A DNA stretch of 64,000 nt from Ectobius pallidus (Eukaryota; Arthropoda; Insecta; Blattodea; Ectobiidae): positions 150,119,042 to 150,183,041 of the forward strand of contig CAXKWD010000002.1 of assembly GCA_964059195.1 (NCBI GenBank), read 5' to 3'. Shown here piece by piece: positions 1-64,000 of this stretch; within the stretch, counting starts at the first letter, position 1, and each line of letters begins with the position of its first letter. A model generated the notes under the pieces. The model was not told the origin of the DNA, ran no database searches, and saw only the letters and a program-made list of their open reading frames with translations. A program made the translations under genes and the position numbers.

Positions 1-64
1 GCAAAACTGGCCGACGTCTTGGGAACCTGAAACAAGGAAACAAAGATCACTGTCTGAATAACTC

Positions 65-3020
65 TTATGTTGTAAATTGTTGGCATTCTTCAAAAAATTC
101 ATTAATAGTATAAAAGCAGTTTTCCAACAAAAAAGATAGTAAGCCCCTTTTAAATTTATGGAGTACAGATATTTCTTTGAGGTAACCTGGCGAAGAGTTA
201 TACATTTGGAGGCTAGTATAAATGAAGCTGCTTTGACACAAGGTGGTATTACAGTGAGGTTTATAAATATCATTTTTTCTCCTTGTATGATATGAGTGGA
301 CATCTGCATTCACTAGGAGTGAATTTAAATTAGTATTTATGTGACATATTGATTCATAAATATATATACATGGTAAAGGTAGCACTTTCAGATGTTTAAA
401 GAACTGTCGACAGCTAGTTGTGTTACTTATTTTTACAATGATTCTTATAGCTCTTTTCTGTAGTTTGAATATATCTTTGGCATGTGGTGAATTTCCCCAA
501 AACATTATGCCATATGTTAAGACTGAATGAAAGTAGGCATAGTATGTATTGCGGGTAGTTTCTAACGATGAAACCTTTCTGATTGTTCGTAAGGCGAAAC
601 ATGTTTTACTTAGTTTTTTTATATATATGTTGAATATGATTTAACCATTTTACGTTTTCATCAAGCCACACCCCCAGGAATTTTGTGCTGTCTGTATAGC
701 TAATCTGTTCACCTTCAAATTCTATGGGTAAACGTTCAGGGAATTTATTCTGTTTATGGTGAAATGTAATTGCTGTTGTTTTCTCCTTATTGATTATCAA
801 GCGATTCTTCTGAAACCAATCAAATATCTGTTTTACTGTTTCATTTACATTAGTTTTCATATTACTGCTATCGGAGCCTGTTATAAAGACACTAGTGTCA
901 TCCGCAAAAAATGTTGTCTTCCCATGATTAATGTGTGATTGTAGGTCGTTAATATAAATTAGGAATAATACTGGTCCAAGAACAGAACCTTGTGGAACAC
1001 CGAGATTTACATTTCTTATATTTGACAGATAGTTAGTAACCTCGTTTTTATCTTCATGCTTATAGGTAATTTCCACTCTCTGTTCGCGATTTTCTAGATA
1101 CGATTTGAACCATGCGTAAGGTATACCTCTTACTCCTATAGCTGATAACTTTTCTAAAAGAATGTCATGATCTACTAGATCAAATGCTTTCGAAAGATCC
1201 AAAAACAACCCTACATTTGTTTCCTTTCTATCAACGGATTCATAAACACTTTTTAGAAAGTTTATAATTGCAGTATTTGTTGATTTCCCTTTGCAAAATC
1301 CATGCTGATTACTGTTTATAATATTATGTTTCAACAAGAATGACATGAGTCTTGTATGCATTACCTTTTCGAGTATCTTCGAGAATACTGAAAGCAGTGA
1401 AACTGGTCTATAATTTTCAATTTGACTTTGTGAACCCTTCTTGTATAATGGTTTTACTTTTGCTATCTTCAGTTTTTCTGGAAAACAACCTGACAATAAT
1501 GATAAATTGATTATGTGTGTTAGTGGTTTTATTATATTTATGCAGCATTTCTTAATAACGTAATCAGATATTTCATCAATGCCACAGGATTTTTTATTAC
1601 TGAATTTATTGATGATTGATATGATTTCTTCTTCATTTGATGGTTTTAAATACATACTACTGCTATTTGTGGTCATAGGGATAGTTGATCTATTATCTTT
1701 GGGTGGTAAGTTGTTGCTTAAAATATTTTGTGATATATTTGCATAATAATCATTGAATAAGGCAGCTACATCTTTTGGATCTTGTATATCTTCACCGTTA
1801 GTGTTTATCAGTATATTCTTTATATTCTTCTTACCAGACCTTAGTTCATCTTTAACAATTTCCCACATTGTTTTTGCTTTATTATTTGAAGAGTTAAGCC
1901 GACGATCATTGTACATTCTCTTGGCTTCAGCAATTACATTGTTATAGATTCTCTTATACCGACAATAATAGTTTTTAAAAGGTTCTGTAATGTTTTCTTC
2001 TTTTATTATTTTGCTAAGAAACCTTAACCTCCTACTTGACTTCCTTATGCCAGATGTAATCCAGTTCTTTTTCTGGTCTCTAAGTTTTAATTTAATTTTA
2101 AGTTTAGGCATGGCTGTTTGGAAACAGTAATTAAATGTATTTAAGAATTCATCGTAAGCTTCATTTACTGAAAGCTGTGCAAAAACTGTATCCCACGTTT
2201 CCCTACCAAGTAAATAATTTAAGTACTGGATATTTCCTTCATTACTAAATCTAACCTCTTTGGAGTATACATTAAATTCATTCATTTTTTTACTTGTATG
2301 TTGAGTATATAATTCTAAAATTTGTGCATAATGGTCAGAGAACCCTGTTTCTAATACTTTAAAGTTATATTCCCATAAATTTGCATTCAGTATTATTTGA
2401 TCTATAGCTGACTGTTTGGTTGCACCTATTCTTGTTGGAACATCTATAATTGCTTTTAAGCCATATGAATCCAACATTGATTGCAAGTGCATATTTATAT
2501 TATGATTTAAGAAATCTACATTCAGATCACCTATTACAATAAATTGTTTGCCTTTGTTCAGTAAACTGTTTACTATTATGTCAAGGTTCCTAATAAGTAT
2601 GTACATGTCACTTCTAGGAGTTCTATAGATACATATTATAACCAATTTTAACAATGGAAGTTCCACCATACTATGTTCTTCAATATACATTTTTTCAAAA
2701 GCTGTGTAGGGACCTGCTTCCAAACCAGATTTAACAAAAATACAAGACCCACCATGATTTTTATTTTTCCTACAGAATTTAGAAACTAAAGAATAGTTTG
2801 CTAGAGCACAATAATCTAGTTCATCTTCTGACATCCAGTGTTCGGTAAAACAAAGAATGTCTAAATCAATATCTGTTAACAATACTTCAAGATTTAATTT
2901 CTTATTGCCTAAACTTTGACAGTTTTGATGATATACCTTAATAGCAGAACTATGTGATTTTTTAGGCATATTAAAACTTAACCTCTTAGAAATATCCGTA
3001 TTACAGTTTGGCCTATTCAT
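65..3020 (-). pseudogene. CR1-like retrotransposon 1 ORF2 (endonuclease-reverse transcriptase), frameshifted
   Basis: The frame opens with ATG at 3020, overlapping the ORF1 stop in an ATGA arrangement, and runs 804 codons. An APE-type endonuclease comes first, with FTEHW, GDLNVDF (about residue 163), SAIDQ and GFSDH. The reverse transcriptase follows, with NYRPVSLL, FLDLSKAFD (about 608), GVPQGSVLGP (about 675) and FFADDTS (about 705, the catalytic Asp pair). The frame ends at 606, just after a run of seven T at 614-620. The conserved C-terminal region then continues in another frame (65-505), so a one-base homopolymer change appears to have split the protein. No RNase H domain is seen. The protein would nick DNA and prime reverse transcription of its own RNA. 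The 3' UTR runs off the window start. Domain calls are firm; the CR1 clade assignment rests on the esterase ORF1 partner and absence of RNase H. Confidence 0.9.
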
Positions 3021-4018
3021 AAAAAATCATCACTTAGCTTTTTTGCTGGTTTCCTTGTCCTCTGCGATTTACGAAGACCTGTAGCATCCTGGCTGGCGTC
3101 GATTCTCCCCTCTGGAACTCCCATATCTGTAGCATCCTGGCTGGCGTCGATTCTCCCCTCTGGAACTCCCATATCTGTAGCATCCTGGCTGGCGTCGATT
3201 CTCCCCTCTGGAACTCCTATATCTGTAGTATCCTGGCTGTTGTAGATTCTTCCCATCGGATCTTTGATATCTGCAGTTCTTTTGTTGCTGTTGTCGGTCC
3301 ATTCCATGGAGATCGAGTCCCTGACTAGACTTGTGGTAAGCCGCGATATCTCCTTTGCCACGGTCTCGCCCATTAATTTCTTTCCAAGCTTATTCAGGTG
3401 TAGTCCATGTCTGGTGAAGCTTCTCCTGTCTAGATTTACATTAATGACAGAAGAGTTTCTGAAACTGTCCATCCTCTTCTTTAGTTTCAGATTAAATGTC
3501 CTTACATCTGCATTTACAGCTGATAAATCTGCCAGGTCATGCCTGTGGGGTGCACTAACAACAAGTACATTCGTATGGGCACAAGTACTTACAAACTGAG
3601 TAAGATTTCTGATTCCTTCGCTCGTTTTGTTCTTGCTTATGTCATTTGTTCCTCCCCATACTACAACAAAATCACTTTTTGTGAGATTTCTAATTTCTCT
3701 GTGAGCACTTTTTGTCACATCCTTTATAACGGCATTTGGTTTTACATAGCCTATCACTTTCACAGGTACTTTGCTGGATTCATTGATGCTTTCTGCAATT
3801 CCCCGAGAATGACTGTCTCCTATCACTATAACATTGTGATGTTTTCCCGTGTTTTCCTTGACTTTCCCGCCATTTGCCTTCTTTAGTGCCGGTACTTGTT
3901 CTGTAGGCTTAATTTCTCTATTTTCAATTTCATTATGATTCTTGAGAATCGCAAAACGATTGATGATAGTCGGAATTGGCTGCCCTTTTCTGGAGTCGAT
4001 TACTTTCCCGCGTTTCAC
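3017..4018 (-). CDS. CR1-like retrotransposon 1 ORF1 with SGNH/GDSL esterase domain
   Basis: This open frame of about 333 codons carries the SGNH hydrolase blocks: GDSHSRG (nucleophile Ser), GGTND (oxyanion Asn) and RHGLHLN (catalytic His). Esterase-type ORF1 proteins are known in the CR1/L2 group, where they are thought to act with the RNA or at membranes; the substrate is unknown. After the esterase come four 16-residue repeats (GRIDASQDATDMGVPE type), then a basic tail, RKSQRTRKPAKKL. The frame's first codon is GTG at 4018 and I find no in-frame ATG before the esterase. The true N-terminus is probably lost upstream, where a 54-codon coiled-coil ORF lies in another frame. The stop overlaps the ORF2 start by four bases, suggesting coupled termination and reinitiation. 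Confidence 0.85.
   Translation of the reverse strand: MKRGKVIDSRKGQPIPTIINRFAILKNHNEIENREIKPTEQVPALKKANGGKVKENTGKHHNVIVIGDSHSRGIAESINESSKVPVKVIGYVKPNAVIKDVTKSAHREIRNLTKSDFVVVWGGTNDISKNKTSEGIRNLTQFVSTCAHTNVLVVSAPHRHDLADLSAVNADVRTFNLKLKKRMDSFRNSSVINVNLDRRSFTRHGLHLNKLGKKLMGETVAKEISRLTTSLVRDSISMEWTDNSNKRTADIKDPMGRIYNSQDTTDIGVPEGRIDASQDATDMGVPEGRIDASQDATDMGVPEGRIDASQDATGLRKSQRTRKPAKKLSDDFL
3081..3272 (-). repeat. 48-bp minisatellite inside ORF1
   Basis: Three near-identical 48-bp units start at 3081, 3129 and 3177; a fourth diverged unit starts at 3225. The period is a multiple of three, so the array adds 16-residue acidic repeats to ORF1 without breaking its frame. Confidence 0.9.
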
Positions 4019-4029
4019 TACTGTAGTCC

Positions 4030-4058
4030 AGGTAAATAAATAAATAAATAAATAAATT
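4030..4058. repeat. (TAAA)6 microsatellite
   Basis: Six TAAA units are followed by a T run. The array lies between the upstream coiled-coil ORF and ORF1, where the reading frame changes, so slippage here may have broken the original ORF1. Confidence 0.85.
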
Positions 4059-4100
4059 TTTTATTCACCGTTGGTATTTAAAAAATACATGGTTTCGTCA

Positions 4101-4265
4101 TCATTTCCTATCTTCATCCTCTGAAGTTGAGTTTGGCCTATTGGAGTTTGAGTGATCCTGCTTCAGATGTTTATTCTCCAAGGTTAACTGCTCGTTTAGG
4201 ATTGCTGCTGTCTGTAGGTCTTCCGTTAGAATTTCGATGATCTTAAGAAGTGTGTTTACGTCCAT
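4101..4265 (-). CDS. Small coiled-coil ORF upstream of esterase ORF1
   Basis: ATG at 4265 opens 54 codons ending in TGA at 4101. The protein begins MDVNTLLKIIEILTEDL and has Leu/Ile at heptad spacing through LTLENKHL, typical of a coiled coil. An acidic Ser/Asp/Glu tail follows. It lies 83 bp before the esterase frame and in a different frame. ORF1 proteins of this class often carry an N-terminal coiled coil for trimerisation, so this is probably the detached ORF1 N-terminus. It could instead be a short upstream ORF of the 5' UTR. I found no equivalent in elements 2 and 3, whose 5' ends are truncated. Confidence 0.5.
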   Translation of the reverse strand: MDVNTLLKIIEILTEDLQTAAILNEQLTLENKHLKQDHSNSNRPNSTSEDEDRK

Positions 4266-4443
4266 TTTTGCGCTCGTTCTTGATTCCGAATTCCAAGATG
4301 GCGATGTTTTGTGTCTGGTGGTTAAACTTTCCCAAATTGTTGACTATTTATGGTGTCTTCTTATCGGATAATAATTCTGTTTATGCAGTTTGATTTGTTG
4401 TTTTTCACTATTGTACACTTTACTATTTATGCCGGTGTTTTTC

Positions 4444-6190
4444 TATAATTAACGCGCAAATTACCTGGAGCGGCTAACTCATACTGCTCGCGTGTATCCA
4501 GGCGTACCAACGGCCTGTCCAATGACCAGGTGAAAAGTAACTAACGTCGTTAACGTCTTCATTCAATGGAATGAGTGGACGAGAATTTAAGATAGCTTCC
4601 ACTTGAATCAGCATAGTAAGCATCTCTTCAAAAGTGAAGTTAAAAGAGGGTAGCATCCTTTTTAGATTAAACTTGACCAATTTAACTGCAGCCTAGTGAA
4701 GACCTCCCATGTGTGGGGCATTTGGAGGAAGGAAATGCCAATGTATATTCAAATAAGATGTGGCATCTTGAACCACAGAATGATGCTCAGGAGACTGCAA
4801 CAGCAAAGCTAATTGCTTGAGGTCAGTCTGAGCACCTACGAAGTTAGTGCCATTGTCTGAGGTCACTGAACTTGGAAGGCCTCTACGTCCCGTGAATCGT
4901 GAAAATGCAGCAAGGAAAGCACGAGATGTGAGGTTGGTGACCAATTCAATATGAATGGCCTTAGTGGACATGCATACGAATATGGCGAGGTAAGCTTTGA
5001 TAGTGATCTTGGAGCGAGGAACTCAAAATTTGATTGGATAAGGACCCGCATAATCAATGCTTACGTCGGTGAAAGGAGAAATGGGATTTACCCTATAAAC
5101 AGGCAAATCAGCCATTTTTTGTTGAAAGGTTTGAATGTTGAAACGAAAGCATGTAGTGCATTTCCTTAGAACACTACGCATCACCTTCCTAATAGATGGT
5201 ATCCAAAATCTTTCTCTTAAGTGAGAAATAACAAGTTGGGATCCAGCATGATTAAAATATATAAGCTGTTTAGTGAAGACATGATCAGCTGGTAACAACA
5301 TCTGATGTTTGGCTTCAAAAGGTATGCTGGATCGTTCAAGACGTCTGCCTACCCGAATTACAAAATCCTTGTCAAGAAATGGGTCTATTTGCTTCAATTT
5401 TCTTGAAGAAGTGACGTCATGATTTGACAATAAATCATGGATCTTTGATGCATAAACTTCTTGTTGTATTAGCCTAACACAGCATTGAAGCGCCTTGTTG
5501 AGTTCAGAAGGCATTAAGGGGCCTTTTATAGGGTTATGAATCTTACGAGAGTTATTTATGAATCTCAATACATAAGACATAATACGAATAGTTTTCAAAT
5601 ATTCAAATTTGAAAAGACAAGAGTTTAATTCTGAGGTAGTGGCCTCCATTAGGGACACTACTCTAGTTTCTGGAAGCAAATCGGGCTCCATATGATATAG
5701 AGCGATATATTCATCCTTCAACTTATGATAATCTTCACTGAGAGTGGGATTAGAAGTGAGCCGTTTCTCCAATGAGGAGAATCTTTTATAAGCCTGGAGT
5801 TTTGTGCTACCCAGGGTCTGAGGATCAGATAAGAAAGGAAGTTTTACCATATATCTTCCTTCTGAGTCCCATTGAGTATTATCTATGAAATGCTTTTCGC
5901 ATATAGAGTCGTCGAGAATGGAATCAGAATTAGAAATTTTTTCTAATTCCCAAAACTGAGAAAGTTGCCTGCTAATGTCTTGATCAGCAGTGAGGAAGGC
6001 AGAATAATGTGTGGGAGACCTGCTAGAATGGTCGGGTTCCTTAGAAACCTTATTAGAAGGCCTTGAATTGGATTGGCGGTTGTGCATATTTTGCAGAGCC
6101 ATGTTCTGTTCAGACCTGATGGGTTGTGGTTTCACTGGATTGCTGGTAGATGGCTCTGTAGGAAGGATCCATCTTGCGATCAAGTCGTTT
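4444..6190 (-). pseudogene. BEL/Pao LTR retrotransposon pol remnant (integrase region)
   Basis: Mostly one frame. From the N-terminal side it shows a Pao-type segment with CEKHFIDNTQWDSEGRY, then a jump to the region before integrase (GPLMPSELNKALQC). A zinc-binding HAG...CTTC module (HAGSQLV, CTTCFRF) follows, then the integrase core with DYAGPYP and SDNGTNFVGA, and the conserved ILNSRPL. The reverse transcriptase and RNase H core between the first two parts is absent, so a large internal deletion occurred. In-frame stops lie at 5023-5025 (TGA) and 4693-4695 (TAG), and the frame shifts repeatedly below 4530. No LTRs were recognised. The 5' flank of retrotransposon 1 abuts its end near 4440. 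It is a dead copy. Confidence 0.85.
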
Positions 6191-6890
6191 TCAAAATTAA
6201 CTAAATTATTCTTGTTCCTTTGGATATAAATTCTTTCCCATACACTCAGGTCCACCGGTTTATTTACACCTTTTAATAATCTTATGTCGTCAAATTCATG
6301 TTTTTCGGTCCAGTAATGGTGGGCCACCACTGATTTATCTATTGCTTGTACTTAATATTTCTTAAATGGTCTTTGTGCCTGACAGTTAAATTTCTTTTTG
6401 TTTTGCCAATATATGATTTGTCACAGTCCATTTTAGCTCGTAGATGCCCGAATTTTTGTCCCTTTGTTCTGATTTTAGTAGATTTCTTATGCTATATTGG
6501 TTAGAAGGAGCCAATCTAATGTTCACCTCTTTGAATACTTTTTTGAATTTGTGATGGAATTTGGGGTGATAAGTGAACATCTTGATTACCGAGTCCTCCT
6601 TGATGCACCTCAGGGTGCTCTGATTCTCAATAAGTTTCTGTTTTTTATATTTCTAATTCTCTGGTGAACTAATTCAGAGCTGAAACCATTTTTCTGCGCT
6701 GTGCTAATGATCCGGTTGTATTCTGCATTGTATTCAGATTCACTTAAGGGTAAGTTCACTAATCTGAATGTGAGGCTATTTAACACTGCATGTTTGTGTT
6801 CTATAGGGTTATACCCCTCTTGTTTAATATAATTATCTGTGTGTGTAGGCCTACTCTTTCTGAAAATTCCGAAATCCAGCTTGTTCACGT
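6190..6890 (-). pseudogene. Penelope-like element fragment (RT C-terminus plus GIY-YIG region)
   Basis: Three minus-strand pieces are in the order expected for a Penelope-like protein. First, 6610-6888 has LDFGIFRKSRPTHTDNY and HKHAVLNSLTFRLVNLPLS from the RT C-terminal part. Second, 6386-6580 has RLAPSNQ and SGIYELK, the GIY start of a GIY-YIG endonuclease. Third, 6190-6330 has HHYWTEKHEFDDIRLL and VWERIYIQ, the C-terminal helices of that nuclease. Frameshifts separate the pieces and the YIG strand is lost. The last piece reads straight into the BEL/Pao frame. The family assignment is from recognition of these motifs. Confidence 0.75.
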
Positions 6891-6904
6891 TTCTAATTAT
6901 TAGA

Positions 6905-7935
6905 ATATTGATACCAACAAATGCTCAGCCAAAGTAGTTCATACGTACAATTCTATCAGACCACGATGCCATTCACTTTAACACTAATCTAAAGCCCAGC
7001 AGAACTCAGCCATCTAACCCTGCATTTACATTTAAAAGATCACTTAATGCATCTAATGTACCATATTTCATGTATTTATTAAGTTTAGTCAGCTGGTTAA
7101 CATTGTATGGCTTAACAAATCTTAGTGATAAAGTTGATTATTTTCTGTCAATCTTCTCTAAGATCACTGATGCAGCATTCCCTTTTGTACGATCACGTAT
7201 TGAACCAAATGAAAAAGCAGATCAACTGACAAAAAAGGGTACTCAAATATCCTTTGTTGGCCCTGAACCCGTGGAGGGAATCAGTATAAATACTGCTAAA
7301 ACCTCGGTTAAAACATGGATCAAGGAAAGACACCAACTTAGGTGGCAAACCTATCCAGGACAAAGACAGGCCAGGAAACTGGCCCTCGGTCCAAGCAACA
7401 CTCTCTCCTCATCATCCTAAAATTAGACAGAAGAGGAATAAGAAAAGTGGTTGCATTAATATCTGAACATGGTCACTTCAGGAAACATTTACACAAAGTG
7501 GGACTCTATGAGGACGATCCCTTCTGCAGATTATGCAAGCAGGATGAAGAGACAGCCTCACACATTCTGTTTGACTGCCCAGCCCTGGCAAGAAAGAGAT
7601 TTACTCTCTCTGTATCCAGAGAAGACCTAGGGAATGAAAAGGACATTGGAACCAAAATACTACAACTTGTTCAAGGAACAGATTTTGGGAAACAATGAGA
7701 TCTTCTCACCCAATGGGACGAGGTGCAAAGCATAAACAAGCAGGAGGAAGGAGTTATCCAAATACCTTGCTTGACTGCGCTATCCTAGCAAATATCCAGG
7801 GAAGACTTTGGGAAAGGAAGCCAACAAGAGCTTCTCTACCAAAGGGGCAGCACAATAAGCCTTTTAGGCTGACGTGCGGGAGGTCTCTAAACTCTCTTCA
7901 AGCCCCCCGCTATCTAATCTAATCTAATCTAATAT
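6905..7935 (+). pseudogene. Non-LTR retrotransposon remnant: endonuclease end fused to RNase H and C-terminal region
   Basis: The frame passing through 6905-7420 shows ILSDHDAIHF, the last conserved block of an APE-type endonuclease. It then moves directly to NEKADQLTKKG and GPEPVEG, typical of the end of a retroelement RNase H domain. The whole reverse transcriptase between them is missing. A frame change near 7400 leads to FCRLCKQDEETASHILFDC, a C-terminal CCHC-type motif, ending near 7698. The 3' flank runs to tandem TAATC units at about 7913-7935, a plausible element tail. The presence of RNase H points to the I/R1-like groups rather than CR1. It may be one internally deleted copy or two joined fragments. 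Confidence 0.7.
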
Positions 7936-8720
7936 TTATTAACTTAGATATCGAAAACTAGTGAACAGAAATGAGAAATTGACCGTATTGTTGTATATTC
8001 AAACCCGAATAAAGGCAAATACAGCCGATTAAAATTTCCTTGTCAGTACAGAACCAAATCGAGTAATTCATTTGTCAATCTGCGATGCTGACAACATAAC
8101 TTGTAAACTGGGAAGTGCAAAGTTACAACGGCCTAGGTATAGATAGGCCTACATCATTTAAAATGTGACAAAATGAAATTAAAAAGAGTGAAACCACAGT
8201 ATAAGTATTAATACAGTAAGGAAACTGTGTGTTAAAAGTCCTATGACAACTTGTTAGCTGGGCGACACTAGCGCTCCATGCGGCGGTTGAGTAAAACTGC
8301 ATTCTCACCATATAAAATAACTTGTGAAAATGCATAAACACATAACAAAATATGTTATAATAAGAGAAAAAAATCTTCTTTCAAAACTGAATTTTAAATT
8401 TAAGAAACAATGAAGCATGTATTATATTTTAGTTAAGATCAGGCACAATTTTTAAATGCCACTTACCTGTGACGGATAGTTAACTTGCACTGCAGTTCCT
8501 AGGGCTATTCTTATTACAAGTTTTAATAACTTCAAGATGATTCTTGGAAAACCAATTATAACTCATTTTTATTTTTAAAAGTAGCCTAATATTACATTAG
8601 AATAGAAATGTCATCATTTTACAAAAACAATACAATATTACATAAGATACAATACAAAATTCAAATAAAAACATAGGTTTCTATCAATATTTCTCAATTT
8701 CTAATACTCCAAAACTGCTT
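7936..8720. other. Noncoding stretch
   Basis: AT-rich sequence with only short chance frames. I recognise no gene, inverted repeat or tandem repeat here. Confidence 0.5.
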
Positions 8721-8886
8721 TTAGTATACAGTCGGTACAGCAGTTTTAATTAAAGAATTCTTATTGGAATTCATAAACTGGCTGTTTTCGAAGTGTTCCA
8801 AACATAGGCGGCAATTTACATTTAAATATTTTACAGTTTTTGTTAGTAGGTCTTCTCGCCGACTATTGATGACCCATTTTTTACAC
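8721..8886 (-). pseudogene. THAP-domain exon (P-element-like or host THAP gene)
   Basis: A good splice acceptor (TTTCAG at 8887-8892) opens a frame with KKWVINSRREDL, NCRLCLEHFENSQF and KTAVPT. This matches the second half of a THAP DNA-binding domain: the conserved Trp, the C-x2-H pair in CLEHF, and a final AVPT-type box. The first two cysteines would be on an upstream exon. The exon ends either at a possible donor (GTATAC after 8730) or at TAA 8721-8723. A weak upstream candidate reading MCAVLAVKNGY followed by GTGAGC lies near 9420-9454 but lacks the second Cys. It could be part of a host gene or a P-type transposase; no transposase core was found nearby. Listed as a fragment because no complete gene is visible. 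Confidence 0.55.
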
Positions 8887-10097
8887 CTGAAATCATTACA
8901 ACAATTGAAGGTAGATCGAAGCCGTAAGATACAGAAACAAAATACAATCTCAACAATGGAGTTGAGGACGAGCAGTGTGACAAACCTATATTCAAAGGTC
9001 ACTCTTTAATATAATTTATAACTTAAACGTTGATTTTAAAGGTGGGAAAAACCTTGGACTAGATACGCTTCTTAAGAGTAGCCTATTTTAGGTAAGCCTA
9101 TTGCTTGCCTAGGTTTGGATAATGATGTCATGTTAGTTTACTGTCGCAAACACCTTAATGGCACATGTATCCGAGAATTTATGATGTAAGATTATGTTTT
9201 CGTCATCTTTACGCCTACATCGTGTTCGAGAAAATAAATATCGTACCGCCTGTAAAATCGGCTATGTGCACTTTTTTTACGAAATTGAGTTATGTGCACT
9301 GATATTCCTTAGCATTGATCCTTACAACCGGGCATGTGGATATTTGATTGTCAGGTTTGTGCAAGCAAAGAAAAAAAATCGGCTACATGCTGCAAAATGG
9401 CCATGTGCATTAGAGCTCACATAGCCATTCTTGACTGCCAACACGGCACACATGTTTGTATACATAACCGGCCCTGACATAATATACATTACAATGCACA
9501 TAGGAAATAAGCTGCACCGCAGCAAATATTGTGTTATCTTAAGCGATCACAATACGACACCCTAAATATTGTTATCTTAACCGTGATATAGACTGCTGAC
9601 ATTTTCATTTCATTAGTATCTATTGTTAGAAATTAAAACATAATTAAAGATAAAAATATTACATTAAAGTAAATGTAAACATAACCACACCAGAACATGT
9701 GTCAAGAGTAAGCCAGCAGGCATACAATAAATATTACGTATTATTCTTCTTACCTTTCTGGATCTTTTGGGAAAGTGAAGAAATGCAATTCAGGATTTCT
9801 TCCTTTATTGTTACTGCAATTTATAGCAGAACAATAACATCCTTTCGAAACACGCATTGCTATAAAAATTCAAGACTCCTATTTATTTCCATTCTTCCCG
9901 CAGTAGTGATTGTAGTATTACTCAATGGCCGGTAGGATCGCTAGTAATCTGCGCGCGCATGTCCGTCTGGCAGAAAAACGGACTGAGTTTCTTTACTGTA
10001 TTAATACGTATACTGTGGTGAAACCTACATAGCACAGGGTTAGAAGAATAAGTACCCTAATAATGTGTTATGATAGACAACTTTTATGATTTATAAT
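8887..10097. other. Noncoding stretch
   Basis: No convincing gene. Short frames around 9190-9530 on both strands are shadows in low-complexity sequence with repeated GGCTATGTG-like words. A possible but weak THAP first exon lies near 9420-9454. Confidence 0.45.
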
Positions 10098-10606
10098 AGG
10101 TTTGTTTGCAAAGCAAATCCGTGACTGCTTGAGAATTTGTTGTACTGCGCATGTCCAATCTGTAACTTACCCATGATTTTCACTTTGTGAAAGAATTTGG
10201 AATCGATAGTTTCTGCTTTCAATCAATATGATATACGAATAGAATACATATTTCCATTTAACATGTTACACATGCAATATACATCGCCAATATAAACTAT
10301 ATTTTGGGGAAGTTTTAATTATCTTCCATTATTCATACATATAAGTAGCCTATGCTTATAAATCAGGTGCAAGGTTATTGGAGGGAGGAGTCAGGCGCAT
10401 GAAAATAGGTTACTGTGCATGTCTCTGATAACAATTCATTGTAGAACCTTCAAACTTTTCTTATAGTACAGAAACTGTCCATGAGAACACATCAAACAGA
10501 AGATTGAAATCAGAATCACGAATTCTCGCTTTGCGAACGCGTGTGGAGAAAGAGCGCATGCACGAACAATGTGTTCCTGGTTTCTGACTGCTTTGCGAAC
10601 AAACCT
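10098..10606. mobile_element. MITE-like element with AGGTTTGTT termini
   Basis: The ends are inverted copies: AGGTTTGTTTGCAAAGCA on the left and the complement of AGGTTTGTTCGCAAAGCA on the right. Similarity continues for about 60 bp, with gaps. AAT flanks both ends (10095-10097 and 10607-10609), compatible with a 3-bp target duplication. The interior has no transposase. The superfamily is unknown; 3-bp duplications fit PIF/Harbinger or CACTA-like elements. Confidence 0.6.
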
Positions 10607-11413
10607 AATGCAGTCAATTAAGAACAAAAATATACATGGATCGGGAAAAAAACCTGTTCAAGAAGTAGGGTGAAGTTTGTGCATAGGGGTATGTGTATCT
10701 GTGAAATATAAGAGTAATAGGCTATATATATACACTCATCTTTGACATGCTTCTATCCAATTTTTATAAAAATCTCAAAATAGGTAAAACAAATAACATT
10801 AAAGAGAATTTTATATTGTAATCAGAATATACAGCTATTATTTTAGAACTAGGCCTATAAAATTTTAAATAAGGGACACTTCAACATTTTTTAAAAAGTC
10901 AAGAATGAAACTTAAATATTCCATATACCATAGATTAAACAAACTTGAAAATTAAACAGATTTATGTTGCTTTCTAAAAATGGCTTTTCTGATCATAAAA
11001 AAATTGTAAGCATATGAAAATTTTTCTACAGAAACAATTTTTATGTTCTCATGCAATAAAGTGTGTAAAATATAGGATTGAAATTAAAATTAAAAATTAA
11101 TTTATACACATACAGTGATTGAAATTTGGATTGTATCCCTTCTGTTGCAAATCCATTATAGAGTTTGAACAAAATTGAATAAACATAGTAAATTTTGGAA
11201 GTTTAACCTATATTTTGCCTTATAACCAGATAATTGATGAACTTTTGATATTGCAATGGTTGACAACATTATTTGCAAGAGGCTTTGAGAAGATTCTTGT
11301 GACAGCTACACTCCGCTTCAGCTTCAGTTGTGTAACCTACATTTGCTTCACCTAAATCCACTGACTCAGCTCCTGAATATAAAAATAACAGGGGCACAGA
11401 AAATGTTTCTTAC
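10607..11413. other. Noncoding stretch, possibly intron of the folate-receptor locus
   Basis: AT-rich. A short minus-strand frame at 11269-11372 follows an AG and has acidic residues and SCHKNLLKASCK before TAA. Its phase does not match the upstream exon and the gap is only 41 bp, so I do not call it an exon. Confidence 0.4.
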
Positions 11414-11608
11414 CTTTACAGTCCATGGTCCAATATTTGGTGAGCATTCATAAAAACACAAATCTTGTATAAAATGCCTCTTGCATTCTTCAGACATATT
11501 CTTCTTATGACTGCAGTGGTCATAATTGAAGTTGTAAAGTTCATTTGAAAGATGAGCAGTTCTTGTAGTATTATGTGTGCAGCATGAGCGGGATTTCCAA
11601 GGTATGCA
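11414..11608 (-). CDS. Folate receptor-like exon (host gene, partial)
   Basis: A 195-bp, phase 0-0 open block is bounded by a strong acceptor (poly-pyrimidine then CAG before 11608) and a strong donor (GTAAGAA after 11414). It reads CIPWKSRSCCTHNTT, then NFNYDHCSHKK, then ECKRHFIQDLCFYECSPN and IGPW. These are hallmark strings of the folate receptor / riboflavin-binding family: a Cys-rich, secreted or GPI-anchored vitamin-binding fold whose cysteines form disulfides and whose Trp and Tyr residues line the ligand pocket. Seven cysteines are present in 65 residues, with no stop. The previous exon (signal peptide and DGKHH-type start) and the next (the SWRKER...CWW-type part) were not found nearby. 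The gene may therefore have long introns, or this may be an isolated duplicated exon. Confidence 0.8.
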
Positions 11609-12590
11609 CTGAAAAATAAAATGCTTTCAGTAGAAAAGAAAGAAAGATGCTAAGTCAGAAGGCTTCAAACTAAAGAACTTTACAACTAACAAAAGGTTTT
11701 TATCTATAACATACAGTATACTCAAGCCTTTCTATGTATAAACTTTCTGCTATTAGCAAATTTTTGCACAACAAAGTAAAGTGCCCTTTTTTTAAAATTG
11801 AGAAGTTGCAAGTCAGCTGTTTACCACAGAGATTCCCATCCAACTTTTAGCATCTCTTTCCATGAACTGCAATGAAAATTGTGTGGTAAGACAAGGCAGA
11901 AATTAGTAGGATTGCCATATGTTAAGGACTTCATGGATACTCTCCTATTTTATAGTGTAAGGACAAGTCCAGGCCAAAAAAATTAAAACTCGTGATTTTG
12001 TTTAGTTGTTTCAATTTTTGAAAATGTTGATCAACTTTAATTGCTGCCAGGTCACAACTCTTACTACAAATGAAATTGTAATCTTCACAGTCCCCTGTGG
12101 CATAACTGAAGACCCTGCAGACCCCGTGATGCGGGAGGGCCCGATGTCTTAAGAGTTCCAAAATGAAAACAGGAAAAAATCAATGTAAATATATTGTCAT
12201 AATGGAGGGGGGAGGGAAACAGGCAAATGAGTAAGAGAAGCAGAGTTTGCAAATTTCAGTGAATACACCAGTATATCAACTATCAGCAAACTGAGCACTG
12301 AAAAATTCAATTTAAAATGTAACAAGAGCCTGTTGTTTGTCACTGTGCCATGGGTCGCCGACAATGCACTTATTTACCTTAACAACTGAAAATGTAATTG
12401 TTGATTTTTCCATTGCATTTATTAATGCGTTATTATTTAGGCAAAGGCAGTATTGGAGTGTTGCTTGGATGATGATGATATTAATAATAATAATTGTTAT
12501 TTTATGTAAACTTTTGTTTAACATTTTTTTAATACTTATAATTATATTTCATGTTTCTTATTTATTAAGTGTCCATCTGTGTATCTGTAA
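11609..12590. other. Noncoding stretch
   Basis: Upstream of the folate-receptor exon on its strand. A minus-strand frame of 76 codons at 11931-12161 shows no recognised motif. A simple AAT run lies near 12482-12496. I could not identify the preceding exon. Confidence 0.4.
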
Positions 12591-12880
12591 GCGCGATAAC
12601 TCAAATACACTTTATCGGATTTTAATGAAACTTGGCATATGTGTTTATAATGTCCATAGGAAGAAGCCTATACATATTGGACTAAATCGGTTGACCAGTA
12701 CCGGAGTAAAACCCAATTTAGTGTCTATTTTAAAGGCATGATAATCCAAATACGCTTTATCGGATTTTAATGAAACTTGGTACACAACGTTCATAATGTC
12801 CATGGGAAGAAGCCTATTGATATTTGACCAAATCGGTTGACCGGTATTGGAGTAATGCCCAATTTAGTGCCTATTTTATG
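12591..12880. repeat. Two tandem copies of a ~145-bp unit
   Basis: Units start near 12591 and 12736. Each contains CTTTATCGGATTTTAATGAA, then AAGAAGCCTAT, then AAATCGGTTGACC. The copies differ at scattered sites and have no coding capacity. Probably part of an unidentified dispersed repeat. Confidence 0.8.
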
Positions 12881-15330
12881 GTAATACGAGTATATTAGAA
12901 GGAATTTAACAAATTCAAATCGGTTATCCTGACAACATTTTGTTTTACACTGATCATATATGGCTTTGGAATTTGCAATACAGATAGCCATGATATATTC
13001 CTTTGCATTTAATTATCAAACTAGTCATGTTTATTTCGTTGATCAAGTTGAATACTGTTTATATACAGAAGGTATATTACTGTGAAATAATTAGACCTAC
13101 GTTCATTAAGTGGAGTTCTTCGCCAGTGTATTTTGTGAAATGTTGACATATTTTAAGAATTTCTTATCTCAGTGTATATGAGTTTGAATTAAGGTTAAGT
13201 ATGTTCTTCCACAAGCCCTGCTTAATGAATCGATCTGGATCTTAACTCGGAGATAGATTACAAAAATAACTTATTTTGTTCACATCATAATTTCATTTAA
13301 CTTATCACTGATTAAATAAAAGCATTCTGCCACTTTGTTTTATCAGTTTACCTGATTTTATTTCATATTCAATTCTTCAAGGTAATGATAATTATTGCAT
13401 TGATTCATAGGTGGCCTTGATCTGCGAACCTCATTAATTCATTATACATGGCCAGCTATTTCATGTGCTGCTTTGTACATTTTTTGTGACAAACAAAAGT
13501 CGCATTATTTTTTCCATCATGCTCAACAATTACATTTCATGATTTGTCTTAATAAGGCTATATGTCTGACATCATTTATTTATCATTTCGCTCATTAAAG
13601 TAATTTAATATAGGCCTATACGAGATCAATTCGCATTAATATTTCTAACTTTGTTTTGTTATGAATTAATCTCAAACTAATATTTTATTGTGAATTTTAT
13701 TGATTTATTCTTTACTATAAGTTATTATGTAATATATTTTTGCACTGGTGGCACTGTTGTATGGTAGTCTGGCTGCAGGTCCTCACTGCTGTATAGTAAT
13801 AACTTTGAAGACCAATGCTGCCGCTGACCAAGCCATCCCCACTTGGCAGATCCCACGATGTATGCATATATATGTAGCACAGAAATATCCTAGCCAGGAA
13901 TACTAGGGGAAGGCATAACCATACACACACAAGGAAAATAGTGGAAGGAATTGGATATATATATATATAGGGACCACAAAATATTAATTAAGAAAAGTAA
14001 AAATTTCAGAATATTGGTTTTATTACAAAAAAGATTTGAGAAAAAAGAATGAATTGTATCTTACTAAATGACCAATAAAAATTTAAAATATAAGCAAAAT
14101 TTATTCAGCGATATATAGTTGAGAATTTTGTTATAACTTCTTTTCACATCGAAATAACACCAAACGAAACTATGAAGTTTCGACAATACAGAATTTAATT
14201 AATTGTGATACACTGTGATGAAACTATACATTTTTCAAGTAAATGGCATGAGGCCTGAAGTTAAGCATTGTAATGGTGGTTGTGATAAATCAAGTAGTCC
14301 CGCCTGGTAGGTAACATGGCTACAGCTTTGAAGGTTATGACCAATACATGATATTATAAGAATCGAAAAATTGAGTGAAGAAAGAAGAAAAACTAGAAGA
14401 ATATAAGAAGAAAAAGTTTGGCTGACGAGCATACATCCGTCATCATGCATACGTTACAGGCACCCAGATTGCCCACTTGGTAGGGCAAAGAAATTTTGAT
14501 ATCATGGCCGAAAAGTACTTTAAATTGCAATATCAAATAAGCAGAATAAAACGACTACATAATGAATTTATAAATAGCAACAAAGCAATATAAAAGAAAA
14601 TAAATTAATCAATATACCAGTACAGAAACTAAAGAATATTCTGATCACCTGAATATGCAAATACCACGTAGACAACCACAAGCGTAACAGTCAATCCGCT
14701 CAGGTCACCATCCACTCATCGACTGCAAGACAAGAGAGCAAGACAAAGGCGCACATCCTGCGAGTGCATGACATATAAGCCACTTGGCGAAAGTAGTCGC
14801 ATAGAATGAAGATAAAGAGAGCAGCACTAGTGGACGGCGGTGATTTGAATTTACAACATTACTAGAGTTAAACTTTTAATTACAACTCTTCAACAAGACC
14901 AAGAATTAAGTTTGTGTAAAGTAATTTCAATTTACAACATTACTGGAATTAAACCATTAATTATCAAATCAAGAAATGTTTGTGTAAAGTAATTTTAATT
15001 TATAGCATTAGAAATAAGTTTGTGTACTCCACACCAGCTAATTTAATCTTACTAATGTTTGTTAGTGTTCAATCTAGATTCAATCATGTAGTGCACACTA
15101 CAGCACCAATCAGAGCTTATCCCTTTAGCCACTTGTAGGCCCTGTTGCATCTTCCATGATTCTTCACTTTTTAAGTCAACCATTCTCAAAAGCACATGCC
15201 TTTCAGACCACTCGGACATTTCACGTCTTTTAAGGGCTATTTGTAATAAGAATCTTCTATAGTAACTTCAGGATGTTACAGTGCATCTTCATTCATGTGA
15301 GTTATAAGAACTCGACATTCATATATAAAT
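12881..15330. other. Noncoding stretch
   Basis: AT-rich with a short (AT)n run near 13955-13968. Short frames at 13715-13930 and 14235-14450 show no recognised motif. I see no gene here. Confidence 0.45.
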
Positions 15331-15591
15331 TCGCGGGTGCGCGGGCAAAGAGAGTTAAGTCTGCTTTCTTGTTACTGAGAATTAGAGTGTCTTAACACAC
15401 TTTACCCGCCTAACATCGCTTCAGAGATGGATAAACCCATGAGGAACACATCCATAACTACCGTACGTTTTTGAATACGACTTACTGGACTTAACACAAA
15501 CATAGAGAACATATTTTTTATCTATAACTCTATGGGCATATCTCAACTTTTGAGGATGGTGGACTTAACTATCTTTGCCCACGCACCTGCA
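15331..15591. mobile_element. Short MITE with ~31-bp imperfect inverted repeats
   Basis: The left end has GGGTGCGCGGGCAAAGAGAG then TTAAGTC. The right end is the inverted form, GACTTAACTATCTTTGCCCA then CGCACCTGC. AAT precedes the left end and follows the right end. There is no coding capacity in 261 bp. The family is unknown. Confidence 0.6.
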
Positions 15592-16482
15592 AATTAAAGA
15601 TATGTCAACTAATCGTTAAACTTCTTAAGTCACCACACGTCTTTTTGGGGCTAGAAGCCTTCTTTCATACATTTTGCTCAGTGCTATTAGGAAGATGATT
15701 TCCAGATAGATACTTCAAGATGCCAACTATGCATCGTCTAATTTATGAATCGTAAGTACTCTACAAGCTCCACATCATCTATCAAATAAACGTAAGTTGC
15801 ATATTGGCAGTTTTCTACACAAGATTAGCCAATTTATTTCAAGTGGGATCTTCAATTCTACATCTTCACTTAACGAATTGTGTTTAATTCAGAGGCATTA
15901 CATTGATCAATTCATTATAATTTGTTAATATTAATTTCAACATAATCAGAATTCAAACTGACAGAAATTAAACTTACATGATTTAGGACTGATTAATTGT
16001 AGCTTTGCACTCTACAGCTTAAGTTTTACAAGAAATATAACTATCACTGTTGTTATTGTGAATGTACTGCATTTTTGCATGGCTGGTCCTCCGGTTTTCA
16101 ACACATAACACATTAAACTAAATGATTGTAATATCTATGTAGTTAACTTATTATTTGGACATCAATCTATCACACATGTGATAAACAAATTAAACATCAT
16201 AAATCACATTTTAGACAATCAAAATTATTCCCTGTGAAACTTGAAGATTAAACATTCATCTGTGTAAATAGTTATTACATCAAGAAACTTCAACCAGAAT
16301 TTTGTAAAATATATTTCATATATTTGTATTTGCCATTGTTTGTTTACGGAAGGTTCAATAAATTGTTGTATCTTTCATCCTACGTCTTTTTTCTGAGATG
16401 TGTGCAGTAAGGGCTATTCAACCTAATCCTGCTTTTAAATTTAACTTTGCAACTATTAAGTCCACTTTGACTCTTGCTGCCA
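15592..16482. other. Noncoding stretch
   Basis: AT-rich sequence with no recognised gene, repeat or inverted structure. Confidence 0.45.
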
Positions 16483-16578
16483 CAATAATATTAACAATAA
16501 CAATAATAATAATAATGATAATAGTAGTAGTAATAATAATAATAATAATAAAACACTAACAACAACAACAATAATAAC

Positions 16579-16629
<51 letters not shown>
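16483..16629. repeat. AAT-rich microsatellite
   Basis: Interrupted runs of AAT/AAC/TAG trinucleotides, with a pure AAT block at about 16580-16629. The apparent 61-codon poly-Leu/poly-Tyr frame across it is an artefact of the repeat. Confidence 0.95.
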
Positions 16630-16630
<1 letters not shown>

Positions 16631-16993
16631 GCAAATTTGAATGCCTCTGAGCAGAACTGCCCCGTGGGTGAGGCAAGTGTGCCCAGGACTCACTCTAGAG
16701 GCCCTGCGCCAAAAAGGAAAGCATTAAGTAGGTCATTCAGGGAAAAGTTATAATTTTTTCTGGGGATTCAAAATATTTACACTTGTAATGTCACTAATCT
16801 AATGGCTACTTAAAAGAAATTTATGGTGGATATCTGACGGCAACGCTATGTTTTAAAATTGACAATAAGAATTCATAGACCCTTAAACCAAAAGTCTGGG
16901 TGTTCCACATTAAACAAAATAAAATGATGGACAATGAGGCATCTCTGGAAGTGAACTTATTACCGCAGAGATGCCAACCTTGAAAGGTGGTTA

Positions 16994-17182
16994 TCAGTAG
17001 TGTGAGTCATCAATGTTAACCAAAAAATCACAATTACAGGTTTCACAAAATACGTGATTCGGTGAAATGTTTGAAGGTCCGAGGCAAGGAAACTCTTCTG
17101 TATACTGCTTTCGATACTGCTGATTTGCCGCAGTTCGTTTTTGTCCATCAGACTCGTCACTGGTTTTACGTTTACAAGACAT
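16994..17182 (-). pseudogene. N-terminal BED-type zinc finger stub of a hAT transposase
   Basis: ATG opens 62 codons. After a Lys/Arg-rich start (MSCKRKTSDES), the frame reads YRKQYTEEFPCLGP and then FCETCNCDFLVNIDD. The C-x2-C pair after a F/W-P segment is the first half of a BED finger, which binds DNA in hAT transposases. A stop follows before the His pair. The rest of the transposase is missing because of the internal deletion, so the frame is probably non-functional. Its layout parallels the exon at 18627-18794, but the residues differ, so the two come from different hAT families. Confidence 0.6.
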
Positions 17183-17290
17183 ATTTCCTCAATATTCTAC
17201 TTGCACTGCAACACTCAATAAAACTTCTAGCAAGCAACGGCGTCGTCAGTCGTCAGCGGCATTACAGTGATAATAAAAAAGAGGAAATAT

Positions 17291-17358
17291 GTTAACACCA
17301 AAGATGTTATAACTACAATTATGTTATAACTGTAAGATATAACATCTTTGGTTAACAC
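17291..17358. repeat. 68-bp near-perfect palindrome
   Basis: The arms read GTTAACACCAAAGATGTTAT on one side and TATAACATCTTTGGTTAACA on the other, around a short AT-rich centre. It lies in the presumed 5' UTR of the hAT derivative at 16966-17626 and could form a hairpin. Confidence 0.8.
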
Positions 17359-17626
17359 ACACTTACGTCAAAGATTGTAGTCTCCAATGTCTCCAATGTC
17401 GCCAACACAACGGATGTTTTCTTTTACAAACTATTTCTCATGATAACAGTTGGCAGCTCTGCTGACACATTAACTTCTTTTTATGTTTGCGGGAGAAACG
17501 AAACATTTTAAAAATAGATATTGGGATTCGTAAAATCCGTAATATTCAGTACAATTTCCGTATTGCCGTAGGAAATTCAAGAAAATCGTTGAAACTACGG
17601 GAATTCCGTAGCAGTTGGCATCTCTG

Positions 17627-18546
17627 TTACCGTATGATATTTTCCACGGTTTAGGGTTAGGGAAAACATACAGCCACCTAGTCTTAGTATGACTCAATAG
17701 TTGCCTATATTGTACATCTACAAATCCACAAAATTCCTTAAGACTTTCAGTGCGTACTGTGTAAATAGAAAAATAATTAAATATTTTTAATACTATGGAA
17801 TCAACATCTAATGCGAGTCCTGCATCAATACCATGTTGAATACAGTTATGTAAAACGTGAGCAGGGCAGCCTACTCCTACTAATCTATCATTTAAATTGT
17901 TTTTCAGGTGGGCGGAAACATTATTTCCCAATCTGTTACCAATTCCACTAATTCCACCAAAATTTGTATTGGTATTGTCCCCAGAAAAAGCAACACATTT
18001 GTTATCAATACCTCTACTTCTAAGAGCATCGCATATGTAAGTTGCAATCGTTTCAGATTTTTCATTTGGAGTGCTTTTGAGTTCTATCACCTTTGTTTGA
18101 ATTCCCCCAGATTTAACGTCATAGTATTGAATTAGAATTGGAAATAGTTTCACAGAACCATGGTTACTGCCGTCTGTTGCAACACCAAAACATGAAATAC
18201 CCTCTAAAGCGTCACTAGACACATTGACAGAATGAGGTGACAATACAGAATTAATAATTGCTTCTGTTTTAGTGCGAGCACATGACATTTGTTTAGCTAT
18301 ATCTGAGTCTTTAAATAACACTTTTTACAGTTTTCCTGTACAGTCCATTGATTTAAAACTCTGATGATGTTTGACTGTGTGAAAAGATAGGGTGCCTTCA
18401 GCTGCATGGGCCAGATCACTAAGTTTGGAATCCTTTTTTGCAAAAAAGTCGCCAACTTTAGACAATGATGCAGCAGTACGAACCCCTGTTTTGTGTTTAC
18501 CAGTGTTTTGATGAGCTTCTAGGTCTAACCCCCTGCAAAATAACAA
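17627..18546 (-). pseudogene. hAT transposase core remnant
   Basis: Read downward, 18325-18546 shows LDLEAHQNTGKHK (the His pair of a BED finger) and SLSKVGDFFAKKDSK. A stop at about 18325 is followed in frame by 17627-18321, with LFKDSDIAKQMSC, GISCFGVATDGSNHG (first catalytic Asp region), CVAFSGDNTNTNFGG (second Asp region), GCPAHVLHNCIQHG and HTKTRWLYVFP. These match hAT-like transposases common in insects. After KPW the frame enters the inserted element at 17626, and the C-terminal dimerisation domain is not recognisable below 16966. The apparent first codon at 18321 is GTG, not a real start. At least one nonsense codon plus the insertion make this a pseudogene. Confidence 0.8.
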
Positions 18547-18626
18547 TTATATGCCTTATTATAAGTTATTCTTTATAACAAAAGCTGAACTATTATAGGC
18601 GAATTTCCAGTGTCATAATATGGTAT

Positions 18627-18794
18627 TTACGTACAACCGGCTGCAAGATGATAAACCTTGCCTTTATTGGCAACAGAAACGAATGTACCAGGTGGACAGA
18701 CAAGACATTCTGCCTCGGAGGTGATTCTTCCCGGCCTGAAGTCAGGAAATTGTTTCTGTAAATCGTCACTGAAGACACATTTGCATTTTGGCAT
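18627..18794 (-). pseudogene. First exon of the hAT transposase
   Basis: ATG at 18794 opens 55 codons with MPKCKCVFSDDLQKQFPDF and AECLVCPPGTFVSVANKGK. This is the Cys half of a BED-type zinc finger. The matching His half sits at 18325-18546 after a possible intron ending TTTTGCAG. Candidate donors (AAG before GTTTAT, or GTACGT) do not restore the expected phase, so the junction is uncertain. Confidence 0.6.
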
Positions 18795-19879
18795 GATTTG
18801 GATTGAACATTAACTACTCGTATAAGCATCACTTCACTTCACAACAACCTACAAGCAACTGAGAGTAGAGCAGTTGAAAATAATCATTTTAATTTGAAAT
18901 GATTAGAAGCCGAGGTATCTTGCATTGTTGCATATTTTACGTAATGCTTTTAACTGGCCGCCTCGCAACTCGTATTTCACAATAATTGCCAAGCCAGTTA
19001 TTTCAATAGCTCTGAAATCGTAACTTGAGCTCGGCACCGCAGCGACATAGAAAAGAGAAAAGTCTTTAAAAAATTTCTCATTGTTGGAAGAAAGGTTAAA
19101 TTCTTTAGAGTTTGCGATTGTGAGAGTTTTATTTCTGCACTTTCAAGTTGAAGCAGTTGTATAAGTCAAAACAGAGGACATTTCTCCATTTTCCTAAAAA
19201 TCCGCCCAGACCATTTTTAGGGTTCACAAAAGAGGACATGTCCAGGTAAAAGAGGACGTCTGGTAACCCTACCACGGTTGAAACATGCCACTGAACCCAT
19301 ATTATGCTTGCACATAAATCATTTTGTTAGCGGGCCCAAATTAAACTTAGCAAGGGGGCCCAACCTTTCTCAGTTACACTACTGACTGTCCCTACTTTAT
19401 GTAGACTGTCTTTATTATTTATATATTTCATTTTCGTTGAGGGTTATGTTGATTTGCATAATACTTGTATCCACCTTAAACTCACAACTTATATTTTTTG
19501 AGATACCCTTACATAGGAGGCCTAAAATCTATGTGATTTACATAAGTAGCCTATATAAAAATATGTTGTAACATTAATTACAAACTGTTGTAAAGTCATA
19601 TAATATAAAACAAAACTTACCTCCTAAAATAGTACAATATATTCGTCAATGAATTAAAATACTAAAAATTACAAGTCTTGCCAAAAAATAATTAGTGTGT
19701 TAAAAACTTGTATGCCTATGTAGGGTCCTCTTCACTCTTGATAAAATGAATATGTAAACAATTTTTGACTCAATAGTTCATCTTCAGTCCTTAATCAGCT
19801 GTGTCTCTCCTTGCCCCATTTTATTCAGCAGACGATTTAAATTGATGATACCTATGTTGTTGTTTGCTCATAGGCAATT
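18795..19879. other. hAT 5' terminal region and flanking noncoding sequence
   Basis: 19190-19271 holds GTCCTCT-type subterminal repeats and the hAT terminus. 19272-19879 is AT-rich with no recognised feature. Confidence 0.5.
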
Positions 19880-20110
19880 CTACTGGTACTGCCACAAGTG
19901 GACTTCTTTATGTACAGTATATGCTTTCCTGCAAAGTTCTTCACCTATTATAGATCTGATCTCAAGTTGGTATGAATTTCTCAGCACTTCGCCACAAGGA
20001 CAAGAACACAGAACATTGGCTAATATTTCATTCTCACTGCTGCATTTGTTACAGAGGATTCCATCATGAGTTCTACCTGGAATAGTTTGTAGTAAATTTA
20101 ATAACTTCAC
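19880..20110 (-). pseudogene. C-terminal fragment of a non-LTR retrotransposon protein
   Basis: The frame has VKLLNLLQTIPGR-like start residues, then CNKCSSENEILANVLCSCP. It goes on with GEVLRNSYQLEIRSIIGEEL and YTVHKEVH. The C-x2-C...C-x3-C knuckle followed by RN...IRS...EEL matches the region after the reverse transcriptase in R2-like or related elements; the usual His of the knuckle is replaced. No RT domain is present, so this is a 5'-truncated remnant. Confidence 0.6.
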
Positions 20111-20562
20111 AGAACTCGCTGCAGATCAGGCTTTGGTGATGTCAGTTCAGAATACAACATTTATCAACTATCGATTTGGCAAATGGTGTCTTGTTTTTCA
20201 TTCCTGAAGTATGGCAATGCTAGAAATCAGGAAGTAGAGTGCTCATGTTTAACCAAACTGTGACTAATCTTAAAATGAATTTGTGGGAAGAATGAATCCT
20301 GAATTGACTTATTCTTTTTAATTCCTATGTTTTTAATGTTATAGTATGGTGACACTGTGAGTTCATTGATTGCATAGGGGTCACCTCAATAAGTGGCCTG
20401 CTAACAACCTGATAATTTTAAAAGATGGTCTTCACAGATGATGCAATGGTTATTTACTTTAGAGTATATTTAAGGTAGCCAAGGAGTCCTGGATCTCCCC
20501 CCCCCCCCCAAATATCCTCGCATATCTAATAAAAACATAATTAATTCACAGTATTACAGGTT

Positions 20563-20853
20563 CCGGGGTACACCATGGCATACTGATTGAGGAACTGTGC
20601 ACTCGGGTTTGATTCCTGATGTGGTTGGTGGGATTTTTCCATTGGTCTAATCCCTCTGGTGGCACTATGGCCCTGGGGTCGACTCAGCCTCTAACAGAAT
20701 TGAGTACCAGTATTCCTGGGGATAAAAAAAGCGGCCGGTGCAAAGGGCTGACAACCTTGCCACCTTCATATGCTGAATGTCTCAATCTGGGAGACTCCTG
20801 GAACCCTAAGGGCCTACACGACCCTTAAAGGGATTACTTTACTTTTTTTTACC
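20563..20853 (+). mobile_element. tRNA-derived SINE, copy 1
   Basis: The head has a degenerate A box and a B box GGTTTGATTCC near 20607. The body, TGGCACTATGGCCCTGGGGT then CGACTCAGCCTCTAAC, is shared with the copy at 62993-63302. It ends in a T-rich ACTTTACTTT tail. ATTACAG flanks both sides (about 20553 and 20854), giving an imperfect target duplication. Confidence 0.85.
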
Positions 20854-20978
20854 ATTACAGATTTTGGTAAGTTATCTCTTCTGTGGGAGCTCCTATAGAT
20901 TTTGGAGATAAGTCTTTATTGCCCTCCCACAAATAACAACCTCTATACACTCCTGCTTTGTATTAAGTTAATAATAAA

Positions 20979-22151
20979 TAGGGCCCGGATGTTTATGACC
21001 TAAAAATGTTAGAAATATGCAAGCCTTTATGACCTAAAAAATGGCGAAATATGACTAATAATATGACCTAGAGACAATTTTTTTTTTCAAAATCTTGTCG
21101 GTTTTTTCAATTAAAATTTTATGAGAACACATTAATAAATAATAATATTAATCTTTATTAATAAATTTTTGAATTTATTTAAACAAACAATAAGACACAC
21201 TCGACACTACACAAAATGAAAGAAATGTTTCATTATGATGGACGGTCACAAAGAATTGCAATAACAGGTCACATGCATTTTAAAGTTTTCAAATAAAAAC
21301 GATCTTCTATTTTCACTCAGCATTGACTTATATCGGAAGAAAGACCGATCAACGTCGCAGGATGCTGTTGGGGCATATTTGAAATAAGTCAAATCATTAC
21401 TGTTGAATTCAGGCTCACCTTCGTGGAATGTCACTGGCTTACCACTTAGAAATCACATTAAATCGCTTTTTAGATTCTACCTTAACTTCGCACAGCTTAC
21501 AGAACAGAATTGTGCCTTAGTTTTAGGCATGATAAACCAAGAGTATTGAGATTGTGATGAAGCACACCATGCAGCGAAATCTTTTCAATAACTGAGGGAT
21601 GGTTGTTCCTTCCTATCACCCCTTCCCCTTGGCACCCCCAAGAAGAACTTCTACCTGCTCAAGTTATTTACAGAAGCAGTTAGTTGACCTTGCTATGAAA
21701 ACTGACAATAGCCATCATAATATCTCCGTTCGCTTTCTTTGCATCTGTCCCTTTTTACGCATCTCTCTCTTTCTCCTAATTCTCAGAAATATACGTAGGC
21801 CAACGTATATTTTGTGAAAGTATTTTTAGAAAGAAAATACTGAGAAGTTACAAGCAACAATTCAGGGGTGTTCGAATCCCATCTCTGAGACGGCTGTAAG
21901 CAAATAAATGAAAATGGAATAAAAAAAAACAAAAGCATGGGAAAAAATAAAAATGATTGAAAATATGACCATAATATGAAAAATGACGGAAAAATGACAA
22001 AAAATACTGAAAAAGCTAAAATATGACATTATATGACCAATGAAAATTGCATAATTCTAATCACATTAGATGATATCATGTTTAAATTATATTTGCTATG
22101 GTAACATCACAAAGGAAAAAAATATGACATATCATAAACATCCGGGCCCTA
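20979..22151 (-). mobile_element. Non-autonomous hAT derivative, copy A
   Basis: The ends are TAGGGCCCGGATGTTTATGA and its complement. The 8-bp ATAATAAA lies on both sides (20971-20978 and 22152-22159), diagnostic of hAT insertion. Many subterminal TATGACC/GGTCATA words are present. Its coding remnant is on the minus strand. It is almost identical, in inverted orientation, to 24517-25688. Confidence 0.9.
21246..21434 (-). pseudogene. hAT C-terminal dimerisation domain remnant (copy A)
   Basis: The 62-codon frame contains YFKYAPTASCDVDRSFFRYK and LSENRRSFLFENF. This is the core of the hAT C-terminal dimerisation domain (the usual CDVERSFS motif) and ends at the natural C-terminus. The first residue may be exon-internal. 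The same 62 residues occur unchanged in copy B. Without the catalytic part it is not a working transposase, but it could be translated. Confidence 0.8.
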
Positions 22152-23925
22152 ATAATAAATATAGTATTTTATTCAGAATTCATTTATAGCCTAAGTGGAT
22201 CCCCCTTCGATTACAAAGTATTTCTCAGGAGTTCCCTACATTATTAATACATATATCGCAGCCTTGACATCCTTTTGGTTTTTGGCCTGTGTTCTCTTAC
22301 CACCTGTTGAGTCCCTGTCTCAGTAACTGCTGACACGTCTACTTCCTCCAGGCAGAGTAGTGCTGATACACTGTAATCTGATCAATCATTTAACACTTCA
22401 CATGCTGAACATAGACTGTTTAAATGTATCTTGCCAAGCCTATAATTACAAATTTAAGTGTGTATGGCAATAGTCCCATGGCAATATTTATTTTTATTCA
22501 TACTTCAGAATTCATATTATCCCATATGAGTCCCCCCTTGATTACAATGTATTTCTCGGGGGTCCCCAACATTACTATTAAAAATAATTTTTTATAGAGT
22601 AGGCCTAGTATATCCTTTTCTTTTTTCAGTCTATGTTCTCTTCTTAACATTTCCTTGTGGAGCCTTTCCTCTTCTAAGCTGAAACAAGTGATTACCCAGC
22701 GTTACGAAATCTTCAAGTAAATTACCTTTTCCAATCCCTCTTTCAACGCCGAACCAGATGTATAGCTCATACAGGCTGTGATGGCAGCTCTTCATTCTCT
22801 AGCCAAATTTCTCAGAACAACTTTGATAACCCTTCAATTTGCATGAAATTACCTATATGAAAAGCTGCTAAATATTTTCTTATAAATTCTAGTATTTTAT
22901 TATCAGTTAATATGGAAAACGCTCACATTGAAATTTCTTTGTTAGTTCTACTATTTTAGACTCTTTTAACAATTCATTCCTGCACCTACGTATTTTTGCT
23001 ATACATTCTGGTACTTTACTTTCTGTGTAGGGACTATCGACATTTTGCTATCTTTGTGCTTTGGTTACGGGACAGTCTTTGGCATGACGTCGAAGTTTCC
23101 TGTCACTGCTGACTTGGTTAATTCCTCCAGTTTGTGTTGTGTTGATACACTGTAATTTGATGAGATATTACACACTCCCTATGGTGGACATGTTATACAG
23201 TGAACACCGCTTAATGTAATTGTTAATAACGTTATCAGTCGAGACTTTTATGCAGTCCCGTTATGGATTAACACTGATACATTGAAAACATGATGTTTAT
23301 TGCGATCAAAGATTTGGTTTATGTTATCACATTTTCCTTTTTACGCCTTTATTTGCAGGTACTGTACGTCATTGAAAATTTCGTTTTTAAGGGTTTCGTT
23401 TTTAACTCAACTGTATTGTGTTGTACTGGAGGTAACAATTCTGTACCCAGTTCACAGGATGACCAGTTCGAGGGGGTGGCATTACCTAACTTTCTCTTTT
23501 AAGCAATAAAACATGTTTCACCCCTCAGTTAAGCTCAGCTTTTGATTTATGAAGATAAGCATGTTGACATGGAGTGATGGTTAGTGTAAAATGAAAAGAC
23601 TTGAACAGACAGGCATTAGATGTTTTGCTACACTGTGTTCACCAGATCAGTATAGACTTCTGATAACACTCATAATTCGTAACTGAATATGGAGTATTGG
23701 TTAATACACTCCTAAAGGAAGGTAAAAACAATTAAAAACTTTGTTACTGGTTGAAAAAATAGTTGCAGTCTATTGCTGTATTAGTCTATGAGTGGTTCAG
23801 TGATTCACAGTTATGTATTATTTTGTGAATAAATATCTTTTATTCTGTTTTGTAGTGTGTTACATTATATATGAATAAATAAGCTTCATTTAATTCCTTT
23901 GGCTAATGTTATCAATCGGTTAATA
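22152..23925. repeat. Noncoding stretch with diverged direct repeats
   Basis: Blocks near 22195-22410 and 22525-22680 share the GATTACAATGTATTTCTC and GTTCTCTT words. The block near 23075-23170 shares the CTGCTGAC and TGATACACTGTAA words with the first. They look like old, degenerate repeat units. No gene was recognised; overlapping short frames at 23290-23509 have no motif. Confidence 0.5.
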
Positions 23926-24482
23926 CAAGGGCAATTAAAAAAGTAACAGCAAACTAACAGTATTAAATGCAAATAACACATCTGGGATTTGTAACTCCTG
24001 GGAAGTGAAGGTGCTTGCTTTGAGAAAGTTCTGGCATATGCCGACAGATGGAATGACAATCTGAATAGGAAAGGCAGTTGAAACAAAATGGCTGCGTCCC
24101 TAGCTGTGTGTACTGTAGAAGAACAGCGAGCAGAATAATGATTTTTGTGGTCGCAGATCATAAAACCTCGACAAATCCATAGAAGGATGTTGGAAAGGTA
24201 TGTAGCTATCCCCATTCCTTTCTAACATCCTTCTATGGATTTGTCAAGGTTTTACGCCCTCTGACCACAAAAATCATATTACTGCTTGCTGTTCTACAGT
24301 GCACACAGCTAGGCAGCCATTTTGTTTCAACTGCCTTTCCTATTCAGCTTGTCATTCCATCTGTCGGCATATGCCAGAACTTTCTCAAAGCATGCATCTT
24401 CACATCCCGGGAGTTTCAAATGCCAGACTTGTTAATTGCATTTAATACTGTTAGTTTGCTGTTACTTTTTGAATTGCCCTCG
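23926..24482. mobile_element. Fold-back mariner derivative
   Basis: Two arms of about 270 bp face each other. The outer ends are CAAGGGCAATT and the complement of CGAGGGCAATT, flanked by TA at 23924-23925 and 24483-24484. Each arm runs from a mariner terminus into the start of a transposase; the left arm reads LAVCTVEEQRA on the plus strand. They meet near 24210 at the words around AGAAGGATGTT. The result is a palindrome of two mariner 5' ends. Confidence 0.8.
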
Positions 24483-24516
24483 TATTATCAGATTAGTTGC
24501 GTCTCGAAGTGATCAC

Positions 24517-25688
24517 TAGGGCCCGGATGTTTATGATATGTCATATTTTTTTCCTTTGTGATGTTACCATAGCAAATATAATTTAAACATGATATCATCT
24601 AATGTGATTAGAATTATGCAATTTTCATTGGTCATATAATGTCATATTTTAGCTTTTTCAGTATTTTTTGTCATTTTTCCGTCATTTTTCATATTATGGT
24701 CATATTTTCAATCATTTTTATTTTTTCCCATGCTTTTGTTTTTTTTTTATTCCATTTTCATTTATTTGCTTACAGCCGTCTCAGAGATGGGATTCGAACA
24801 CCCCTGAATTGTTGCTTGTAACTTCTCAGTATTTTCTTTCTAAAAATACTTTCACAAAATATACGTTGGCCTACGTATATTTCTGAGAATTAGGAGAAAG
24901 AGAGAGATGCGTAAAAAGGGACAGATGCAAAGAAAGCGAACGGAGATATTATGATGGCTATTGTCAGTTTTCATAGAAGGTCAACTAACTGCTTCTGTAA
25001 ATAACTTGAGCAGGTAGAAGTTCTTCTTGGGGGTGCCAAGGGGAAGGGGTGATAGGAAGGAACAACCATCCCTCAGTTATTGAAAAGATTTCGCTGCATG
25101 GTGTGCTTCATCACAATCTCAATACTCTTGGTTTATCATGCCTAAAACTAAGGCACAATTCTGTTCTGTAAGCTGTGCGAAGTTAAGGTAGAATCTAAAA
25201 AGCGATTTAATGTGATTTCTAAGTGGTAAGCCAGTGACATTCCACGAAGGTGAGCCTGAATTCAACAGTAATGATTTGACTTATTTCAAATATGCCCCAA
25301 CAGCATCCTGCGACGTTGATCGGTCTTTCTTCCGATATAAGTCAATGCTGAGTGAAAATAGAAGATCGTTTTTATTTGAAAACTTTAAAATGCATGTGAC
25401 CTGTTATTGCAATTCTTTGTGACCGTCCATCATAATGAAACATTTCTTTCATTTTGTGTAGTGTCGAGTGTGTCTTATTGTTTGTTTAAATAAATTCAAA
25501 AATTTATTAATAAAGATTAATATTATTATTTATTAATGTGTTCTCATAAAATTTTAATTGAAAAAACCGACAAGATTTTGAAAAAAAAAATTGTCTCTAG
25601 GTCATATTATTAGTCATATTTCGCCATTTTTAGGTCATAAAGGCTTGCATATTTCTAACATTTTTAGGTCATAAACATCCGGGCCCTA
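24517..25688 (+). mobile_element. Non-autonomous hAT derivative, copy B
   Basis: It has the same ends and interior as 20979-22151, in the opposite orientation. The flanks GTGATCAC (24509-24516) and GTGATAAC (25689-25696) match at 7 of 8 bases. It sits directly before retrotransposon 4. Confidence 0.9.
25234..25422 (+). pseudogene. hAT C-terminal dimerisation domain remnant (copy B)
   Basis: The 62 residues are identical to those at 21246-21434, including SCDVDRSF and ENRRSFLFENF. The frame shows no stop before the natural end. Only the C-terminal exon of an autonomous parent has been kept, so it cannot cut DNA by itself. Confidence 0.8.
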
Positions 25689-25756
25689 GTGATAACAATA
25701 AGAGGTGTGCACTGTTGGTAGTTGGACGTCGACCTGAATGGACGTGTGCTTGCATC

Positions 25757-26748
25757 ATGGGAGGTTCTGATGATAATGGAAATGGTAGTACAACGTATAC
25801 TTGTGGACGATGCAAAGCAAAACTTGTAACTGGTCTAAAATGTAGTGTGTGTGATCATTTTTATCATAATAGCTGTGCCAAAAAATTAAACAATGTGAAA
25901 TTTATTGACGACAACACACTTATGTGCTGTTCAACAGAAAGTAAAATCATGAAGACGGGCTATTCTGATGGTGAGTTCATCAAAGCTATATATGAACTGG
26001 CTAGTGACGATAATAAAATTGACATGAGGATTATCAATTATATAATCCAACAAAAAGACTGTATAATAAGTGAATTACATGAGAAAGTGAAAATATTAAC
26101 TGAACAGTTGTCTTTGACTACAGCTATTATTCATTCCCAGAGTTTGAAACCTACAGACAAGTGTTCCGTTATCGCTAATAATAAAAGTGATGTTCAACTG
26201 GTACTAAGAATAGTAACTCCTTAATTCCTGTTGCTCAAGTTACTGATAGCACGGATGCGAAAATTACTACAAGCGAAAATAATACTTCTGAAATTGTAAT
26301 CACTGAAAATCAGCATGGGTCATCTTCGTATGCAGCTGCTCTCCAACGTAATCCAGGAAATATAAAACATCCTTCGACTCTAAAAACTGTTAATTGTAAT
26401 TCAAAGGTTCCCAAAGAAGTTCCCAGCCATGGTGTACTATAAACATCATCTCTAAAAGTTATCAAACCTCATAATAAGAAGGCTCTTTTTGTATCACGTT
26501 TTGATCCAAGTACAACTCCAGACGAAATTGTGACTTATGTAAAGGACACAACGAAAATCTCCGATGTAAAGTTCACAAAGTTAGTGACCAAATACCATTC
26601 CTATTCATCTTTTCATATTGAAGTAAACAGTGATGATTATAACAAAATTGCAGTTCTAGATGTATGGCCAACCGGTTGTATATTCAAACAATTCTATGGT
26701 CAATTGCGGGAACAAAGTTTGGCAGTGAACAACAACACAGATGAGTGA
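25757..26748 (+). pseudogene. Retrotransposon 4 ORF1 (PHD-like zinc finger and RRM-like domain)
   Basis: The ATG at 25757 gives MGGSDDNGN, then CGRC and CSVCDHFYHNSC, a PHD/RING-like zinc-binding cluster known from some CR1-group ORF1 proteins. A leucine-rich coiled-coil segment follows (IISELHEKVKILTEQL). The frame shifts near 26205 and meets a stop near 26442. The C-terminal part, KALFVSRFDPSTTPDEIV through the WPTGC segment, resembles an RRM-like RNA-binding fold. It would coat element RNA. Two breaks make it inactive. The in-frame ATG at 25715 is further upstream, but the Cys cluster begins after 25757. Confidence 0.75.
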
Positions 26749-26841
26749 CTAGAAATAGAACCAACCCGTTTCAAACAAAACAACTTAGAACTTAGTAAAC
26801 AAACATTGGGATACGAAGATAAGATATCTGTTATACATCTA

Positions 26842-28172
26842 TGAGGGCCATCCGGAAAGTGGTACCCGTTAGCGCCGCATGAAGCGCTGACGACTCGGGT
26901 AGCCGCTGGGCAGGGTCAGACCGCGTCAGTGGCTTGTCTGCCTGCTCTGTGCGAGGTTGCATGATGCTAGCATTGCCTGTGTTGTGTCTCTGATCGTTTA
27001 TAATGTTTAAACAAATTGAGAACCCCGCCAGTTGTGAAGTGAGGGCCGTGATTAAATTTCTTAATGCACAAAGTGTTCGACCTTGTGATATTCATTGCAA
27101 ATTAAAGGAGGTGTATGGAGACAATGTGATGGATGAGTCATCTGTTCGGCGTTGGTGTCGCAACTTCAATCTGGGGAGGGGGAATACACACGACGAAAAG
27201 CGTTCAGGGAGACCATCTGTCATTACAGACCAACTGCTGAGCTCAGTAGACGAATGCGTGAGGAAAGATCGGTGCGTCACAATTGATGAACTCTGTGAAC
27301 AGTTTCCTAATGTGTCTCGAACAGTTGTTCATGAAATTGTCAAAGACCATCTGCAGTATTCAAAAATCTTTTCAAGGTGGGTCCCTCGCATGCTTACAGA
27401 TGAGCAAAAAACCAAGCATATGGCTGCAGCACTGACGTTTCTGGGACATTATTCTGATGAAGGAGCCTCTTTCCTGACTTGCATCATTACTGGGGACGAA
27501 ACATGGGTTTGTTATGCATCACCTGAGAGTAAACGACAATTAATGGAGTGGCATCATCTTCATTCACCAACCAAACCAAAAAAATTCAAGACAGTTCTGT
27601 CCACCAGGAAACTCATGGCAACCGTTTTCTGGGATCGACGAGGTGTATTGCTCATTGATTTTATGGCCTGTGGAGACACAATTAATGCTAACGCGTATTG
27701 TGAAACATTAAAGAAATTACGGCGGGCAATACAAAATCGATGGCGAGGTCTATTGTCTACAGGCGTCATTCTCCTTCATGACAATGCCAGGCCTCATGCA
27801 GCTGCGATAATACAACTTTTGCAGAAATTCAAGTGGGAAACCTTCGACCATCCACCATTTAGCCCAGACTTGGCCCCTTCGGATTTTCATCTCTTTACGA
27901 AGTTTAAAGAATTTCTGGCGGGAAAAAGATTTGACAGCGATGAAGAACTTAAACAAGGCAGGACTACGTATCTCAATACGCTGGTGGCGGAGGACTATGA
28001 CGCTGGAATACAAAAACTCGTCACACGTTATGACAAATGCCTAAATTTGCTTGGAGATTATGTGGAGAAGTAGTGTAAAGTATGCTCTTTCCAATAAAAA
28101 TGTTTATATGTGTTAATATTTACTCCTGTGTCTTTATTGCACAAACGGGTACCACTTTCCGGATGGCCCTCA
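26842..28172 (+). mobile_element. Full-length mariner transposon
   Basis: A perfect 29-bp terminal inverted repeat beginning TGAGGGCCATCCGGAAAGTG is flanked by TA at 26840-26841 and 28173-28174. At 1331 bp with an intact transposase, it looks young. Removing it rejoins the endonuclease frame of retrotransposon 4. Confidence 0.97.
27003..28073 (+). CDS. Mariner transposase
   Basis: ATG opens 356 codons, close to the usual 345-355. An N-terminal paired helix-turn-helix region (residues about 10-110) includes SVRRWCRNFNLGR. A linker RWVPRMLTDEQK follows, equivalent to the WVPHEL motif. The catalytic triad is Asp165 (TGDETW), Asp260 (HDNARPH) and Asp294 (SPDLAPSDFHLF). The last two are 34 positions apart, one fewer than in classical DD34D mariners such as Mos1. 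The end, YDKCLNLLGDYVEK, is typical. The enzyme binds the 29-bp ends and cuts and pastes at TA. The frame is unbroken, so it may be active if the one-residue shortening is tolerated. Identification is firm; activity is inference. Confidence 0.97.
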   Translation: MFKQIENPASCEVRAVIKFLNAQSVRPCDIHCKLKEVYGDNVMDESSVRRWCRNFNLGRGNTHDEKRSGRPSVITDQLLSSVDECVRKDRCVTIDELCEQFPNVSRTVVHEIVKDHLQYSKIFSRWVPRMLTDEQKTKHMAAALTFLGHYSDEGASFLTCIITGDETWVCYASPESKRQLMEWHHLHSPTKPKKFKTVLSTRKLMATVFWDRRGVLLIDFMACGDTINANAYCETLKKLRRAIQNRWRGLLSTGVILLHDNARPHAAAIIQLLQKFKWETFDHPPFSPDLAPSDFHLFTKFKEFLAGKRFDSDEELKQGRTTYLNTLVAEDYDAGIQKLVTRYDKCLNLLGDYVEK

Positions 28173-30985
28173 TAAATATCCAATGCCTAAGTAATAAAAT
28201 AGAAGAGTTAAGAGGTTTTTCTAACAGATAATCCCTACGATATAGTATGTCTAAGTGAACACTGGTTGACAAAGGAAAATATAGATCTAATAAACGTACA
28301 CAACTATCGCATGGTTAGTAGTTATTGCAGAAGTAAGCATATACATGGCGCTGTTCGTGTTTTAATATCAAATAATCATGGCTGCAGTGGATTAGACTAT
28401 GACTTGCTCACGGCCGAACTTTTTTTTAAAATTACTGCTATATTTCTAAATACGTTCCGCATAATCATCATTGTCATATATCGATCCCCATCTGGTAATA
28501 TTGATGAGTTTTATCTAAGATTGGACAAACTGTTTCGTTTTCTATCTTGTAAAAAAACCAAAATACAGGGTAATCATTTGCAGTGATTTTAACATCAATG
28601 TGCTACAAGACGATGCTAAAACTGTTGAATTTAGTAATATCTTGAGTTCGTTTGGTTACTGTACAACCATTAAAGAACCTACGAGAGGGCTCACATGCCT
28701 TGACAACATTATATTGGAAGAAAGTGTAAGGGAATATGAAACTGGAGTTACCAATCCTAATCTTTTGGACCATTCTGCAGTATGGCTTAACCTACCTACA
28801 GAAACAAAATCAATATCAACTTAAAAGGTAAATACTAAGAAAGACTGTATAAGTAAACGAGTTTTCTCAGAGAAATCTATGTCCAGTTTTACTTCAGAAC
28901 TCATCAGCAATAATTGGGAAATGTTTATAAGTAACTTGAATTAAAAAATTATTGTAAATTCTTTTTTTAAGTATTTTTTTAGGACTTTTTAATTATTCTT
29001 TTCCATTAAAGAAATACAATAATGTAATAAAAGATACAAAAAAGACCCCTTTAAAATGGTACAATGATGAACTGTCAAAAATGAAAGACTATGTCATGGC
29101 ATTGAAAACTGTGTACACATTATCACCTACACCAGACAACAAACAAGCTTATTGTACCTATAACAAAATATATAAGAAAGCTTTAGTAGAAGCAAAGTTT
29201 AATGCCAATTGCAATTTTATTAATTCAGCAAATAACAAATGCAAAGCCATTAATAACTCAAAGAATGCAAATTCTATAAAGAAAGACATAAAAATCACAC
29301 CAGAAAGTTTTAATGAATATTTTGTGCAAACTGTATCCAAAGCAGCTGAAGTGACACATACAACTACTGAAATCAGAGATGAACCAATAATAAATCACGA
29401 CATTCCTCTTGTTGATTTTAAGTGGCGGCCAGTGGAAGAAAAGAAGATATTAGAAATAGTATCAAATTTTAAAGTTTCAGATAGCAAAGATTAGGCCTAT
29501 TATACTATGTCTAATAATTTTATCAAAAGGATAATTTTATTTATTTTAAAGCCTATGATGCAATGTATTCATTTATGTTTGTATGATGGAGTTTTTCCAC
29601 AATATTTTAAGACTGCTAAAGAGACACCCATCTATAAGAAAGGTGATTACGATTGTCCTGGTAGCTATAGGCCCATATCAGTCATACCAGTTTTTGGGAA
29701 GATTTTAGAAGCTGCTGTAAAAACTCAATTATGTGAGTATTTTGAAATTAATAATCTTTTTAGTAATAGCCAGTTTGGCTTCAGACGAGGTAGATGTACA
29801 ATAGATGGTATTAGGGAAGTCGTAAATTATGTTATCAAAGCATTTGAAAACAAAGATGTTACGAGAGCCACATTATGCGACCTGAGTAAAGCTTTTGATA
29901 CCGTTCCACATGAATTACTTCTTACGAAGCTACATTACATAATTTCTGTAAGACTTACTTGAAGGAACGCTATCAAGTTGTTGAGGTAAATGACCAACAG
30001 TCAGATAGGAAAAAGATCATAAACGGAGTTCCTCAGGGATCCATTCTGGGTCCTGTACTGTTCATAATTTATATAAATGATATTGTAAACTACTTACGTG
30101 TAAAATCAATAATATACGCAGATGACACAAGTCTGATTAATTCCCAAAGCAGCCTCAATGACTTAGAGAATATTTCATCTTTTAGTCTAAATGATACAAA
30201 ACGGTGGTGTGCAGCGAATGGTCTACTTCTGAACGATAATAAAACTCAAATAATTACCTTTACACTAACAGATCAAATTATAGACGATGGTAAAAATAGA
30301 CCAGTAAAATTACTGGGCATGTATCTGGATTCTAAGCTTTCTTGGGAAATGCATGTCAATTATATGTGTAACAAACTGTCAAGAGTGCTTTTCTTGCTTA
30401 GGAATTTGAGAAACTAGATTCCATTCTTGTATGTTAAAGGAGCATACTTTACCTTTTTTCAAAGTTTATTTAGATATGGTCTAATTTTGTATGGTAATAG
30501 CTCACACATAAACAAAATACTGAAGATACAAAAGAAAGCAGTAAGAATATTAAATAATTCCTTACCAAGAGAACACTGTCGACCTTTATTTGTTAAGTTG
30601 TCTGTACTTAGTGTTATAAATCTTTATTTATTTGACCTGGTAATTTTTACCTTAAGTAAGAACTTAACGTATAACAACAGAGACCAGATTCATAATCACA
30701 ATACTCGTTTTAAGCACCTAATAGACATACCACGTTGTAGACTGCAAAAAACAATGAAAAGTTATGAATACTTAGGACAAAAGGTTGTTAATAAATTACC
30801 TCGCACTCTATTGGAACTGCCACTGAAAGAACTGAAAAAAAAGATTTTATACATGGCTAATCAAAAATCCATTTTATAATATTGATGAATTTTTATCACT
30901 TAATGTCATAATGTATTATTAGCATCATCTAATTTTACACAAAATTTAGACCTAATATTAGGGCCTGATCATATAAGCTTATTAG

Positions 30986-31919
30986 TAGACTTTGGACTTT
31001 TAGGTCACTAAAAATGCTGTTTTAGGTACCTAAAATAGGCTCTAAAAATTGGAAAATAGGTTCTAAAAATCGTAAAATAGTCTCTTATAAAATAGTTAAG
31101 TTGCCAATTTTCTGAAACATCTCAATTGCAATGCAGAATTTTATATTTATTGAAGTCACCATTGATCAATAATCATGATAAATAGACTTCGGACTTTTAG
31201 GTCGCTAACAATGCTATTTTAGGTACCTAAAATAGGCTCTAAAAATTGGAAAATAGGTTCTAAAAATCATAAAACAGTCTCTTATAAAATCATTAAGTTG
31301 CCAATTTTCTGAAATATCTCAATTGCAATGCAGAATATTATATTTACCGATGTCACCATTAATCAATAATCATGATAAAACACAAATATAGGTCTATGGT
31401 ACACAGAATTATACAGACCTAATATTAGGGCCTGTATTAATACCATAACAGTGAAAACCTAATCCCTGTGCCCAGAAGCTACGCATATCATACTAGCATA
31501 TTCAACCCCTTGTATCCCTCAGTGATTCAGAGAACTATGTTCTTTTTTTTTGTTATTAGATGTGGGAGTTGGGAGAAAAACACTACATTTACTTGGGAAT
31601 TCCAAGGAATTTTTCTACTGAAGACGAAACATTCCTTACTATTGTACCACATCACAAATGTACTGCACATTCCAAGCTAAAAATTTAGTAAGAACTGAAA
31701 ATTAGTGCTAGAATTTAAGTTATAACAAAAAAAGACTTTTGAACTTTAGAGGGAAAACAAGCAAAAAGGCAATATTAGGCTCTAACATAAATAGGCTGTT
31801 TTAGGTCCTATAAAAGTATCAGTTTTAGTTATAGTCACATATGAAACATGCATACACAAGTTTTCGTCCATATATCACTTAAGGATTAAAATAGGTTTTT
31901 ACCTAAAATCCAAAGTCTA
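30986..31919. mobile_element. Non-autonomous hAT derivative with internal tandem repeat
   Basis: The ends TAGACTTTGGACTTTTAGGT and the complement of TAGACTTTGGATTTTAGGT are flanked by perfect 8-bp CTTATTAG (30978-30985 and 31920-31927). Inside, a 197-bp unit is repeated at 30986 and 31183. No transposase was seen. Confidence 0.85.
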
Positions 31920-32062
31920 CTTATTAGAGTATGGATGAACGCGTTACTAACTTTCACTAACCCCCTTACACAAACTTTTGCCAAAACAAGTTTCTATTGA
32001 CTGTATTGAATGCTTTTTCTAAATCCATAAAACACCAATTTTAGTTTCCCTCTTTTAGTAAA

Positions 32063-33269
32063 TCTCTATATATATAAAAGGCTTTGTCCTGACTGACTGA
32101 CAGGAATCAACGTAGAGCCTAAACTATAACAGGTAGAGACTTGGAATTTTGACAGTACCTTCGTTTCATAATGTAGGTGCTCACTAAGAAAAGAATTTAC
32201 AAAATTTTGATTTTAAATGCCAAAAATTAAATGTTTTTGAGAATACTTAATCCCTTTTTACACAGAATTATAAAACCCAAATCACAGAACATACTGTTGC
32301 TAATGGTATCAGATGGCTTTGGAAAAAAAAAAGAAATGCAAGTTTGACAAAATAAGAGAAGGTATCAATTTATAATTCATGTTATAAATAAATATTAAAG
32401 AATGTAATCCATGAAAATAATGCAGTCACATAACTTTTCTCTACCCTGGACATAGAGAAAACAATACGAGGTATGGTAATATGGTATATTATTATATCGC
32501 AGGTTTTTGGAGAGAGAAGTATGAAAGTGCTTTCTGTTTAATTTCATCCTAAAAACAGTTTTATGGTAACATGAGAGGGAGAAATAAAATTTTCCGCCTC
32601 GGTATTACGACTCAAATGGAAATGGGGAGGCCACGTGGCAAGACTGGACCATAAGAGATGGACGCACGCGCTAACGATGTGGAACCCCAGAATTGGCAAG
32701 AGGAACGTGGGACGGCAAAAGATCCATTGGGCAGAAGGTTTCAAGAAGACGGCGGGGGCGCAGTGGACCAGAAGCGCAAGAGACAGACAATTGTGGAAGG
32801 ATCTGGAAAAACTGTATATATAGTGTATGATCTGAGAATAGTGAACTAGGTTAAGTATTTGAACAAACTCCTTACTCTTTAGGACTAGCCCACCTAGGGA
32901 GTCAAACTAGAGGGCTTTTCCCTGCAACAGCAGAAGGCCATGGCCCTTAAGGGATTCTGAAGGCTAAAATTCATTCATTCATTCATTACAATTTTATGTT
33001 ACAGGAATTTCTGTTTCTTCTTATTTGAACCCTTACCAGGCTTGCTGTGTACAAGCAATGCAATGCAGAATTCTACATCCTTTATGAGCCATAAAAAACT
33101 ATATCAAGCGTTTTCTGAGGGAATAGTTATAGTGTAATAAGTCGTTCTTCCTATTTCAGATTATAAATACCTATATAAGGACCTAGAATTTAAAAATTGA
33201 AAGTCCTTCATAAGTTCATTTCCAATTACAAAATAAAAAACCCGGGCGATGCCAGGTCTTTTAAGCTAG
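32063..33269 (+). mobile_element. Helitron 1 (non-autonomous)
   Basis: It begins TCTCTATATATATAAAAGGC after an A and ends in a hairpin (CCCGGGC-GAT-GCCAGG) followed by TTTTAAGCTAG and a T. These are the Helitron signatures: 5' TC, 3' hairpin, CTRR end and A/T insertion site. No Rep/helicase gene is present. Its last 160 bp match Helitron 2. An RTE-like fragment is inserted at about 32598-32990. Confidence 0.85.
32602..32823 (+). pseudogene. RTE-like retrotransposon C-terminal fragment inside Helitron 1
   Basis: The frame reads LKWKWGGHVARLDHKRWT, then NPRIGKRNVGRQKIHWAEGF and WTRSARDRQLWKDLEK, ending at TAG. This string is the usual C-terminus of RTE-type endonuclease/RT proteins. A 3' UTR and an (ATTC)4 tail near 32966-32986 follow, consistent with a severely 5'-truncated insertion. 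It splits the Helitron relative to Helitron 2. Confidence 0.7.
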
Positions 33270-34073
33270 TAAATACATATTTCTCCATTTAATGCTGAAA
33301 AAATAAATATATTATTGTATGTCCTCCTCTCTTTTTTAAACCCATTTTGCCAGATTGATAAAATACTGTGAGCTACATCCCATTCTTCTAGTCTGTTGGT
33401 AAGTAGTGCCCGTATATAATTTGAAGATTGCTGGTAGTAAACTCATTCCTCTGTAGCTGCCTGGATCATCCCTTTTTCCATTATTTTTAAATATTGGTAT
33501 GACTACTGCTCTTTTCCAAATATCCAGAATTTCATTTGACTCCTTGACCTTACTGAATAATTTTAATAGTATTGTCACAATGCCGCCAAGCTTCGAGAAA
33601 TTGACACTTCTAGAAAAATGGCGGCTCTCTAATGAACAGGTGGCTTAGTGGAGGCACATCGCAGTGAGTGGACTATGTGCTCTGGAGGGGAGGAGTCGAA
33701 TGCTAAGGGATGTGACCATTAATTAAACCTGTAAAATCACCCCTGAAATTATTAATATTCTCCTTTTCTGAGTTTTTCATGTTGAAGTGTTTTTTCCAAT
33801 CCTGTTCTGAAGGCATGATCCTGTTGTAGTTTATAACTTTTTAAAGTTCTAAAATAATTCCATACCTTTTGGATGTCATTGTTTCCTAGCCACTCACTAA
33901 TTTTTCTACTTTCTGTTCTGTTACCGTATAGTTAATTTTCTTTTGTCTGATTAATTCATTGTACTCTTTTTCTGATTACTATAAAATTATCTCTAGTTTC
34001 TTGACTATTTTCCTTTAACCATAATTTATATCCTTTTCTAACATTGCTTCTTTTCAATAAACACTCATTACCA

Positions 34074-35462
34074 TCTATATTAATAAAAATGAATTTCCAA
34101 AATGTGTGACGGAGCATCACTTGAGAACCTCGACCGATCTGGCTGATTTTTTTGTTTCTGTTTTGTGTTTGTAATTGTCAGGACAAGGTTTGTATGAAAG
34201 AAAATTTTTGGAAAATCCATGGGAAAAGTCGGAAATGTGAAATGAGTTACAGTTAGAGAGTTCTGCTGTCAATTGTTTACATAAAAAAAAAGATTTAAAA
34301 AATTGAAATGTGACAAAAGAACTGTGACATATTCACAGTTTGAGAGTTCTGCTTTCACATGTTTTCATAACAAACAAACAAACAAAACAAATAAAAACAA
34401 AAAAAAAAGGGGTGAGTCTTGCAACCAAGCCAAATCGAAAGTGTGTATGTATGTATGTGGGTATGTATGTTCCCTATACAAATTAACATTTCATGACCAA
34501 TTTGCATGAAATTTTGCACACATACCCAGTTAAATCCGGGAAGTAATGCGGTGAACACTAAAATTCAAACAAATCACTCCTTACCTTGAAAATTTATATA
34601 ATTTCTGAAAATATTATACTGAAAAATGAAATGCAATTCAGTTATCATGATAACAATATACTGTTTACAGTGTTCACATAGGGCTTTGAGAACTACATTA
34701 TACTGGGCTTTAACAATTCTGATGCTATCGATGTAATTAATACATTTGTGAAAATAATTCTTGAAGAATGAAATCCAAGAAAATAAAGCACAATGTGAAG
34801 CAGTCACATAACTTTCTCTACCCTCGACATGGAAAATATCATTTTCTCACTTCACATTTGATGTAGAATAAGCGGTCGTATTGCAGGTTCAGCTTAAATG
34901 TGTGCCAGTGAGTATACTATATCAGAAGTCGGTAAAAATTCCTATCCACTTATACGTCACCCATAGCTGTAGGATGTTTATCATAGGCCCTAAACATCTA
35001 CAAGAAGACAAAATAGGGTGGAACATTTTCAGTCCCATGCCCGCAGTGTATTATGTCCCAGGTTTTGAGGAAGGAAAGTATGAAAGTGATATTGAATTTT
35101 TTTTTTAATTTCAGCTCTGAAACGGTTGTGAGAACATGAAAGTGAGAAATAAAAATTTCCATAAAGACAATACAATCTTATGTAATCGGAATTTATGTTT
35201 CTTTTATTTCAACCCCTCCCAGTAATGGTGTGTAGAAGCAACGGAATGCAACATTCGACATCCTCTGTGAGCCATAAAAAGCTATAACTAGTGTTTTCTG
35301 AGGGAATCGTTTGAGTGTGATAAGTCGTTCTTCCTCATTTCAAGTTCTATGTAGGTCTACATATTATACAAGGCCCTAGAGTTTGAAAATCGAAAGTCCT
35401 TCATAAGTTAATTTCAAATTACAAAATAAAAAACCCAGGCGATGCCGGGCCTTTTAAGCTAC
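34074..35462 (+). mobile_element. Helitron 2 (non-autonomous)
   Basis: It starts TCTATATTAATAAAAATGAA after an A and ends with the hairpin CCCAGGC-GAT-GCCGGG, CTTTTAAG and CTAC before T (CTAC in place of the usual CTRR). An internal TGTATGTATG run lies at about 34443-34470. No helicase was seen. The 3' part is clearly homologous to Helitron 1. Confidence 0.75.
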
Positions 35463-36002
35463 TAAAAGATATTTGTGCTACTCACCTTGCCCTCTCTATT
35501 TCTTACTTTGTGTCCTGCCCTAGTTATTACTTGGCATATAAGGTTAATAGCTCCCACTATGTTAGCATTATCAATATAGTTATTTATTCCTATTACTAAT
35601 AAACTGGTTTCCCTATCCAAGAGCTTATTCATAAAGGTCCCTTTTCTTCCTCCTTCCATATTATCCTATTTTGATTTGAATAACACTTATTCTTTCCATG
35701 AGTGATAGCCCTCATACTATTATTTTTGTACAGAATTATGCTAAAGAAAGAGATATAAAACTTTCAGAATAAATGGTTGCTTGTTGCCGTTTCTTGTATA
35801 AAAAGTTTACAATATGATCAGCTAATTGCTGTGAAATTAAAGCACAATCAATTACACTCACTCCCAATTTACTTAAATACATGAAATTTCCTTGTTCATC
35901 GCCATCACAATTTCCATTAAGATAAACAGATTATTCGCCCCAATGAATTCCAGCAGTTTTTTGCCTTCCTTATTAAGTACCCTATCTTGGCTTTGTCTAG
36001 TA

Positions 36003-36694
36003 CGAGGGCTGTTTTTTTTTCAAGTTCCGATGGGGCATAAAATGAAAACCACAGTGAAAATCAAAACTGTTTTATTTGGAACATTTAGGTACACCTTCTA
36101 GCTACTTCTGTACGTAGTTTCGTTCCAATTGAGACATTTGTCGTAGCGTGGTACCAACTTTCCAATACCCTCTTCATAGAAGCTTGCCGCCAGCGTTTTG
36201 AGAAGGTTCCTCACAGCATTTTGAAGTTTTTTTTTGAATTTCTTCCTTGGTGTGGAAGCCAGATCTTAGGTTTGTTCGGGAAATTTGTGTGCATCCATTG
36301 TTTGGATTGTTTTTTGGATTCTGGATTGTCGTAACGAATCCACGTTTCATCCCCTGTCACGATGGATTTCAAAAACTTGTTCCCGTGCCGAATGACTTCC
36401 ATTTTTTTCGGCAGCTGAAGAAAGATCTGGAAGGACAGAGCTTCCACACCAACGAGGAACTTCAAAACACTTCAAAATGCCGTGAGGACCCTTCTCAATA
36501 CGCTGGCGGCAAGCTTCTATGAAGAGGGTATTGGAAAGTTGGTACCACGCTACGACAAATGTCTCAATCAGAATGAAACTACGTACAGAAGTAGCTAGAA
36601 GGTGTACCTAAATGTTCCAAATAAAACAGTTTTGATTTTCACTGTGGTATTCATTTTATGCCCCATCGGAACTTGAAAAAAAAAACAGCCCTCG
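36003..36694. mobile_element. Fold-back mariner derivative with two transposase C-termini
   Basis: CGAGGGCTGTTTTTTTT ends are inverted and flanked by TA (36001-36002, 36695-36696). The right arm encodes, on plus, the mariner tail (DLEGQSFHTNEEL, then YEEGI and YDKCLN in a shifted frame). The left arm carries the same tail on minus. Between them lies a minus-strand piece with TGDETWIRYDNPESKKQS, the first catalytic block. It is a rearranged, non-coding composite of one mariner family, different from that at 26842. Confidence 0.8.
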
Positions 36695-37010
36695 TATTTT
36701 CCTTTCTATTAATTTGTTTGAAAAAAAATAGTTTTTTATATTACATTCCTGTGTCTATGGTTTCCTGTTCTGGCATTCATATCACCAAGAATGTAAATTT
36801 TGTGATTTTTGAACATCTTGAAAATGAATCAATGCTTCCCTGTATCTCCTCATAAAATTTTGAATCATGTGAGTGTTGATATAGTACTCTGATTAATAAT
36901 TTTGTATTACTGCTAGTCTCTGAGAATTGTATCCATAGACTACCCTCATTCTTTGAGTCTACCACTTTTATATTCCTTGCTAAAATGTCATCAATTAAAA
37001 AGGTCAAACA

Positions 37011-39210
37011 CCCTGGAGTTCTTCCATATTTACTGCTCTTCTCTCTATTTTTTACTAATGTATGTAAATCATTCTATATAGATCTTTATAGCCTTATTAA
37101 TCCACGTAATCCCTTAACAAGTTGTGTATCTCCTACTTTGGCTATGCTAGCTATGGGGCATGTCCATGGTCACTCACGTTACAAATTGACTTATTTTTAC
37201 TTGTTAAACTCTTATTAAATAGTTTTCAAAAAATACCTAAGCAGCCAAAATGCATGAGTGAAACCTCTAATAAATGGAGCACATGTTGCATGCTTTGTGT
37301 AAATTCTGGATCACAAATGTAAAGATTATTGAGATTCAAAGTTCGGTAACTCACGTTACAGAAATTGGACATGGTATTTGAAACTCAGATTTCAGTAAGC
37401 ATTTTCTGCTCTTTTAATGGCTCAATAAATACATGTTTTGCTGTACTGGTAGGTTATCATGTTGGAAATATGAATATTAAAACAATTTGTAATTTTAAAA
37501 AATTAAATACAGTTTATCTGACATAAAACAACTGCCTGATGGTAACTAACGTTACGGTAACTCACGTTACAATTTGTCCATTATACACTAAATCAAAACC
37601 GTTTGCTTGTAAAATAATCAAACAATTTTTAAACATGTAACCTACATTTCTCTAGTAGTAAAATAGAAAAAAAAATCATTTTTTCATAGAAACATGTTTA
37701 ATTTAAATTAGGTTATTTCCTGCAATTCTAAAAAAAACCAGTTCCCTTACTGAATTCGATTTACTTTCATTTTCTCTTTAGGAACAAGCAAAATCTCAAT
37801 TTTCTGTTTGAAATTAATGAAAGCTGTTCTTTTTCATGTGTTTTGAACAGAACATTGCTTTCAACACTTCTGACAGGTCACTTCTATTTCACCATGTTCA
37901 TCGGCATCACTTTGACCTACTGCTGCAAACCGAAACTTAACTATACCTTTTTTTCTGTTCTGATGGAACTCAGCAAGGACAAAACCATTTTTAATATTCC
38001 CTTTTGTTTGACATGGAATAGAAAGTAACTTTCAGTTTCAGAGCTTGAGGTGTAGACCTAACAATAAATAGAAATTCTGTGTGATATTCCAGCACTACAA
38101 GAACTTGAAGACACAGCTTCATCAGGCCTATCTATCCTTTGTCTTTATTCTTTCTTCCTGTTTAATTGCATTTCTTTTCCTTTCCCTTATTGTAGTTTTT
38201 GCATTTGTTTTTCTCTTAGTTTTTCATACATTGTTTTTGCTTTTTCTTATATTCTTCACTAGCAGGTGCCTGCAGCTTCGGCCACGGTAATTAATTCAAA
38301 AATTAAAAACTACGAGCTAAATAATTAAAATATCATGCACAGACAAACATTTCCTCTCATTATTATAGATAATTTTCCTCATCCTTTAACTTCTGACTCT
38401 GAATTTTAATTTTTTCTGCTGCAGATAAAGGCATGGCTGAAAAATAATCCAAAAGTCCAAAATTTACAATTTTAATGAAAAGTACTTATGGAGACAATGT
38501 TACCTATAAATTAGGTATCAACCTGCCCACTGTATTTATGAAAAGCTGGTTGTATTTTCTACTTTTAAGTTAAAGTTTGTACTTGACTGTGCTAGGAAGC
38601 ATCAATGGTAACTCACGTTACACAAATTGAAAATAAAATTATGACTTCTAGGTTATGCATGGAAACTCAAATCAATGCTAGTGTTTTTTTAATCAACAAG
38701 TATGAAATGAAATTAATTTTTTATTTCTATAACCTAAATTTGAAAACCGTAATAACAACTTTTCAATGTTTCTGGTAACTCACGTTACAAGGTGCTATGT
38801 ACTTTTGAAGTCTTAATAAAAGGCATAATATAAGAAATAATTACAAATTAATAATATGTTTACTTACCTAATATGTTGATAATATTTTCCAATAATTTTG
38901 TATTTTCTATATATTAATACACAAGCACAAAAACCATTGGAAAACAGACCTAAAATGAAGACATTAGGTCTGCCATCAGAATAGTGGGATTCCCTCTCAA
39001 ATTACAAATAAATGCAGGGTGTAATCCAAGAAATTTAATGCTACCTACATTCTCTCAACCTTTTACCTTCTGAAAACAGTATTGTTGTTAAAAAAATAAA
39101 ATTTAAAAAAATTAAGAATTTTGTCCTGATTCTCATGGACATGCCCTATGGCTTCTATATTAATAAATCCTACATATAACTCAGTCCCATTCTTTGGCAT
39201 GTCCCATAGG
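37011..39210. repeat. Noncoding stretch with six copies of a 15-bp motif
   Basis: GGTAACTCACGTTAC or close variants occur at 37168, 37345, 37541, 37556, 38607 and 38774. The motif is partly palindromic (GTAAC...GTTAC), and most copies are followed within about four bases by AAATTG or AATTTG. Near-inverted words GGGGCATGTCCATGG (about 37155) and CATGGACATGCCC (about 39136) lie near the edges. I recognise no gene here. Confidence 0.7.
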
Positions 39211-39471
39211 TAGAGATGGGAATTTTTCGGTGTTTTCAAACCGAAGAAAGCGGTACTTTGAAATGTGAAATTCGGTGGTTTCAATTGAACTTTTCGGTAC
39301 TTTCAAAACTATAGCAGATTCACGGGGAAGCATACCTTTTATGTGCTTAAACCATACAATCGAATTAACTTATACACATTTAAACCCAATCAAGACACAA
39401 TATTTACAAAAGGCTAAATAATACACATTTAAACTCGATCAAGACACAATATGTACAAGGCTAAGTAAAGT

Positions 39472-39625
39472 TTATCCTTCAGAGAACATCTCACTAAAAA
39501 GTTCAACGTTCTCTTGTGACAAATGATGGCGCCTGTCACTCAATACGCTATGCAGAAAAAAAAATCTTTCGCAGTCTGCATTTGCACACAGCATCCACAA
39601 CGCCAAACTCCAAGGAGAACTAAAT
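39472..39625 (-). pseudogene. hAT C-terminal dimerisation domain remnant
   Basis: The minus-strand frame ends at TAA 39472-39474 and reads PWSLALWMLCANADCERFFF, then VLSDRRHHLSQENVELF. This matches the end of hAT transposases (CERFFS...RR..LS.ENVE). It belongs to the element bounded by CCCATAGG duplications and is a different hAT family from copies A and B. Upstream coding sequence is not recognisable. Confidence 0.6.
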
Positions 39626-40387
39626 ACATCGTACTAATACTAATCGAATCCTAATACTGTATTTATCCGAATATAAGCCATCCCTGAATTTAAGCCACAC
39701 CTGCCTTTTTAACAGCAAAGTAAAGGGAAAAAATTAAATTAACCCCAAAGTGAAACAATAAATTGCCCCATATTCATAATATTAAGGTAACACAGTCATG
39801 TCTTAGCTGAAATAGGCCTGATAAGAAAAAGAAAGTATCAGCTGACTTAAGTTATTACAATTAAATAAAATTAACGGAAAAGAAAACAGAAATCTTTACT
39901 TTACACTTCATATGACTTTCAGTGTTGAATTTCGCGCGATTTTTCTATTTTTCTTAACCACTTTGTTTCCATTATTTGCATTTCCATATGTTACAGCCTT
40001 TTTTTTTTACTTCTGAGCAACTCATATTACACGCATATTCTGTAATACCGCTATAAAAAGTGACAAAATACGCAAAACATAGATAATAAATTAACATCGC
40101 TTTCTTCCGCATTTTTACGCCTCTTCTACGATGTTTCAAATAAATCTATATATTTTCGATGTTAAATCGATTCATATATCGATAGTCCTGGAGATTCGAG
40201 ATAATCGATAGGTGGCGGTGCTTGGAAGAAGGTAACCAGCTACGGTAGCTCGACCGTGTTTTTTAGTTTTCGGCCTCTATCTTGCAAAAAAGTAAAAATT
40301 CGTGCCAAAATCGCATTTTAAAGTAAAAATTCGCGCCAAAATCGCATTTTCATGCAAAATTCGCATCAATTCGCGAGTACAAGACTA

Positions 40388-41043
40388 ATAATGTCTTCTC
40401 TGTTTCAGATAGTAGTGCAGATGTAAATGAAGAACAGCCATTTAGAGCAAAGACTGTATGCAGGCCCACTAACAAAAGAAAGATTTTAGTTCTAGGTAGC
40501 AGCCAAGCCAGATATATGGGAACTGCTGTAAAAGATGCTGTTGGAGAGAGTTTTCAAGTTGAGTGTATTTGTAAACCTAATGCTGAACTTAAGGATGTAA
40601 TTTCAGGTATCAAGGATCTATCTAAAGGTTTCTCAAAGGATGACCATATTGTAATTGTTGGAGGTGGTGGTAATAGTCTAGACAGAGATCCTAACTTTGA
40701 AATCGACCAGGACCTACACACCATCTCTAGAAGCAGTGTACATACTAATGTTAGTTTTGTAGAGTTATTTTACAGGTACGACAAGCCCTCGCTTCGATTC
40801 AAGGTGAAAGCTGTGAACGACAAGTTAAGGGATTTCTCTAGTAATCATGTAAATTTTAACATTGTATCTGTTAATAGCCTAAGAAGAGAAGAATTCACTC
40901 GACATGGACTCCATCTGAACTCCAGAGGGAAGAAGACGCTAGCAAAACTTGTTGCTGAAGAAGTAAAGAGTAATGTATCTAATTGTAGCAGGCCTATTCC
41001 TGTCGTAGTAGGTGGATCATGTCATTTTTTAGGGGGAATCTAA
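40388..41043 (+). pseudogene. CR1-like retrotransposon 3 ORF1 (divergent SGNH esterase), 5' truncated
   Basis: An open frame begins without ATG at the junction with the hAT near 40385; the first ATG is at 40516, inside the esterase. The blocks are KILVLGSSQAR (GSS where element 1 has GDS), VGGGGNSLD (where element 1 has GGTND) and TRHGLHLNSRGKK. The Ser, Asn and His positions survive, but the Asp of GDS is replaced. The frame ends at TAA 41041-41043 and overlaps the ORF2 ATG by 25 bp. No repeat array or basic tail like that of element 1 is present. Confidence 0.75.
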
Positions 41044-43999
41044 ATCGAAGAAATAAACAACTTTTATGTGTACCTCAAGATAAGAATAATACTTCAGTTA
41101 AGCCAAAAACTAGAATTAATACATCATTTACATTAATACATCAAAATATAAGGGGACTTGAAAATAAAATTGAAGAATTCAACTTAGCAATTCAGGATTC
41201 AATTAATTCTAATCTACAGGAAATTCAAGTTATTTGTTTGACAGAACACCACTGTGCAGAAAAAGAGCTGGAACAATTAAAAATTGATAATTTTTCTTTA
41301 TGTTCAAATTTTTGTAGACGTTCCAAAAAATGTGGAGGTGTGAGTATTTTTATCAAAAGAAACTTAGATTTTAATGATATAGACACCAGTTCCTTTTGCA
41401 AGGAACAGGATTTTGAATGTTGCTCAGCAAGAGTGGAAACTGACAATGACACGTTTGTAATAATAACAATCTACAGAGCACCATCAGGTAATTACAACTA
41501 TTTTATCAATCAGTTAGAAAAGGTTCTTAATTCATTATACAATAATAGTGTAAATATGATACTGTGTGGAGATTTTAATGTAGACATGTCAACTGATAGT
41601 GAAAATAAGGCAAGACTTCTGTCCTTATAGTAGGTAGTTATAATCTAGACTTCATAGTGAACTTCCCAACTAGAATTCAAAACAACTCTCAAACAACAAT
41701 AGATAATATATTCTTAAATAAAGAAAAAAACTTGAAGTTTGAGGTAATCCCAATAATAAATGGGTTATCAGACCATGATGCTCAGATGGTAATGTTAAAC
41801 AATACTGAAGCATATCCGACTAGCAAACATACCCATAGTAATATTATCAGAGTAATGAATGATGTTTCGATTTTAAGTTTCAAACAAGATCTTGCAAATG
41901 AAAATTGGGAAACTATATTTACCTATAACACTGTTGATAGTAAATTAAATGAATTTCTAAATATCGTGCTGCGACACTTTGAGGCCAACTTTCCAAAAAA
42001 GACAACTACTAAAATAACTAATTTAAATAATAAAGCATGGCTAACCCCTGGCATTAAAATATCATGTGCTAAAAAAAGAGAGCTCTATTTACAATACAGA
42101 ACCAGTAACAATCAAACTCAGAAAGTGTATTATAAAAGATATTGCAATGTACTTAAAAAGGTTATTAAAGAAGCAAAGAGCAGGTATTTTTCACAAATAA
42201 TTAATAAATCAAACAACAAAGTTAAGACTATATGGAATATAGTAAAAAATGAAACAGGGAAAGCAAAGGAAAAAAGTGATTGTACGTCATTAATATACAA
42301 AAATAAGAAACTAGACAATCTATCAGATATTACAAATGCATTTAATAACCACTTCATAAATATTGCAGAGAATTGTGTTCCCACCAACAATACCAGTGTC
42401 AAGGCAATAGACCTTCTGACAAAATCTACAATTTGTAACCATAAATTTGAAATCACACTGACTTCCTCTATAGAAATTGAAAATATAATAAAATTGCTTA
42501 AAAGTAAAAGCTCATCTGGATGGGATGACATAAGTAATAAGCTATTAAAAAGTTGCTGTTCGGAACTTAGTAAACCCCTTAGCCATATATTTAACTGTTC
42601 ACTAGAAACTGGAATATTTCCTGAAAGAATGAAACATGCAATTGTCAAGCCCCTGTTTAAAAAAGGAGACAAAAATTTACCATCAAATTACAGGCCTATA
42701 TCGCTCTTAACTTCATTTTCAAAAGTATTCGAAAAAGTTGTATATAACCGCATAATTTACTATCTTAATTTGAATAATATTCTTACACCATCACAATTTG
42801 GTTTTAGAAGTGGCATGTCTACTGAAAATGCTACATTTAAACTCACCACAGAAATACTGGAAGCGCTAGATAAAAAGAAATATACGTTGGGAATTTTCTG
42901 TGACTTAGCTAAAGCATTCGACTGTATAAATCATGAACTTTTAATTGAAAAATTGGAACATTATGGAATAGATAATTTAACACTGAATTGGTTCAAATCA
43001 TACCTGTCTGATAGAACTCAAAATGTCGTAATAAATGGAAACAAATCTAATCTAGGAGTAGTTAGAAGTGGAGTACCACAGGGATCAATACTAGGACCTT
43101 TGCTATTTTTAATTTTCATCAATGACTTGCCACATAACTTAAGTGACGAAACAAAGGTATTGCTTTTCGCGGATGACACTAGTGTTTTTGTAACAGGAAA
43201 ATCCCAGGAACAACTGGCAAGAGTAGCTACAAAGGCTTTTCACTAATTAAATATATGGTTCCAAGCCAATAAAATGACGCTTAATATCGAAAAAACCCAC
43301 TTTATTCAATTCAGAACACAACAAAGATGTACCCAAAACCTTGTAATTAATTACCAAACACAAAGCATAGAAGAAATTAGTAATATCAAATTTTTAGGAT
43401 TACAAATTGATCAACATCTCGACTGGAAGTCACATATTGAAATGACAATTCCAAAACTAAGTTCAGCATGCTTTACCTTAAGAGTCCTGAATCAGGTATT
43501 AAAACAGGATGCCTTACGCATGGTGTATTTTGCAAATTTCCACTCGATAATGAAGTATGGAATCATATTCTGGAGTAACTCGACCCATAGGGATAAAATA
43601 TTTAAGCTACAAAAGCAAGCAATTAGAATAATGTGTGGAAAGAAAAGGAGAGAATCATGCAAACCGCTCTTTGAAAAATTAAAAGTCCTCACTCTCACAG
43701 GGGAGTATATATACTCTGTTATGTGTTATATGGTAGAAAATATTGAGAGATTCCAAACTAATAGCAGTGTTCATGAACATATTACTAGAAACAGGAATGA
43801 TTTACATAGACCGGTTAATGCATTAAAACTTTTTCAGAAAGGCGCTTATTACTCCGCAATACAGATATACAATAAGCTTCCAAACAACATTAAATTATTA
43901 TGTATTCAAAGAAAAAGCAAATCCTTCAAAGGATCTCTCAAGAAATTTTTAATGACTCACACCTTCTACAATATGGATGAGTATTTCCAGTTTGAATAA
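41019..43999 (+). pseudogene. CR1-like retrotransposon 3 ORF2 (endonuclease-reverse transcriptase)
   Basis: ATG at 41019 starts an APE endonuclease with HQNIRGLENK, CLTEHH, IYRAPSGN and CGDFNVDM. A one-base shift near 41626 is followed by SQTTIDNIF and GLSDHDAQM. The RT has NYRPISLLTSFSKVFEK, FCDLAKAFDCI, GVPQGSILGP and FADDTSVF (about 43168). A single in-frame TAA at 43244-43246 interrupts it, after which the same frame runs to 43999 with the conserved NSTHRDKIFKLQKQAIRIM region. A (CTACAT)4 tail lies at 44113-44136. One frameshift and one nonsense codon suggest moderate age. Confidence 0.9.
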
Positions 44000-44689
44000 G
44001 TTTATAGTGTAGTATATTATATATCATTATTTATTACTTGCTTGTATATTGTGATCTGACGTGTTCTATATCCTTGAGTCCCGCTCAACACAGGATCTAC
44101 AGAACGAGATAACTACATCTACATCTACATCTACATACAAAAAACATTTTTCAGGGTACTGTTGTGTGTGTTGAAGCTAGTTATCATTCCTAATACAGTT
44201 CTTAATAAAATTCGTTAAATTCGCGATTGCGAAAAATTCCTATCTCTACCCATAGGGTTCGGATGTTTATGAAATGTCATGTTTTTATCCTGACCTTCAT
44301 TCTTGCCGCAAACACAAATTAAACATGAATTGCACATTTGTTAACGTAATCGGACCGTTTTTATTTTACATATAGAGTCATATTTTGGTCATTTTCATGG
44401 TCTTGGTCATATTTCGGTCATATTCGTAATTTAACGTGATATTTCAGATATAAATTCTGTAAAAGAGCACACTGATGGAGTATGTGCACTAGATTGTCAA
44501 CTTAATTTTTTTCCCGAAAAAGAGTCACGAATATTTTTGTTTTACTTTAACTGAAATGTGAAGGGACAGTAACAAGTAACAGCACAATTATCTTTTCCTC
44601 CTTGTTGTTAACAACTTCCAATAGACATGTTTCCAAAAGATATTCAGTTCACAGTTATAGTGGTAACTGGAAACATTACAGTACAGTAC

Positions 44690-45490
44690 AGTAAGTCATA
44701 CGAAAAGGCCTACAAAGAGCACAGTACCGAAAGTTCTTGTTATAGGCGATAGCCACGCTAGAGGATTCGCGCCGGAACTTAAGACTAAACTAAGCAAGAA
44801 ATACAGTGTTTGTGGATTTGTGAACCCAGGATCAACTCTACCAAGCATTACAGAATCAGCAAAAAGGAAGTAGACAGCTTAGGTAGAAAGGACACAGTGA
44901 TAGTGATTGGAGGCACAAATGACGTTGGACAAAACGAATCAGACTTAGGCCTAAGACACCTTAAGAAATTTGTGGAAAGAAACACAAACACGAACATAGT
45001 AGTGATGACTGTGCCATTCAGACATGATTTACATGAAGACTCTTGTGTCAACAAAGAAGTTATAAAATACAATAGAAAACTAGCAAAAACATCAAAAATC
45101 CATCCCCATGTACAGATTACTCACATGGATCTAGGCAGGTCTTATTTCACGAAGCATGGTCTACATCTAAATGCCAATGGAAAAGAAGAACTAGCCAGAA
45201 AAACAGCAAATCTCCTAAATCATCGTAAGAAGACAGCAATTGAAATTGGATGGAAGGAAGACACAAACTCAGATGAAATCGAGACACCAGCAGATGATGA
45301 AACCGAAGAAGAGGATACAGAAGTGGACAACGAAGTTAGGCAAGCTGACAGAGAAGAGGAACCACCTACGGCAGGAGATGCAGGGTCAGACAATGGAACT
45401 AGGACTACCGACCCAACGGAGCAAATAGGACTTCGAACATCCACCAGAACCAGAAAACCACCACAAAAGCTAAGTAGTAATTTTTTATAA
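44690..45490 (+). pseudogene. CR1-like retrotransposon 2 ORF1 (SGNH esterase), frameshifted
   Basis: Frame one contains KRPTKSTVPKVLVIGDSHAR (block I) and ends at TAG near 44870. A run of five A near 44863-44867 marks the shift into the frame that continues to 45490 with VIVIGGTNDVGQ (block III), VPFRHDL and TKHGLHLNANGKE (block V). An acidic region (ETEEEDTEVDNE) and a basic tail, RTSTRTRKPPQKL, follow. The tail matches the end of element 1 ORF1, but the 16-residue repeats are absent. The 5' end is truncated. Confidence 0.8.
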
Positions 45491-48400
45491 GAAACGGTCT
45501 GTCGGTAAGCAATCATAGTGCAGATATTTTAGAAAATGTCCGAGGTAGGCATGAACCTTTAGGCTTAAAAATTTATCATCAAAATGTACAAAGTCTGCAA
45601 AACAAAAAACTAAATTTTGAGGTTTTACTATCCCATGAATATCCTGACTTAGACTTAATATGCTTCACAGAACATTGGATAAAGGAAGAAGAGTTTGAAT
45701 ACTTAAATTTTGAGAATTTTTCGTTACTTACCAAATATTGCAGGACCAAAAAGAAATGTGGAGGTTCATGCATATATGTTAAAAACACTGTAGAAGCCAA
45801 AGAATATAGGAAATTCCAAAACTTAAATATTGAGGAACACTTTGAGGCCTGTACGGTGGAGCTACCACAGTTAAAGACAATTGAAATCTGCATATACAGA
45901 TCCCCTAGCAGTGATTGCCAGATAATGATAAACAGGTTAGATACCATAATTAATTATCTTCATAATAATAATAAAAACATTGTTATTGTTGGCGACTTAA
46001 ACATTGACTTTCTAAATAGGCACACTACCATAACAAACCAACTAAAACCAGTCCTAAATTCATACGGTTTACAAGCAGTAATAGAGACCCCAACTAGAAT
46101 AAGTAATGGGACAAGTTCAGCAATTGATCAGGTAATACTTAATGTAACATCTTGGAATTACAAAACCAGTGTAGTTGATACGGGTTTCTCAGACCACTTT
46201 GCACAGGTCATAGAGTTGAATTCTAAAGATAGGGCCCTTAGGAAAACAGAGAAAATAAACACACAATATAGGTTTAGTAGAACATATACTGAAACTAATA
46301 TACAGCATCTAAACTATCTACTCGACAAAGAATCATGGGAAAATGTTTACAGTAAAAAATCACTTCATTCAGCTTGTGCAGAATTTTTAAATACTTTCCA
46401 TTACTGTTATGAAACAGCATTCCCCAAAATTAAGGTAAAAGTACAAGAGCTGAAAAATAAATGGATTACCCCGGGCATCAAAGAATCTAGCAAGCGACTG
46501 AAATATCTCAGTAAAATTATGAAATCGGGCAATGTAACAGAAAAATTCAAACAATATTATAAACGGTATAAAAAAATTTACAATAAAGTACTGGAGGAAG
46601 CAAAAAAACTACACAACGATAAACATATAATGGAATCAAATAATAAATCTAAAACAATGTGGAATATTATTAAACAAGAAATAGGCGAAGGAAGGGAAAC
46701 AATTAAAAACCATAAAATCATTAACAACGGTATTAATTTAACAGATCCAATAGAAATAGCAGAATTATTCAACAATTATTATACAAATATAGCACATAAC
46801 CTCTTGAGTAATACCTCCACTGCCCAAATACAACATGCAGAGAGTGGTATGCCTACTATCCCACAACAAAATAATACTATATTTCTAAAACCAGTAACAA
46901 TAAATGAAATCACAACAATCATAAAGCGGTTGAAAAATAAAAAGTCAGCAGGACTAGATGAAGTCTCTGACAGTGTTATTAAAAACTCCCACATACACAT
47001 TGTACATCCATTATGTTACATAGCAAATTTATCATTAAGCTGTGGTCAGTTCCCAGATGAATTAAAAATTGCAAAAGTGAAACCACTATATAAAAAGGGA
47101 TCGAAAGAAGAAATCGAAAATTATAGACCAGTGTCTTTACTCTCAGGATTCTCAAAAATTCTAGAAAAGGTTATGTACACAAGACTTACAGCATTTATGA
47201 AGAAATATAATATCTTAACTAATATTCAACATGGGTTTTGTCAAGGGAAATCTACAAATACTGCAATAATTGACTTTCTCCAAAACGTATATGAGGGCAT
47301 TGATAAAAATGACACAAGTATAGGACTTTTTGTAGACTTATCAAAAGCATTTGATGTAATAGATCATAAAATCTTACTCAATAAACTTCAAACTATTGGG
47401 ATAAGAGGACTAGCATTAAAATGGTTCCAGTCATATCTAGAAAACCGCAAACAAGTCGTAGAAATCATACACAAAGATGAAAGGACACACATAATAAATA
47501 ATGTACTGTCAACTGAGAAGCATATTACTTATGGTGTTCCACAAGGTTCCATTCTGGGGCCAGTACTATTTTTAATTTACATAAATGACCTAAATATCCA
47601 GTCCAGTCACACAAAGTCAACACTCTTTGCAGATGACACCAGCATCTTTGTCACTGGTGAAAACAGAGAAATTGCTAGCCTAACAGGGGCGTATACTCTA
47701 TTGGTGCTATGCGTGCGCCGCACGCCCTAATTCTAGATGGAATATTTTCATTCATAATATTTTATTTTGTCAGTAAATTGTGGAAAAATCAGTGTCATTT
47801 TCATTGCTGAAATGAGAAAACAAGGGCCCCGCTGCGAGGCTGTCACCCGTGTGCTACGATTCCGTAATGAGAATGAGTTTCTGAGCGGTACGTTAGACGT
47901 GGACTTGCCTCGAGGCTAGAACTTGTGTGCTTTGAGTTTTGAAGAAGGGCGATATCCTGACCGCGGGGTGAAGAAGGGAATAGGTTTCGCACGGTGGGGA
48001 GATTTGGCAGTATCTTGAGTGCCTTGCGTGCTACTGAAGTTGCGCACTCAGCTGAGTTGTAGCGAAGTATATTGCGATTTCAAGAAGTTAAAAAGTAAAT
48101 GATTGTAAATGTTATTTTATTTAATGTTATCAAAAGTGTTTGATTATTTTTTAGTCTTTTATTTTAAGAATTTCAATAGCAAATAATTGTAAATACAGTA
48201 TTACTTTATTTACTGCTATTCTGCGCGCGGCGGGAGATTTGCCGGTAGTTTGCGTGCTACTGAAGTTTCGCAAGCAATTGTGTTGTACCTAAGTATATTA
48301 CAATTTTAATAATTTCAAGGCAAATATTGTAAATATTATTTTATTTAGTGGTTAAAAATATCTGTTAAATTAATTTTTAGTTAATGTAGCCTATTTCATT

Positions 48401-49667
48401 CAGAAAATATTATGAAAGAGCACAACTGTATTTTGAAAGATCGTCTGATAAATACATTTTTATCCAAAACTTTTCAAGATAAATTGCAAATTGTGACAAA
48501 TGTACGGCCTTTCCCCGAGTTAACAAGTCTTTCTACAATATATAAAGGCAAGAATGTAGAATATACAGAACATTGTTCAGTCTCACATTCCTGAGGAAGG
48601 CCACAGAGTGAAAATTGCCGTACGCTCGAACCTAATAATTTTGACACGACTGATAACCCGAGAAGTCATCTTAACTAATCAGCGCCGTGAAGGCTTCAAA
48701 TCTTATAAGTTCAAATCCTTCATGTTTTAAAAGAAAGAATAAGCCTACTTTAATAAAGTAAGCTATTTTTAACTGTTCAGTTAAAGTTAATCTACATTCT
48801 CAATTAACTCAGGAATCAAGTACATTTTCTGTGTAGGACGATAGCATAGCACGCCCTTTATCAGAGATCAGGATACGCCACTGTAGCCTAAATATAAAAG
48901 ATACGATAAGTAGACTACAAAATTGGTTTGAAGAAAACAGAATTATAGTTAACAAGGAAAAAACAGTTGCAATAAAATTTCAGCATGCACGAAATAAGAA
49001 TGCAGAATTTCCCAGCATCTCATATGAGGATAAAAGTATTAGTTATGTAGACTCAACAAAATTTTTAGGGGTGTGGATAGATCATAATTTGAGTTGGATC
49101 AAGCATGTTGATTTTCTTTCAAAAAAGCTGAGTAAAATATGTTTTGCCTTGAGATCAGTGAGAAAAGTTGCTAATGTAAACTCAGTACGTTCACTCTATT
49201 TTGCCTACTTTCACTCCCTCTTAATATATGGAGTAATCTTCTGGGGAAATTCAACAAAAAGTGAAGACATATTTAAATTACAGAAAAGAGCTATCAGAAT
49301 AATGGTGAAGGTCAAAAACACTACCAGCTGCAGGCAATTATACAAAGATCTGCATATACTACCATTCCCCTGCATATACATCTTAGAGACACTTACATTT
49401 GTAAAAACTAATATTTCTACATTTCAAACAAACTCAAACGTTCACTCCTATAATACAAGAAATAGAAATGATTTAGCGAGTATACCCCATAAAACTAGCT
49501 TATTTGAGAAAAGCTTCACATATACAGGACTCAAATTATATAACTGCTTACCCCAATCCATTAAAGAAATAGCTGCACTATGTAAATTTAGAAAAAAGGT
49601 TTGTGAATTCCTTCACAACCACTGCTTTTATACACTAAATGAATTCCTTGTGCATAGTCATACATGA
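45486..49667 (+). pseudogene. CR1-like retrotransposon 2 ORF2, split by a hAT element
   Basis: The frame begins where element 1 has its ATGA overlap, but the start codon here is ATA (45486). Endonuclease: KIYHQNVQSLQNKK, FTEHW, VGDLNIDF and GFSDHFAQ. RT: NYRPVSLLSGFSKILEK, VDLSKAFDVID, GVPQGSILGP and FADDTSIF (about 47630). The frame is cut at 47684-48883 by a hAT with 8-bp duplications. It resumes with ISRLQNWFEENR and runs to 49667, ending in the CFYTLNEF segment also found in element 1. Apart from the lost start codon and the insertion, it is intact. The 3' UTR ends in AATAG repeats near 50029-50049. Confidence 0.9.
47684..48883. mobile_element. hAT element inside retrotransposon 2
   Basis: The ends CAGGGGCGTATACTC and the complement of CAGTGGCGTATCCTG are flanked by perfect 8-bp TAGCCTAA (47676-47683 and 48884-48891). 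The interior has two related blocks near 47995-48120 and 48230-48350 (GTGCTACTGAAGTT). A plus-strand frame at 48412-48594 has no recognised motif. Non-autonomous. Confidence 0.9.
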
Positions 49668-50437
49668 GCAGACTTACTATATAATTTTATTTGTTTTGAT
49701 TTCAGAGCCTACTCGAGGACCTGAAGACCATATGGTCTCAAGAGGACGTACACAAACTGCATCATAGAGTGACAGTGTGAAACTTGTTTTATTTTATTGT
49801 ATTTTAAACTTGTACTTGTGTTTAAGTTACATATAATCAATTGATGTTTATGTTGTATTTTTTGGAATTAGTCTTAAGTTGTATATATTTTTTGTAACTG
49901 TAAATTTCTTGTGCATGTTGTATATTTTGTAAACTAGTTTTTAAGTTGTATGTATATTTGTAATTGTAATTTTGTGTTCTTACTTGTATGTTGACGAGTC
50001 CCATAACATATAATACGTTCCGTTGGACAGAATAAAGAATAGAATAGAATTAACAGATTAGGAATTCTTTACAAATAAACCTGTAAATCACCTGTAAATT
50101 GTTAAAAAGTGATTACCTGATGGAATTAATGTGATATAATAATTTAGTGTCATAAAAGCTTTCAATTGGAACATTTATTTTTAGATAATACATTCTTTTA
50201 TGAAGGGATATTTAGGATTTTTTGGTCATAATTTGTCATCTTAAGGTCATATTTACAGTCATATTTCCCACTTTTTTAGGTCATAAACATCCAAACCCTA
50301 CTTATTACTATTCTATGGTTTTTTGATAGCCCAGTACCTAAGGTTATAAAAGCCCTGGTTAGGGTCTCTAGTGACGTGTGGGGATGATATCGTGTCCAAG
50401 CCTTCAGATCTATCATCTATTATTGTACTGTTATTAC

Positions 50438-51915
50438 TAGGGCCTGGATTTTTATGTAATGTCAAAGTGTGAAATATTTACATAAAAATGTATTAAATAT
50501 CAGGGAAATATGTAATAAAATACCTGTATGTAATAATCACAAAATATGTAGTTTCAAATTAGTTTTTTTAATGCAATAAATGTACGAAAATGTTCACAAA
50601 AGTTTCTACACGCTACCTCTAATTTTGACAGTGAGTGCAACTTACATGATTTACCAAATTAAAGCCATAGTAAAAAAAAATGTGTTGTGTATTTTGTTAA
50701 AAAAGTAATGCACTTAAGTTTGTGGAGAAATAAGTCTATGTATTGTAGCAAAACATTTTGTCCTCGGCCCTGAAAACTCCCTTTTTGAACCCGATTGTCC
50801 CATGTGAGTTAAGAGTAGGTCTACCTGTTTAGAAAACACATGATAACTTACTTATTTTTTGTGTGCAATGCATTACAGTCAGAGGTGTACATATTCTGAT
50901 TTTAGCTTGCTTGCTCCTTGTAACTCTGCAACCAGTCACAGCTTTTAACTTGCTTGACAAGAAATCAAGCCAGATTGCTACGATGGAAAGAAATACTGTC
51001 GCTATGAGTCACAAGCTCTTCATAACCTGGTGGGTTTCACGGGGCCTAAAGAAACTGCAAGGCCTGGCGGAAAGAATATTAAACTGGGTATATCAGTGCA
51101 CTGGTAAGTCGTGCAGTTACGCAGTTGAGGAACTTCAAATGTGTTTAGAGTGCAAGTAAAAGGAGAATGGAGAATTTTACCCTGAAGGAAGCCGAGGAGA
51201 AACTAAAATGTGGAGAGTTTGAATTATCAGTGAACAAAGGTACTAGTCCGGCATGGGAAAAATTTTCAAACATTTTCGAGAAAACATCAAAAAATCAATA
51301 ATACCCATAACAATAATAAAAATAATAAATTTGTTAAGACGCTAAAACGATTTTTAATACTTTATCCACCTTTTATTTATCTACATGATGAATTTCTTCT
51401 ACCAGCATGTAGAAAAGCAAGAAAGTATTACCTACACTTAGCAACTACAGTTGTTTAGCTGATAGGAATGTCACAAGCTTATTCAGACTTGCATGGGCTG
51501 GATTCAACCCAACCCATCCAAGTCTAAAGAAACCTGCCTGCTTGCTAGCTGGGACGCTCGCAACTTGCTTGCCTGGCGTTCAAGCGCGTATGGGCAAGCT
51601 AAAATTGAGATTTGTACATCTCTGACTACGGTACGTAAATATAAAAGAAAATTAGCTAATTATTTTATTAGTCACTGACAAATAAAACAAAATTAAATAA
51701 AATCATTTTTTATGATTTCCTAGATTTTATGTACAAAAATGTTACACTCATTACATAATATGTAAAATATGTAATATTACTATGAATATATAAAAATATG
51801 TAAAATGAAACCAAACAGTAATCATATCAGAAGTTCAAATATCCGACATTTTTCATTTTTAGTAGTATACAAGTAAGGGAATAGAATATGTAATTACATA
51901 AGAATCTGGGCCCTA
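50438..51915. mobile_element. hAT derivative carrying a possible captured exon
   Basis: The ends TAGGGCCTGGATTTTTATGT and the complement of TAGGGCCCAGATTCTTATGT are flanked by perfect 8-bp GTTATTAC (50430-50437 and 51916-51923). It belongs to the same broad end type as 20979. No transposase motif was seen. A well-spliced-looking exon lies at 50879-51103. Confidence 0.9.
50879..51103 (+). pseudogene. Possible captured exon of unknown protein
   Basis: A pyrimidine-rich acceptor ending TTACAG and a strong donor (GTAAGT) bound 225 bp of open sequence with phase 1 at both ends. It encodes a hydrophobic helix (ILILACLLLVTLQPVTAFNL, like a signal peptide or anchor). A basic amphipathic part follows, with MERNTVAMSHKLFITWW and GLKKLQGLAERILNWVYQC. 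The open frame continues past the donor to TAA at 51159 with several Cys. I do not recognise the protein. It lies wholly inside a hAT with perfect duplications, so it was carried there. It could also be a chance frame. Confidence 0.35.
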
Positions 51916-52915
51916 GTTATTACCTTTTGGGGAGGGGTTATGAGATTGACTTCTCTGGGAGTCCAGATGGTGGCCTTGCACATTGGGAGTGACCTCCAGA
52001 CCTGTTGTACCGCATCCTAGACTGTCATCATTTATCGATAACAATTCAGGAAGCTGTACTTGTTCTTCGGTAATATATTCTACCATTATTGCAGTTTCAA
52101 GCTGTGTCATCGCTTTACTAGCCGACCTCCATACACAATTTGGGCTGGTACGAGTTGCTGGTGTCACGTGCCATGCATCATATGGTGTTGAGCTCCTACT
52201 CCATACAGGTTGGATGCCTTCTGATCACATAAACAGTCAGGTTGTTGACCATTCATACTGTGGCCTCTTCCTGTTTTCTGTGTGATGTTTTCGTTCATCC
52301 TCTGCCTTCCCCTAGTCATACACTCCTCTATATTTTGTTGGTTCTTCATCTCTGGTGAAGGACTCTTCTCCCTGCCCATTTCTTCAATCTGCTGGTTTGG
52401 GTTTTCTTTCTTAAAATGGTCCAGATATATCCTCCCGTTTATTTTGAGTTTGTCATGTACAAGCATCGCGTGTTAGCCTTTCCTGCATGCCTCCATCATG
52501 TGTTTGATCAATTCCCTTCTTTTCATTATGGTGTCATAGTCATAGACTTCGGAAATTTTTAAGTTGTATCCCGAAGTAATTTTGTGTATTCCACTATTGT
52601 ATCTTTTGTCAGTTGGTTTATGAATTTCACACATAGAGGGTGTTTCAGCTTATGGCCTCCTATCCAATATAGTGTGTCAATATATAGATCGGACAGAATT
52701 ACATGTAGAACTTGGGCGGCAAATAGTTCCAGCACCCTGCTGCAGGTATCCCATCTTTTCTCATACCGACTCATCCAGTCTGAATATTATTATATTTCCC
52801 CTCCTTGCATCTTTCTCATCTCTGGTTGGCATACAGATTTGTTTTTTTCATTTTGTCTACCTCCTTCTTGACTTTGTTCACCTCAGCTCTTAAATCACTC
52901 CATTCCTCATGGGAT

Positions 52916-54758
52916 CAGGGCCGTAGCAAGGTCCTTCTGCGCCCTTGGCGAGTTTGACAAATCTGCGCCCTCCACATGAACAATTTTTTAAATTTCTGTA
53001 AAACTGATTTTCTTAAATTCGCTTGCAGAAGGATTTTTTTGGTCCCATTTCTTTAAAAAAACACTGCCTAATAGATCAAAACTAATAATGTACACTAAGC
53101 TATGATGGTCATGGTAGTTTTAGTTGGCACATTTTTTTACTGAAAACTGAAATCATTCTTACCTATACAACAGAAGCAACGCCAACATCAACAAGAGACG
53201 AAACAACACAAACAATAATATTGTTTTACTGTTTAATTTAAAAATAGCTTAGTTAAAAAATGCAATAATAATCAGAGCCCGGATTCTAATGACATGTCAT
53301 CTTTTTTATTGATGCTGCATAGACATTGCCAATTTGTAGATAAATCATAATCATGGCCTCTAGATTATAGAAATGCATTTTTATTAGGTAATTTTTTGAC
53401 ATTGTATGCAATTTTATATTTTTAGGGCATTTATTTCGTCCCCAGCGGTGCTGTCTTTGAAGTGTTTGTTTAATGCAAGAAGGACACACTCGATGTTTAA
53501 GTGTTGTCAAGTCTCAGTCGGAAACGAGAATCAAAGGAACGCCAAAATGTTGTATTACATTACTGTTGTTTTTGTTTGACTTGGCACCAGAGTCTGCCAC
53601 CTGCTTGTATTTGAGAGTGCAAACTACTGTTTACTCTCAATGAACAATATAATCCGGCAGACCGCAAAAGGAAATGCCGAAGTTTGACTCGCCAGTGCCT
53701 CAGTGCCAGTATAAATTTCCGTAAGGAAAGAATATTCACATCAAAAATCAAAGTTTTTTAGACCTACAACATCCTCTCTGAATTTAAGGTTTTAACAATC
53801 ATGTACAAATTATTCTATAATTTTGTGTGTACAATAATAATTTTTTACAAATAAAATATCAGTTTTTATAATTATTAAGTCATTTTCTTTAAATTTTGGG
53901 GTCATTTTATAGGTAATTTTTCAAACAATGTTAGGTCATCAGAATCCGGACCCTAATAATAATACAGTATAATATAATTAAAAATAATAGCAGAGACTAT
54001 AATATCAGCGCCGGTCTTAGAAGGGAACTTGATCAAAACAAACAGCATGTGTACTGCCAGCAGGCAGAGCGTGCATCGGCCGCGGATCACAACACATATT
54101 ATTCAATGTAAAGTTACAGAAATTAATTTTAATGTACATTAGGCTAATACATTGTGTGATTTAAAAAACTAAACATTTTTAAAATAAGAAATTTTAGTTC
54201 ACACTTAATTTATAATAAAATAGTAATAACAAAAGGAATTGAGATCTGCGCATTCGGCTTTTTCTGTTGTAATAATATAGTTGGTCAGTCATTTTTGCAT
54301 GTAGCATGTAACAGTATGAGCGATGCCATTGTTGATCGCTTTGTAATCAATCCTGCCGACAGTAGTAGCACTGAGGACGACAATCAGCTGGAAAGGGATT
54401 GAGTTGAACCACTTTCATCACAATAATAACAACGTACATATTAATTTTCATTGTCGTTATATCTTTCCATACTGTTCATGATTTATGTTTTACTCTGTCA
54501 ATATGAATCGTGTTAATTAAAGGACGTTGCATGACTGCTTTTTGCTTGTAGACAATCGGCATAATACTATAGGTATAGATAGTTCACGTGCATTAATTTT
54601 TAATAACCTGAAAGATTTCTTCCACTAACGTGGAATTTATATTGCTTGATAAATTGCACCAGCCTAAAAAAAGCGGGATTTTTCATGGTTAATTTTGCGC
54701 CCTTTGTACCTGCGCCCTTGGCGGTCGCCCACCTAGCCACCGCCTAGCTACGGCCCTG
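52916..54758. mobile_element. hAT element inserted in the L1-like ORF1
   Basis: The ends CAGGGCCGTAGCAAGG and the complement of CAGGGCCGTAGCTAGG are flanked by CATGGGAT (52908-52915) and CGTGGGAT (54759-54766), matching 7 of 8. Words TGCGCCCTTGGCG occur near both ends. A short ATG frame near 54319 (MSDAIVDRF) may be a transposase N-terminus. Another hAT is nested at 53273-53955. Confidence 0.85.
53273..53955. mobile_element. Small hAT derivative nested in the previous hAT
   Basis: The ends CAGAGCCCGGATTCTAATGA and the complement of TAGGGTCCGGATTCTGATGA are flanked by 8-bp ATAATAAT (53265-53272 and 53956-53963). No coding remnant was recognised. The duplication sequence is simple, so it is weaker evidence than at other copies. 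Confidence 0.8.
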
Positions 54759-54880
54759 CGTGGGATTTATCTAATTTGGAATTAACGTTCGTTGAGAAGG
54801 TCTGTATCATTTCTAGGATAGCATTTATTTTATCTTATATGCTTCCATTGTTAGCTCATGTCATTAGTATTATAATTTCA

Positions 54881-55498
54881 ATATTAAGTGCCATGGCACT
54901 TTCCTGTTTTGATCTCCCTCTTTTTCACTCCCTTACTTTTGCAATTTTTCATAGTAAATAGCCCTATTCTGGCCTACACTTGTATATCGATCCCTATTTT
55001 GCTTGAACACTCACTGAAACACTTGCATCACTTGTTTAATTGAGGTAGCACTGAAATTCTTCTTGCACAACTTTGCATGGCTCAGCACCAAAACAGAACC
55101 GCTTCTTACGGTGATTGAAATCTGAATACTTTTATTAGTAAGATGTCTGCATCTGTGACGATTGTATTCTAGATCAAGACTTGACTTACCAGTGTTATCA
55201 AAAGGAATAAATAACATTTCTAAACAGCAGTCCTAAGGTATACAGTAAAACCCCTTTTAACAATTCATGGGGGCTGTATCTTTTTCTTTAAAGAGTGTTT
55301 TCCTTAAAAGGGGTGAACAAATAATTCAATGAATTATTCACATATATGTAATTTACAGAATCTTAATGCATTTTCTATTAATTTTCACAATTTAACAAGT
55401 TTACTTTAATGGAAAAGGCAATGAAATAACCACAGAAAAGTTTAAGAAATTGAAAGCACAAGTTAAGTTATTCAAGAGAATATTATAGGAGAAAAATT
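54881..55498. other. Noncoding stretch with a possible pogo-like end
   Basis: Near 55240, TACAGTAAAACCCCTTTTAA and a nearby inverted TTAAAAGGGG (about 55305) resemble a Tigger/pogo terminus. No second end or transposase was found. The rest shows no gene. Confidence 0.35.
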
Positions 55499-55572
55499 TC
55501 TCCAATACTGGGACTTGAACCCAGGACCTTTAGCTATCCATGAGAATGCTCTACCAACTGAGCTAAGCCAGA
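55499..55572 (-). ncRNA. tRNA-like sequence (tRNA pseudogene or SINE head)
   Basis: On the minus strand, TAGCTCAGTTGGTAGAGC forms a perfect A box and D arm. CTGGGTTCAAGTCCCAG forms a perfect T arm and B box. The anticodon stem (TTCTC/GCTAA) and acceptor stem pair poorly, so it is unlikely to be a working tRNA. It retains an internal RNA polymerase III promoter and may head a SINE different from the two others. Confidence 0.6.
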
Positions 55573-55869
55573 GTTCACTTCAAAGTTGCCCTTAATGGTC
55601 TACCTCACTGACAGACAAGTGATTTTTGTGACCGGGCTTCCACTGTTATTGTACAGTTAACATTCAAAATGGATATATATATACAATCCTGAACCACAGA
55701 TTATTATCTCTGTTGGACAACATGTAATGTAATGTAATTTATTCTTGTGTCATGATATTTACACCCTTGGCGTTACAAAGGTTTTCACCATAGGGTGAAC
55801 CTCCTACCATTACACACTAATATTAACATAAAAAGTCTTGAGAACCTACAAATTGTGGTCTTGCTGTAT

Positions 55870-56240
55870 GTGCCCTATTTATTTACAAAGCAAAAGGAAT
55901 AACACACTTGCTCACTTAATTCTAGGATTCGTTTTTCCCATTTTCTTTTAACAATGTATAAAAAGTTCCTCATTTCCTTCAAAGTTTTCATATTGTTCTT
56001 CGTTGTTAATTTCTTATAAGCTATTTCTAGAGTTTTTGTCTGATTGTTTCAGTTTCCGGACATTTTAAAATTACGTGTTCAGCGTCTTCTCTATTTAGAG
56101 ACATATAGGACATCACCCTTTCTCAAAATTTCTTCTTATGCCCCTGAGTTTCCATACCCCAACCCGCCACAATGCCAAACCCATTCTTTGTTTCTTAGAG
56201 CAACCTGAGATGTACTTTTCCAATCCCCACACTTCTTTCA
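55870..56240 (-). pseudogene. Non-LTR retrotransposon C-terminal fragment
   Basis: The frame reads GLALWRVGVWKLRG, then, after a stop, CPICL and EDAEHVILKCPETE, the C-x2-C...H...C knuckle found after the RT domain in several non-LTR clades. Several stops interrupt it. It abuts the 3' end of Penelope-like copy 1, which may have inserted into it. Confidence 0.55.
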
Positions 56241-56279
56241 TTTCAATATAGAATTAAATTGAAAATAATGTAGAGTCCT

Positions 56280-58253
56280 ATCCTTTCCACTATACACTAT
56301 TAAAACCTAATATAAAACCATGCCACTGATTTATAATAGTGGTTAAAACAATAAGTTGTAAAACCAAACACTACGATTCGGCCTGGCCCCCAGGCCTTTC
56401 TCAAGTGCACTGACTGCATAAATCATAAACATACCGTCATTTCCATGTAGCATGGTCGTTCCCATGCTGTTGTTGATGTTGATCATTGCTGCCTTCACCG
56501 TTTTCTGCCTCCCGCTTTCTGAACGTGTTATCCTTGTAATGCTCATTACTTGGGATATCAAAATTATTATCATAAATTACTCTTGGACAGGGAAATCTTG
56601 GAACTTCATACGTCCTATTTAAGTTCTTAATCACACCAATCCACTGTTCCCTTAAGTCTCCTTCATAATTCTTTAAGCAATTATCCCTCATGCAAATGAT
56701 ATTCATGGCTTCACTAATTTTTCTCCTTACGCGGTTGCCTTCTATCTTCACCACTTCTAACTTGCCCATCTTAGGTCCTTTAATCATATGTTGGCTCAAC
56801 CCTGTACAACATTTTTTGCTTTTTATATCCCTTTCATGCTCACATGCACTTACACTGAATGTTCTGCCTTTCCCCTACATATATCCCTTCACAGTCACTG
56901 CAAGAAATAACGTAAATTCCCGGTTTTTCCATCTTTACCCTGTCTTTGGTCCTACCAAATATTTATGTTGCGTAAATAAGTTCCCAATGGTCTTTATAAG
57001 CCTGCATGCCGGCAAGATGCAATACGCAAGACTAAGTGCTCAAGACCAAGTGTTAAAGTTCAAGTGTACATGACGCTCAAAATCACAAACAACTTCACTA
57101 GCGCGGAGTAGCTCGCCGTGCTAGATAAGAGGAGCTAAACCCTTCTTAGGAGGCCTTTGCCCTACATGGGACACGATAGGCTTATTTTATATTATTAATT
57201 TATATTATGCCGGTGTCAGGTCGTATTTTCTTAGTACCTTGCAAATGCCTTCAGTTAAACCAGGAATATAATTAACAGACACATACCTTCTATTTAAGTT
57301 CTGTGTTTTTTCTCCACCTCTATCACTACCCTCTCCTTTACCCATTTCTACGCTCCTCCATATCCTCTGGATCTTGTTTTCTTTGTATCCATTTATAATG
57401 GCAAGTTTTATAATTTCATTCTTTTCTTCCTTCAAATCCCTACTGTTATTGCACAACCTGTGAGCACGAGTAACAAAGTTGTGCCATAAGTTGTTGTTAA
57501 TAGTGTGATGACAGGAAGATCGTTTGTGTATATAAAACTCACCTTGGTTGGGTTTCCTGTATACTCCCACCTTAATTCCAGTTCCCTCCATTTTTATGCA
57601 CAAATCCAGAAAATTCAGGCATTTGTTTACCAATTTTTCATATGTAAATTTTAATCTGGGGTGACAATCATTGAAATCCACAGCCATTTCCTCTGCCTTC
57701 TCCCCCTTGTGATTACAAGAATGTTGTCTACATACCTCATGTATCATTAGAGTATTTGTCAATAATTGGATTCTCAATGTAATGCATAAAAATGTTGGCT
57801 ACAAACCCTAAAATTGGGTTACCCATACTGAGGCCTTCCTTCTGTTGGTATAACACTCCATTAATTTTAAAAAAGATTATGGTTAGTACAGACCTCGTAC
57901 CACCTACCATAGTATTAGTTGGCTAAAATTCTGTCGATACCTTTGTTGTTAGCCATTGAATTAGGTATTCACCCACTAGTTCTCTCGGTATGCTAGGGTA
58001 TAGGTTGTACACATCCAAACTGAATATGGAGAGCTCGCCTTCCACCTTTATTTTATCCAAAACAGTTTTTGCCTCGTAGGAATTATCTATCGATCACTTA
58101 GTATTTTTCTATATGTCCGTTAAACGTTCTACTAATAATTTAGCCAACTTATACATGGGGTGGTTGTACATGGGAACTAGGGGTCTCATTGGAACCCACT
58201 CTTTATGGGTTTTTGGCATTCCAAAACATACTAGTCCAGTCAAAACAAGGTTT
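56280..58253 (-). pseudogene. Penelope-like element, copy 1
   Basis: Reading downward from 58250: CFGMPKTHKEWVPMRPLVP, then SIFSLDVYNLYPSIPRELV (RT motif A), YQQKEGLSMGNPILGFVANI (motif B), a damaged motif C and LKFTYEKLVNKCLNFLDLC. The RT C-terminal part ends near 57205 with ICKVLRKYDLTPA. A foreign or diverged segment of about 130-250 bp follows, then a GIY-YIG endonuclease remnant at 56437-56930 (SQHMIK, KISEAMNIICMRDNCLKNYE). Stops and frameshifts occur throughout. The far end matches copy 2 to about 56300. It is cut at 58253 by the inverted-repeat unit. Confidence 0.8.
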
Positions 58254-60679
58254 AACCTCCTAAAAAATCCGAAAGTTTTGAAACTTTGCACACTTATTTA
58301 AAGGTACCTAGGGATGAATATACCAAAAGTCCTCATGAATATGAGGCGAGTTCTAGCGGCAATTAGCGAAAACAGGGTACTTTTTTAGTTTTTTGTTAAT
58401 ACCTCGAGAACCGTTGGTCGGAGGTAATTGAATTGAAGATTATTAAATTTGCAACAACAAAAAATTATATACATTTTTCATGTATTCCTAATGGTTACCG
58501 AGTTATAGGGCGCTAAAGGATAGCGTTTTTTGAAAAACCACACTAGCGCAGTACAATATGGCAATTTCTAATAATATGTGAGAATAGTTTACCAATTTTT
58601 TTGGATACCAAGGATGATTGAGGAAATAAACTTCACACTTTGTATAAAAAGGAAGACATGATGTATATTAAACAATGAAATACATGAACAAAAAAAATGC
58701 TGAGGATATTCCAAGGAAAATTGTGTACAGAAAAATCAATCAACTCTTGATCGCAATCTGCTCATCTTGGTCAGCTTCTGAACTTGCTGCCTGAAACACA
58801 GTAATAAGAGGTAACTATGCATGATATGATGATGTGAGAGAACCATTATACAGATAAGAACATGTATGTAAAAGAAAGTAGGTAAGCGAGCAGACGTATG
58901 AACATGACGACTGATTTATGTATACTATTGCAAGGTAAATGAATAACAAAAAAATACAAATGTGCAATCTCACCTGATTTCTGGTTAAGCGTCCAGCCAG
59001 CACAGTGTTTTGATCTTCATGTACCAATGTTCAGTGTATGTTCTTTGCAATGAATGGTCTGTTTCTTCAAGGTTTATGACATCGGGATCATCAGGGTCAT
59101 CAAAGTCTTCTTCGAGGGTGGAAGTAACACCATTCAAGCATTCGCCATGGCAAATGTGACAAATGCTTGTACACATTATTCCCGACTTTCAACAGCCACA
59201 TCTGTTCCCACATCCACCTGTACATTTGCAACAAATGAGGTTGAGGACAGCTTCAGGTGCTGCTGGATTCTCTGTTGTCACAGGGATCAGCCAATCGCTT
59301 TCCAACTTCCAACCCCACTGAACAGGAGGAAGTTCATTCCCAAGCCAAAATTGAATTTGGTGGTACTCTCAAAATGCATGTTGTCTTGCTGCTCCTTTTA
59401 TGGGCGGCAGAGCAGAAAGGTCAGGTTTAGCATTGGATACAGATTTGGCGATAGCATTGTAGCGGTGCATGCTAAGAGAGGTTTGCTTCCTGGGCGCATT
59501 GTACAATGCCAGGAATATTTTGTTTCCAGCAGCAGCTACAGCCTCACGGGATGAACGTGGGCTGTTAAATATATCAGCAATACCTTGCAGTACAGCTTGC
59601 TTCTTGAACAATTTGAAACAGGAAAGTTTCCCATTTCGATATGCAGCCGAAGTCATATTGCATCCGCTGAACGCATGCACAAGAAGTATGCTGTCCTTCA
59701 TTCCCAAAGTTTTCAATTGCTGTGCCATGGCGTGGTTTCACAAATAATATGTTTTGTTCAGTCAGAGTTAAGACCACGAGGAGAATAATAAGATCTACAT
59801 CTTCACCGACTATTGCTACTTTGTCACAAGTGAAGGATTTCACGAGTGCTATTCGGACAATCAATGTGTCAGCAACACTGGGTGCTTGTTCTGTTTCAAC
59901 TCCATGACTGGTAAGGGCAGTTATGAGGAATGAAATTAGTCTAGATTTATTCTTTTCGTTAGAAAGAAAATCATCCTGTTTGACTGTTACTATTCTCTCC
60001 AAAGTTTATGTCAACTGATCTTTGTTTTGTACCTTCGGCTCTGTTCAGCTCTCTTTGTACTAGATGGGGCGGCTGAATAAACATCAAACACCACCGTGCA
60101 GCTGTTGCCACCATAATGCTTGAGAACATAGGCTACATAACTATGGTTGAAATGGTTGAGATTGTTGGCTAATCTTTGGGCCACACCACCTTGTGTAATA
60201 GTAAGCCTTCATCCAAAACAATGTCAAAGTAGTCTAGGTTTATTTCTTCTTTTAATGGAGTAAAGACATCGTACAAGGTAGATTTCTTGGTCTTCCGCAT
60301 TCCTGCCTCCTCAAATAAAGACAATGGTGAAATAGTACGGTAGGTACCTACTTTAATTTGCACCATCGTGCACTCCTCAACGGTTTTAGAAAAAATGCTA
60401 TCTTTTAGCGCCCTATAACTCGGTAAACATTAGGAATACAAGAAAACTGTACATAATCATTTTTGTTGCAAATTTAATAAGCTTTAATTATGTATATAGT
60501 CAACTTTTACCTCAGACCAACGGTTCTCGAGATATTAACGAAAAACAAAAAAGTGCCCTGTTTTCGCTAATTGCCGCTAGAGCTTGCCTCATATTCTTGA
60601 GGACTTTTGGTATATTCATCCCTAGGTACCTTTAAATAAGTGTGCAAAGTTTCAAAACTTTCGGATTTTTTAGGAGGTT
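58254..60679 (-). mobile_element. Inverted-repeat unit with a PIN/XPG-like nuclease gene (candidate undescribed transposon)
   Basis: Two arms of about 290 bp (58254-58540 and 60390-60679) are inverted and mostly identical. The outer ends read AACCTCCTAAAAAATCCGAA, and shared inner words include GAGTTATAGGGCGCTAAA. The gene at 58985-60366 fits exactly between the arms. The left end begins in TTAA (58252-58255), the right in TTGG, so a TTAA target is possible but not proven. No other duplication was seen. The unit interrupts a Penelope-like element. Confidence 0.65.
58985..60366 (-). pseudogene. PIN/XPG-like nuclease with Cys-rich C-terminus, decayed
   Basis: ATG at 60366, 24 bp inside the right arm, opens a frame with LFEEAGMRKTKKSTLYD and FDIVLDEGLLLHKVVWPKD. 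After a stop the same protein goes on with GGNSCTVVFDVYSAAPSSTK, then, frame-shifted, FLSNEKNKSRLISFL, ADTLIVRIAL and VAIVGEDVDLIILL. Another shift near 59735 leads to LLVHAFSGCNMTSAAYRNGK. TGA at 59369 and 59207 interrupt the last part, which has WLGNELPPVQWGWKLES and two Cys clusters (CCKCTGGCGNRCGC, CTSICHICHGEC). The spaced acidic residues and the GC(D/N)..S element resemble PIN/FEN1/XPG nucleases, and the tail resembles CXC-type zinc motifs. Similar uncharacterised proteins are widespread in invertebrates. Academ-type transposons are reported to encode an XPG nuclease; a link is inference. Confidence 0.65.
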
Positions 60680-61587
60680 GGGTCATTTTTTGAGGTTTTT
60701 TGACCGACTATATGGGTAGTTCAGTTTGAGTATTCGTAATCAATTTCTTCGTATATTCACTCTTCACAGAAGGAAGATACGAGGGTTGGTCAAGAAGTAA
60801 AGTCTCCAACACTCTAGCCCAAGCTCACAACGTTGGATGACAAAGTTGGCACCACTGCCATGTCCCATTATCTCCCCTCTTTCAAACAAGCCATTGTTGC
60901 ATCCGCTAACCTTTTAGTGTCCGAGATAGAGCTGTTTGAAATGGATCTCCTGATTTCTGTCCCCACCAAGTCAATAGTGAGGTCTCCAACACTCTAGCCC
61001 AAGCTCACAATGTTGGACGAGAGAGTTGGCCCCACTGCCATGTCCCGTTATCTCCCCTCTTTCAAACGAGCCATTGCTGCAGTCGCTGAACCTTTTAGTG
61101 TCCGAGGTAGAGCTGTTTGAAATGGATCTCCCGATTTCCGTCCCTGCCAAGTGCGGCCTCCACGAACCCACCTCGCACAAACCTTATGGAACATCAATTT
61201 GTCACTCAAAATGGTCTGTATGGAAACTTTAGAAATGTCACAAAGCAATAAACAAAGTTCACGAGTAGTGACACCTCGATCTTATCACAACAATTCATAG
61301 ACTTTTGCCACAATCTCATCTGTGACAGCTGTTGTTGGTCTCGCACTTTGCTCATCATCATGAATATTTGTCCAGCCCTGTTTAAACTCACAAACCCATT
61401 TACACACATATTTTATGTCCATATATCCCTCTCCATAAACTTCGCAGAGCTGTCTGTGAATTTCAATCGGCGGAACTTTTTTTGCAGTAAGAAACTGTAT
61501 GACTTCGCGGAGGCCGCACTTGGCGGGGACGGAAATCGGGAGATCCATTTCAAACAGCTCTATCTCGGACACTAAAAGGTTTAGCGG
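60680..61587. mobile_element. Fold-back mariner composite
   Basis: TA then CGAGGGTTGGTCAAGAAGTA at 60779 is a mariner-type end. Two tandem plus-strand copies of its 5' region follow (about 60802-60967 and 60979-61160), each reading ELFEMDL near its end. The inverted minus-strand copy at 61285-61587 carries the transposase N-terminus. The right end is lost at the join with Penelope copy 2. Confidence 0.65.
61285..61575 (-). pseudogene. Mariner transposase N-terminal fragment
   Basis: The frame reads MDLPISVPAKCGLREVIQFL, then IEIHRQLCEVYGEGYMD, VCKWVCEFKQG and DEQSARPTTAVTDEIV. This is the helix-turn-helix region of a mariner transposase. It ends before the catalytic domain, so it could bind DNA but not cut it. 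The family differs from those at 26842 and 36003. The same start (ELFEMDLPISVPAKCGL) is encoded again on the plus strand near 61106-61160. Confidence 0.7.
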
Positions 61588-62978
61588 GCCTACCGAGAGA
61601 ACTAGCGGGTGAATACCAAATCCAATGGCTAACAACAAAAGGTATCGACAGAATTGTAGCCAACGAATACTATAGGTGGTACGAGGTCTGTACTAACCAT
61701 AATGTTTTTCAATTTAATGGAGTGGTATACCAACAGAAGGAAGGCCTCTCAGTATGGGTAACACGATTTCAGGGTTTGTAGCCAACATTTTTATGCATTA
61801 CATTGAGAATTCAATTATCGACAAATACTCTAATGATATGGTTACCTGCATGACGTATGTAGACAACATTTTTGCAATCACAAGGGGGGAAAAGGCAGAG
61901 GAAATGGCTGTGGATTTCAATGATTGTCACCCCAGATTAAAATTTACATATGAAAAGTCGGTAAACAAGTGCTTGAATTTTCTGGATTTGTGCATAAAAA
62001 TGGAGGGAACTGGAATTAAGGTGGGAGTATACAGGAAGCCCAACCAAGGTGAGATTTATATACACAAAAGATCTTCTCATCATCACACTATTAAAAACAA
62101 CATATGGTGCAACTTTGTTATTCGTGCTCACAGGTTGTGCAATAACAATAGGGATTTGAAGGAAGAAAAGAACAAAATTATAAAACTTGTCATTATAAAT
62201 GGATACAAAGAAAACAAGATTCAGAGGATATGGAGCATAGAAATGGGTAAAGGAGAGGGTAGTGATAGAGGTGGAGAAAAAACACAGAACTTGGTAGGAC
62301 CAAAGACAGGGTAAAGATGGAAAAACCGGGAATTTACGTTATTTCTTGCAGTGACAGTGAAGGGATATATAAAGGGGAAACAGGCAGAACATTTAGTGTA
62401 AGACTACTACGTGAGCATGAAAGGGATATAAAAAACAAACAAAAATGTTGTACAGGGTTGAGCCAACATATGATTAAAGAAGGACATAAGATGGGCAAGT
62501 TAGAAGTGGTGAAGATAGAAGGCAACCGCGTATGGAGAAAAATTAGTGAAGCCATGAATATCATTTGCATGAGGGATAATTGCTTAAATAATTATGAGGG
62601 AGACTTAGGGAAACAGTGGATTAGTGTGATTAAGAACTTAAATAGGACATATGAAGTTCCAAGATTCCCTGTCCAAAAGTAATTTATGATAGTAATTTTG
62701 ATATCCCAAGTGAATGGATTAATGAGCATTACAAGGATAACACGTTCAGAAAGACGGAGGCAGAAAACGATGAAGGCAGCAACGATAAACATCAACAACA
62801 GCGTGGGAACAACCACGCTACATAGAAACGACGGATTTGTTTATGATTTATGCAGTCAGTGCACTTGAGAATGGCCTGGGGGCAGGCTGAAACGTAGTGT
62901 TTGATTTTACAACTTATTGTTTTATCCACTATTATAGATCAGTGACATTGTTTTATATTAGGTTTTAATATAGAACAC
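61588..62978 (+). pseudogene. Penelope-like element, copy 2 (RT part)
   Basis: It matches copy 1 in opposite orientation. The first part is frame-broken (VYQQKEGLS). 61754-62314 is open with MGNTISGFVANIFMHYIENS (motif B) and TYVDNIFAITRGEKAEEM, where the usual YVDD of motif C reads YVDN. It runs through LKFTYEKSVNKCLNFLDLCI to TQNLVGPKTG. Relative to copy 1 it lacks the segment between TQNL and VGPKTG. The N-terminal RT part is missing. The 3' flank to about 62978 is shared with copy 1. Confidence 0.8.
62317..62682 (+). CDS. GIY-YIG endonuclease domain of Penelope-like copy 2
   Basis: ATG opens 121 codons directly after the stop of the RT frame. It carries PGIYVISCSDSEGIYKGETG, where the second motif is Y-K-G rather than Y-I-G. 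The Arg/His helix RLLREHERDI, a Cys pair around CCTGLSQHMIKEGHKMGK, and KISEAMNIICMRDN with the metal-binding Glu follow. In Penelope elements this domain nicks the target for reverse transcription. Here it is separated from RT by TAA, so it is a leftover frame even though the domain is unbroken. Copy 1 carries a more damaged version. Confidence 0.75.
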   Translation: MEKPGIYVISCSDSEGIYKGETGRTFSVRLLREHERDIKNKQKCCTGLSQHMIKEGHKMGKLEVVKIEGNRVWRKISEAMNIICMRDNCLNNYEGDLGKQWISVIKNLNRTYEVPRFPVQK

Positions 62979-62992
62979 TAGGGATCTTTTTT

Positions 62993-63302
62993 GGGGTACG
63001 CCGTAGAGTAGTGGTTGAGGCGCTGCGCTACAAACCGGAAGGTCGCGGGTTCGATTCCCGATGAGGTCGATGAGATTTTTCAATTGGCCTAATCCTTCTG
63101 GTGGCACTATGGCCCTGGGGTCGACTCAGCCTCTAACAGAAATGAGTACCAGGAGCAATCCTGGGGGTAAAGGCGGCCGGTGCGTAAGGCTGACAACCTT
63201 ACCACCTTCATGTGCCGAATGTCCAAAATCTTGGAGCCTCAACCTCCTGGAACCCTCTGGGCCTCCATGGCCTGTATAGGGATCACTTTACCTTTTTACC
63301 TT
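62993..63302 (+). mobile_element. tRNA-derived SINE, copy 2
   Basis: The head has an A-box-like GTAGAGTAGTGGTTGAGG and a perfect B box GGTTCGATTCC near 63050. The body is shared with copy 1, and it ends in ACTTTACCTTTTTACCTT. A 13-bp target duplication TAGGGATCTTTTT flanks it (62979-62991 and 63303-63315). This copy is better preserved than copy 1. Confidence 0.92.
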
Positions 63303-63315
63303 TAGGGATCTTTTT

Positions 63316-64000
63316 CCTCTCATTATAGCTATGTGGTTTTGCCTCTGAATATTGTTGCATCTTCTGCTAACGACCTTGGTGAGTGTTACGTTTTTCTCAA
63401 GGTTCAGAACTGAGTTCCAAATCCATATTAGTCCTATCTCATCCAATAGTTTCATAATATCATGATCTCTGTTCCTATTACTATTGTCCTTTAGCAGAAA
63501 TTGAAAACATATTTTAACTTTGTCATTGTTATATTTCTCATAGATGTATCTAAAAAAATTTGAGATCTTACCTAAGATAGTACCCATGCTGCTGTCATAA
63601 CCTAGTTCATATCTCACCGCCTCATTTGATGTGAATCTGGTGATGCACAATACCTGCTTACAGAATCTGACCCTTACCATGTCTAGATATTTCCAGGATT
63701 GCCCCCCCACACCTCAATTCCATAGAAGACTTTGGACTCTACTAAAGCTTTGAAAATCCTATTTAGCATTTTAACTCTTAATTCAGGTATTTTGTTTAAG
63801 CAATTATTTATCGCTCCCAAGGCAACTCTGCCCACAGTTTCATGCTGCCTTTGTCTGTGAATCCCACTATCCTTTATTATTATGGGTTAACCCAAGATAT
63901 TTAGTAGTATTCACATTATTTATTACTTTGTCATCTAACCTCCATATTTCCTTTTTGCTGTTCTTGCATACAAGAATATTAGTTTTCAGAATATTAATTT
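63316..64000 (-). pseudogene. Non-LTR retrotransposon C-terminal region (runs off window)
   Basis: From the window end downward, VINNVNTTKYLG and RVALGAINNCLNKIPELRVK lead to FYGIEVWGGQSWKYLDMVRV, RFCKQVLCITRFTSNEAVRY and GKISNFFRYIY. This is the region just after the RT catalytic domain in several non-LTR clades. The frame changes near 63710 and a stop occurs near 63880. The end near 63316 is cut by the SINE; across it the sequence joins the 3' flank of Penelope copy 2. Confidence 0.65.

Follow-up and report, generated by a model that had tools for sequence, protein, structure and literature searches.

The stretch of the Ectobius pallidus genome analyzed here, 64,000 nucleotides in full and referred to as the window, carries a 2479-bp element (58232-60710) with ends of the form TAGTCCAGTCAA, in which two long inverted arms enclose the remains of a nuclease gene (Table 1). 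The initial annotation had drawn a smaller unit, 58254-60679, limited by the arms themselves, and these boundaries had to be moved, since sister copies run past the arms to TAGTCCAGTCAA; the window copy extends 22 bp further to the left and 31 bp further to the right. In the sister copies TAGTCCAGTCAA terminates both ends, and in the window copy the right end is degenerate. The segments beyond the arms (22 bp on the left, about 31 bp on the right) differ past the terminal 12-14 bp in sister copies L002-L028. The arms were correctly recognized at the outset: they pair with 88% identity over 300 columns, whereas 50 shuffles of the element produced no inverted match longer than 50 columns.

Table 1. 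Parts of the element in the window and its target-site duplications.
Feature	Position	Strand	Basis
Left target-site duplication, TAC	58229-58231		Empty copies of host element
Whole element, 2479 bp, very probably a non-autonomous AcademX-type transposon	58232-60710		Sister-copy ends and empty site
Left terminus TAGTCCAGTCAA and asymmetric spacer	58232-58253	+	Sister copies; 26-bp left end genome-wide
Left long inverted arm, 286 bp	58254-58539	+	88% over 300 columns against right arm
Nuclease C-terminal part and Cys-rich tail, P0028 residues 285-550, in-frame stops	58928-59725	-	tblastn of P0028
Nuclease middle part, P0028 residues 187-276, another frame	59724-59993	-	tblastn of P0028
Nuclease N-terminal part, P0028 residues 74-186, frame-broken	59989-60327	-	tblastn of P0028
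Right long inverted arm, 298 bp	60382-60679	-	Pairing with left arm
Right spacer and degenerate terminus; sister copies end TTTTTTGACTGGACTA or near it	60680-60710	-	Sister copies
Right target-site duplication, TAT, one base off TAC	60711-60713		Empty site

The gene between the arms was read against P0028, the intact 549-aa nuclease-only ORF that lies between the arms of a 2845-bp sister copy, L026, using tblastn. The nuclease homology is where the initial annotation had put a gene, on the minus strand between the arms, but the gene is not intact, being split into pieces in three frames and interrupted by in-frame stops, two of them upstream of the end of the Cys-rich tail. It has no counterpart of P0028 residues 1-73, and the supposed start codon 24 bp inside one arm was not upheld, i.e., the frame that starts with the ATG at 60366 begins with 13 residues for which P0028 has no counterpart. 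The proposed PIN/FEN1-like acidic core stood for the family, in which both the fold and the acidic active-site motifs of XPG/FEN1 nucleases were found, but not for the window copy, where the GCD motif has Asn in place of its Asp and the DAD motif has lost one of its Asp residues. The Cys-rich tail is likewise present in the nuclease family. Searches of Pfam and of PDB sequences with the window pieces returned a single sub-threshold Pfam match (MMPL, E 0.12) and nothing else.

Two Penelope-like copies in inverted orientation (56298-58291 and 61588-62970) flank the region, one of them being the insertion target, and they form inverted pairs of 351, 190, 115 nt and shorter. A mariner-like transposase fragment, recognized by eye, lies at 61285-61638 on the minus strand, adjoined by a 180-bp tandem duplication and its inverted partner (60796-61152 and 61504-61586).

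Copies, target duplications and an empty site

The 2.12-Gb genome (410 contigs) holds many copies of the unit. The best 25 matches, from 337 candidates of which 40 were scored, span at least 2,299 of its 2,426 bases with identities of 89-100%. A search for the 26-bp left end, allowing up to one mismatch, located it at 249 places, putting to rest the concern that the unit might be single-copy; the reversed pattern gave no match in the same search. Viral contigs gave 55 pattern matches, none of which was confirmed. A protein search of the genome, in which 84 of 11,423 candidates were scored, produced 90 matches. In 26 of the 30 loci it returned, some of them copies already in our set, long inverted arms stood on both sides of the gene; within 1.5 kb of the gene, they were one-sided in L055 and absent in L030, L031 and L056. 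Genes without arms had been named at the outset as evidence against mobility, and these three are of that sort at this distance, but the arms of L030 were found further out, in a longer cut of the same place (L059).

Sixty-three loci (L001-L063) were assembled, of which 6 repeat the same copy and 15, the window copy included, are without two recognizable ends. Among the 42 distinct two-ended copies the target duplication is 3 bp in 37, 4 bp in three and lacking in two, compared with 3-bp agreement in 84 of 1,722 pairs of mismatched left and right flanks. These duplications sit outside the terminal TA of the element. The flanking sequence changes from copy to copy, a finding that the initial annotation had counted against a transposon, yet with private 3-4-bp duplications in 40 of the 42 copies this is as transposition predicts.

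The window copy is inserted in the reverse-transcriptase region of an element, judged by eye from RT-like and GIY-YIG-like ORFs, that we take to be of the Penelope-like family. When its flanks were joined, 19 places matched query positions 1 to 157/158 of the 181 bases at 85-90%, along with shorter and more distant places. Five of the empty sites were fetched: four (L065-L068) carry CATACGGG and the fifth, L064, carries CACACGGG. In the window the corresponding sequence is CATAC, element, TATGGG; the TA therefore belongs to the element, and the duplication is TAC/TAT. The multi-copy mobile element that had been foreseen, with its target duplications and an empty site, was thus found.

Full-length relatives and the origin of the window type

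The initial annotation had gone further and envisaged a self-mobile unit with a single gene, which did not survive the recovery of full-length relatives (7.3 and 6.4 kb, with similar ends and long arms) that carry a DDE-type transposase domain together with the nuclease; the window copy is without this transposase half. In L059 the 7286-bp element with these ends and arms encodes a 1218-aa frame, overlapped by a second one of 309 aa that carries cysteine pairs. L062 (C2) and L063 (C12) lie on different chromosomes and match exactly over 6377 bp; they end in TAGCCCAGTCAA, have arms of about 640 bp and encode a 1303-aa frame and a 145-aa frame carrying the Cys-rich tail; each has its own target duplication, TCA and TAT respectively, and this full-length family is very young. 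The frame change in L059 and in L062 may be an intron or a lesion. A third copy of the L062/L063 type, of equal score, lies at C12:7581108-7584248, about 317 kb from L063.

From its N-terminus onward the full-length protein carries cysteine pairs, a DDE-type core, a FEN1/EXO1-like nuclease and a Cys-rich (CXC-like) tail. In predicted models the core has RNase H topology with DDE transposases as the nearest structures, the predicted fold appearing closest to the P element transposase (6pe2), and the D, D and E were invariant in 43 of 43 aligned sequences. The alignments A1, A2 and A3 hold 42, 29 and 45 of 120 listed relatives, chosen for length and spread, with P0029 added to A1 and the frame of L062 to A2. 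A helicase was absent among the 19 Pfam families matched by 30 members (E up to 1), P0029 had no sequence match in PDB, and three proteins had none in NCBIfam. Two families whose inner arms seem unrelated have their outer 10-12 bp in common; L026, of one arm family, and L059, of the other, gave no blastn match to each other.

Comparison of 33 window-type copies with L026 revealed how the gene was lost. One stop is shared by 29 of them and four frame-breaking indels by 15, and the window copy (L001) and L011 have in common a stop upstream of the Cys tail. Since 13 of the 15 shared-indel copies carry their own 3-4-bp duplications at different places, the copies multiplied after the gene broke, and therefore needed protein supplied by others. 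The window type thus arose by deletion, and most of its copies share lesions older than their spread; fuller relatives probably supplied the enzyme that moved the window copy.

The other arm family also has nuclease-only derivatives, of about 3.5 kb, in which the part of L059 between roughly 5.4-6.3 kb and 8.6-8.8 kb is missing; they have several different breakpoints, and their retention of the nuclease half partly reflects the nuclease-half query with which they were found. Two relatives of this type keep frames of 600 and 624 aa. Among 30 copies at least 86% identical to P0029, the nuclease half was partly kept in all 30 and any part of residues 1-588 in six, a count made by eye from a table (38 of 11,672 candidates scored) and open to bias from best-match scoring. 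With several derivatives, different breakpoints and some frames of 549-624 aa still open, the nuclease-CXC half might have been retained non-randomly, its free protein serving as a helper in trans or a regulator of a still-moving AcademX family, although we regard this as rather unlikely.

We infer a path in which the window type would have lost its transposase half first and its nuclease frame next, and moved thereafter in trans. The core of a fuller relative would bind the 12-bp ends TAGTCCAGTCAA, possibly with assistance from the arms, and the DDE core would excise the element and join it across a staggered target cut of 3 bp, sometimes 4 bp, the fill-in of which would yield the target duplication. 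The nuclease would presumably act on a branched or flapped end as the element is excised or joined.

Alternative readings

It might be supposed that the element is a passenger moved at TA sites by a Tc1/mariner-type transposase, its ends beginning with TA and at first resembling a TA duplication, but that TA is missing from the empty site, which shows a 3-bp duplication outside it, and in 40 of the 42 copies the duplicated 3 or 4 bp likewise lie beyond the TA; the TA duplication was rejected on this empty site and on the 3-bp statistics, and the probability left to such a passenger is negligible. A single-gene element moved by its own nuclease is very improbable. L026 does keep its nuclease ORF whole between arms, and the 600- and 624-aa frames speak in the same direction, but against them stand the one stop and the four indels so widely shared by window-type copies, and the ends that arm-unrelated families share with transposase-bearing full-length elements; we rejected a single-gene nuclease transposon on L059, L062 and the shared lesions.

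A new superfamily, not homologous to Academ, could also have this DDE-nuclease-CXC protein with 3-4-bp duplications, in keeping with Pfam offering only DUF6589 and with relatives that are nameless in public sets or labelled Tesmin/TSO1-like CXC. We nevertheless consider this improbable: relatives are common in insects, and Academ turns up in the literature on insect transposable elements; moreover, duplication length, transposase and nuclease agree with AcademX as described in the available part of its publication (PMC10045372).

Placement among known systems

The segment 58232-60710 is very probably an inactive, non-autonomous deletion derivative of an AcademX-type DNA transposon, a placement made by features. 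The lead to Academ given by the initial annotation was a good one, whereas its suggestion of an undescribed kind of transposon fell away, as the features match AcademX and no finding demands a new kind of element.

The placement gives an account of a common unnamed protein family, i.e., the insect proteins listed as Tesmin/TSO1-like CXC or uncharacterized in the collections searched are the transposase-nuclease of a large transposon group, and gene annotation should mask them accordingly. Because its full-length copies include identical ones, each with a duplication of its own, this genome is suited to a search for live AcademX transposition and for the part that a FEN1-like nuclease plays in it; the clean empty site and the recent movement of full-length copies add to its interest. 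A further relative has 546-aa frames of identical score at C2:112569187, C6:101009445 and C10:29849270, and is probably another recently moved derivative. Beyond this genome, a close relative (P0037; 62% over 89%) stands in the databases under the name of the rust fungus Austropuccinia psidii, which may reflect contamination or horizontal transfer, and a more distant relative of the nuclease half (P0016; 31%) under that of the hagfish Myxine glutinosa.

KDZ elements were brought up by the CxC-type cysteines and set aside, no feature linking them to the family. P elements make 8-bp duplications and are not known to carry an XPG nuclease; the family here makes duplications of 3-4 bp. What sets the family nuclease apart from the EXO1, FEN1 and XPG nucleases is that it belongs to a transposon, where a transposase and a Cys-rich tail are attached to it, and the AcademX nuclease we take to be XPG-like. 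KolobokP, in the part of its description available, is also a eukaryotic transposon with a transposase, an extra nuclease and long terminal repeats, but the nuclease is of the His-Me type and lies downstream of the transposase, and the repeats are direct (PMC9587614). Within the Academ superfamily the available part of the published account links the duplication length, 3 or 4 bp in AcademX and 9 or 10 bp in AcademH, to the encoded nuclease or helicase (PMC10045372). AcademH, with a helicase for the nuclease and its 9-10-bp duplications, thus departs from the family here, in which neither was seen and 40 of 42 copies have 3-4 bp. The family, which has a CXC tail, TAGTCCAGTCAA ends and arms of 290-650 bp, is likened to AcademX by the 3- or 4-bp duplication and, in the full-length relatives, by a transposase accompanied by a nuclease (PMC10045372, in the same part), and the window copy differs from AcademX in having lost the transposase half.
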